Positions 1 through 41,761 of a DNA stretch of 41,761 bases are shown piece after piece. The notes under the pieces are model-generated. The model searched no databases. It saw only the letters and a program-made list of their open reading frames with translations, and had not been told where the DNA came from. The stretch comes from an uncultured Eubacteriales bacterium (GTDB lineage Bacteria; Bacillota; Clostridia; Lachnospirales; Lachnospiraceae): positions 1 through 41,761 of the forward strand of contig CASECT010000031.1 in the NCBI GenBank assembly GCA_949286525.1, read 5' to 3'. Position 1 is the first letter of the stretch, and each line of letters opens with the position of its first letter. Made by a program: the position numbers and the translations under genes.

Positions 1-975
1 GGAAGTCATATGTACCTGGGGGATACTTCCGTCCTCCAAAATTTTGACTTCCTCAGCGCATCCCTGCCGGGAGAACATGCTGCGGTTGGTTGGTCTGTGG
101 TAAAAGATGTAGTATTTCCCGTCAATAATTTCCAGGCCGCCGTGGTCGTTGCCGTAGCAATAGACCGGAACACTGTCCTCCTCTCCCGGAAAGAGATCGC
201 AGTTGCTGACGATCACGCCGCCGTACCGATATCCGCCGTCGGGGCGGTCGCTGACGGCATAGCAGAGTTCATGACAGCTGACCGAAGAATACACCAGATA
301 ATAGTTTCCTCTGATCTTTCGGATAGAACTGGCCTCAAAGAATTCGTGTCCCTCAAATCCTGTCCCCTCCGACTCCCCGAGGGTCGGAAGCATTTTTCTC
401 GGTTCCGTCTTGATCGTGATCATGTCGTCGGAAAGCTCCATGACCACCGAAGCCTTCGGCTCCTTGCCGATATCTCTCGGCACTCTGGGTCCGTTTCCGG
501 AATACAGATAGATGGATCCGTCGTCGTCGATGAAGATCCCCGGATCAAACTGGACGGTATCCCCCTCCCGCTCTCCGATAATACCGCCGGAGGCATCCTG
601 TACCAGACCGTAAAACGCATACTGTCCCGCCGGCGTATCACAGACCGCAACGCCGATGGAACGGATCTTATCGTCCGGGCAGTAGTAGAGATAGTAGCGG
701 CCGTCCTTTCCCTTTACCACGTCCGGCGCCCAGAGCTCATGGTTTCCATCTTTCATTCTGGGATCCTGGGTCTTTTTGTAGATGACGCCCTCATAGCGCC
801 ATTCCTTCAGATTTTTCACGTCCGCGGAATAGCACACATAGTCGTTGAGACAGAATTTCTTTCCGTCAAACCGGTCGTGACTCCCGTAGATATATACCCG
901 GTCTCCGAACACATGGGGTTCCCCGTCCGGGATATACTCGTACAGCGGCAGATAGGGGTTCAGTGCCTGTTTCAT
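1..975 (-). CDS. Glycoside hydrolase family 43 protein (3' end beyond window)
   Basis: The reading frame starts at the ATG at 975 behind AGGAGG and stays open to base 1, giving 325 codons without a stop, so the C-terminus lies outside the window. GH43 enzymes are five-bladed beta-propeller arabinofuranosidases or xylosidases that trim plant or mucin glycans. Visible family features are the N-terminal blade with YIYGSHDRFDG (about residues 28-38), ELWAPDVVKGKDGRYYLYY (about 80-98), FDPGIFIDDDG (143-153, the pKa-modulating Asp region) and GHEFFEASS (209-217) with the probable acid Glu214. No signal peptide is seen, so it is probably cytoplasmic and acts on imported oligosaccharides. It is divergent from the AraC regulator at 1107, the likely controller. 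Family is confident; substrate cannot be told. Confidence 0.88.
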   Translation of the reverse strand, partial: MKQALNPYLPLYEYIPDGEPHVFGDRVYIYGSHDRFDGKKFCLNDYVCYSADVKNLKEWRYEGVIYKKTQDPRMKDGNHELWAPDVVKGKDGRYYLYYCPDDKIRSIGVAVCDTPAGQYAFYGLVQDASGGIIGEREGDTVQFDPGIFIDDDGSIYLYSGNGPRVPRDIGKEPKASVVMELSDDMITIKTEPRKMLPTLGESEGTGFEGHEFFEASSIRKIRGNYYLVYSSVSCHELCYAVSDRPDGGYRYGGVIVSNCDLFPGEEDSVPVYCYGNDHGGLEIIDGKYYIFYHRPTNRSMFSRQGCAEEVKILEDGSIPQVHMTS

Positions 976-1006
976 GTTGTTTTCCTCCTGACATTGATTT
1001 TTTCCT

Positions 1007-1042
1007 ATTCTACTTGAAATACCCGTAAAAATCATTTACGAT
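1007..1042. promoter_or_regulatory. Overlapping divergent promoters with a 17-bp palindrome between GH43 and araC
   Basis: On the plus strand TTGAAA (1014-1019), a 17-bp spacer and TACGAT (1037-1042) form a promoter for the AraC gene. On the minus strand TAGAAT (1012-1007) can serve GH43, with a poor -35 near 1035-1030. A perfect inverted repeat CGTAAA-N5-TTTACG (1024-1040) sits in the spacer of the first and over the -35 of the second. One bound regulator could control both directions; that is inference. Confidence 0.45.
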
Positions 1043-1106
1043 AAAAGTCATAAAATTCTCTTTTTCGGACATCTCAAAGTTTGCAATACCAGAAAGAAGG
1101 TTATCC

Positions 1107-2222
1107 ATGAAACAGCCCACCCATCCCCCGTATCTCCCCATGAGTGATCTGGAAAAACAGCTGAAGCGCTGCTTTTTCTCAAGACCTGATCTGGCGGGGA
1201 AAATTCTGACCCCCGACGAGCTCTCCTCCTATATCTTCTGGCTGGTAACTACCCAGCGTTCCCTCCCGGAAGCGCATCCTCCTATGGCCGCCCCCATTGC
1301 CGGCATTCTCAGCGCCGGCGCGGATACCGTTTCTCTGAAAAAAGCCCTTGCCGCCTGCTTCGGCGAGCAGGATGAATCCCGCTACCTCCCGGAGAAAAAA
1401 GATATCTCCCTGGACCGCATGATGCGCTATATGCCGGCCCACTGGCACACCTCCGACAGCTTTGAACTCTACTATGTCTTCTCCGGGGAGTGCCCGATCC
1501 ATTTTCCGGGGGAAACTGTGGTCTGCCATCCCGGTTCCGTGTTGATCGCCGCCCCCGGCGCCCTCCACGCCACGCCCTGCTACGGAGATGACCGGGTGCT
1601 GATGACCTCCCTGGTCCGGGCCAGCACCTTTGAACATGTCTTCTGGAACCAGCTCAACTCCCAGAATCTGATGTCTGTCTTCTTCCGCCAGGCGCTGCAT
1701 CAGGGAGGATCCGCCGCCTACCTCTGGTTCGATACCCCCAGGGACAGAGAATTGGAAGATCTTCTGACCTGCATGGAGCAGGAACTGTCCCAGGAACTCC
1801 CCTACAGTTCCCAGATGGTCAACACTCTCATGAGCGCCTTTTTCCTTCTGCTTCTGCGGCGCTACGAACGGACAGCTCAGCTTCCCCGGACGGGAGATCT
1901 ACACTGGAAACGGAAATTTTCCTCCCTCTTCCAGTACATTCAGGACCACGCCGCCACGACTTCCCTCCCCGAGATTGCCGCCCGCTTCCACTACAGCGAA
2001 CGGCAGATCAGCCGCATTGTGAAAATGTGTACCGGCATGAACTACGCCCATCTGATCACAAAGCTTCGCATGGAAAAGGCTGCCCTGCTGTTAAAGCAGA
2101 GCAGCCTTACCATGGATGAGATCGCCGCCGCCGTGGGTTATTCCGGCGTCAGCAGCTTTTACCGGGCTTTCGAGCAGTACTACTCCTGTTCCCCGGGCAG
2201 CTACCGGAAAACCAACCTCTGA
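1107..2222 (+). CDS. AraC-family transcriptional regulator
   Basis: This 371-residue protein has an N-terminal cupin-type sensor region (about 105-160, with HWHTSDSFELYYVFSGE and PGSVLIAAPGALHA) and a C-terminal AraC double helix-turn-helix (about 265-370), including FHYSERQISRIVKMCTGM and the signature GYSGVSSFYRAFEQYYSCSPG. The start at 1107 is supported by AGAAAGAAGG upstream. Regulators of this layout usually bind a sugar and activate nearby hydrolase or transporter genes. Its divergence from the GH43 gene suggests that target. It converges on the GH3 gene, and the 102 bp between them hold no clear terminator. The inducer cannot be inferred. Confidence 0.88.
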   Translation: MKQPTHPPYLPMSDLEKQLKRCFFSRPDLAGKILTPDELSSYIFWLVTTQRSLPEAHPPMAAPIAGILSAGADTVSLKKALAACFGEQDESRYLPEKKDISLDRMMRYMPAHWHTSDSFELYYVFSGECPIHFPGETVVCHPGSVLIAAPGALHATPCYGDDRVLMTSLVRASTFEHVFWNQLNSQNLMSVFFRQALHQGGSAAYLWFDTPRDRELEDLLTCMEQELSQELPYSSQMVNTLMSAFFLLLLRRYERTAQLPRTGDLHWKRKFSSLFQYIQDHAATTSLPEIAARFHYSERQISRIVKMCTGMNYAHLITKLRMEKAALLLKQSSLTMDEIAAAVGYSGVSSFYRAFEQYYSCSPGSYRKTNL

Positions 2223-2324
2223 CATAGCCAGTGGCATAACCGGTTTTCTATGCCCGGGACAGCTGTTTGCAGCAGCATCCGATGTGAAAAACGTTCCGGC
2301 GGCAGCTGTGTCGAAAGTTTCCGC

Positions 2325-4430
2325 TCAGTTCAGTTCCAGCTCCCGGGCGCAGTCCATAGCCTGGCGGCTGTCAAACCCGGTGTAGATCGTGTAGGCGGGA
2401 TCCAGAATCCACTCGCCTCTGTCCCAGAACCGCAGCTCTTCCGTCGGGATCCGAATCTCTACCGCCTTTTCCTCCCCGGCGGGAACTTCCACCCGGGCGA
2501 TTCCCTTCAGAAGCTTGACAGGACGGTCCGCCCCGTCCGCGGCCCCATTGCTTCCCGCGTAGACCTGCACCACCTGGGCGCCGTCCACGCTTCCGGTATT
2601 GCGCACCGTCGCGCGCACCAGAACCCCGTCCGGATCTCTGGAAACCTCCACATCCTCCAGAGCGAAATCGGTGTAGCTCTTTCCGTAGCCGAAGGAATAG
2701 GCCGCGTCTTTCCCCTCCTTATCCAGAAGCGTGTAGCCGTGATAATAGCCGTAGGTAATCTCATAGGGCTTGTCGCCAATGTATTTGAAGGAAGGGTAAT
2801 CCTCCTCCTTTTTTGCCACTGTGAAGGGCAGATGGCCGCTGAAGTTCTTCGCGCCGGATAAGAGGTTTGCCAGAGCCCTGCCGCCCTCGCAGCCGGCATA
2901 GTAGTTCATCACGATGGCGTCCGCGTACTCCTTCCACTCGTCCACAAGGATGGCGCAGCCGGAGAACAGAACCGCCACCACTTTCTTTCCCGCCTTCTTC
3001 AGGCCCTTAATCAGATCCACTTCCTCCCGGGAGAGACGCAGTCGCAGCCGGTCTCCGCCGCCGTCCTTCGGCTTCTCGGTCAGAGCGTAATTTGTGTTGA
3101 CAAAGTATTCGCCCTCGCCCTTGTAATCAAATCCCACACAGACCACAGCCACATCGCCCTCTGCCCGGATGGCCGCGCTGTTTTCCACCGGCTTCGGATC
3201 CTTCTTGGGATTGGCTGTGTTGCTTGCCCCCGCCAGGGTTGTTTTCGCAAAGACCTCCCGGAGGCCCTGATAGGGCGTGACAACCTCGGGATCATACACC
3301 CGGCTGGACCCGTGATCCCCGGTGTTCGCCACATCGGCGTAGGGGCCGCAGACGATGACCGGGGTATCCTTTGCCAGGGGCAGCACGCCGTTATTCTCCA
3401 GCAGCACCATACCCTTCTCCGCGGCCTCCAGAGCCAGTGCCCGGTGCTCTTTGCTTCGAACCACGCTCATGGGACGCTTTCTGATCTTCGGCTCCATGCG
3501 AAGGAGCGCCCGCAGGATATTATCCACCGCCCGGTCGATGTGCTCCTCGTTCAAAAGGCCCTTCTTCAGGCACTTCCTGATGTTTCCCTCGCTGTATTTC
3601 ATGGTAAACATCATCTCCAGATCCAGCCCTGCCCGCAGGGAGTGTTCCGCGTTGTACACGCCCCAGACAAAGTCGCTCATGACAAAGCCGTCAAATCCCC
3701 ACTCCCTCCGGAGAATGTCAGTCAGAAGCTTCTTGTTCTCACAGCAGTGGTACTCCTCGTAGCGGTTGTAGGCGCCCATGATACTCTGAGCGCCGGCATC
3801 CACGCACTTCTTGAAATGGGGCAGATACACCTCGTGGAGGGCCCGATCGTCGATGTGCACATCCACATAGAACCGCAGATCCTCCATACTGTTCAGCGCA
3901 AAGTGTTTCACGCAGGCGATCACTCCCTCCTCCTGAAGGGAGACGGTCAGCGATCTGCCAAACTCTCCCAGAAGGAAGGGGTCCTCCCCGTAGCTCTCCT
4001 GGGTTCGCCCCCAGCGGGGATTGCGCACCAGGTTGATGCAGACACCGGCAAAGAGGTTCGCCCCCTGGGCGATGGCCTCGTCCGCGATGGCCTTTCCCAC
4101 CCGATACTCCAGGGACGGATCAAAACTGGAGGCCCTTACCATTGAGGAGGGGAAACAGGTGGATTCCCCCATAACCACTCCTCTCGGCCCGTCGGTAAAG
4201 AGCACCGGCGGAATCCCCAGCCGTTTGCATCCCCCGCCGGGCAGTGCGTGCACGTTATAATTGCGCCCGGTTTTGATCAAATCCCTCTGAATCTGAGCGA
4301 TCGGATGTCCGGAAAGCATGTAAATCTTCTCCTTCAGGCTCATCTGCTTCCGAAGACTCTGCAGAATCTCCTCCCGCCTGTTCTCATCCTCCGTTTTCTG
4401 ATATTGCGCTGCCGCCTCCCTGTAATCCAT
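2325..4430 (-). CDS. Glycoside hydrolase family 3 (beta-glucosidase/xylosidase-like)
   Basis: This 701-residue GH3 enzyme lacks a signal peptide, so it is probably cytoplasmic. The N-terminal barrel carries FTDGPRGV (about 78-85), NPRWGRTQESYGEDP (about 137-151), VKHFALNS (173-180) and GFVMSDF with the predicted nucleophile Asp253. The second domain contains EGMVLLENNGVLPL and the C-terminus is fibronectin-III-like, the usual order for beta-glucosidases of this size. It should hydrolyse beta-linked glycosides by a retaining mechanism. The start at 4430 follows AGGAGGAGGAACAG. It is divergent from a TetR-type regulator, with a promoter and palindrome between them. Family is near certain; specificity (glucoside, xyloside or other) is not determinable here. 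Confidence 0.92.
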   Translation of the reverse strand: MDYREAAAQYQKTEDENRREEILQSLRKQMSLKEKIYMLSGHPIAQIQRDLIKTGRNYNVHALPGGGCKRLGIPPVLFTDGPRGVVMGESTCFPSSMVRASSFDPSLEYRVGKAIADEAIAQGANLFAGVCINLVRNPRWGRTQESYGEDPFLLGEFGRSLTVSLQEEGVIACVKHFALNSMEDLRFYVDVHIDDRALHEVYLPHFKKCVDAGAQSIMGAYNRYEEYHCCENKKLLTDILRREWGFDGFVMSDFVWGVYNAEHSLRAGLDLEMMFTMKYSEGNIRKCLKKGLLNEEHIDRAVDNILRALLRMEPKIRKRPMSVVRSKEHRALALEAAEKGMVLLENNGVLPLAKDTPVIVCGPYADVANTGDHGSSRVYDPEVVTPYQGLREVFAKTTLAGASNTANPKKDPKPVENSAAIRAEGDVAVVCVGFDYKGEGEYFVNTNYALTEKPKDGGGDRLRLRLSREEVDLIKGLKKAGKKVVAVLFSGCAILVDEWKEYADAIVMNYYAGCEGGRALANLLSGAKNFSGHLPFTVAKKEEDYPSFKYIGDKPYEITYGYYHGYTLLDKEGKDAAYSFGYGKSYTDFALEDVEVSRDPDGVLVRATVRNTGSVDGAQVVQVYAGSNGAADGADRPVKLLKGIARVEVPAGEEKAVEIRIPTEELRFWDRGEWILDPAYTIYTGFDSRQAMDCARELELN

Positions 4431-4470
4431 CTGTTCCTCCTCCTTAACATTTTTAACAACTTAAAATTTT

Positions 4471-4487
4471 ATCAACACACTGTTGAT
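4471..4487. promoter_or_regulatory. 17-bp palindromic candidate operator in the GH3 leader
   Basis: ATCAACA-CAC-TGTTGAT is a perfect 7+3+7 inverted repeat. It lies just downstream of the predicted GH3 transcription start, a position from which a bound repressor blocks transcription. The divergent TetR-family gene at 4613 is the obvious candidate, but no protein-operator link can be shown from sequence. Confidence 0.45.
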
Positions 4488-4503
4488 TTTTGAAGTTATC
4501 TCC

Positions 4504-4532
4504 ATTATGCTATAGGAAGAAGACATTGACAA
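4504..4532 (-). promoter_or_regulatory. Sigma-A-type promoter of the GH3 gene
   Basis: On the minus strand TTGTCA (4532-4527), a 17-bp spacer and CATAAT (4509-4504) match the housekeeping consensus. The plus strand has TTGACA at 4526-4531 over the same bases, so the -35 of the divergent TetR gene may overlap it. Confidence 0.6.
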
Positions 4533-4612
4533 TAAGCAGTTTTTCTCCATCTGAAAGTTACTGAACAGATTTCGAAAAAGTGTCAAAAAATTATGTGAAG
4601 GGAGAAATTTTC

Positions 4613-5179
4613 ATGAAAAATCCGGATACGAGAGTACAGTTTACCCGCAATGCCCTAAAGAAGGCCCTGCTGACCCTGATGAAAGAAAAAAACGTAGACA
4701 AAATTACCGTAAAGGAACTGTGCGAGACTGCCGGCATTAACCGGGGCACCTTCTATCTCCACTACGACAGTCCCTCCGCTCTGCAAAAAGACATGGAGGA
4801 TCAGTTTCTCAATGAATATATGGAACTCTTCCGATCCTACTGGGATACAAAACGGGATCGGAATCTGATGACACTGCTCTTTGACCGTATCCGGGAAAAC
4901 CGGGACTTCTGCCTGCTTATGATGGGACCCAACGGCGATCCCGCTCTCCTTCAGCGGATGCTGAATATCATGCGCGACGGTGTCCTGGATGAATGGCAAA
5001 AAGAATTCCCGGCATATGACCGCCGGGAATTGGATTTTCTGTTTGACTATGTTTTCAACGGTTCCATGACGCTGATGATGGGATGGCTGGAAGACCCGAA
5101 AGGACTTTCCGCCGATGCATTTTCCCGGCGTATGGAGCGCCTGGGACACTACTCTCTGCTGGCAGTCGCCGAATTCTGA
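4613..5179 (+). CDS. TetR/AcrR-family transcriptional regulator
   Basis: From the ATG at 4613, behind GAAGGGAG, this encodes 188 residues. An upstream in-frame GTG at 4580 lacks a ribosome site and is rejected. The N-terminal helix-turn-helix is typical of TetR proteins (KITVKELCETAGINRGTFYL, about residues 31-50). The rest is an all-helical ligand/dimerisation domain resembling the C-terminal domain of YxaF/DhaS-like Firmicutes regulators. It is divergent from GH3, whose leader carries a palindrome, so repression of GH3 and of itself is a reasonable guess. It converges on argS with 35 bp between stops. Confidence 0.88.
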   Translation: MKNPDTRVQFTRNALKKALLTLMKEKNVDKITVKELCETAGINRGTFYLHYDSPSALQKDMEDQFLNEYMELFRSYWDTKRDRNLMTLLFDRIRENRDFCLLMMGPNGDPALLQRMLNIMRDGVLDEWQKEFPAYDRRELDFLFDYVFNGSMTLMMGWLEDPKGLSADAFSRRMERLGHYSLLAVAEF

Positions 5180-5214
5180 AAAGCAACCGCATTCCGCATG
5201 GCCAAATCCGCATG

Positions 5215-6981
5215 CTACATCCGCTCCGGCGCCTCAAAGCCCAGCAGATCGATGCACTGCTCCAGAATGTCTCTGGTCAGCTCCAGCAGACGTACAAACC
5301 CTGCCTGCTTTTTCTCGTCGGCCTCGCCCATGATATTGTTCTCATGGTAGAACCGGTTGAAGGCGTTGGCCAGCTCGTAAATGTAGGCGCACACCTTGTG
5401 GGGGGCCGTCTCCTCGTATGCTCCGCGGATGGCGGCGTTAAACTGGGAGAGAGACAGCATCAGATCTTTCTGACTCGCCGTCTCAGCGGGCAAAATCTCC
5501 GCTCCCTCCGCCGACTTTCCGCTGGCCGCGTACTTCTTCAGAATCGATTTGATGCGGACGATGGTGTAGAGGATATAGGGGCCGGTATTTCCCTCGAAGG
5601 AGGTAAAGCGGTCCACATCGAACACATAGTCCTTGGAGGCCTGATTGGAGAGATCTCCGTACTTGATGGCGGAAAGGGCCACGATTTTGGCCGTATTTCT
5701 CGCCTCCTCCTCCGACATGGTGTGGTTCTCTATGATCTTCTCATACATCTTCTCGTCCACTTCATTTACCAGCGTCTCCAGACGCATCACGCCGCCCTCT
5801 CTGGTCTTGAAGGGTCTTCCGTCCTTACCGTTCATGGTGCCGAAGCCCACAAACTTCAGCTCGGTGTCCGGATCCACAATCCCGGTCTTTCTCGCGCAGC
5901 GGAACACCTGGGTAAAGTACAGCTCCTGGCGCTTGTCTACCACATAGATGACCTCGTCGGGATGGTAATCCTTCATCCTCCACACCAGGGTAGCCAGATC
6001 CGTGGTGTTGTAAAGAGACGCCCCGTCGGATTTGAGGATCATACAGGGGGGAATCTCCTTGGCATCGGAATCCTCCTTCACGTCCACCACAAGGGCCCCT
6101 TCACTGATATAGGCATACCCGTCGTCCTTCATCTTCTGAACCATATCCGGAATATAGGGCTGCGCGTCGGACTCTCCCTTCCACAGTTCGAAGGAGACGT
6201 TCAGGTTCTCATAATTTTTCTTCAGATCCGTCACGGACACATCGAGAATATGTTTCAGCAGCGCCTGATAACCCCGGTTGCCGTGCTGAAGCTCGTAGGT
6301 GGCAGCCATAGCCGCCTCCTTGTAGGCGGGATCCTCTTTCGACTTGCCGCTGGCGGTGGGATAAATCTCCTCCAGCTCGCCGATGGTAAAGGGGGCTTCC
6401 TTCGGATATTCCCCGGTATAGTCCGGATCAAAATAGACCAGATCCGGCTGACGCAGTTTTAACTCTGTGATAATCAGGCCCATCTGCAGTCCCCAGTCTC
6501 CCAGGTGTACATCGCCGATACAGTTATGTCCCATATATTTGCCAATGCGCTTGATGCTCTCGCCGATGATGGCGGAACGCAGATGCCCCACATGGAGGGG
6601 CTTGGCCACGTTGGGGCCGCCGTAATCGATCATGATGGTCTTTGGCTTTTCCACTGTCTCCAGGCCGAACCGGCCATCCTCGGACATCTCGCCCACATAC
6701 TTCGCGAGAAACTCCTCCGAGAGCTTCAGGTTCAGAAAGCCGGGCTTGCAGGGCTCCGCCATGGAAAACATCCCATTGCCCTTCAAAGCCTCAGCCACCT
6801 CCTGGGCGATGAGGATCGGCGCTTTCTTATAAGCCTTCGCCGCGGCCATCGCCCCGTTGCACTGAAACTCGCACAGATCCGGGCGGTTGGACAGGGAAAC
6901 CTTGCCGTACTTCTCCTCATATCCGCAGGATACGAAGGCCTTTGTCACTTCTTCCGTTATTAAAGTTAAAACTTCTCTCAT
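5215..6981 (-). CDS. argS: Arginyl-tRNA synthetase
   Basis: This class I synthetase of 588 residues charges tRNA-Arg. Visible are the N-terminal Add-1 (tRNA D-loop binding) domain, the HIGH-type motif in GPNVAKPLHVGHLRS (about 131-145), the Rossmann catalytic core, a degenerate KMSK region around GTMNGKDGRPFKTREGG, and the all-helical DALR anticodon-binding C-terminus from about residue 465. The ATG at 6981 is preferred because GAAAGGAAC lies just upstream; a 13-codon extension to 7020 has no ribosome site. It follows queT by 40 bp on the same strand with no terminator seen, so it may share that transcript. No T-box precedes it. Confidence 0.96.
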   Translation of the reverse strand: MREVLTLITEEVTKAFVSCGYEEKYGKVSLSNRPDLCEFQCNGAMAAAKAYKKAPILIAQEVAEALKGNGMFSMAEPCKPGFLNLKLSEEFLAKYVGEMSEDGRFGLETVEKPKTIMIDYGGPNVAKPLHVGHLRSAIIGESIKRIGKYMGHNCIGDVHLGDWGLQMGLIITELKLRQPDLVYFDPDYTGEYPKEAPFTIGELEEIYPTASGKSKEDPAYKEAAMAATYELQHGNRGYQALLKHILDVSVTDLKKNYENLNVSFELWKGESDAQPYIPDMVQKMKDDGYAYISEGALVVDVKEDSDAKEIPPCMILKSDGASLYNTTDLATLVWRMKDYHPDEVIYVVDKRQELYFTQVFRCARKTGIVDPDTELKFVGFGTMNGKDGRPFKTREGGVMRLETLVNEVDEKMYEKIIENHTMSEEEARNTAKIVALSAIKYGDLSNQASKDYVFDVDRFTSFEGNTGPYILYTIVRIKSILKKYAASGKSAEGAEILPAETASQKDLMLSLSQFNAAIRGAYEETAPHKVCAYIYELANAFNRFYHENNIMGEADEKKQAGFVRLLELTRDILEQCIDLLGFEAPERM

Positions 6982-7021
6982 CTCTGTTCCTTTCAGACAC
7001 CCGCTGTAACATCCGGGCATC

Positions 7022-7507
7022 TCACCTGAAGATTGCTTTGCGCTGCCGATACAGAACTTTGTATAACAGCATTCCCAGAATGCAGACGGAGATAACCTCC
7101 CCCGCTCCCACGGTAACCGCCAGATACCAGACAGCGTCCGGCACTCCGTACGCGTACTGAAGCACCAGGGGCACCACGATCATATTTGCCGCCACCGGCG
7201 GAAGGGTAAACACAAATTTGTGGTTCCGCAGCAGATAGGTTCCGATGGCTCCTGCCAGGGTTGCCAGACTTCCGAAAAGAATATCCCAGATCACGCACCC
7301 GGTCAGGATATTGCTCAGAAGGCACCCGATAAACAGCCCCGGTATCGCTGCCGGCGTAAACACCGGAAGGATACACAGCATCTCGGAAAGCCGGATCTGA
7401 ATGACTCCGCTGGCCAGTCCAAATAGGTTGGCGATATAGGTCAGCACAACATAGAGGGCCGCGATCACGGCAGCCTGGGTCAAAAACAACGCACTCTTCT
7501 TTTCCAT
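7022..7507 (-). CDS. queT: QueT-family queuosine-precursor ECF transporter S component
   Basis: This 161-residue, very hydrophobic protein has about five or six membrane helices and matches the QueT family (QVIQIRLSEMLCILPVF-like core, here VIQIRLSEMLCILPVFTPAA, and the later GSLATLAGAIGTYLLR). QueT is the substrate-binding S component of an energy-coupling-factor transporter for preQ1 or preQ0. The shared EcfA/EcfT energising module is not in this window. A preQ1-I riboswitch immediately upstream supports the assignment independently. A second queuosine gene, queA, lies at 32.4-33.5 kb. The organism therefore probably salvages queuosine precursors, though de novo genes elsewhere cannot be excluded. 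Confidence 0.9.
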   Translation of the reverse strand: MEKKSALFLTQAAVIAALYVVLTYIANLFGLASGVIQIRLSEMLCILPVFTPAAIPGLFIGCLLSNILTGCVIWDILFGSLATLAGAIGTYLLRNHKFVFTLPPVAANMIVVPLVLQYAYGVPDAVWYLAVTVGAGEVISVCILGMLLYKVLYRQRKAIFR

Positions 7508-7518
7508 ATTCTTTTTTC

Positions 7519-7562
7519 ACTCCTTAGTTTTGTTTTACGTGTGGATGGTTTCGAACACACGA
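7519..7562 (-). ncRNA. preQ1-I (type 1) riboswitch aptamer
   Basis: Reading the minus strand, a perfect 6-bp stem CGTGTG/CACACG encloses the loop TTCGAAACCATC. It is followed by the A-rich tail TAAAACAAAACTAAGGAG. GUUCG..ACCAUC and AACUAAGG are characteristic of class I preQ1 aptamers. The 3' end of the pseudoknot is the ribosome-binding site of queT itself, so ligand binding should hide AAGGAG and shut translation. A likely promoter is the extended -10 TGTTAGAAT (7600-7592). A separate small hairpin (ATTGG/CCAAT, 7569-7586) precedes the aptamer. Confidence 0.85.
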
Positions 7563-7623
7563 TTTTCCATTGGCTGTACAACCAATACGGTATTCTAACA
7601 CACTCTCCCGCAAAATGGAAGAA

Positions 7624-9234
7624 TCAATCTCTGCGTCTCGCCCATTTGTCTGCCAGAGCGCTGATCTGATCCGCGAACTTCGCCAGATCTTTGTTTGGCA
7701 TGCCCTCCGCCTCCCGGGCCACCCTGGCCAGACGGTCCACAGCGGCCAGAAGCCTTGCCATCACATTGCTGGAGGCCTTGCCTGCCGGCTTTGTCTTTCT
7801 CCGCGGTTCTCTGCTTCCCTCACGGACTCTCTCTCCGGTCAGAAGATTATAGATATCCCCGGAATAGGGAGCCGTCGTGTCATACCCGAAGGTCTCCGCC
7901 AGATGCCGGGCAAAGGAATCGCAGACCTCATCCTCCCCGTGAACCACAAAAATCTTTTTCGGAGGCCGCTTCAGCGCGCCGATCCAGCAGGTCAGCTCAT
8001 TTTTGTCCCCGTGTCCGCTGATACCGGGAAGGTTTTCGATCCGGGCCGCCACCTTGACAGTCTCCCCGAAGAGCTTTACCTCCTTCGCCCCGCCCAGAAG
8101 ATGGGCCCCCAGGGTTCCGGGCACCTGATACCCCACAAAGAGCACCGTACATTCCGGCCGCCAGAGATTGTGCTTCAGATGATGGCGGATCCGCCCCGCC
8201 TCACACATGCCGGAAGCGGAGATGATAACCTTCGGCTTCATGTCCAGATTGATCATCTTGGACTCCTCGCTGGTAACCGCCACTTTCAGTCCCGGAAACC
8301 GGATCGGATTCTTTCCCGCGGCGATCAGTTCCTTGGCCTCGTCGTCGTAGCACTCCGACACATTCTCATGGAAAATATTGGTGGCCTCCACCGCCAGCGG
8401 ACTGTCCATGTACACCTCGAAGCCGTCAAAACCCGTGACCAGATGCTCCTCCTTGATCCGGCGGAAAAAGTAGAGCATCTCCTGGGTCCGTCCCACGGAA
8501 AAAGCCGGGATCACAAGATTTCCTCCCGACTGGAAAGTACTCTGGACAATCTTTGCCAGAGCCTTCGCGAAGTCCGGCGGCGCCGCGTGAATCCGGTCCC
8601 CGTAGGTGGACTCGATCAACACATAATCCGCCTCGTCCACATACTCCGGCGCCTTCAGCAGAGGCTTGTTGCCGTGCCCCACATCGCCGGAGAAGACGAT
8701 CTTTCTCTCCTGGCCGTCCTCCGTCATCCAAACCTCGATGGAGGAAGAGCCCAGAAGATGGCCCGCATCCACAAACCGGATCTCGATGCCGTCGCAGACC
8801 CGGATTTTTTTGTGATACTCGCAGGGTACAAAGAGTTCCAGCACGCCCTGGGCGTCCTCCATGGAATACAGCGGTTCCACCTGGGGTTTCCCCGCCCGCC
8901 GGGCCTTTCGATTCTTCCACTCCGCCTCACTCATCTGGATGTGGGCGCTGTCCTTTAACATAATGTTGCAGAGTTCCGCGGTGGCTTCCGTGGCAAAGAT
9001 CTGCCCCCGGAACCCGTGGGAATAAATCAGCGGCAGCAGTCCTGAATGATCGATATGGGCGTGGGTCACAAACACATAGTCAATCTCCGACGCAGGCACC
9101 GGCATCTGCTGATTCTCGTAGATATCCGGCCCCTGCTCCATCCCGCAGTCCACCAGAAAATGTTTCTCTCCGACTGTGACATAGTGGCAGCTTCCCGTCA
9201 CCTCATGAGCCGCCCCGATAAACTCTATCTGCAT
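7624..9234 (-). CDS. Metallo-beta-lactamase/beta-CASP RNA exonuclease-like protein
   Basis: This 536-residue protein belongs to the MBL-fold beta-CASP nucleases (YSH1/CPSF73-like bacterial branch). The metal-binding motif is THAHIDHSG (about 57-65). Further ligands lie around SGDVGHG and VDAGHLLGSS, then STYGDR, and the beta-CASP insertion carries VIPAFSVGRTQEML. The motif KVIISASGMCEAGRIRHHL and the late ISGHGDK complete the set. Such enzymes process or degrade RNA; the exact substrate here is unknown. The ATG at 9234 is favoured over the one at 9240 because the GGGGG Shine-Dalgarno is only 2 nt from the latter. A basic linker (RREPRRKTKPAGK) near residue 465 precedes a helical tail. Confidence 0.88.
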   Translation of the reverse strand: MQIEFIGAAHEVTGSCHYVTVGEKHFLVDCGMEQGPDIYENQQMPVPASEIDYVFVTHAHIDHSGLLPLIYSHGFRGQIFATEATAELCNIMLKDSAHIQMSEAEWKNRKARRAGKPQVEPLYSMEDAQGVLELFVPCEYHKKIRVCDGIEIRFVDAGHLLGSSSIEVWMTEDGQERKIVFSGDVGHGNKPLLKAPEYVDEADYVLIESTYGDRIHAAPPDFAKALAKIVQSTFQSGGNLVIPAFSVGRTQEMLYFFRRIKEEHLVTGFDGFEVYMDSPLAVEATNIFHENVSECYDDEAKELIAAGKNPIRFPGLKVAVTSEESKMINLDMKPKVIISASGMCEAGRIRHHLKHNLWRPECTVLFVGYQVPGTLGAHLLGGAKEVKLFGETVKVAARIENLPGISGHGDKNELTCWIGALKRPPKKIFVVHGEDEVCDSFARHLAETFGYDTTAPYSGDIYNLLTGERVREGSREPRRKTKPAGKASSNVMARLLAAVDRLARVAREAEGMPNKDLAKFADQISALADKWARRRD

Positions 9235-9284
9235 ATGCATATCCCCCTTTTTTTCTCTCCTGAGCCTTCAGTTACTCTGTTTTT

Positions 9285-9293
9285 ATTATAACA
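9285..9293 (-). promoter_or_regulatory. Extended -10 promoter of the MBL exonuclease gene
   Basis: The minus strand reads TGTTATAAT (9293-9285), a TGn-extended consensus -10. The -35 position has no good match. It lies about 50 bp upstream of the start codon. Confidence 0.5.
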
Positions 9294-9310
9294 CTTTGTC
9301 CTCGGAAACT

Positions 9311-9340
9311 GTATAAAAACTCGTCCCCTTTCACATATTA
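9311..9340 (+). promoter_or_regulatory. Sigma-G (or sigma-F) type promoter of sigG
   Basis: GTATA (9311-9315), an 18-bp spacer and CATATTA (9334-9340) match the published sigma-G consensus (GHATR, 17-18 bp, CATNHTA) at every defined position. The start codon follows 31 bp later. This predicts forespore-specific, self-amplifying expression. Confidence 0.6.
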
Positions 9341-9371
9341 ATGTTGTGAAAATCCAGCAGGAGGTTGACTC

Positions 9372-10160
9372 ATGTCATCATATAAAGTAGAAATTTGCGG
9401 TGTCAACACCGCAAAGCTTCCCCTCCTCACAGAAGATGAAAAGAAGGACCTGTGGAAACGCATCAAGGCCGGCGATTCCCAGGCCAGAGAAACCTACATC
9501 AAAGGAAATCTACGCCTGGTCTTAAGCGTACTCAAGCGGTTTTCCAACCACAGCGAAAACATGGACGACCTGTTCCAGATCGGCTGCATCGGACTCATGA
9601 AGTCCGTGGACAATTTCGACCCTACCATGGAGGTAAAATTTTCCACTTACGCGGTGCCCATGATCGTCGGAGAGATCCGCCGTTACTTAAGAGACACGGG
9701 CAGCAGCATCCGAATATCCCGTTCCCTGCGGGACACCGCATACAAGGCCATTGTGGCCCGGGAAAACCTCTCCCGGAAAAACTGCAACGAACCCACTTTA
9801 GAGGAGATCTCAAAAGAATCGGGCATCGAGGTGGAGGACATCGTCTACGCCCTGGACGCCATGCAAAGTCCCCTCTCCCTCTACGATCCCGTCTACAACG
9901 ACGGCGGGGACACCCTGTATGTGATGGATCAGATCAGCGACAAGAAAAACCGGGAGGAAAACTGGGTGGAACACCTCTCCTTAAACGACGCCCTCTCCAC
10001 CCTGGAGCCCAGGGAGCAGAGCATCATCCGCCTGCGGTTCTTCGAGGGAAAAACCCAGATGGAGGTTGCTGAAGAGATCCATATCTCCCAGGCCCAGGTC
10101 TCCCGTCTGGAAAAGAACGCCCTTCGTGCCATGGAAAAATATCTGAGCGCAGCCCGATAA
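9372..10160 (+). CDS. sigG: RNA polymerase sporulation sigma factor SigG
   Basis: This 262-residue sigma-70-family factor directs late forespore gene expression. The N-terminus has VEICGVNTAKLPLLT, a short segment typical of SigG. Region 2 follows (NLRLVLSVLKRFSNHSENMD.. and DLFQIGCIGLMKSVDNFDP), then the SigG/SigF-type STYAVPMIVGEIRRYLRD, region 3 and region 4 (TQMEVAEEIHISQAQVSRLE). There is no cleavable pro-sequence. The start follows CAGGAGG. In B. subtilis and most clostridia sigG lies directly downstream of sigE on the same strand. Here it is on the opposite strand and separated from sigE by 3.1 kb holding a GH31/AraC pair. Its stop is 22 bp from the convergent GH31 stop. Confidence 0.96.
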   Translation: MSSYKVEICGVNTAKLPLLTEDEKKDLWKRIKAGDSQARETYIKGNLRLVLSVLKRFSNHSENMDDLFQIGCIGLMKSVDNFDPTMEVKFSTYAVPMIVGEIRRYLRDTGSSIRISRSLRDTAYKAIVARENLSRKNCNEPTLEEISKESGIEVEDIVYALDAMQSPLSLYDPVYNDGGDTLYVMDQISDKKNREENWVEHLSLNDALSTLEPREQSIIRLRFFEGKTQMEVAEEIHISQAQVSRLEKNALRAMEKYLSAAR

Positions 10161-10182
10161 CGGACCGCGCTCAAAAAACGCG

Positions 10183-12219
10183 TCACTCCGCCAGCCGCTC
10201 AAAGACCGGAATATACGCGATGGGCGCGTCGCAGAGGACAACATCCCCTCCCTCGAAGACATTCCCGTCGTTGACATTTCTCCATTTTCCCCCGGGCAGA
10301 TAGACTTCTCGTTTTACCTCCCTCGCGTGAAGAACCGGGGCCACCAGGTACTTTGGCCCGAACATATACTGATCCGACAATTCCCAGCACCTCTCATCCT
10401 CCGGAAATTCATAGAACATGGTCCGCATCAGAGGCGCTCCCGTCCTGCTTGCCTCCTCCATCAGAGAAGCGATGTAGGGTTTCAGTTCCAGCCGCCGGTC
10501 AAGCTGATCCTTCATGATCTCAAAGGCCTCCTGACCGTAGCTCCAGAGCTCGTTGTCGTGGCCGGTGTAGAGATAGCCGCCGCCGTAATCCTTGTCGGAG
10601 AGCGGCGGAATGTCGTAGGGCGCCCGGTTGCCGTGCATCCGCAGAACCGGGCAGTACACCGCGAACTCAAACCACCGCAGCAAAAGCTCCGTAAAGGCTG
10701 GATCGAAACAGTCTCTGGTCTGAAATCCGCCGATATCTGTGGTCCACCAGGGAATGCCCGCCACCCCGATGTTCAAGCCCGCCGCGATCTGATCCCGGAG
10801 AGCCTCAAAAGTACTGGGCACGTCTCCCGACCAGAGCAGTGTGGCGTATTTCTGATTGCCCACCCAGCCGCAACGGGCCAGATGCACCATGTCCTTTCCT
10901 CTCCCCTCGGCCTCCATACCGTCGCAGAAAGCCTTCGCCACCATCTGGGGATAAATATTGTTGACCGCGAGGGCCGGCCCCAGATAATAGCGGTAATGAT
11001 CAAAATCGTAGGCCACAAGATCCGGCTCAATATTGTCCAGCCAGAACATGTCAATCCCGTAATCAAGATAGTTTTTCTTACATTTCTCCCAGAGGAACGC
11101 CCGGGCCTCGGGGTTTGTCACATCGATCTCGCTGCAGTCCCCCTGATAGTCGTAGGTCTGTCCGCCGCCTCTCTCCGTGCGCACCAGCAGCCCCCGCCCC
11201 AGGAGTTCGTAATAGTTGACGCTCTTCTTGTCCACCGTGGGCCACACCGAAACCATGACTTTTGTCCCCATGGCGTGGAGCTCGTCGCACATGGCCTTGG
11301 GATCCGGCCAGTACTCCGGGTCAAACTGCCAGTCTCCCTGCCTGGTCCAGTGGAAAAAGTCGATGACGATCACGTCCAGCGGAATCCCCAGCTCATGATA
11401 CTTTCTCGCCACGGAGAGCACCTCCTCCTGGGTGCGGTAGCGCAGCTTGCACTGCCAGAGCCCCAGAAGATCCTCCGGCATAACCGGCGCGCGGCCTGTA
11501 ACGGAAGTGTACTTCTCCTCAATCTCCGCCGGCGTATCCCCCACGGTAATCCAGTAATCCATCTCCTTGACTGCCTCAGCGCGCCACTCGGTGTAATTGT
11601 TTCCAAAGGTAACCCGCCCGATCGCCGGCGTGTTCCACAGAAAGCCGTAACCCAGACTGGACAGGGCAAAGGGAATGGAGATCTGGGAATTGCGCTGAGC
11701 CAGCTCCAAGGTGCAGCCCTTGAGATTCATCTGGCTCTGCTGATACTGTCCCATACCGAAAATCTTTTCTCCATCCCTGCCGTCAAAGCGAACGGTAAGG
11801 CTGTAATCTCCGCCGACGATAGGTTTGAACTCCCGGGCATCCACCTTCAGGCAGGCGCTCTGTCCGGTCTCGTTTCCCATATAATTTCTGGAATATTCCT
11901 GCAGGACCAGCTCCCCGTCCCGGTAAAAAAACAGCACACCGCCAGGATTGACTCGCACGCTGATCCGCCCGTTTGTAATTACCGCCTGCTGAATGACAAA
12001 GGACACATCCCCCATCTCGATCCTCTGCCCCTCGGTAATTTCCACCTTCGCCCTGCCCAGGCCCTCATCAGGGTATTCGCTCAGCGCCCAGGTCCTTCCG
12101 GTAAAATCGCCGTACTGTGCAGCGCGTACCCGCAGCGCGTCCTTCCCCCATGCTTCAATGCGCAGTGTTTCATACTGATTGCGCGCCACAAGCGCGCCGT
12201 TTTCCTCTGAAAAATACAT
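10183..12219 (-). CDS. Glycoside hydrolase family 31 (alpha-xylosidase/alpha-glucosidase-like)
   Basis: This 678-residue GH31 enzyme has an N-terminal beta-sandwich domain (to about residue 240), a (beta/alpha)8 catalytic barrel and C-terminal beta domains. The predicted nucleophile is Asp395 in MFWLDNIEPD and the probable acid/base is Asp466 in LLWSGDVPSTF. Other family landmarks are DVIVIDFFHWTRQGDWQFD, GIPWWTTDIGGFQ and EWILD-like late strands. No signal peptide is present, so it should act on imported oligosaccharides. The ATG at 12219 follows AGGAGGAGG. It is divergent from the AraC regulator at 12377. This pair sits between sigG and sigE, out of place in a sporulation locus. Family is certain; exact substrate is not. 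Confidence 0.93.
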   Translation of the reverse strand: MYFSEENGALVARNQYETLRIEAWGKDALRVRAAQYGDFTGRTWALSEYPDEGLGRAKVEITEGQRIEMGDVSFVIQQAVITNGRISVRVNPGGVLFFYRDGELVLQEYSRNYMGNETGQSACLKVDAREFKPIVGGDYSLTVRFDGRDGEKIFGMGQYQQSQMNLKGCTLELAQRNSQISIPFALSSLGYGFLWNTPAIGRVTFGNNYTEWRAEAVKEMDYWITVGDTPAEIEEKYTSVTGRAPVMPEDLLGLWQCKLRYRTQEEVLSVARKYHELGIPLDVIVIDFFHWTRQGDWQFDPEYWPDPKAMCDELHAMGTKVMVSVWPTVDKKSVNYYELLGRGLLVRTERGGGQTYDYQGDCSEIDVTNPEARAFLWEKCKKNYLDYGIDMFWLDNIEPDLVAYDFDHYRYYLGPALAVNNIYPQMVAKAFCDGMEAEGRGKDMVHLARCGWVGNQKYATLLWSGDVPSTFEALRDQIAAGLNIGVAGIPWWTTDIGGFQTRDCFDPAFTELLLRWFEFAVYCPVLRMHGNRAPYDIPPLSDKDYGGGYLYTGHDNELWSYGQEAFEIMKDQLDRRLELKPYIASLMEEASRTGAPLMRTMFYEFPEDERCWELSDQYMFGPKYLVAPVLHAREVKREVYLPGGKWRNVNDGNVFEGGDVVLCDAPIAYIPVFERLAE

Positions 12220-12322
12220 AGTCCTCCTCCTGTTCTTCTTGTTATCGGTATATCAGGCTGCGGTAAATTTCCTCTTGCATGCCGTCCATAATAACAATAT
12301 AATGATTTTATCTATCTGTTTC

Positions 12323-12352
12323 TTGAATAAAATTGACAAATACTAATACAAT
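12323..12352 (+). promoter_or_regulatory. Probable promoter of the second AraC regulator
   Basis: TTGAAT (12323-12328), 18 bp, TACAAT (12347-12352). A TTGACA at 12334-12339 is an alternative -35 but has a weaker -10. The 157-bp AT-rich region between GH31 and this gene must also hold the GH31 promoter, for which I found no convincing hexamer pair. Confidence 0.4.
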
Positions 12353-12376
12353 TTTGATTTTTTACAAGGAGTCACT

Positions 12377-13309
12377 ATGCAGAACCATCCTCTGAACAAT
12401 TTTTCGGCTCTCCATGAACCGGTCAATCATGGAACTGCCCTTTTTCCCATTGCTTTCTACGAAATAACCTCCCCCCTCTGGATGGAGGAGCGCATCTGGT
12501 GTCACTGGCACGAAGAACTGGAAATTCTTGTGGTAACGAGAGGTTGCGCCCGGATGAACATCGCCGGCCGTACCCATGAAATTCAGGAACGTGATATCCT
12601 CATCGTTCCCCCGGGCGCTCTCCACTCCGCGTCCCAGACTCCCGGACTGCACTTCTGCTTTTTTGCCCTCGTCTTCTCCCCCTCCCTTCTGGACCGTTCC
12701 GGCAGCGACGATATCTATCGAAAATATATCGCTCCGGTTTTCGAAAATCGCCTTCGTTTCCCGGAACACATTGTTCCTCACAGTTTTTGGCAGCAGGAGC
12801 TTCTCGCTCTCCTCTACTCCATCCGGAATCTCTTTGCAGAGAAACCGTCGGGCTTCGAGCTGCTGATCAAGGCCCGCCTTCTGGAAATATGGCACACGCT
12901 TGCCGCCCGTTCCATTTCTGCGTCTTTCGCGGAACCGCAGGCAGACAGGACTGCTTACCACATCAAACCTGTTCTCGCCTATCTGCAGAAAAACTACTGC
13001 CGCCCCATCAGTCTCGGGGAAATAGCCGAAGCCGTTCACATAAGCGAAGGCCATCTCTGCCGTCTCTTTAAATCTGTAACCGGGATGACTCTGACCGATT
13101 ATCTGAATCTCTACCGTATTTCCGTCAGCGCTGACCTTCTGACCCGGAGTCAATACAGCGTCAGCGAAATCGCAGGACTGACCGGCTTCAATAACATCAG
13201 CTACTTCAATAAAATTTTCCGGCGCTATATGCACATGACGCCCTCTCAATTCCGCCGGATGCAGTCTATGCCTCCTGCTTTTCCATCTCCCGCTGCAACC
13301 GTTTCATAA
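12377..13309 (+). CDS. AraC-family transcriptional regulator
   Basis: This 310-residue protein has an N-terminal cupin (about 35-90, with [19 protein letters not shown] and [14 protein letters not shown]) and a C-terminal AraC DNA-binding domain (about 195-300, with [19 protein letters not shown] and [20 protein letters not shown]). The start follows CAAGGAG. It is divergent from the GH31 gene and probably controls it in response to a sugar. Its last 44 bp overlap the 3' end of the convergent sigE gene, so the two messages are antisense there and no terminator can fit between them. That tight join is consistent with the pair having been inserted next to sigE. Confidence 0.88.
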
Positions 13310-13967
13310 TGCGTTTCTCCAGACGGGAAATATAGGATTGGGAGATTCCCAGAAGATCCGCAACCTCCTTCTGAGTCATCTCCTTCTCCTCCTTTTCCCG
13401 CAGGCCAAAGCGCAGCTCGATGATCGTCCGCTCCCTCTGGGAGAGTTTTCCCATAGCCTGGGTCAGCAGTTTCCTGTCAACTTCCGTCTCCAGATCCCGG
13501 TAAATAATGTCCTCATCCGTTCCCAGAATATCCGACAGCAGCAGCTCATTTCCATCCCAGTCCACATTCAACGGCTCATCGATAGATACCTCCATCTTCT
13601 GTTTGCTGTTCTTGCGCAGATACATGAGAATTTCATTCTCAATACATCGGGAAGCGTAAGTGGCCAGCTTGATACTCTTTCCCGCGTCAAAGGTGTTGAT
13701 TGCCTTCATCAGACCGATCGTCCCGATAGAGATCAAATCCTCCACCCCTACGCCGGTATTGTCAAATTTTTTCGCTATGTACACCACCAGCCGCAGATTG
13801 TGCTCGATCAGACAATTTTTTGCTTCCCTGCTATCCGACTTCCCCAGACGGTCAATACATTCCTGCTCCTCCCTCGCACTCAGCGGCGCCGGAAGGACAT
13901 CCGCTCCACCGATATAAAACACTTCGTCATTCAGTATACGGATCAGTCTTAAAAACAAATTTTTCAT
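13266..13967 (-). CDS. sigE: RNA polymerase sporulation sigma factor SigE (pro-form)
   Basis: This 233-residue sigma factor drives early mother-cell transcription. The N-terminal stretch [21 protein letters not shown] is a hydrophobic pro-peptide of the kind removed by SpoIIGA. Region 2 follows ([38 protein letters not shown]), then region 4 with [21 protein letters not shown]. The ATG at 13967 is chosen because GGAGG is 7 nt upstream; the ATG at 13973 lies only 1 nt from it. It sits 76 bp downstream of spoIIGA in the classical operon. Unlike the usual order, sigG does not follow, and its 3' end overlaps the convergent AraC gene. Confidence 0.95.
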
Positions 13968-14043
13968 TTCCATGCCTCCATCCCGTTTCCTTATCCCCTT
14001 TCCCGGCCCCAGCGACGCTGCATCGGACTCCCCGGCAATCCCC

Positions 14044-14829
14044 TCAGTTTATGTACTCCCGGTGCAGAATCATCCCATAACTCTTCCCCGCGAACACTTC
14101 CGGCTGTACAAAACCAATAACAGCCGATGGCACTTCGCGCACCTGGCCCTGACGCTCCAGCACCATCATGGGAACCGTGGCAACCTCCATCAACTCCCCG
14201 TCCCCGGCCACGGTGCGATAAGGCACCAGTCGGATCTCTTCCTGGGAAATCCCCAGGCATTCCTTCCACTCTTTGGACACGATGGACACGGGCCGTTTCG
14301 TATAGGGCTCCCGCAGGCTGTTTCCGCTGTCCGCCATGGCCCGCATGACGCCCCGCTTCTCCCCCGCAATCAGCGTGCACCGGCAGAATTTCCAATGCCG
14401 TTTCTCCAGAAAATGCAGTATCAGGAGAGTCCCGGCAAAAAGAACCGCCGCCCAGGGCAGAAGAGACAGTATCTCCTGCTCCATATATTCCAGAAGGAAC
14501 TGCAGAATACCGCCCAGAAGAAAATAGAGCACAAAGGTGCTAAGAAGCTCTTTCCCGAAAATTTTCCAATGCCCCGGCCGCAGGGCCACAGCCACTGTCA
14601 AAGGCTGAACCACTGCCAGCGTAAGCATCTGGTAAAGCAGGAAATTATGTACCGAGAAAAAAGCAGCCGTTCCCAGCAAAGTTCCCACAAGGGTTCCCCA
14701 AAAAAGGCTCAAATAGCCGAAACGTCTCTTTTCCCGCAAAATAGCCTTCACGCCTAACAGACAGATTCCGTCGATCAGAAAATTCTGCATCAAAAATACA
14801 TCCAGATATACCGCATATATGGTTCCCAC
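14044..14829 (-). CDS. spoIIGA: Sporulation sigma-E factor-processing peptidase SpoIIGA
   Basis: This is a membrane aspartic protease that cleaves pro-sigma-E at the sporulation septum. The N-terminal half has about five membrane helices. The C-terminal half carries the protease signature ADSGNSL (about 178-184) and the conserved [14 protein letters not shown] segment. The length (about 260 residues) is normal for clostridial members. The start is unclear: the only standard in-frame start is the GTG at 14829, which is embedded in the ribosome site GGGAGG, while the ideal spacing (8 nt) falls on an ATA codon at 14820-14818. There is an exact Spo0A-type promoter just upstream. It is followed by sigE, its substrate. 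Confidence 0.92.
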
Positions 14830-14842
14830 CTCCCGTCCATTT

Positions 14843-14876
14843 ATTATAGAAAGCCATCTCTTATTTTTTTGTCGAA
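14843..14876 (-). promoter_or_regulatory. spoIIG promoter with Spo0A box
   Basis: On the minus strand, TATAAT (14848-14843) lies 22 bp from TTCGAC (14876-14871). The opposite strand reads TGTCGAA (14870-14876), an exact 0A box. The B. subtilis spoIIG promoter has the same unusual 22-bp spacing, with Spo0A bound at the -35. The predicted start is only about 7-17 nt from the coding region. Confidence 0.75.
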
Positions 14877-14900
14877 AACCTTTGTATAAAAGAGTGCTGC

Positions 14901-14937
14901 AAAAAAAACCCTGACAGGTTTTCCTCTCCTGTCAGGG
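14901..14937 (-). terminator. Rho-independent terminator after ftsZ
   Basis: The minus strand forms CCCTGACAGG / CCTGTCAGGG, a perfect 10-bp stem with a 9-nt loop, followed by eight T. It ends the ftsZ transcript just before the spoIIG promoter and so insulates vegetative from sporulation transcription. Confidence 0.93.
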
Positions 14938-14968
14938 GCTGCATCGTTTTAAAAATATGTTTCTGAAA

Positions 14969-16183
14969 TTACTTTCTGGTATTCTTAAGAAAATCCGGAA
15001 TCTTGATATCCTGCTCCTTAATGCTGCTGGTAGGCGTATGGGGCTTTGTAAGTCCCTGAGTAAAGGAAGGCATCGGAGCCGTGCCGGACATACCGGATGA
15101 CGGCTTCGTCTGAGCGGCGGTATGTAAGCCGTTTCCGAAATTCTGTGCACTCGGACGGTTAGCCGCGCCTGCTCCCGCGGGATATTTCATATTACTCAGC
15201 AGATTTCCTGCAGCAGTCTGCGCCGGAGCGTCCGAGGACTCCAGTCCTGTGGCAATAACGGTAATCGTCGCCTCATCCACCATGGTGTCGTCATACTTCG
15301 CGCCAAAGATAATATTGACGGAATCTCCAGCCAGATCCTGTACATAACTTACCGCGTCGTTGGCATCCATCAGGGAAATATCTCCGGAAATATTGACAAT
15401 CACATGGGTCGCTCCGCTGATCGTGGTCTCAAGCAACGGACTCTCCACAGCGATCTTAACCGCCTCAATAGCCTTCTCGTCTCCCTTGGCGGTACCGATT
15501 CCGATATGGGCCATGCCTTTGTCTTTCATGACAGTCTGTACATCGGCAAAATCCAGATTGATCAATGCCGGCAGATTGATCAGATCGGTAATCCCCTGCA
15601 CCGCCTGCTGAAGTACTTCATCGGCCTTCTTCAGGGCATCCGGCATGGAAGTTCTCCGATCCACAATCTCCAGAAGTTTATCGTTGGGGATCACAATCAA
15701 TGTGTCCACGTTCTCTTTCAACTCTTCGATACCCGCAATGGCATTGACCATACGGGTCTTCGCCTCGAACTTAAAGGGCTTGGTCACTACACCAACTGTG
15801 AGAATCCCCTGCTCCTTCGCCAGCTGCGCCACAATGGGAGCAGCTCCGGTTCCTGTTCCGCCGCCCATTCCACAGGTAACGAATACCATGTCCGCCCCTT
15901 TGATGGCAGCTCCCAGTTCCTCCGCGCTCTCCTCGGCCGCTTTCTTACCGATCTCTGGCTGAGCGCCTGCGCCCAGTCCCTTCGTCAGCTTCTCTCCGAT
16001 CTGAATCAGCGTAGGAGCCTTGCAGAGAGACAGCGCCTGCTGATCAGTGTTGACACCGATGAACTCCACTCCGCCAATATTTTCGTCAATCATTCTATTT
16101 ACAGCATTATTTCCTGCGCCTCCCACACCAATTACAATAATTTTTGCGCTGGAATCCGCTTCGTTTGTCATAATCTCTAGCAA
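14969..16183 (-). CDS. ftsZ: Cell division protein FtsZ
   Basis: This tubulin-like GTPase of 404 residues forms the division ring. It has [13 protein letters not shown] at the N-terminus, the GGGTGTG signature at 107-113, and the conserved C-terminal peptide KIPDFLKN that binds membrane tethers and regulators. A TTG at 16183 is the likely start: AGGAGG lies 8 nt upstream, and the family begins MLEI.TNE. The next ATG (16171) is badly spaced. It has its own promoter upstream and a strong terminator downstream. No ftsA precedes it, so the usual FtsA tether is either encoded elsewhere or replaced by another protein such as SepF. Confidence 0.97.
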
Positions 16184-16262
16184 GACCTTTTCCTCCTCTT
16201 AACCGAATACTCTTTTTCTATCTTCTATCGCCAAATAAAATCAGTCCAAACTCATATAGATT

Positions 16263-16291
16263 ATAATATAGTTTTTCCTATAATTTATCAA
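16263..16291 (-). promoter_or_regulatory. Probable ftsZ promoter
   Basis: The minus strand has TTGATA (16291-16286), a 17-bp spacer and TATTAT (16268-16263), in an AT-rich 132-bp gap between ftsQ and ftsZ. It gives ftsZ expression independent of the long mraZ operon. Confidence 0.6.
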
Positions 16292-16315
16292 CCTATTTTT
16301 CAAAAAAAAGCGAAT

Positions 16316-17116
16316 TTACCCATCTGTTTGGGGAACATTCTTAAACACAATATCTGTGTTGTCCCGGCTCCAATTTTCTAAATGTAGTATACCGGTCATT
16401 CCTTCCAGGTACGGAAGAATTTTCGGCAGCCGCATCAGCTTCTCCTCCAGATCCGTCTGTTTGCCGAGTTGAATCTGAATCCCTTGATACTGCAGGGTGG
16501 CGGAACCGTCCTCGGCAAAGGTAATCCCCTGGGGTGTAATTTCATATTTTTCCAATCCCTTCAAAAGGGCGGTCAGATAAGTAAGGATCTCATCATCCGC
16601 CGGAAGCTTGTCTCCGGCCCGGGCCTCCTCGCAGGAGATGCCTCCCACCGGGAGCAGCCCCTCCAACAGACGATCTGAGGTCTCCTGCACCACACCGTCC
16701 CGGTCAAAATAAGCATACGTTCCGTCCGCCAGCGTCAGATATCCGATCATCGATTTCTCCGTAACCGTAATCCGCAGAGCGTTCAGCCCGGTCATTCTGA
16801 CTTTCACACTGTCCACAAAGGGAATGTCCTTCTTCGGGTGCAGCAGATTTTCCACCACAGCGTATACAGAATTGTAGGAATAAGTGCCATCCAACACATA
16901 ATCCTGGATCTGCCGCTGTGTATAGAGAGTATTTCCCTCCACCTCCACCGTCTGAACACGGCAGCAAAAATAGACAAAGATACAGGCGGCCAGCACCGCG
17001 ATGACAATGCCCAAAAATATATTGATAAAATAAAATCGGAATCGCCCAAACCGTCGCTTTTTCTTTTTCGGCCGATTCTCCTGCGTTTCCTCTTTCTCTT
17101 CTCTGTCTCTTCTCAT
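16316..17116 (-). CDS. ftsQ: Cell division protein FtsQ/DivIB
   Basis: This bitopic division protein bridges the early and late divisome. It has a strongly basic cytoplasmic head (RPKKKKRRFGRFR), one membrane helix (about 30-52), then a POTRA domain (VQTVEVEGNTLYTQRQIQDYV) and the FtsQ/DivIB beta domain. The ATG at 17116 gives 266 residues; a TTG at 17122 is an equally spaced alternative. It begins 15 bp after the SEDS gene and belongs to the same operon. Identity rests on architecture and position, as this family is poorly conserved. Confidence 0.88.
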   Translation of the reverse strand: MRRDREEKEETQENRPKKKKRRFGRFRFYFINIFLGIVIAVLAACIFVYFCCRVQTVEVEGNTLYTQRQIQDYVLDGTYSYNSVYAVVENLLHPKKDIPFVDSVKVRMTGLNALRITVTEKSMIGYLTLADGTYAYFDRDGVVQETSDRLLEGLLPVGGISCEEARAGDKLPADDEILTYLTALLKGLEKYEITPQGITFAEDGSATLQYQGIQIQLGKQTDLEEKLMRLPKILPYLEGMTGILHLENWSRDNTDIVFKNVPQTDG

Positions 17117-17131
17117 AACCAACGCTCTTCC

Positions 17132-18292
17132 TTACATATCGATCTGAAGTCCCTTGGAAACACTTAATGCCACCCCCATCTCCGTCAACAGTATGGCGAT
17201 GGATGTGCCTCCGTAACTGATAAAGGGCAATGTGATTCCGGTATTCGGTATGGTATTGGTCACAACGGCAATATTCAGAATGACCTGAAGAGCGATATGC
17301 GCCATAATGCCGATAACCAGATAGGATCCGAACATATCCTTGGCATGGTTCGCGATGACCATAAACCGCCACAGAAGCAGAAGAAACATCAGAATCACGC
17401 AGATGGCGCCAAACAGCCCCAGTTCCTCACAGATAATGGAAAAGATCATATCATTCTGGGCCTCCGGCACGAACCCCAGCTTCTGTACACTCTCTCCCAA
17501 ACCTTTTCCGAAAAGACCGCCTGAGCCGATGGCATAAAGGCCCTGAAGGGTTTGATACCCCTTGTCGGTACTCTCGGGATCCAGCCATGCCTGTATACGA
17601 TCCTGCCGGTAACTGGCCATATTGATAAAGACAATAACCGCCACCACCATCACGCCGGCTATGGCAAAAAAAGGTTTATAGTTGGGATTTGCCACAAAAA
17701 CCATGATCACGGCGATACCCATAATGATGACCGCTGTGCTCAGGTTGGTGTACGCAACCACTGCGAAGAGCGGAAGAATCGCCGCGATGACACGGATACA
17801 GTACTTGAAATCCCGCATCTGCTTTGGCGCTCTGGAAACCATTGCCGCCAGAAAAATAATAACCGCCACCTTGGCAATCTCCGAGGGCTGAATGGACAGT
17901 CCGCCGATACGGAACCAGCGGTTGGAATCATCTTTTCCGGATCCCAGAAAGATAACCAGCACACAGAGAGCCAGAGAACCGATGTAGGCAAGTCCTGACA
18001 GTTTCTGAAAAATACGGTAGTCCATTTTCACACAGACAAACATACCGGCAAAGCCGAGTGCAGCCGCCATCATCTGCCGCTTCAGATAATAGGCGGAATC
18101 TCCCATCCGCAGGGTGGCATTGTAGGCGCTGGTACTGTAAAGCATAACCATGCCGAATCCCAGAAGGAAAATAACCATAAAAAGCAGTGTATAATCTATG
18201 TATCTTACCTTCTTTACTCCCCGGGCGGCCCGATGAACCGTCTTCTCCTTTCTCGCCCTGATCCTGCCTCCGCTTCTTACCTTTTCTGCCAT
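17132..18292 (-). CDS. ftsW: SEDS peptidoglycan glycosyltransferase FtsW/SpoVE
   Basis: This 386-residue polytopic protein (about ten helices) is a SEDS-family polymerase that builds glycan strands from lipid II with a partner class B PBP. Motifs include YSTSAYNA, KDDSNRWFRIGGLSIQPSE, GLYAIGSGGLFGKGLG and PFISYGGTS. A basic cytoplasmic leader of about 28 residues precedes the first helix. In B. subtilis the paralogue at this place is SpoVE (spore cortex) and FtsW is elsewhere, so this gene may serve vegetative septation, cortex synthesis or both. It starts 3 bp after murD, so translation is probably coupled. Confidence 0.92.
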   Translation of the reverse strand: MAEKVRSGGRIRARKEKTVHRAARGVKKVRYIDYTLLFMVIFLLGFGMVMLYSTSAYNATLRMGDSAYYLKRQMMAAALGFAGMFVCVKMDYRIFQKLSGLAYIGSLALCVLVIFLGSGKDDSNRWFRIGGLSIQPSEIAKVAVIIFLAAMVSRAPKQMRDFKYCIRVIAAILPLFAVVAYTNLSTAVIIMGIAVIMVFVANPNYKPFFAIAGVMVVAVIVFINMASYRQDRIQAWLDPESTDKGYQTLQGLYAIGSGGLFGKGLGESVQKLGFVPEAQNDMIFSIICEELGLFGAICVILMFLLLLWRFMVIANHAKDMFGSYLVIGIMAHIALQVILNIAVVTNTIPNTGITLPFISYGGTSIAILLTEMGVALSVSKGLQIDM

Positions 18293-18295
18293 GCT

Positions 18296-19657
18296 CTACT
18301 CCTTTAAACGTCCTACATACTCCTTGAACATACGTCCGCGTTGCTCGTAGTTGTCGAACATGCCCCAGCTGGCGCAGGCCGGGGACAACAGTACCGCGTC
18401 TCCTGGCTCCGCCGCCTCCCAGCACAGATTTACCGCCTCCTCAAGAGAATCGGCAAATACAATATCCGTAAATCCGTGAGCCCTGGCGCAGGCCGCGATC
18501 TTCTCCCTGGTCTGCCCCAGAAGCACCAGCTTTTTTACCTTTCCGTCAAAACTCTCAATCCACTCATCGTAGACGGATTGTTTGTCGTATCCACCGCCGA
18601 TCAGAACGGTCCTGCGGTTCATGGCCTGGATGCCCTTGATGGCCGCGTCGGGGTTGGTTCCCTTGGAGTCGTTGTAAAAGCGGACGCCCCGCTTTTCACA
18701 TACATACTCTATTCTATGCTCCACCGCCTGAAAGGTGCGAAGTCCACGGACGATGGCATCCTTCGGTACACCCATGGCGTCCCCGATGGCAATAGCCGCC
18801 ATGGCATTCTCATAATTGTGTTTTCCGAGGATCTGGAGCTCGTCCACATGGATGTAAACATCCTCTTTTCCATCCCTCCTCCACACAATCTCTTCTCCCG
18901 ACAAGTATAAACCTTCTTCCAGCTTCCTGGCACTGGAAAAATATACCACTTTGAACGGAAGGGTTTCGCCGAATTCCCGGAGGACCTCATCCTCGTAATT
19001 CAGCACACAGACGTCTCCCTGTCTCTGGTTTTTCGTGATGCTCTCCTTGGCGGCAATATAGTTTTCCATGGTATGATGCCTGTCCAGATGATCCGGTGTG
19101 ATGTTCAAAATCGCCGACACATGGGGAGCGAAGGTATCGATGGTCTCCAGCTGGAAGGAACTGATCTCCGCGGCAATCACCGTGTCTTCCTTTGTCTCGT
19201 CCGCCACCTGGGTGTAAGGAATACCGATATTTCCCACCACCTTCACATCGGAGTAATGCTCCGAGAGAATCTTTCCCACCAGGGATGTGGTTGTGGTCTT
19301 GCCGTTGGTCCCGGTAATGGCCGCCACCGTTCCTCTTCCCATCTGCCAGGCCAGTTCCACCTCGCCCCAGATGATCTTTCCCGCGTCCCGCAGGCGGTTT
19401 ACCACCGGCAGGTCACAGGGAACGCCCGGGCTTAAAATCACAATATCCACCTGATCCGCGATCTCGTCGGGAAGTTCTCCCGCCACCACGGAAATGCCCG
19501 CAAGCGCCGTGTGCTTCTCCTTAAAATCCTCCATATCCAGATCAGCCCGGCTGTCGCAGAGCACCACGCCAGCCTTATGCCGCAGCAGCAGCTCAGCCGC
19601 GGCCACACCGCTCTTTCCCGTACCGAACACCAGAAATCTTTTCTCTTCCGCCTTCAT
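18296..19657 (-). CDS. murD: UDP-N-acetylmuramoyl-L-alanine--D-glutamate ligase
   Basis: This 453-residue cytoplasmic Mur ligase adds D-Glu to UDP-MurNAc-L-Ala. It has an N-terminal Rossmann domain (FGTGKSGVAAAELL), the ATP-binding P-loop ITGTNGKTTTTSL (about 113-125), the central-domain DHLDRHHTMENYIAAK, and a C-terminal domain with FYNDSKGTNPDAAIKG, YDKQ and LLSPACASWGMFDNYEQRG. The start follows AGGAGGG. The companion ligase and transferase genes murC, murE, murF and murG are missing from this cluster, so the remaining steps must be encoded elsewhere. Confidence 0.96.
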   Translation of the reverse strand: MKAEEKRFLVFGTGKSGVAAAELLLRHKAGVVLCDSRADLDMEDFKEKHTALAGISVVAGELPDEIADQVDIVILSPGVPCDLPVVNRLRDAGKIIWGEVELAWQMGRGTVAAITGTNGKTTTTSLVGKILSEHYSDVKVVGNIGIPYTQVADETKEDTVIAAEISSFQLETIDTFAPHVSAILNITPDHLDRHHTMENYIAAKESITKNQRQGDVCVLNYEDEVLREFGETLPFKVVYFSSARKLEEGLYLSGEEIVWRRDGKEDVYIHVDELQILGKHNYENAMAAIAIGDAMGVPKDAIVRGLRTFQAVEHRIEYVCEKRGVRFYNDSKGTNPDAAIKGIQAMNRRTVLIGGGYDKQSVYDEWIESFDGKVKKLVLLGQTREKIAACARAHGFTDIVFADSLEEAVNLCWEAAEPGDAVLLSPACASWGMFDNYEQRGRMFKEYVGRLKE

Positions 19658-19696
19658 ATGTCCCTCCTGCTCTTTTCCTTCTATCCTTGCCGCAGG

Positions 19697-20650
19697 CTAA
19701 ATGGCCGCGAGTCCCACCATGCACAGCAACGCCGTGATAATGGAGAACACAGCTACTATCCGGGGCTCTGACCATTCACACTTTTCCAAATGATGGTGAA
19801 TCGGCGCCATTTTGAAAATCCGCTTTCCGTGGGTCAGTTTGAAATACCCCACCTGAAGAATCACGGAAAGCACCTCCACCAGATAGATCAGTCCCACGAT
19901 CACAATAAACAGCGGCATCTGCAGCATATAGGCCGTGGCGGCCACAAACCCTCCCAGCGCCAGAGATCCCGTGTCTCCCATGAACACGCTGGCCGGGTAC
20001 ACGTTGAAGAGCAGAAACCCCATCAACGCCCCTACCACCGCGCAGGTAATGGGCTCAATACCGCTGTTCATGCCCACCGCCACCACGGTAAAGAACACTG
20101 CCACCAGCACGGTAACTGAGGAGGCCAGGCCATCCAGGCCGTCCGTGAAGTTCACGCCGTTTACCGTACCAATAACCACGATGTATAGAAACGGAACAGC
20201 CAGCCAGCCGAGATCCAGATATTTTCCGCCGGAAAAGGGGATCAGCATAGCCAGAGATACATCGGTATAGCGTAGCAGATAGCAGGCAAAAATGCTTGTA
20301 ACTACAATCTGCAGCAGCATTTTCTGCCAGGCCAGCAGGCCGTCCGGCCGCCGCAGCACCACCTTCAGGTAATCGTCCAGAAATCCGATAATCCCGAATC
20401 CGACCGTCAGAAACAGAATCGGAATAATCTTCGGGTAATCCCGCAGAAAGATCACGCTGGTCACGCTGACCGCAATCAGTATCATGATACCGCCCATGGT
20501 GGGAGTTCCGGTCTTTACCTGATGGGATTCCAATTCTTCCCGCTCCGTCTGCCCCACTTTCAGTTTCTTGAGAAAAGGAATCAGGATCGGCCCCAACACT
20601 GCGGTTATGGCAAAGGACAAAAGAATCGGAATAAAAATCTTCGCAAACAT
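19697..20650 (-). CDS. mraY: Phospho-N-acetylmuramoyl-pentapeptide-transferase
   Basis: This 317-residue integral membrane enzyme moves phospho-MurNAc-pentapeptide to undecaprenyl phosphate, making lipid I. It has ten predicted helices with the family landmarks GTPTMGG (about 48-54), FLDDYLK, VNGVNFTDGLDGLAS (Asp-rich catalytic loop), PASVFMGDTGSLALGG and the histidine motif APIHHHLEKCEW near the C-terminus. The start follows GAGGTAG. It lies between the SpoVD-like PBP and murD. Confidence 0.97.
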   Translation of the reverse strand: MFAKIFIPILLSFAITAVLGPILIPFLKKLKVGQTEREELESHQVKTGTPTMGGIMILIAVSVTSVIFLRDYPKIIPILFLTVGFGIIGFLDDYLKVVLRRPDGLLAWQKMLLQIVVTSIFACYLLRYTDVSLAMLIPFSGGKYLDLGWLAVPFLYIVVIGTVNGVNFTDGLDGLASSVTVLVAVFFTVVAVGMNSGIEPITCAVVGALMGFLLFNVYPASVFMGDTGSLALGGFVAATAYMLQMPLFIVIVGLIYLVEVLSVILQVGYFKLTHGKRIFKMAPIHHHLEKCEWSEPRIVAVFSIITALLCMVGLAAI

Positions 20651-20718
20651 TTTTCTACCTCGTTCCTTATATGTTATGTTTTACTGATGTTACGCATCCC
20701 CATCAGTATAGTTGATTT

Positions 20719-22458
20719 CTATGGATTCTGCAAGGAAGGTTCCGCCAGATCCTCACTCTTCCCGATCCCCAGATAAGGGAGAATGTTTTCAAAGAGCTCC
20801 CGCACTACCGGAGCCGCAATCGTCCCCCCATAATAAATCCCCTGAGGATCATGGATGATAACCAGCGCCAGCACCTGTGGATCCTGGGCCGGGGCAAAGC
20901 CGATAAAGGAGGCGATATATCTTCCGTTGCTTCTGGGAAGCGTCTGGGATGTGGCTGTTTTCCCCCCTATGGCGTAGCCCTCCACATCCCCGTTTCTCCC
21001 GGTCCCGGAGGAAACCACCTGGTTCAGGAGATACCGCAGTGTCCCCGATGTTTCCTCCGAGACAATCCGCTCTCCCTCATAGGTAAACTCTTTGATCAAA
21101 TTTCCCTGCGTGTCCCGAACTTCCCGGGCCACATGGGGCGTTATGCGTATACCTCCGTTGATCAGAGAACTGACGGTAGCGGCCAGCTGCACCGCGGAGA
21201 TCTGGAAAGACTGACCGAAGGAAATGGTAGCCAGTTCCACAGGTCCCACATTTTCCTCCGCGTGCATAATCGTATTCGCCTCTCCCGGAAGGTCGATCCC
21301 CGTTTTTTTTGCGAGGCCAAACTGACGGAAATAAGAAAAATACTTTTCCACTCCAATGCGCAGCCCCAACTGAATAAAAACCGGATTGCAGGAATTCTTG
21401 ATGGCATCCACAAAGGTCTCGGGGCCGTGGCCGGTGGTCTTATGGCAGCGGATTCTGGTGTCCTCCACCATAATCGCCCCGCTGCAGGAAAACTGTTCAT
21501 CCAGCGTGACAAGATGTTCCTCCAGCGCCGCCGCAGTGGTAATAATCTTGAAAGTTGACCCCGGCTCATAGGTATCGCTGACACAGGCATTCCGCCACAT
21601 CTCGTTGAGAAGATCCATATCCGAAGTCTCTGTTCCATCTGTCAGAACAAACGGATCATTCAGGTTAAATTCCGGCACGTTGACCATGGCTATGATCTCT
21701 CCGTTTTTCGGATTCATAACCAGAAGTTCCACCGCGGAGGCCTGGCATTCTTCCATGGCTTTTTCGGCCAGCTGCTGCGCGTAAGACTGAATGTTATAGT
21801 CCAGCGTCAGATAGAGGTCGCTGCCGTTAACCGGCTCAAGACGGCTTTCTCCGGCGTCTTTCAGTTCCACCCCCCGAGAATCCGTCAGTGTGAGAATCTT
21901 GCCGTCGGTTCCCTTCAGATAAGATTCATACCGGCTTTCCAATCCCACAATTCCCTGATTATCTCCGCCGGTAAACCCCAGAACCTTGGAAGCCAGCTCA
22001 TCATAGGGATAATACCTCCGATAATCCTCATCTACCTTGACTCCGTCCAAATCGTAGGCCCGAATGGCATCTCCGGTCTCTTTTGGCACATTGGTTTTAA
22101 CCCGTTCGATGGAACTGACCTTCTCCACCCGTTTTCTGGCTTCCTCTTCTGTCAATCCCAGTTCCTTAACCAGCATATCCGCGACCGCATCCGCATCCGT
22201 AATCTGGCTGTGTATAACCGATACCGTACAGACCGTCTCGTTCGTGGCAAGAATCTTGCCGTCAGCGTCGATCAGACGGCCTCTGGCGGCCTTGATATCC
22301 CGTTCCCGTTCCTCGATGTCCTCTGCCTTCTGACTGTAATATTCCGACTGAAATACCATCAGATAAACCAGACGCCCCATGAGTACAAGAAACACAAGAA
22401 AGAACAACGCCCCAATCAGCGTGATCTTCTTCTTCATGAAATTTTTACTTCGTTCCAC
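20719..22458 (-). CDS. Class B penicillin-binding protein, SpoVD-like
   Basis: This bitopic transpeptidase has one N-terminal helix, a pedestal domain (RGRLIDADGKILA) and a transpeptidase domain with the catalytic serine in EPGSTFK (Ser301) and the second motif NSCNP. The third motif reads GGKTATSQ, with Ala where most PBPs have Gly. There is no PASTA domain, unlike B. subtilis SpoVD. A GTG at 22458 (579 residues) is preferred, as GAGGG lies just upstream; a TTG at 22470 and ATG at 22437 are alternatives. Next to another class B PBP and the SEDS gene, it is probably the sporulation or septal partner; which of the two is FtsI cannot be decided here. Confidence 0.88.
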   Translation of the reverse strand: MERSKNFMKKKITLIGALFFLVFLVLMGRLVYLMVFQSEYYSQKAEDIEERERDIKAARGRLIDADGKILATNETVCTVSVIHSQITDADAVADMLVKELGLTEEEARKRVEKVSSIERVKTNVPKETGDAIRAYDLDGVKVDEDYRRYYPYDELASKVLGFTGGDNQGIVGLESRYESYLKGTDGKILTLTDSRGVELKDAGESRLEPVNGSDLYLTLDYNIQSYAQQLAEKAMEECQASAVELLVMNPKNGEIIAMVNVPEFNLNDPFVLTDGTETSDMDLLNEMWRNACVSDTYEPGSTFKIITTAAALEEHLVTLDEQFSCSGAIMVEDTRIRCHKTTGHGPETFVDAIKNSCNPVFIQLGLRIGVEKYFSYFRQFGLAKKTGIDLPGEANTIMHAEENVGPVELATISFGQSFQISAVQLAATVSSLINGGIRITPHVAREVRDTQGNLIKEFTYEGERIVSEETSGTLRYLLNQVVSSGTGRNGDVEGYAIGGKTATSQTLPRSNGRYIASFIGFAPAQDPQVLALVIIHDPQGIYYGGTIAAPVVRELFENILPYLGIGKSEDLAEPSLQNP

Positions 22459-22488
22459 GCAAACCCTCAAATTGGCATTTGTACTATT

Positions 22489-24381
22489 TTATTGAGGATT
22501 CGTCTCCGTTATACGGGTTATATTCATGTAAGGCAGAATTTGCTGCAGAATATTGTGGGCAATCCCCATGGCGTAGGAACTGTGAGCCTGGTCCTCCACA
22601 TTCGGCTCGTCCACAATCACATAGACCAGCACTTCCGGATGCTCCTGAGGCGCATAACCGATGAAGGACACCAGGTACTTGCCCTCAGCGCGCAGACCGG
22701 TCTCTGTGTCAAACTTCTGAGCCGTTCCTGTTTTTCCTCCCACATCGTATCCGTCCACACCTGCCATAGATGCGCTTCCCTCAGTCACAACCGCCCGCAG
22801 ATACTGCTTCATCTGATCGCTGACTTCCCGGGAAATTGTCTGCTTGCGCAGCACCGGCTCGATCTCCTGAACCGTGTTACCGGCGTCATCGGTAATCCTC
22901 TCCACCAAGTGAGGCTGATACAGTTTTCCACCGTTTATCAAAGAACAAAAGGCACTGGCCATCTGTACCATCGTCACATTGAAGTTCTGACCGAAGGAAT
23001 TGGTTGCCAGATTGATTGTGGATCCCAAAGCTTCCTCGTCATAAATCAGACTCGCTGTGGAAGTCTCCCCGGGAAGATCAATCCAGGTTCTCTGCCCGAA
23101 CCCAAACAGAGACTGGAACTGGGAAAAAGTCGCAGGTCCGATCCGGTAAGACATCTGCATCAAAGCGTCATTGCAGGAATTGACCAGCGCATCCTGTATC
23201 GTCTCCAACCCGTGTCCGTTCCGGTTTACGCATCGCACGTTGTGTCCGGCGATCTGCTCGCCTCCGTCACAGACAAACGTCTCGTCTCCTGTCAGGGCCC
23301 CGGACTCCAGCCCGCCCGCCACTGTAAAAGGCTTTGCCGTAGATCCGGGCTCATAAGTGTTTGTCACAGCATAATTTCTCCACAGCTGGTTCAGCACGTT
23401 CAGCTGATCCTGCTCCGACATCGTCGCCAGTTCTTCCTGCGTATAGTAGGCGGACAGATCCCAGGGATTGTTCAGATCAAATCCCGGATACTGCGCCATG
23501 GCAAGAATACCGCCCGTGTCCGGATCCATGACCAGCACCGCCGTATTCTTGCTTCCCAGACCATTTTCGTTGGTGTACTGCTGATTAAAATTAAGAATTT
23601 CCTGTTCCACAATACTTTGGATATTCGCATCCAGCGTCGTTACCAGAGTATTGCCATTCTGGGCCTCAATGACCGTCCGCTCCAGATCGCTGTCGTTATT
23701 CAGATAGCCGTAAGATCTGCCATTGACTCCGTTCAAGACGCTGTCGTACTCATTCTCCAACCCGATAACGCCAACATTTCCGGAAGTGGTAAAGCCCAGA
23801 GTTGCAGCCGCCATGGAACCATAGGGATAAACTCTCTGGTATTCCTTTTCAAACCATACTCCGGTAATATTGTTGTCCGGATCGTCATCCTCCCTCCGTT
23901 CTTCCTGTAAATCCGTAAAGCTTTGCATCTCCTCATAGGAAACTTTTTTCGCCATAACGGAATACTGACTGTCCGGATTGTTCTCAAGCTCGTTTTCAAC
24001 GGCTTCCCGGCCAATCTCCGGAAAACATTCGGCCACCGCCTCCACCGTGGAGGAGATGACCGTCGCATCGTTGGCATTGAGCACTTTACAATCTAAAATT
24101 ACATTGTATACATCCACACTGGTGGCCAGCACCGTCCCCTTGCTGTCCACAATGTTCCCTCTCTGAAAAGGAATCGTCGTGCTGTCGTACTCCTGCTGGG
24201 AGAGCACAATTTTCTCATAACGCTCCCCGCTGGTATACTCTATGAACATCAGACGTCCGATCAGCCCCAGGAAAAGGGCACAGATCATGAGAAAGCTGAT
24301 CAAGAGCTTTCTCTGCATCCTCTTTAAAATACGGACTCTCTTTTTTTTCACTCGTTTCTCCGGTGCTCTCAACTTATCCAC
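22489..24381 (-). CDS. Class B penicillin-binding protein (FtsI/PBP2-like)
   Basis: This transpeptidase of 630 residues cross-links septal peptidoglycan. A basic cytoplasmic leader (residues 8-25) precedes a single membrane helix (about 26-46). The dimerisation/pedestal domain carries PFQRGNIVDSKGTVLA. The catalytic domain has EPGSTAK (Ser347, Lys350), NSCND and GGKTGTAQ, all intact. The GTG at 24381 lies against the AAGG of its possible ribosome site; a TTG at 24372 with 8-nt spacing is a serious alternative. It starts just after ftsL and is the first of two tandem class B PBPs, the usual place for ftsI. Confidence 0.9.
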   Translation of the reverse strand: MDKLRAPEKRVKKKRVRILKRMQRKLLISFLMICALFLGLIGRLMFIEYTSGERYEKIVLSQQEYDSTTIPFQRGNIVDSKGTVLATSVDVYNVILDCKVLNANDATVISSTVEAVAECFPEIGREAVENELENNPDSQYSVMAKKVSYEEMQSFTDLQEERREDDDPDNNITGVWFEKEYQRVYPYGSMAAATLGFTTSGNVGVIGLENEYDSVLNGVNGRSYGYLNNDSDLERTVIEAQNGNTLVTTLDANIQSIVEQEILNFNQQYTNENGLGSKNTAVLVMDPDTGGILAMAQYPGFDLNNPWDLSAYYTQEELATMSEQDQLNVLNQLWRNYAVTNTYEPGSTAKPFTVAGGLESGALTGDETFVCDGGEQIAGHNVRCVNRNGHGLETIQDALVNSCNDALMQMSYRIGPATFSQFQSLFGFGQRTWIDLPGETSTASLIYDEEALGSTINLATNSFGQNFNVTMVQMASAFCSLINGGKLYQPHLVERITDDAGNTVQEIEPVLRKQTISREVSDQMKQYLRAVVTEGSASMAGVDGYDVGGKTGTAQKFDTETGLRAEGKYLVSFIGYAPQEHPEVLVYVIVDEPNVEDQAHSSYAMGIAHNILQQILPYMNITRITETNPQ

Positions 24382-24387
24382 CTTCCG

Positions 24388-24858
24388 TCACGGGATCTCA
24401 TGATACTGGCTCATATAATCTGTGCGTTCCATTTCATAGTACACAATCTGATCACTGCTGGCATATCCCATGCCCAGCTCGTTGACAGCCGTGGCCTTGA
24501 TCGCATTCAGATTTGTCGCCGTGTCAATCCTGCTCTGAGTAGCACTGTTCTCCGCCTTCAGGCTGGAAATTTCATCCTCCAGCTCCGCGACATGTTCCAT
24601 TCTGGTAGTATTGTCTGTCTGAAGCTGCACATATCCTACAAACAGGGCGCATACCGCTACTACAGCCAGTGTCAGATACAGAGTGTGCAGGCGGTGTCTG
24701 CGCATCGCAGCCGCCCGCTTACGTTCGCGGATCCTTCTCTGGCGAAGGGCCTCCTGCTGCTTCTCCCGTTCTCTCGTCTGCCGATCCGGCAACGGCTGTG
24801 CCGTCGTATATCTCACGGTATTTCCATCCTGTATGTAATAAGTCTTTACTTCTCTCAT
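24388..24858 (-). CDS. ftsL: FtsL-like cell division protein
   Basis: This small bitopic protein of 156 residues has a long basic, charged cytoplasmic head, one membrane helix (about 57-77) and an extracytoplasmic heptad-rich coiled coil (HVAELEDEISSLKAENSATQ). FtsL pairs with DivIC/FtsB and FtsQ to activate the septal synthase. Sequence identity within the family is low, so the call rests on layout and on its position between rsmH and the PBP gene. The ATG at 24858 has GGAG 8 nt upstream; a TTG at 24864 overlaps the rsmH stop. Confidence 0.85.
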   Translation of the reverse strand: MREVKTYYIQDGNTVRYTTAQPLPDRQTREREKQQEALRQRRIRERKRAAAMRRHRLHTLYLTLAVVAVCALFVGYVQLQTDNTTRMEHVAELEDEISSLKAENSATQSRIDTATNLNAIKATAVNELGMGYASSDQIVYYEMERTDYMSQYHEIP

Positions 24859-24860
24859 TT

Positions 24861-25808
24861 TCAACTCTCCTGTCTGATCCTCTCAAATACACGCAGCTTC
24901 GCGCTCCTCGACCTGCTGTTTTCTCTCAGTTCCTCTTCCGTCGGAAGGATAGGTTTTCTCGTTACCACTCTTCCCTTCGTTTTTTTCCCGCACACACAGA
25001 CCGGAAAATCCTTCGGGCAGGTGCAGGGATGTTCATTTTTTCGAAAAATGTTTTTTACGATACGGTCTTCCAGCGAATGGAAAGTAATCACGCAGATCCT
25101 TCCGCCGTTGTCGAGAAAATCGATCATATCGTCCAGGTTCTTTTCCAGGACTTCCAGTTCCCGGTTCAGCTCTATGCGGATTGCCTGGTAAGTTCGCTTG
25201 GCAGGATGTCCTCCCGTCGCCTGTGATTTCTTTGGAATTGACCTTCGGATAATCTCATTTAACTGCCCCGCCGTCTCGATCAAATGTTTTTCCCGCTCCT
25301 CCACAATATTTTTCGCGATATTGTTTGCGAACCGCTCCTCGCCGTAAGTGCGGATTACGCGGTACAACTCCTCCCGGGAATAGCCATTGACAATGTCCTT
25401 TGCCGTTTTGCTTCCGGTTCTGTCCATCCGCATGTCAAGGGGGGCGTCCTCATCCATGTAGGAAAACCCCCGCTCTCTGGCGTCCAGCTGAAACGAGGAA
25501 ACGCCCAGATCCAGGAGAATACCGTCCGCGCTCTCGTATCCGAGTTCCCGCATCCGGGGAATCATATGCTCGTAGTTGTCATGCACCAGCGTCACACGGT
25601 CTTCCCAGGGCTTCAGTCTCTTCCCGGCCGCCTGCAGCGCATCCAAATCCTGATCGATCCCGATGAGATGTCCCGTCGTCAGCCTGCCGGCGATGACCGA
25701 GGAGTGACCGGCTCCGCCCAGTGTACCGTCCACATAAATTCCCTCCGGCCTGATTTTCAGTTGTTCGATGGTCTCCTGCAACAGTACCGAATAGTGGCTA
25801 AACTCCAT
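24861..25808 (-). CDS. rsmH: 16S rRNA (cytosine(1402)-N4)-methyltransferase RsmH
   Basis: This 315-residue SAM-dependent enzyme methylates C1402 in the ribosomal decoding centre. It has the N-terminal [11 protein letters not shown] and SAM motif [11 protein letters not shown] (about 32-42), then [15 protein letters not shown], the helical insertion domain, and the C-terminal [17 protein letters not shown]. The ATG at 25808, with GAGAGG upstream, is preferred to a TTG at 25823. It is the second gene of the mraZ operon, as in most bacteria, 27 bp after mraZ. Confidence 0.96.
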
Positions 25809-25835
25809 AGATTCCTCTCTCAAAGGCCCCGGCCG

Positions 25836-26267
25836 CTAAATGCTCAGGCCGAGATCTGCCATATGCTCCGCAATCTCATCCATGTCATCATAGGTGTTGG
25901 ACTCTTCCCATTTATGCTTGTCCCAGATCTCGATCCTGCTGAGCACTCCCACAAGCACTACATCCTTCTCCAGGCCTGCGTATTCCCGAAGCACCCCCGG
26001 AATCAGGATTCTTCCCTGCTTATCTATCTCACAGGAAGCTGCTCCCGCAAAGAAAAATCTGGAAAACTTACGGGCGTCCTTGGTGGTCAGCGGCACTTCA
26101 CGGAACTTGTCCTCGATATGTTTCCACTCTTCCTGCGGATAAACGAAAAGGCATCCATCCAGACCCTTGGTTACGACAAACTCTTCCCCAAGCTGTTCAC
26201 GGAATTTCGCCGGCACAATGAGTCTGCCCTTGGCATCCACACTGTGATTGTACTCTCCCATGAACAT
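25836..26267 (-). CDS. mraZ: Transcriptional regulator MraZ
   Basis: This 143-residue AbrB-like protein forms rings and represses the division operon it heads. Two SpoVT/AbrB half domains are visible: [22 protein letters not shown] and the second [20 protein letters not shown], each with the family's (D)xKGR/(D)xQGR-IP core. The start at 26267 follows AGGAGGTGA, a near-perfect ribosome site. Four direct repeats spaced exactly 10 bp apart in its leader are its probable binding sites, so the operon is likely autoregulated. Confidence 0.95.
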
Positions 26268-26318
26268 CTGCCTTTCACCTCCTCCTGTCGTTTATCCACA
26301 AAGTTATCAACTTATCCA

Positions 26319-26355
26319 CCACTTTGTTCCATTGTCCACCACTTTGAACCACTTT
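26319..26355 (-). promoter_or_regulatory. MraZ operator: four 7-mer boxes at 10-bp period
   Basis: On the minus strand AAAGTGG occurs at 26355-26349, 26345-26339 and 26325-26319, with a degenerate copy (ACAATGG) at 26335-26329. The period is exactly 10 bp, one helical turn. AAAGTGG direct repeats are the known MraZ box of mollicutes, and E. coli uses 10-bp-spaced TGGG repeats. They lie between the -10 and the mraZ start. Confidence 0.82.
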
Positions 26356-26362
26356 TAACTAC

Positions 26363-26391
26363 ATTCTAATAGAATGAGGTCCAAAAATCAA
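26363..26391 (-). promoter_or_regulatory. mraZ operon promoter
   Basis: The minus strand has TTGATT (26391-26386), a 17-bp spacer and TAGAAT (26368-26363). The predicted start falls at the edge of the first MraZ box. The 26392-26505 stretch upstream carries one further AAAGTGG in the opposite orientation (26431-26437, plus strand) and otherwise nothing I recognise. Confidence 0.65.
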
Positions 26392-26505
26392 TAGATTTTT
26401 CCCTTAATTCCGGGCTTTTTCCGAGGTGGAGGAAAGTGGTTTTCCATCCCCTACAAGATGTTGTGTTTGCTTTTTTCAAGGTACAAAATAAGGAATTTGG
26501 CGCGC

Positions 26506-26534
26506 AAAAAAAGAAACCGGCTTTCGCCGGTTTC
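26506..26534 (-). terminator. Rho-independent terminator after lgt
   Basis: GAAACCGGC / GCCGGTTTC is a perfect 9-bp stem with a 4-nt loop, followed by seven T on the minus strand. It separates lgt from the mraZ promoter. Confidence 0.93.
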
Positions 26535-26581
26535 CTCACTTTCTGACACTTATTTCCAGAGGCTGTCCCTCATTTTTTTCA

Positions 26582-27487
26582 CTATTCTTTTTCTCCCGCT
26601 TTTTCTTCTGCCTGCTCTCCCGTTCCGCATCGGGCCTTTTTTCTGACATATCCCACGCCCAGCAGCACAAGTGATACTATGACAAGCACCGCCGCCAGCG
26701 CCTGGGACACGGGAATGTTGGTGTTCCACAGGAGCAGCTGATCCGTGCGCATGCCCTCAATCCAGAATCTTCCGATGCCGTATCCCAGCAGATAGAGGAA
26801 GAAGATCTGCCCGTCAAACTGCTTCCGTTTCCGCAGAAACATCAGAATGCACAAAAGCACCAGATTCCAGAGAGACTCGTAGAGAAAAGTGGGGGTTACG
26901 CTGATGAAGCGGTCCCCGCCGATCAGTTCCACATGGTTGAGCATCTCCGTGGTCACATCGTCCATGGAGCGGATCGCGTTTAAGGGCAGCTGCATGGCAA
27001 AGAGACCGTCCGTGTACTCTCCGAAAGCCTCTCTGTTGAAAAAATTCCCCCAGCGGCCCAAAATCTGTCCCACCAGAAGTCCCAATACTACCATATCGGC
27101 AGTTTCGAGAAACCGCATCTTCTTGATCCGGCAGACAATGTAACCTGTAATAATTCCCGCAATGACCCCTCCGTAAATAGCCAGCCCTCCCTGGCGGATA
27201 TTGAAAATATTCAGGAGGTTGTCCCTGTAGAGATCCCAGGAAAAAATTACATAGTAGAGCCTCGCGCCAATGACTGCGAAAATAATCGTGAAGATACACA
27301 GGTCCAGATAGTCGTCCTCGTTCTTTCCGTTTCGCTTTGCCTCATGGAGAATCAACGCCACCCCCAGCAGCATGCCGATGGCGATGATGAGGCCGTAATA
27401 GGCAATCTCGATACCGAATACCGTGAAGGTCTTTCCCACATTTTCCAGAGTGATATGTAAATTCGGAAAAATAATCGTCTGATTCAT
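26582..27487 (-). CDS. lgt: Prolipoprotein diacylglyceryl transferase
   Basis: This 301-residue membrane enzyme transfers diacylglycerol to the lipobox cysteine of prolipoproteins. About seven helices are predicted. Family landmarks are YGLIIAIGMLLG, the RQGGLAIYGGVIAG loop, and GRWGNFFNREAFG with the essential Arg. The classical His of the HGGL motif is Gln here. The C-terminus is Lys/Glu-rich. The start at 27487 matches the family N-terminus; the open frame extends about 70 codons upstream, through the promoter and terminator region, and that extension is rejected. Confidence 0.94.
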   Translation of the reverse strand: MNQTIIFPNLHITLENVGKTFTVFGIEIAYYGLIIAIGMLLGVALILHEAKRNGKNEDDYLDLCIFTIIFAVIGARLYYVIFSWDLYRDNLLNIFNIRQGGLAIYGGVIAGIITGYIVCRIKKMRFLETADMVVLGLLVGQILGRWGNFFNREAFGEYTDGLFAMQLPLNAIRSMDDVTTEMLNHVELIGGDRFISVTPTFLYESLWNLVLLCILMFLRKRKQFDGQIFFLYLLGYGIGRFWIEGMRTDQLLLWNTNIPVSQALAAVLVIVSLVLLGVGYVRKKARCGTGEQAEEKAGEKE

Positions 27488-27529
27488 CTCTCTTATTCCT
27501 GATCCTTTCTCCTCGTATTGCCGTCCTTC

Positions 27530-27558
27530 ATTATAATGCATTCCCTTTCGCATTTCCA
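27530..27558 (-). promoter_or_regulatory. Probable lgt promoter
   Basis: TGGAAA (27558-27553), 17 bp, TATAAT (27535-27530) on the minus strand, about 43 bp before the start codon. The -10 is perfect and the -35 matches four of six positions. Confidence 0.5.
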
Positions 27559-27577
27559 CTTTTTTCCGGGAAACAGC

Positions 27578-27614
27578 AAAGAAAAGAGGAGGTATCCCAA
27601 AGGATTTACCTCCC
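27578..27614 (-). terminator. Probable terminator after the DUF1540 gene
   Basis: On the minus strand GGAGGTAAATCC and GGATACCTCC form an imperfect stem around TTTG, followed by the T-rich TCTTTTCTTT. It lies right after the stop codon at 27625. Confidence 0.65.
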
Positions 27615-27624
27615 CAAAAACCGT

Positions 27625-27933
27625 TTATTTTACCTGAAAGCTTCCGCAGGCGGTCTGTCCCACGCCGTCGCTGCTGATAATGTCTACGCTTCCGGCGGTA
27701 CACTTGGCCTGCTTGTTATATCTGCAGGTGCAGGCGTCGCAGGTAATCTCCGTGCGGCCGTCGGGCTCGCCCACCGCGTTGATGCAGGTGCCGTCCTTGC
27801 CCACCTCATAGTTGCCGCAGTAGGTCTCTTCCATCTTCATGGCAGAGCTGCCCTCCACGGTAATACCGGTTCTGCAGCAAAGTCTTCCCTCATTGTATCT
27901 GCACTCTGTCGCATTGCAATCCAACTGTGTCAT
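27625..27933 (-). CDS. Tandem DUF1540 cysteine-rich small protein
   Basis: This 102-residue protein consists of two DUF1540-like units. The first (about 3-42) has Cys in the pattern C-x4-C-x8-CC and a later C; the second (about 66-101) has CDACTC, then single Cys. A short linker with one Cys joins them. DUF1540 proteins are common in clostridia and probably bind metal through their cysteines, but no function is established. The ATG at 27933 is preferred because AAGGAG is 9 nt away; the ATG at 27939 is only 3 nt from it. It is monocistronic: a terminator follows, and lgt has its own promoter. Confidence 0.85.
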   Translation of the reverse strand: MTQLDCNATECRYNEGRLCCRTGITVEGSSAMKMEETYCGNYEVGKDGTCINAVGEPDGRTEITCDACTCRYNKQAKCTAGSVDIISSDGVGQTACGSFQVK

Positions 27934-28038
27934 AACCATGATCTCCTTTCCTTTTTTCACAGTATGACCAGTTCCGATAAGCATTATGCACACAAAGCGC
28001 CGGAAACGGATTCGCTCCCGACGCCAGGCTGAGGAGCG

Positions 28039-29706
28039 TTACGCCTTCATCTGCTCCAGTGCGTAGAGAGCCGCTCCGGTGGCTCCCACAATTTCCGGCT
28101 CCTCACATATGTAGAGCTTCGATCCGATCTTCTCCTCCACTGCCCTCACAACGCCGGGATTTTTCGCAACGCCGCCGGTCATCATGAAGTCCGGCTCCAA
28201 CCCCACACGCCGCAGCAGGCCGAAGGCCTTGTTGGCGATGGCTCCGCAGACGCCGTTGGCAATATCCGCCTTCTCTTTGTTCCGGGCAATCAGAGAGATG
28301 ACCTCAGACTCGGCAAAGACAGAGCACATACTGGTAATCTCGATCTTCTCCCTCGACTCCAGCGCAATGGCTCCCAACTCATCCAGACTGACCTCCAGAG
28401 ACCTGGCAATCATTTCCAGGAAACGCCCGGTGCCGGCAGCGCATTTGTCGTTCATGACAAAATCGCTCACATCCCCGGTCTCGTTGAGCTTGATGGCTTT
28501 GCTGTCCTGTCCGCCGATATCGAGAATCGTGCGGATCTTCGGATTGAAATAATGAGCGCCCTTGCCATGACAGCTGATCTCCGTCACATTCTCATCGGCA
28601 AAGTCGATGCTGACCCGGCCGTATCCCGTGGAGACGATCCAGGAGATATCCTCCCTTTTCAGGGACGCCTTATCCAACACTTCCTTTAAAATCCGGTCCG
28701 CGCTCTCCCCGGATTTCGCTCCGGTGCGGACCACGGAAAAAGCCACGATCTTTCGATCCTGATCCATAATTACCGCATTGGTGGATGTGGATCCGCTGTC
28801 GATCCCAAGTACATACATTGCTCTGTCTCCCTCCATATTCTTCTTTGCATGCGGCCGCTTCGGCTGCAGTGACTCCAGAAACGCCTCGATTCTGGTCAGA
28901 ATCTGGCCGTAGCTCTGCCGGGTATAATCGGTTTCCAGCAGAAGCACCGGCCGCTTCAGCCACTCCTTCAGCCAGGCGTACTCGTAGGCATAATTGTCAC
29001 AGAACTGAACTGTGTGGTAGATGATCCCGTCCACACTGTCGGCGTAGCGGCGGATCATCTCATCCCGGTTGGATGCCTGTTCCATCCGCATACAGGGAAA
29101 CTGGGAAAGCAGCCCTCTTGCATAGCTTTTCAGTGTCTCCGACTCGTCGCAGAAAATCTTTCTGCCCAGACCGGTGCAGGTCAGGTCAAAGGCCACATTT
29201 GCTCCCTTCTCTTCCAGAATTTTCTTGATATTTTCATTGACCCTGGCGCCGAGAATGCCAATGTTCAGCGCTCCCGTCTTATGGGAGATGTTCCGCTTCT
29301 CCTCTTTTCCCTTCACATAGGAGACAAAAGCCGCCTCGTCAAAGGTTTTCCCGGAGAACTTCTCATAGGATGCTATCATATCCCGGATTCTCTGCTCATA
29401 GATATCGACGCCCGCCTCTTTGGTCAGCCGCGGAGTATCCAGCATGTAGATAAATTTATCCGGATACTCTTCCCGCAACACATCATAAAGCCTGCGGATG
29501 CTGTCACAACAGGTGGTCAGGATCACACCCTCATAGCCGCCGGCCATGACGTCCTCCAGCACCCCTTTGGCAAAACTGCACATGTTCGGGTGCATCTTGA
29601 TTTCCGCCTGATGGAAATTGGTCACATCAGGTTCGATCCGCCGCATCGTAACCCCCATGGACTCGAAAATCTCAATCGGCGCGTATTTACAGATATATCC
29701 TAACAT
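28039..29706 (-). CDS. Fusion of 2-hydroxyacyl-CoA dehydratase-like subunit and activator ATPase
   Basis: Residues 1-285 resemble the HgdB-type subunit of 2-hydroxyacyl-CoA dehydratases (YICKYAPIEIFESMG, LTTCCDSIRRLYDVL, IIYHTVQFCDNYAYE, VLLLETDYTR). Residues about 297-555 are a complete BadF/BadG/BcrA/HgdC activator: YVLGIDSGSTSTNAVI, STGYGRVSIDFA, ILDIGGQDSKAIK, NDKCAAGTGRFLE, and MTGGVAKNPGVV, with cluster-binding Cys in KCAAG and SMCSVFAESE. Activators use ATP to inject a low-potential electron into the dehydratase. The start overlaps the end of the upstream dehydratase gene by 7 bp, so translation is coupled. HgdB-like proteins are usually longer (about 370-380), so this domain is short. 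Substrate is unknown; a double-cubane-cluster reductase role is an alternative. Confidence 0.87.
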   Translation of the reverse strand: MLGYICKYAPIEIFESMGVTMRRIEPDVTNFHQAEIKMHPNMCSFAKGVLEDVMAGGYEGVILTTCCDSIRRLYDVLREEYPDKFIYMLDTPRLTKEAGVDIYEQRIRDMIASYEKFSGKTFDEAAFVSYVKGKEEKRNISHKTGALNIGILGARVNENIKKILEEKGANVAFDLTCTGLGRKIFCDESETLKSYARGLLSQFPCMRMEQASNRDEMIRRYADSVDGIIYHTVQFCDNYAYEYAWLKEWLKRPVLLLETDYTRQSYGQILTRIEAFLESLQPKRPHAKKNMEGDRAMYVLGIDSGSTSTNAVIMDQDRKIVAFSVVRTGAKSGESADRILKEVLDKASLKREDISWIVSTGYGRVSIDFADENVTEISCHGKGAHYFNPKIRTILDIGGQDSKAIKLNETGDVSDFVMNDKCAAGTGRFLEMIARSLEVSLDELGAIALESREKIEITSMCSVFAESEVISLIARNKEKADIANGVCGAIANKAFGLLRRVGLEPDFMMTGGVAKNPGVVRAVEEKIGSKLYICEEPEIVGATGAALYALEQMKA

Positions 29707-31001
29707 ACTTTTTTCTGTTCCTCCTGTTCCTCTGCCACATCATCCGCGTCCAGCATTTCCAGGAAAGCCTCCAGGCGGGTCTTGATCTGTCCGTCGTGGC
29801 TGTTGCGCTTGTCGATGCCGTCTCCGTCCAGGATCAGCATCGGAATACCCTTCTCCTGGATTCGTTCCTTTAAGAGCACGCTGCAGCCTGAAGACTGCTT
29901 ACATCCCCAATGGCAAAATTGGATGACCGCGTCCGGATGGAGCATATCCGCCAGACGTCCCACCATCTGCGCCTTGTGATCGTAGGATCCGTTGTAGAGA
30001 TTGTGAATGATCTTCTTCGCCAGCGCGTGGAAGGGACGGGAAACATCCAGTTCCTCCATGGAGTCAATGATGATGTCGCTGGCAATAATCTGATATTTTT
30101 CACTTTCATTAAAATATTCACGAAGGCTCTCCTGATAGAAGGGAAGCAGGTGCACCCAGAGAATCTTCTTTCCCTCAAACTTCGGATAGGTCTGGATATC
30201 CTTTACCATAAAGCGGATCAAATCCAGGAAATCCTGCGTGCCGATCAGAAGGTGCATACCCATCATCATATAGAGATGGCTGATCAGTTCTCCCGGATAA
30301 TAGTATTCGCTCTGAAGCCGGAAGAAATGTACCAGTTCCTTTCTGGTCTCATTCTCAATCTCCAGCGCCTTTTTCAGCTTTTCCTCATCAAAAGTTTTAC
30401 CGAACTGATTTTCCAGTTCCCTGACAAAATCCTTAAGCTGTCCGGCCAGATACTCCACCGAGGCCTCATCGTCCCCGTAGGGAACATCCAGGAAAGTAAA
30501 GGGCACACCCTTCTTCTTCTCCAGATACCGGAAAGTATTGAGATTGCCGTCGCAGGATAAGGACGTGGTAACCGCGTACCTGGGTACCGGAACCGCCCCG
30601 CTGTCAATGGCCCCCACAAAAGTTTTGTGGTAGGAGCACAGAGTGGGCGCAATGCCGGAATTCTGCGCGTAATCAATCAGAAAATCCTCCAGATGATATC
30701 CGCTCAGATAGCAGGCGAGGCATTCGATGGACAGGGTATTTAACCCGAAGCAATGCATGATCTCGCAGGGAGAAAAGATATTCCCCCAGATATAGCTGTC
30801 CTGTTTTGCCAGGGAATCCGCCACCAGGGACATCATCATGGTCTCCAGCTTCTGATAGCCTTTTGACAATTCCTTTTTGGGCAGAAGCTTCATCCGAAGC
30901 TTATTCGCCTGAAAGCCCAGCATGATCTTCCCCCAGCTCTCCCCGGGATTTTTGATCGTCTGACTCTTGACATAATCAATATATTTATCTGCAATCCACA
31001 T
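29700..31001 (-). CDS. 2-hydroxyacyl-CoA dehydratase family subunit (HgdA/HgdB superfamily)
   Basis: This 433-residue protein belongs to the 2-hydroxyacyl-CoA dehydratase D-component family, whose members bind a [4Fe-4S] or double-cubane cluster. Conserved Cys-containing segments include SPCEIMHCFGLNTLSIEC (about 77-94), APTLCSYHK, TTSLSCDGN and the C-terminal FCHWGCKQSSGCSVLL. The C-terminal LDGDGIDKRN...RLEAFLEML is typical. The ATG at 31001 has GGAGG 8 nt upstream; the longer frame to 31046 is rejected. It should partner with the fused protein downstream. In the family, such enzymes dehydrate 2-hydroxyacyl-CoAs in amino-acid fermentation. No CoA-transferase or electron-transfer flavoprotein is adjacent, so that pathway is not proven here. 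Confidence 0.87.
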   Translation of the reverse strand: MWIADKYIDYVKSQTIKNPGESWGKIMLGFQANKLRMKLLPKKELSKGYQKLETMMMSLVADSLAKQDSYIWGNIFSPCEIMHCFGLNTLSIECLACYLSGYHLEDFLIDYAQNSGIAPTLCSYHKTFVGAIDSGAVPVPRYAVTTSLSCDGNLNTFRYLEKKKGVPFTFLDVPYGDDEASVEYLAGQLKDFVRELENQFGKTFDEEKLKKALEIENETRKELVHFFRLQSEYYYPGELISHLYMMMGMHLLIGTQDFLDLIRFMVKDIQTYPKFEGKKILWVHLLPFYQESLREYFNESEKYQIIASDIIIDSMEELDVSRPFHALAKKIIHNLYNGSYDHKAQMVGRLADMLHPDAVIQFCHWGCKQSSGCSVLLKERIQEKGIPMLILDGDGIDKRNSHDGQIKTRLEAFLEMLDADDVAEEQEEQKKVC

Positions 31002-31055
31002 GTCTTTTCCTCCGGAATGATTCTTTCCACATTGAAATATCAGCAAATTCTCGCC

Positions 31056-32411
31056 CTATCTTGTCAGATCCCGCACCCACTTGTTTTTTCGGTAGTGAAT
31101 CAGCACCCATGGAATCTTTCCAACCTCATCCAGGCAGGTACACGCATACACAGCCAGCACCGGCCAGTCCAGGAAAAAGGTCCCCGCTGCCGCCAGAGGA
31201 ATCGCCACGCACCACATAACCACCACCAGGCTGTACATGTCAAACATCGTATCTCCGCCCGCGGCAAAAATGCCGTTGATAATAATCGTATTGACTGCCC
31301 GGCCGATCATATAAAAGGCCATAATCAGCATCATTCCCAACAGATAGTCCTGAGCTCCCGCCGTCAGTTTTACAAAGCGCAGAATAACCGGCGTCACAAG
31401 AAGCATTACACCGGTGGATAAAAAACCGGCGATAAATGCCAGCTTTACCAATCGGTCCCCGTAAAGCTTGCCCTTCTTCAGATCGCCCGCTCCCAGTTCG
31501 TTCCCCACAAGGATCCCTCCGCCGCTGGCCAGGCCGTTGCAAAGACAGCAAACCAGATCCCGGATGACCGCAGCCACCGAATTGGCCGCCGTGGCATCCG
31601 TTCCCAAATGTCCCATAAAGGCGGAGTAGGAAGTAAATCCGATGCCCCAGGCCAGGGACGCCCCCAGAATCGGCAGTGTGCATTTTCGAAAATCCTTTGC
31701 CAGAAGACGGTTGCGCCGGAACATTCCCCGCCACTGGGGACGGATATATGTTTTCCGACAGGATAAAAAAACAACCCAGATCAACTCCAGAATCCGGGAA
31801 ACCAACGTGGAGACCGACGCCCCCTCCACTCCCATGGCCGGGAATCCCAAAAGCCCGTAAATGAAAATGGCATTCATTGCCGTGTCCGCCAGGGAGATGG
31901 TTACGCTGACGCGGGCGGCCTGGGCCGCATGTTCGCTGACTTTCATGATAGCCAGATAGCACTGTGAAATACCGGTCAGCAGATAAGACCATCCGGCAAT
32001 TTTCAGATAGCGAATCCCGATTTCAATCAGAACCTCCTCATCTGTGAAGATCAGCATCAGATATCTCGGAAAAAAGACGCACCCCGCAAAAAATGCCACA
32101 CTGACCAGGGCGCTTAAGCGCAGACTCATACAAAAAATATCGTTTAACGTCTCCTTATCTCCCTTTCCCCAGTACTGAGCCCCCAGAATCGCGATGCCCG
32201 CCGTGATGGTTCCCAACACCATGTTCTGGATAAACTGCACCTGCGTAGCCAGCGACACCGCCGACATGGCGTTCTGGTCCAGATATCCCAGCATCAGCGC
32301 GTCCATGGCCGCCACCGTCGCCAACATCAGGCTCTGAAGCGCAATGGGAAAAGCAAGGCTCCACAGCTTTCTGTAAAAAATTTTGTCATGGAAAAAACCT
32401 GCGTCACGCAT
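31056..32411 (-). CDS. MATE-family efflux transporter
   Basis: This 451-residue protein has twelve predicted membrane helices in two homologous halves, typical of multidrug and toxin extrusion antiporters. Family segments include LWSLAFPIALQSLMLATVAAMDA-like helix 1, LGAQYWGKGD in the first half and the matching LVGNELGAGDLKKG in the second. It exports an unknown compound using a Na+ or H+ gradient. It begins 20 bp after queA, so the two are probably cotranscribed, and precedes the dehydratase genes by 54 bp. A functional link to either neighbour is not evident. Confidence 0.92.
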   Translation of the reverse strand: MRDAGFFHDKIFYRKLWSLAFPIALQSLMLATVAAMDALMLGYLDQNAMSAVSLATQVQFIQNMVLGTITAGIAILGAQYWGKGDKETLNDIFCMSLRLSALVSVAFFAGCVFFPRYLMLIFTDEEVLIEIGIRYLKIAGWSYLLTGISQCYLAIMKVSEHAAQAARVSVTISLADTAMNAIFIYGLLGFPAMGVEGASVSTLVSRILELIWVVFLSCRKTYIRPQWRGMFRRNRLLAKDFRKCTLPILGASLAWGIGFTSYSAFMGHLGTDATAANSVAAVIRDLVCCLCNGLASGGGILVGNELGAGDLKKGKLYGDRLVKLAFIAGFLSTGVMLLVTPVILRFVKLTAGAQDYLLGMMLIMAFYMIGRAVNTIIINGIFAAGGDTMFDMYSLVVVMWCVAIPLAAAGTFFLDWPVLAVYACTCLDEVGKIPWVLIHYRKNKWVRDLTR

Positions 32412-32431
32412 TGTTTATTTACCGTCCTCTC

Positions 32432-33457
32432 TCAAATAATCAGCATGGCATCCCCAAAGCTGAAAAAACGATACCGCTCCCTTACCGCGATCTGATAGGC
32501 GTTCAGCACATGTTCCCGGCCCGCCAGGGCGCTGACCAGCATGACCAGCGTGGACTCCGGCAGATGAAAGTTGGTAATCAGGCCGTCCAGTACCTTGAAC
32601 CGATAGCCCGGATAGATGAAAATGTCCGTCCAGCCGCTGCACTCTCTCAGACGTCCCTTATCGTCCGCCGCGGACTCGATGGTGCGGGTGCTGGTGGTCC
32701 CCACACAGATTACCCGACCGCCGGAAGCCTTCGTCCCGTTGATGGTATCCGCCGCCTCTTTGGAAATCATGAAAAATTCCGAGTGCATGTGATGATCCTG
32801 AACGTGTTCCACCTTGACCGGTCGGAAAGTACCAAGCCCCACATGCAGGGTTACCTCGGCGATCTTTACTCCCATAGCCCGGATCTCCTCCAGCAGCTCC
32901 TCCGTGAAGTGGAGCCCCGCCGTAGGAGCCGCCGCGGAACCGTCATATTTCGCATAGACGGTCTGATAGCGATTCTTGTCCTTCAGCTCGTGGGTAATGT
33001 AGGGAGGCAGGGGCATCTGTCCCAGCTGATCCAAAATCTCCTCGAAAATCCCGTCGTACTCGAAACGGATCAGACGGTTTCCCTCCTCCACAATGTCGAT
33101 GATCTCTCCCTTTAAAAGCCCGTCCCCGAAGGAGAAGCGGGCTCCGATCTTCGCCTTTTTCCCGGGCTTTACCAGAGTCTCCCAGACATTATCGCTCTTC
33201 CGTTTCAGCAGAAGCAGTTCCATTCTGGAATGGGTTTCCTCCTTCTCCCCGATGAGCCGGGCCGGGATAACTCTGGTATTGTTCAGCACCAGACAGTCTC
33301 CCGGGCGAAGATAATCTTTGATATCATAAAAATGGCGATGGGTCACATCGCCGGTTTCCTTGTCCAACACCATCAGTCTGGAGTTGGAGCGCTTTTCCAG
33401 AGGATCCTGCGCAATCAGATCCTCCGGAAGTTCATAATAAAAATCCTTTACGTCCAT
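32432..33457 (-). CDS. queA: S-adenosylmethionine:tRNA ribosyltransferase-isomerase
   Basis: This 341-residue enzyme moves the ribosyl part of SAM to preQ1 in tRNA, giving epoxyqueuosine, the penultimate queuosine step. Signature segments are [26 protein letters not shown] at the N-terminus (residues 5-30), [40 protein letters not shown] and the C-terminal [17 protein letters not shown]. The ATG at 33457 follows CAGGAG and matches the family N-terminus. It lies 79 bp after pheT on the same strand. Its partner in salvage, queT, is 25 kb away under a preQ1 riboswitch; queA itself has no such aptamer. Confidence 0.96.
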
Positions 33458-33536
33458 ATCCGTACGCTCCTGTCGCATGCGCAGCTTCCACACACGTTCC
33501 CGGTGCTCTCCGCCGCGATGTTCCGATGTTTTTGTC

Positions 33537-35981
33537 TTACTGTGTCCGAAGCTCCGCTCCCATCTTTTTGCCAAGCTTCTTCATTACCTGGTTGGCAGCG
33601 TTCTCGATCTCCTGGGATGTCAGCGTTTTCTCCGCCGATCCGATAGTCAGACGGATCGTCACGGACTTTTTGCCCTGGGGAATCTGTTTGCCCCGGTACT
33701 CGTCCACAAAAGCCGCGTCCTTCAGCAGCGCGCTGGCCTTCTTCTTACCCATGATCGCCTCATAGATATCGCTCCAGGCCGCGTCAGAGTCGAAGAGCAT
33801 GGAAATATCGAAATCCGTCTCCGGATACTCGGCCAGGTGGGCAAACTTGTTGGTTCTGGAGATCAGCGGCACAAGCTTTGTGGCATCCAGCTCAAAAATC
33901 ATAACCGAGAGATTCTTGATGCCGCATTCCATGGAAACTTTCTTTGCCAGAAGTCCCATGTCGCCGATCTTCACATCCCCGAGGCAGAGGTTCAGCCACA
34001 CCACATTGTCCGCCCATACCGGCTTCTCCTCCTTCCGGAACTCATAAGCCTCCATCTGGGTATATCGGGGCATGTACTCCAGAACGCCCTTGGCCTCCCG
34101 GAAGAGCTCATTGATGCTCCTGGTTCCGCTGGCGAAGGCCCCGGCGATATGTCTGCGCTGCTCAGGCAAGAGCTCCGTCTCGTCGTAGGGCGAGCTATAA
34201 TTTCTGTCAAAAAATACCTGCGCCTCCTCAAAAATGGAGAAATCGTTGAAGTAGCGTTCGTTCTTTACCACCGCCTCGCAGATGTTCGGGAGCAGGGAGG
34301 ATCGGATGAAGCTTTGATCCGGCGCCGGCGGCGTGGAGAGCCTCAGCATTCCTTCCGTGCTCTGCAAAACCGCATTCACATACACATCGTTCATCCAGGG
34401 ATAGGTATAGATCTCCTGCATGCCGCAGCGAATCGCCAGATACTCCTTGATACCCCGGATCAGGCTCTTGTCCTTCTGATTGATAGCTCCGGCAAAGGAC
34501 GTGGTAAAGGATGTGGCATCAAAATGGTCGTATCCGTACATTCTGGCCACTTCCTCCATCACGTCGTCCTTGATGGAGATATCGCCGGTGGAACGCCAGG
34601 TGGGCGCGGTCACATGCATATTGTCGCCACTGATCGCCACCTCAAATCCAAGACGTCCCAGGCATCCCTGAATCTCATCCTCTGTCAGATGCTTTCCTAG
34701 CCTCTTTTCCAGCCAGGTCAGACTCACGTCAATCTGAGCCTTCTCCAGCTTTTTCACATACTGATCGCAGTATCCGGTCACTTTCAGTTCCGGGTACAGC
34801 TCCTTAAAGTATTTCATGGAAAGAGCCAGCGCCTGGTCGCACCGCTCGGGATCAATGGCCTTCTCATACCGGGAGGAAGCCTCTGTACGGGTGTCGTAAC
34901 GCAGCGCGGTCCTGCGGATGCCGGCCGCCTCAAAGTTGGCCACCTCCAGAATGACCCGCCGTGTCTTCGGCAGAATGGAATCTTTCGCTCCGCCCATGAC
35001 GCCCGCCAGGGCCACCGGTCCCTCGGAGTCCGTGATAACCAGATCATCCGGGCACAGGGAAAGTTCCTTGTCGTTTAGGAGCACCAGCTTCTCCCTCTCC
35101 GCGGCGTGTCTTACCACGATATGGTCCGTGATATTGTCCGCGTCAAAGGCGTGGGTGGGATTTCCCGTGGCGAGCATCACATAATTCGTGATATCCACCA
35201 GCGCGTTAATGGGGCGCATGCCAGCCTTCCAGATCCGGCTCTGCATCTTGTAGGGCGACGGTTTTACCCCTACACCGGACATCTCCACACCGATATATCT
35301 TGCGCAGCGATCCGGATCCAGAATCTCCACATGGAAATCAGACTGCACGTCCGTCTCGAAGAGCTCGATCTCCTTCAGCCGGAGATTGTACAGAGCCGCA
35401 ATCTCACGGGCGATTCCATAGTGTCCCCACAGATCCGGGCGGTTTGTCATGGACTTGTTGTCGATCTCCAACAGGACATCGTTCATGTCCAGCGCATCCG
35501 CGAGAGACGTACCTGCAGGCACATCGAAAGCGGACAGGTCGAGAATTTCCGCCTCCCGCTCAGCCGGGAACAGATCTCCCAGCCCGATCTCGTCGGAAGC
35601 ACAGATCATGCCGTAGGACTCCACGCCGCGAAGCTTGGAATTCTTGATGATTACCGGCTCTCCCTCTCCGTGCCAGCGCACCACCGCACCGGGGCAGGAG
35701 ACAGCCACGCGCATCCCCTCCTCCAGGTTGATGCCTCCACAGACAATGTCCTTGATCTGTCCGTCTCCGACGTCCACTTTGCACACTCTCAGTTTATCCG
35801 CATTGGGATGGGCCTCGATTTTCTCGATCACGCCCACTATCATATTGTCGAAACGGCGAGCCAGATCCTCCACATCTTCCACTTCCACCGTGGACATAGT
35901 CAGATCATATGCCAGCTGCTTTAAGTCCATGTCCTCCGGGATATTTACAAAATCCTTTATCCAAGATAACGATAATTTCAT
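33537..35981 (-). CDS. pheT: Phenylalanyl-tRNA synthetase beta subunit
   Basis: This 814-residue subunit of the heterotetrameric class II synthetase has the EMAP-like tRNA-binding domain (about 40-155, with [11 protein letters not shown]), the B3/B4 editing domain (about 210-400), B5, the catalytic-like core ([15 protein letters not shown]) and the C-terminal FDX-ACB anticodon-binding domain ([20 protein letters not shown] onward). Length is normal. It follows pheS by 12 bp with ribosome site GGAGAGG, so the two are cotranscribed under the Phe T-box. Confidence 0.97.
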
Positions 35982-35993
35982 CTTTTTCCTCTC

Positions 35994-37031
35994 CTATCTG
36001 AACTGTTTCAGGAATCTCAGGTCGCCGCTGTGGAACAGCCTTACGTCATCCACACCGTACCGCATCATAACCAGCCGGTCCAGGCCGATATTGACATAGA
36101 AACCGGTATACTCATCCGGGTCCAGTCCCGCCGCCCGCAGCACGTTAGGATGGGGGGATCCTCCCGGCATGACTTCGATCCAGCCCACATGCTTGCAGAC
36201 GCTGCAGCCCTTGCCGCCGCAGACCTGGCACTGCATATCGATCTCAAAGCCCGGCTCCACAAAGGGGAAGAAGCCGGAGCGCATCCTTACCGGCACATCG
36301 GTACCGAAGACTTTGCTTAAGATACTCTTTATCATCACTTTTCCGGAAGTGAAGGTAATGTCCTTGTCCACAATCAGCGCCTCGTACTGAAAGAAGGCTC
36401 TCTCGTGATGGGAGTCCGTGGTCTCGTTCCGGTAAACCCGTCCCGGATACACGAAACGGTAGGGGGGCTTGTGGGTCTGCATGTAGCGTACACTCCCGCC
36501 GGTTAAGTGGGGACGGAGGCAGAGTTTCTCGTTAGTGTTCCCGCTGTCATGCCCGGCAATCCAGTAGGTATCCATACTCTCCCTGGCGGGATGGTTCGGC
36601 GGGAAATTCAATTTGTCGAAGGCGTACATTTCACTGGTAATCTCGTCCTCCTCAAAGATCTCAAATCCCATGGACCGGAACGCGTCGTTCAGATCATAGC
36701 ACATCTGGGTAATGGGATGAAGACCGCCGCCGGAGGGCATGATGCCCGGAACGGAACAGTCAAAATCCGGGGACACCTCAGAGGCCTTCAGTTTCAGCTC
36801 CAGCCGCTTCTCATCGATCAGCTCTGTGATCTGCTTCTTTGCCTGGTTTAACAGTTTTCCCATCTCCGGGCGGAGCTTTGCGTCCAGTTTCGGCATCTCC
36901 TTCATCAGAAGCGTCAGAGAGCCCTGCTTTCCCACATAAGCGGTCTTCAGATTCTGCAGTTCCTTCTCGCTCGTCGCCTCAGAAAGTTTTGTCTTTGCTT
37001 CTGATACAACGCGATTGATTTCGTCTTTCAC
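35994..37031 (-). CDS. pheS: Phenylalanyl-tRNA synthetase alpha subunit
   Basis: This 345-residue catalytic subunit makes Phe-tRNA with PheT. An N-terminal coiled coil (about 1-90) is followed by the class II core with MPSGGGLHPITQM, RVYRNETTDSHHERAFFQYEAL (motif 2 region), FPFVEPGFEID and the motif 3 region GFYVNIGLDRLVMMRYG. An inserted Cys cluster CQVCGGKGCSVC looks like a zinc site, as in many clostridial PheS proteins. The start is a GTG at 37031 with GGAG 7 nt upstream. An unusually long, hairpin-rich leader of about 400 nt, including a T-box, precedes it. Confidence 0.97.
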   Translation of the reverse strand: MKDEINRVVSEAKTKLSEATSEKELQNLKTAYVGKQGSLTLLMKEMPKLDAKLRPEMGKLLNQAKKQITELIDEKRLELKLKASEVSPDFDCSVPGIMPSGGGLHPITQMCYDLNDAFRSMGFEIFEEDEITSEMYAFDKLNFPPNHPARESMDTYWIAGHDSGNTNEKLCLRPHLTGGSVRYMQTHKPPYRFVYPGRVYRNETTDSHHERAFFQYEALIVDKDITFTSGKVMIKSILSKVFGTDVPVRMRSGFFPFVEPGFEIDMQCQVCGGKGCSVCKHVGWIEVMPGGSPHPNVLRAAGLDPDEYTGFYVNIGLDRLVMMRYGVDDVRLFHSGDLRFLKQFR

Positions 37032-37049
37032 AATGATTCTCCTTTCCTG

Positions 37050-37188
37050 TAAACAAAGAGTTCCGCAAGCGGAGCTCTCGCGCTGAGCGCGGTCGCTTTA
37101 GCGACATATTTCTGCTTCGCGCGAGTGCGCATTCTGCGGAGCTTTTTTATTTCATAGGAACTGTGTTGCTATGAAATAAAAAGCTCCG
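37050..37188. repeat. Hairpin-rich palindromic element in the pheS leader
   Basis: Between the T-box terminator and pheS lie several inverted repeats. A 19-20-bp pair GGAGCTTTTTTATTTCATAG / CTATGAAATAAAAAGCTCC (37138-37157 and 37169-37187, one-base bulge, 11-nt loop) reuses the 3' arm of the T-box terminator. Next to it are CTCGCGC/GCGCGAG (outer pair near 37077 and 37124), GCGC-TGA-GCGC, GTCGC-TTTA-GCGAC (about 37092-37105) and GAGTTCCGC/GCGGAGCTC (about 37059-37078). No coding frame fits. It resembles a dispersed REP-like element, but only one copy is seen in this window. Confidence 0.75.
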
Positions 37189-37440
37189 TCCCTCCAAAAA
37201 AAGGGACGAAGCTGTATTCCGTGGTACCACCCTGCTTCCCGGCTTCTGCCGGGCACTCAAGCTGCGTAACGTGCAGAAAACGTCATCCCCTACTTTTTAT
37301 CCGATGAATGTTCGGGAATGCTGCTCCGATGGGAAATTCACATTTCTGTCTGAACCCGAAGGGGCTTCCAGCCGATGGCCCCTCTTCTCTGTGGGAAAAC
37401 AGGATGCTACTGACATCTTCCTCGCATTTGCGTATTACCT
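37178..37440 (-). ncRNA. Phe-specific T-box leader with terminator
   Basis: The minus strand contains the T-box sequence AGGGTGGTACCACG (37233-37220), which pairs with uncharged tRNA. Stem I carries the AGUA/GAA loop-E elements and a likely UUC (Phe) specifier at 37335-37333; shifting by one gives UUU, also Phe. The terminator AGCTTCGTCCCT / AGGGACGGAGCT (37213-37202 and 37193-37182) is followed by TTTTT. Uncharged tRNA-Phe should open the terminator and raise pheST expression. Confidence 0.93.
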
Positions 37441-37444
37441 GTTT

Positions 37445-37472
37445 ATGATATCACAGAATCCTTCAAAGTCAA
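37445..37472 (-). promoter_or_regulatory. pheST promoter embedded in the yihY stop codon
   Basis: TTGACT (37472-37467), 16 bp, TATCAT (37450-37445) on the minus strand. The TGA stop of the upstream yihY-like gene (37471-37469) lies inside the -35 hexamer. Confidence 0.65.
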
Positions 37473-38395
37473 GCACTTTCCCCCCGTTTTCCTGTGCTTT
37501 TCGCCCGGTTCCGTGAACTGTTTTCCCGGCAGTTTTCTTTTTTCACAGAGGAACGGCGCCAAAACAGAATCCGTCCTGTCAGCTCCCCGAAGAAAAGATT
37601 CGCCTCCGCGCACACCAGAAAAATATACATGCACACATACAGCCACAGCATCAGAAGCGCCACCGTGGTCATGCTTCCGTACATACTGAAACCCTGAAAA
37701 TCATTTACATAGACAGAAAGCAGGAAGGAAAAGACATACCAGGACAAAGCGCAGGCTACGCCTCCCGGAAATTGGCGAAGAAACGTCAGCTTCCGGTTTG
37801 GCAGCGCTGCGAAAAGAATGGTAAAGAAAACGCACAGAAGACAGAAAATTATAATTCCCCGGAACAGCGGCTGCACCCGAACGATAAAGGAAAAGATTCC
37901 CCCGTTCTCCGGCAGCATCCGGTACAGAGCATCGGAAAAAACAAAAAAGGTAAGCACTGTCAGCAGAGCCAGCACGAACACCAGAGTATAAATCACGGAC
38001 CAGAAGCGAATGACGAGCCAGCTTCTCGTCTCGTACATGCCATTGACCGCATTGAGTCCCGCCGTGAGGTACTGAATCGCTTTGCCCGCCGCCCACACCG
38101 CCAGAAAGGCCGTGACGGACAGGACCCCCGGCCTTCTGTCATAAACCTCATCCAGCACATGGATAAAAAAAGGCTCCACATAATCCGGCATGGAAGCCGC
38201 CGCCGTCTCGATCACGTACGCGCGGCTCACAGGGGTGTACGGAAGCAGGGATGAAAAAAAGATCAGAAACGGGATAGAGGACAACAGGATAAAAAAGGCT
38301 GCCTGAGCCGCAAAGGCACCCACATTGTCCATTCTGCACTTCCTCACAAAATTTCGAATATTCTTCCAGGCCAGTCTTCCCATCGTCGTCCGCAT
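37469..38395 (-). CDS. YihY/BrkB-family inner membrane protein
   Basis: This 308-residue protein has six predicted membrane helices and matches the YihY/virulence factor BrkB family (formerly misnamed RNase BN). Landmarks are AAFFILLSSIPFLIFF in helix 1, RPGVLSVTAFLAVWAAGKA in the middle and YGSMTTVALLMLWLYVCMYIF late in the protein. The C-terminus is basic. Function in Firmicutes is unknown. It begins 6 bp after the SpoIID-like gene and is probably cotranscribed with it. The ATG at 38395 abuts GGGAG; a second ATG at 38383 has more suitable spacing. Confidence 0.9.
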   Translation of the reverse strand: MRTTMGRLAWKNIRNFVRKCRMDNVGAFAAQAAFFILLSSIPFLIFFSSLLPYTPVSRAYVIETAAASMPDYVEPFFIHVLDEVYDRRPGVLSVTAFLAVWAAGKAIQYLTAGLNAVNGMYETRSWLVIRFWSVIYTLVFVLALLTVLTFFVFSDALYRMLPENGGIFSFIVRVQPLFRGIIIFCLLCVFFTILFAALPNRKLTFLRQFPGGVACALSWYVFSFLLSVYVNDFQGFSMYGSMTTVALLMLWLYVCMYIFLVCAEANLFFGELTGRILFWRRSSVKKENCRENSSRNRAKSTGKRGESA

Positions 38396-38401
38396 CTCCC
38401 G

Positions 38402-39925
38402 TCACTGGAACAGCTGAGCGATATCCACATTCTGGTAAAAGAAGTGAAGAATATCCTGATACTCCCACCCTTCCGCCGCCAGCGCCTTCGCGCCGTTCTG
38501 GCTCATGCCGGCTCCGTGGCCGCATCCGCCGCCCCGCAGAATCCACTGGCCGTCCTGTACATCCAGCACAAAAGCCGCGCTGTAGAGACGGTCAAGTCCC
38601 GTGACAATCTCTCCGTTCTGAAGCTGTACCGAGGTCTGGGCAGCTCCGAGGATATCCCGGATATGCAGTTCCCCCGTGACGTCTACCGTCCCGCAGGCAA
38701 ATTCCAGACGTGCCTCCTCGATTACCCCTCCGGCATTTCGTCTGGCAACCTGAAAATTTTTCAGTTCCCCAAAGGCCTCCGCCGCTGTCGCAATCTCTGT
38801 ATCACTTATTCTTCTCTTCAGATCGTCGGAATATACCACATCCTCCCCGTCTTTTTTCTTCAGATTCACAATAGCATCAACTATATTTGTTGTCCTGTTT
38901 GCCACGTCGATTACCGCCACCCAGCGGAAATAACGTTCATCCCGCTCAAAGGCATGTTCATCCCATCCCCGGATATAGCTGTCGAAATCTGCCGGCGCAT
39001 CCCCTGATCCCACATATACAGACTGGAATACATTTTCATCCGCGCCGAAAATACTGCCTGACTGGGAAAATCCGCAGGATGTGGAATAGTAAAGAGCATC
39101 TACAATCTGTCCCTGACTCATCAGTACCTGCCCGGATGTTTCCCGTACTGCCTGGGCGCTCAAATCCCCTGAAGCCTCATGGTTATACACCTGAAAAGAA
39201 ACCGTATCGTCCAGATGGGCGTGAAATTGCGGATAATGTTCCTGCCCGGTCTGAGCGTAGAGATAACTTCTGGCACAGACTGCCTGGGCTTTCAGTGCTT
39301 CCAGTCCGTAGCTCTCCGGCATCTCGCTCGGCAGCACGCACGCCAGATAATCCTCCGTGGACACTTCATTAACCAGGGCATATCCGTTTGCGTCCTGCCA
39401 GACTTCCAGCGTCCCCCGGTAACCGGGCTGCTGCCGGGCTCCGGTCTCGTCCACCAGATAAAGACATCCGCCTTCCGCAGGAGTAACCACAGTAGTTCCG
39501 GTAAAAGAGACCAGGTTTTCCGCCCCGAAGGAGACGACTTCATTCGGTCCCAAGGTCCACTGCTTCGTCCCGTCATCCAGAATACAGCCGGCATCTCCCG
39601 CGATTCGGACACTTCCCCGATAGGTATCGGTATCGTTTTCCAACAGCAGCACTCTTACCGCCTCCATGGGTTCCGGAACAGAAGCTTCTGCCTCCTCCCC
39701 AGTCTGCCCCGCCGTCTGCTGTCGGAGAAACTCTGAAAGCCGCGCCTGTATCTCCCTGAGATTTCCCATCCTCCACTGCATATAGAGAATACTTCCGATC
39801 AGCCCCATGCACAGCAGTATATAAAAGCAGACGAGCCCTCGCCTTCCGCGGCTGCTCCCGCTCCTTTTCCCGAAATGTCGTATGTATTTTCTATAATTGT
39901 GCCCATACCTTCTTTGCCGTGCCAA
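38402..39925 (-). CDS. SpoIID/LytB-domain protein
   Basis: This 507-residue protein has a basic N-terminus, one membrane helix (about 30-50) and an extracytoplasmic SpoIID domain. Conserved segments are LPSEMPESYGLEALKAQAVCARSYLYA (residues about 197-223), including the catalytic-type Glu of PSEMP, then YYSTSCGFS and the C-terminal GGGCGHGAGMSQNGAKALA. SpoIID-type enzymes are lytic transglycosylases that thin septal peptidoglycan during engulfment; the LytB subgroup modifies vegetative amidases. This member is longer than B. subtilis SpoIID (about 340), with a roughly 100-residue N-terminal beta-rich insert. The TTG at 39925 has AGGAG 8 nt upstream. Whether it is SpoIID itself or a paralogue is open. 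Confidence 0.88.
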   Translation of the reverse strand: MARQRRYGHNYRKYIRHFGKRSGSSRGRRGLVCFYILLCMGLIGSILYMQWRMGNLREIQARLSEFLRQQTAGQTGEEAEASVPEPMEAVRVLLLENDTDTYRGSVRIAGDAGCILDDGTKQWTLGPNEVVSFGAENLVSFTGTTVVTPAEGGCLYLVDETGARQQPGYRGTLEVWQDANGYALVNEVSTEDYLACVLPSEMPESYGLEALKAQAVCARSYLYAQTGQEHYPQFHAHLDDTVSFQVYNHEASGDLSAQAVRETSGQVLMSQGQIVDALYYSTSCGFSQSGSIFGADENVFQSVYVGSGDAPADFDSYIRGWDEHAFERDERYFRWVAVIDVANRTTNIVDAIVNLKKKDGEDVVYSDDLKRRISDTEIATAAEAFGELKNFQVARRNAGGVIEEARLEFACGTVDVTGELHIRDILGAAQTSVQLQNGEIVTGLDRLYSAAFVLDVQDGQWILRGGGCGHGAGMSQNGAKALAAEGWEYQDILHFFYQNVDIAQLFQ

Positions 39926-40000
39926 TACCTTTCTCCTTTTGTGCCTATCCTGTCTGCATTCATTCTATCTTATTTTCCCCGGGCGGAAAAGAGAACAAAA

Positions 40001-40024
40001 ATAAAAAAGGAAGCCGAAGCTTCC
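40001..40024 (-). terminator. Terminator of the structured RNA
   Basis: GGAAGC-TTCG-GCTTCC, a 6-bp stem with a stable UUCG tetraloop, followed by six T on the minus strand. Confidence 0.9.
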
Positions 40025-40287
40025 CTTTCCTCTTCTGTACTCCCTCCTCCGAAGAGGATTTCTCTTAAAAGTAAGAACCCAAAATGCCGGGCCTGTATTT
40101 TGACTCCTAGCAAAGCTAGGTGGGTAACCGCAACCTCTCTTCTGCCTTCCGCTGCGCAATGACGGCCTGACATCCAATCGGCAATAATAGGAATCCCGTT
40201 TAAAGTAAATGTAGGTTCAAAATCACAGGTTAAATCGAACATCCCAGGCTTTTACACTGTCGCGAAAGCCTTCCGCCTTCGTTCCAT
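40001..40287 (-). ncRNA. Stand-alone structured RNA of about 287 nt (6S RNA candidate)
   Basis: The minus strand has its own consensus promoter and a perfect terminator. In between are long-range nested stems: AAAAGCCTGGG (40253-40243) pairs with CCCGGCATTTT (40091-40081), and CCTGTGATTTTGA (40229-40217) with TCAAAATACAGG (40103-40092), with small bulges. Local hairpins are CCTAGC-TTT-GCTAGG (40120-40106) and TCCTC-TTCG-GAGGA (40058-40045). A 90-codon frame across it has no ribosome site and runs through the terminator, so it is not coding. A closing helix, an internal bubble and an inner arm suggest 6S RNA, but I cannot confirm the family. It ends about 75 nt before the SpoIID-like gene. Confidence 0.72.
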
Positions 40288-40293
40288 GAACAC

Positions 40294-40322
40294 ATTATAA
40301 TACATTCCCCATACTTCTTCAA
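40294..40322 (-). promoter_or_regulatory. Promoter of the structured RNA
   Basis: TTGAAG (40322-40317), a 17-bp spacer and a perfect TATAAT (40299-40294) on the minus strand. It is among the strongest promoter matches in the window and faces away from the citrate synthase gene. Confidence 0.75.
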
Positions 40323-40400
40323 GACAAAAAATAGGCTTCCAGAAACTGTCTGTCTCAGACCTCGGTCGCCGTTCTTTATAAAAAATTAAGTTTTTGTTCC

Positions 40401-40429
40401 TTGTACTAAAATCAAAACAATGCTATGAT
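40401..40429 (+). promoter_or_regulatory. Citrate synthase promoter
   Basis: TTGTAC (40401-40406), 17 bp, TATGAT (40424-40429), 27 bp before the start codon at 40456. Confidence 0.7.
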
Positions 40430-40455
40430 ATTAAATTAGAGAAGGAGGTATGCAT

Positions 40456-41761
40456 ATGGAAAATACAACTTTTAGCGAAGTCACCCCCCAACTTGTAAAA
40501 TTAGCAGAGCTTTCACGGGAATCCTCCTACATCGATCCCGAACTTTACACAAAATATGACGTAAAGCGCGGTCTTCGAGATCTGAACGGCAAAGGTGTCC
40601 TGGTCGGCATTACCGACATCTCCGAAGTCAACTCGAAGAAAATGGTTGATGGAAAGGAAATTCCCTGTGATGGCCAACTGTTCTACCGCGGTTATAACGT
40701 GCAGGAAATCATCAAAAAAATGCCAAAGGACAGCCACTTTGGTTTCGAGGAATGCACCTATCTGCTGCTGTTCGGCAAGCTTCCCAATCGCGAGGAACTC
40801 ACTGAGTTCTGTCAGCTTCTTGGCAGCTACCGGTCTCTGCCGCCGAATTTTGTGCGGGACATTATAATGAAAAAGCCCAGCAAAGATCTCATGAATACGC
40901 TGGCCCGCAGCGTATTGACGCTGTATTCCTACGATGACAACCCGGATGACACGTCCATCCCAAATGTTCTGCGGCAGTGCCTGCAGCTGATCAGCATGTT
41001 CCCTCTGCTGTCTGTCTATGGTTATCAGGCATTTCGCCACTACCATATGGGAGACAGTCTGATCATCCACTCTCCCAAGCCGGAGTATTCCACTGCAGAA
41101 AATATTCTTCACTGTCTGCGGGATGACACCAAATTCAGTCCTCTGGAAGCCAAGCTTCTGGATGTGGCTCTCGTATTACATATGGAACACGGCGGAGGAA
41201 ACAATTCTACCTTTGCCACCCATCTGGTATCTTCCTCCGGAACCGATACCTACTCTGTCATCGCCGCGGCTCTCGGATCTCTGAAGGGGCCCAAGCACGG
41301 CGGGGCTAACATCAAAGTGGTAAAGATGTTCAACGACATGAAGGAGACGCTGAACGACTGGACCGACGAGAAGGAAGTCGGCAATTATCTCCGGGCTCTG
41401 CTTCACAAGGAAGCCTTCGACAAGGCCGGCCTGATTTATGGTATGGGCCACGCCGTTTACTCCCTTTCGGACCCCCGTGCGGTTACTTTCCATTCCTTCG
41501 TGGAGGCGTTGGCCGAGGAAAAGGGATACCAGAAAGAATTCGCCCTCTACTCTCTGGTGGAGAGACTCGCTCCCCAGATCATCGCCGAGGAGCGCAAGAT
41601 TTACAAGGGCGTCAGCCCCAACGTAGACTTCTACAGCGGATTTGTATATCAGATGCTTGGTCTTCCCATGGAGCTCTACACGCCGATCTTCGCCATTGCG
41701 CGTATCGCCGGCTGGAGCGCACACCGCCTGGAGGAGATCTGCCAGAATGGAAAGATCATGC
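40456..41761 (+). CDS. Citrate/2-methylcitrate synthase (3' end beyond window)
   Basis: The frame opens at the ATG at 40456 and stays open for 435 codons to the right edge; the family is about 430-460 residues, so only a little is missing. It condenses acetyl-CoA (or propionyl-CoA) with oxaloacetate. Catalytic residues are present: His245 in LHMEHGGGNNS, His281 in KGPKHGGAN and Asp339 in SLSDPRA. The usual GHRVY motif reads GHAVY, with Ala replacing Arg. The ATG at 40450 is rejected, as it touches the AAGGAGG ribosome site; 40456 is 6 nt away. It is divergent from the structured RNA. Citrate versus methylcitrate specificity is not decided. Confidence 0.92.
   Translation, partial: MENTTFSEVTPQLVKLAELSRESSYIDPELYTKYDVKRGLRDLNGKGVLVGITDISEVNSKKMVDGKEIPCDGQLFYRGYNVQEIIKKMPKDSHFGFEECTYLLLFGKLPNREELTEFCQLLGSYRSLPPNFVRDIIMKKPSKDLMNTLARSVLTLYSYDDNPDDTSIPNVLRQCLQLISMFPLLSVYGYQAFRHYHMGDSLIIHSPKPEYSTAENILHCLRDDTKFSPLEAKLLDVALVLHMEHGGGNNSTFATHLVSSSGTDTYSVIAAALGSLKGPKHGGANIKVVKMFNDMKETLNDWTDEKEVGNYLRALLHKEAFDKAGLIYGMGHAVYSLSDPRAVTFHSFVEALAEEKGYQKEFALYSLVERLAPQIIAEERKIYKGVSPNVDFYSGFVYQMLGLPMELYTPIFAIARIAGWSAHRLEEICQNGKIM

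What the first reader, a model, noticed from the sequence alone, without database searches (positions are those of the whole stretch)
40001..40322. Unassigned, highly structured, independently transcribed RNA of about 287 nt
A consensus promoter and a UUCG-loop terminator bracket a non-coding stretch with two nested long-range helices (about 10 and 12 pairs closing over roughly 110-150 nt) and two perfect local hairpins. The layout (closing helix, asymmetric bubble, inner arm) fits 6S RNA, but size and 3' domain are not an obvious match, so it may be a lineage-specific RNA. It lies between a SpoIID-like gene and citrate synthase.
Basis: partly seen in the sequence, partly recalled or inferred. 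Interest (0 to 1): 0.72.

Follow-up and report, generated by a model that had tools for sequence, protein, structure and literature searches.

The report
Ordinary 6S RNA gene
The stretch is the gene for 6S RNA, a well-known small RNA that binds and holds back the bacterial RNA polymerase, here with a somewhat long leader and tail; it is ordinary.

Summary
The match covers the whole model (1-187) at window 40253-40072, minus strand, 62.6 bits against a gathering score of 46.4; it is the only RF00013 match found in its assembly. Of 61 genomes searched (own plus 60 relatives), 57 have a match and 53 pass the cut-off. On 33 aligned sequences from the same family the consensus structure keeps 96.2% of pair cells, with compensatory changes at 18 of 43 pairs against 9.8 in shuffles. 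Promoter and UUCG terminator are where described. The larger size (about 285 nt, predicted) is a leader of about 34 nt and a tail of about 69 nt around a normal 182-nt core; both lengths vary among relatives. By its citrate synthase the host falls among the Lachnospiraceae. Function is inferred from the family; nothing was measured here.

The parts
40294..40322 (-). sigma-A-type promoter: -35 TTGAAG (40322-40317), 17-nt spacer, -10 TATAAT (40299-40294); predicted start near 40288-40287
   Evidence: 10 of 12 matches; a promoter by the rule lies upstream of 54 of 59 6S hits (one of the 60 left out for short upstream sequence), against a mean of 13.5 and a maximum of 22 in 100 first-order Markov resamplings of the same stretches
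40254..40287 (-). 5' leader of about 34 nt, with a 7-bp hairpin at 40281-40263; probably trimmed from the mature RNA (inference)
   Evidence: in the same-genus genome G001 the -10 box ends 5 nt from the 6S start, against 40 nt here
40072..40253 (-). 6S RNA core (182 nt), full-length match to RF00013
   Evidence: 62.6 bits, model positions 1-187, gathering score 46.4
40236..40248 (-). 5' strand of the conserved closing stem (partner 40089-40078)
   Evidence: helix 1, 99.5% of cells paired in 33 sequences
40078..40089 (-). 3' strand of the conserved closing stem (partner 40248-40236)
40217..40229 (-).
   Evidence: 90.1% of cells paired, 7 of 12 pairs with compensatory change
40092..40103 (-). 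3' strand of the same helix
40198..40216 (-). 5' side of the central bubble; the predicted product-RNA (pRNA) start lies near 40211, with the template running to about 40223 (inference)
   Evidence: motif TTTTGA.CCT.CA in 54 of 60 hits, the window included; pRNA hallmarks from PMC8414754
40106..40120 (-). 3'-central-bubble hairpin CCUAGC-UUU-GCUAGG
   Evidence: helix 9: 100% of cells paired in 33 sequences, 2 pairs with compensatory change; hairpin of at least 5 bp in 55 of 60 hits
40045..40058 (-). UUCG hairpin in the 3' tail, not followed by a T run
   Evidence: sequence
40003..40030 (-). intrinsic terminator with UUCG loop and T run
38402..39925 (-). downstream gene on the same strand, SpoIID-domain protein, TTG start as listed (context, not part of the RNA)
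   Evidence: PF08486, E 1.9e-25
40450..41760 (+). divergent citrate synthase gene, runs off the window (context)
   Evidence: PF00285, E 6.7e-113

Best explanation
The region is the 6S RNA gene of a bacterium of the Lachnospiraceae. Shown here: minus-strand promoter and terminator sequences, a core that matches the 6S covariance model from end to end, and the conserved 6S secondary structure with covariation. Inferred from the family: the rod-like RNA with its central bubble mimics an open promoter, binds the RNA polymerase holoenzyme carrying the housekeeping sigma factor, and so damps transcription when growth slows. On nutrient supply the polymerase copies a short product RNA from the bubble, probably starting near 40211, which refolds 6S and releases the enzyme. 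Also inferred: the leader (about 34 nt) and tail (about 69 nt) are precursor sequence, at least partly trimmed, and some read-through into spoIID is possible.
For: RF00013 full-length match at 62.6 bits against a cut-off of 46.4. Matches in 57 of 61 genomes searched, own included, 53 over the cut-off. In 33 same-family sequences, 96.2% of 1417 pair cells are standard and 18 of 43 pairs show compensatory change against 9.8 (sd 1.3) in shuffles; sliding partners by 1-3 columns drops pairing to 32.1-48.5%. Conserved pRNA-template motif in 54 of 60 hits and a 3'-bubble hairpin in 55 of 60. Promoter and terminator in the window; promoters upstream of 54 of 59 hits, control mean 13.5, maximum 22. 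Helix, bubble, hairpin and product-RNA features are those described for B. subtilis 6S-1 and lactic acid bacteria (PMC8876501 passages; PMC8414754 Results).
Against: No expression, polymerase binding or pRNA was measured. Folding energy of the whole transcript is no better than shuffled sequence. The predicted primary transcript (about 285 nt) is longer than the bands of about 200 and 175 nt of Clostridioides difficile 6S (PMC3649979 passages). My simple terminator rule found a terminator within 150 nt of only 36 of 60 hits. Alignment A1 used 33 of the 60 hits, all of one family and over the cut-off, so its counts lean towards good members; the structure was derived from the same alignment; the shuffle control does not remove shared ancestry.
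Confidence: 0.97

Rival explanations
1. An unassigned, lineage-specific structured RNA that merely resembles 6S.
For: Unusual length through leader and tail.
Against: Full-length RF00013 match well above the cut-off; matches to the same model in 57 of 61 genomes; 6S motifs shared with most hits.
Confidence: 0.01
2. A 6S core inside a longer functional RNA, whose leader hairpin and UUCG tail hairpin act in their own right (for example in processing control or in regulating the downstream spoIID gene).
For: Leader hairpin (5 of 200 shuffles as stable) and tail hairpin (12 of 200) are more stable than most shuffles; spoIID lies downstream on the same strand, also in the same-genus genome.
Against: In the same-genus genome the -10 box is only 5 nt from the 6S start, so there is no such leader; leader length varies from 1 to 66 nt among 54 hits with a promoter, and the longer leaders printed look unlike each other by eye; a strong terminator separates 6S from spoIID.
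Confidence: 0.06
3. An untranslated leader of citrate synthase or of spoIID rather than a separate RNA.
For: Both genes are adjacent.
Against: Citrate synthase is divergent; the 6S promoter and terminator sequences are on the minus strand and bracket the RNA. For spoIID the terminator intervenes.
Confidence: 0.01

Closest known systems
6S / SsrS RNA family, Rfam RF00013
   Same: Full-length model match over the cut-off, closing stem, central bubble, apical arm, own promoter sequence.
   Different: Nothing found in the core; the predicted primary transcript has a longer leader and tail than most of the relatives examined.
Bacillus subtilis 6S-1 RNA (PMC8876501, passages read)
   Same: Short 3'-bubble hairpin and a helix (P2) beside the bubble that the product RNA would open; product-RNA template in the 5' side of the bubble.
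   Different: No binding or product-RNA data here; one copy found in this incomplete assembly, whereas PMC8414754 lists B. subtilis among species with two. The sequences were not aligned directly.
Clostridioides difficile 6S RNA RCd3 (PMC3649979, passages read)
   Same: Consensus sigma-A promoter, 6S fold.
   Different: There bands of about 200 and 175 nt by Northern blot; here a primary transcript of about 285 nt is only predicted. Sequences not compared.
6S RNA of Clostridium phytofermentans, a Lachnospiraceae member (PMC5171806, passages read)
   Same: Same bacterial family; a 6S RNA is listed there from Rfam.
   Different: Its sequence was not compared here.

Membership tests
6S RNA (RF00013) | covariance-model score above the curated gathering score | tested here: met
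   62.6 against 46.4 bits, model 1-187 of 187
6S RNA (RF00013) | closing stem, central bubble, inner arm conserved with covariation | tested here: met
   96.2% of cells paired, 18 of 43 pairs with compensatory change in 33 sequences
6S RNA (RF00013) | conserved product-RNA template in the 5' side of the bubble | tested here: met
   TTTTGA.CCT.CA in 54 of 60 hits including the window; hallmarks after PMC8414754. The start position itself is inferred.
6S RNA (RF00013) | housekeeping-type promoter sequence just upstream | tested here: met
   10 of 12 match in the window; 54 of 59 hits against a control mean of 13.5. Transcription itself was not measured.
6S RNA (RF00013) | binds RNA polymerase holoenzyme and templates product RNA | not testable with these tools
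   needs biochemistry
6S RNA (RF00013) | mature RNA of about 180-200 nt | tested here: inconclusive
   Core is 182 nt, predicted primary transcript about 285 nt; mature ends unknown

The most novel reading that the evidence does not exclude
The primary 6S transcript of this species carries an added leader hairpin and a two-hairpin tail that control its maturation, so that active 6S appears only after cleavage.
Probability: 0.06. Interest if true: 0.35.

Novelty: already known. Interest (0 to 1): 0.07.

Why it matters
It removes a false lead: a standard Rfam scan identifies the RNA. It adds a 6S RNA gene with a covariation-backed closing-stem register and a testable product-RNA site for a family in which my search for '6S RNA' together with 'Lachnospiraceae' found one paper in the held library.

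Tried and rejected
Folding energy alone as evidence of structure: rejected, z = -0.14. Weak Rfam matches in the tail (LhrC, mir-4788, mir-627, snR83): rejected, 16.3-24.7 bits against cut-offs of 75-110. A second 6S copy in the genome: none found at E up to 1, though the assembly is 85.9% complete. A repeated motif TACAAAAGA in the tails of relatives: in 5 of 59 loci, not pursued. A plasmid relative of the region: no match by megablast. Search for the leader alone elsewhere in the genome: not done; only the 351-base stretch was searched, with one match, itself.

Rows dropped before counts: alignment A1 holds 33 of the 60 hits (same family, over the cut-off). Left out are 27: the 24 hits of 22 genomes of other families of the order (G037-G060, of which G047 and G048 have no hit), and the below-cut-off family members G005, G031 and G035. 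One search left out G035 (16 nt of upstream sequence). One search left out G035 too. The profile was built from 56 of the 60 hits (without G005, G031, G035, G045).

Papers: PMC8414754, outline with abstract and the Results section; PMC8876501, PMC5171806 and PMC3649979, passages only; the other papers, search listing only.

Full report
What is there. The finding covers 40001-40322. On the minus strand a promoter TTGAAG-17-TATAAT (40322-40294, 10 of 12) and a UUCG-loop terminator (40030-40003) bracket it. A scan of the whole window against Rfam at gathering thresholds gave 2 matches: a T-box leader at 37431-37199 and 6S RNA (RF00013) at 40253-40072, both on the minus strand. The 6S match is full length (model 1-187), 62.6 bits against 46.4. 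It is the only RF00013 match in the assembly at E up to 1 (1.90 Mb, 85.9% complete, so a second copy could be missing).

Relatives. Among 61 genomes (own plus 60 relatives), 57 have a match at E up to 0.001 and 53 pass the cut-off; there are 60 hits in all because three genomes have two. The citrate synthase next door has its best named relatives in the Lachnospiraceae (best 84% identity), so the host is placed there by that gene. In the same-genus genome G001 the order citrate synthase (divergent), 6S, spoIID is the same, with 86% and 63% identity for the two proteins. Among 80 named citrate-synthase loci, 25 hold a 6S match (one, L052, partial) within the stretch held, which reaches at most 3 kb upstream of the gene; in 2 of the 80 (L034, L035) a SpoIID match was found too. 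The best citrate-synthase match, L033, shows no 6S in the 1.6 kb held upstream. So the neighbourhood is shared in the genus and in some relatives only.

Structure. On alignment A1 (33 of the 60 hits) RNAalifold gives 43 pairs. Counting: 96.2% of 1417 cells paired, 18 pairs and 107 cells with changes on both sides against 9.8 and 41.8 in shuffles, and 0 of 500 shuffles reached the observed value on any of the five measures; sliding the partners by 1-3 columns lowers pairing to 32.1-48.5%. The structure was derived from the same alignment, which favours it in the sliding test. The 3'-bubble hairpin CCUAGC/GCUAGG is paired in all 33 rows; the Rfam consensus structure instead pairs two of its bases with the 5' side of the bubble.

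Size. The core is 182 nt. The predicted transcript is about 285 nt because the -10 box ends 40 nt before the core and the terminator ends 69 nt after it. Among the 54 hits with a promoter by my rule the distance runs from 1 to 66 nt and the window ranks third. The largest value, G008, may be a wrong site, since a TATACT-like box lies closer to its 6S (by eye). In the same-genus genome the distance is 5 nt, so the leader is not shared with the closest relative. My terminator rule found a terminator within 150 nt of 36 of 60 hits; in 22 of these 36 it ends within 40 nt of the core, and in 9 it ends 65 nt or more away, the window (69) and G001 (65) among them.

Mechanism. According to the papers, 6S mimics an open promoter, binds the housekeeping holoenzyme (PMC3649979, passages), and is released when a product RNA is copied from the bubble (PMC8876501, passages). 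PMC8414754 (Results section) gives hallmarks of the product RNA: GG at positions 4/5 or 5/6, AA at 9/10 in lactic acid bacteria and B. subtilis, and an adenine next to the start. Here the template UUUUGAACCUACA would give a product RNA starting near 40211 with GG at 4/5, AA at 9/10 and an A at 40210. This is a prediction.

Verdict. The finding is ordinary. The remaining question is whether the leader and tail hairpins matter, and the lack of the leader in the nearest relative speaks against it.

Noticed in passing
window 37431-37199 (minus strand): T-box leader (RF00230, 108.7 bits against a cut-off of 93), about 170 nt upstream of a same-strand ORF 37031-35994 whose product looks by eye like the alpha subunit of phenylalanyl-tRNA synthetase (label recalled, not searched).
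   Followed up: no
window 38395-37469 (minus strand): Gene with a BrkB-type domain (PF03631, E 2e-40) downstream of spoIID; the Pfam name 'virulence factor' is a family label only.
   Followed up: partly
L143 (G002), downstream of its 6S gene: The motif TACAAAAGA occurs four times within 150 nt downstream of the 6S core; it occurs in 5 of 59 downstream stretches (150 nt) and in 0 of 59 upstream stretches (100 nt). Meaning unknown.
   Followed up: partly
L003 and L139 (G041); L004 and L140 (G056); L015 and L141 (G025): Three of 61 genomes carry two RF00013 matches. In G056 the two lie in tandem about 50 nt apart; one of the two in G041 (L003) lacks the template motif, CCCACCT and the 3'-bubble hairpin by my patterns, perhaps a 6S-2-like paralogue.
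   Followed up: no
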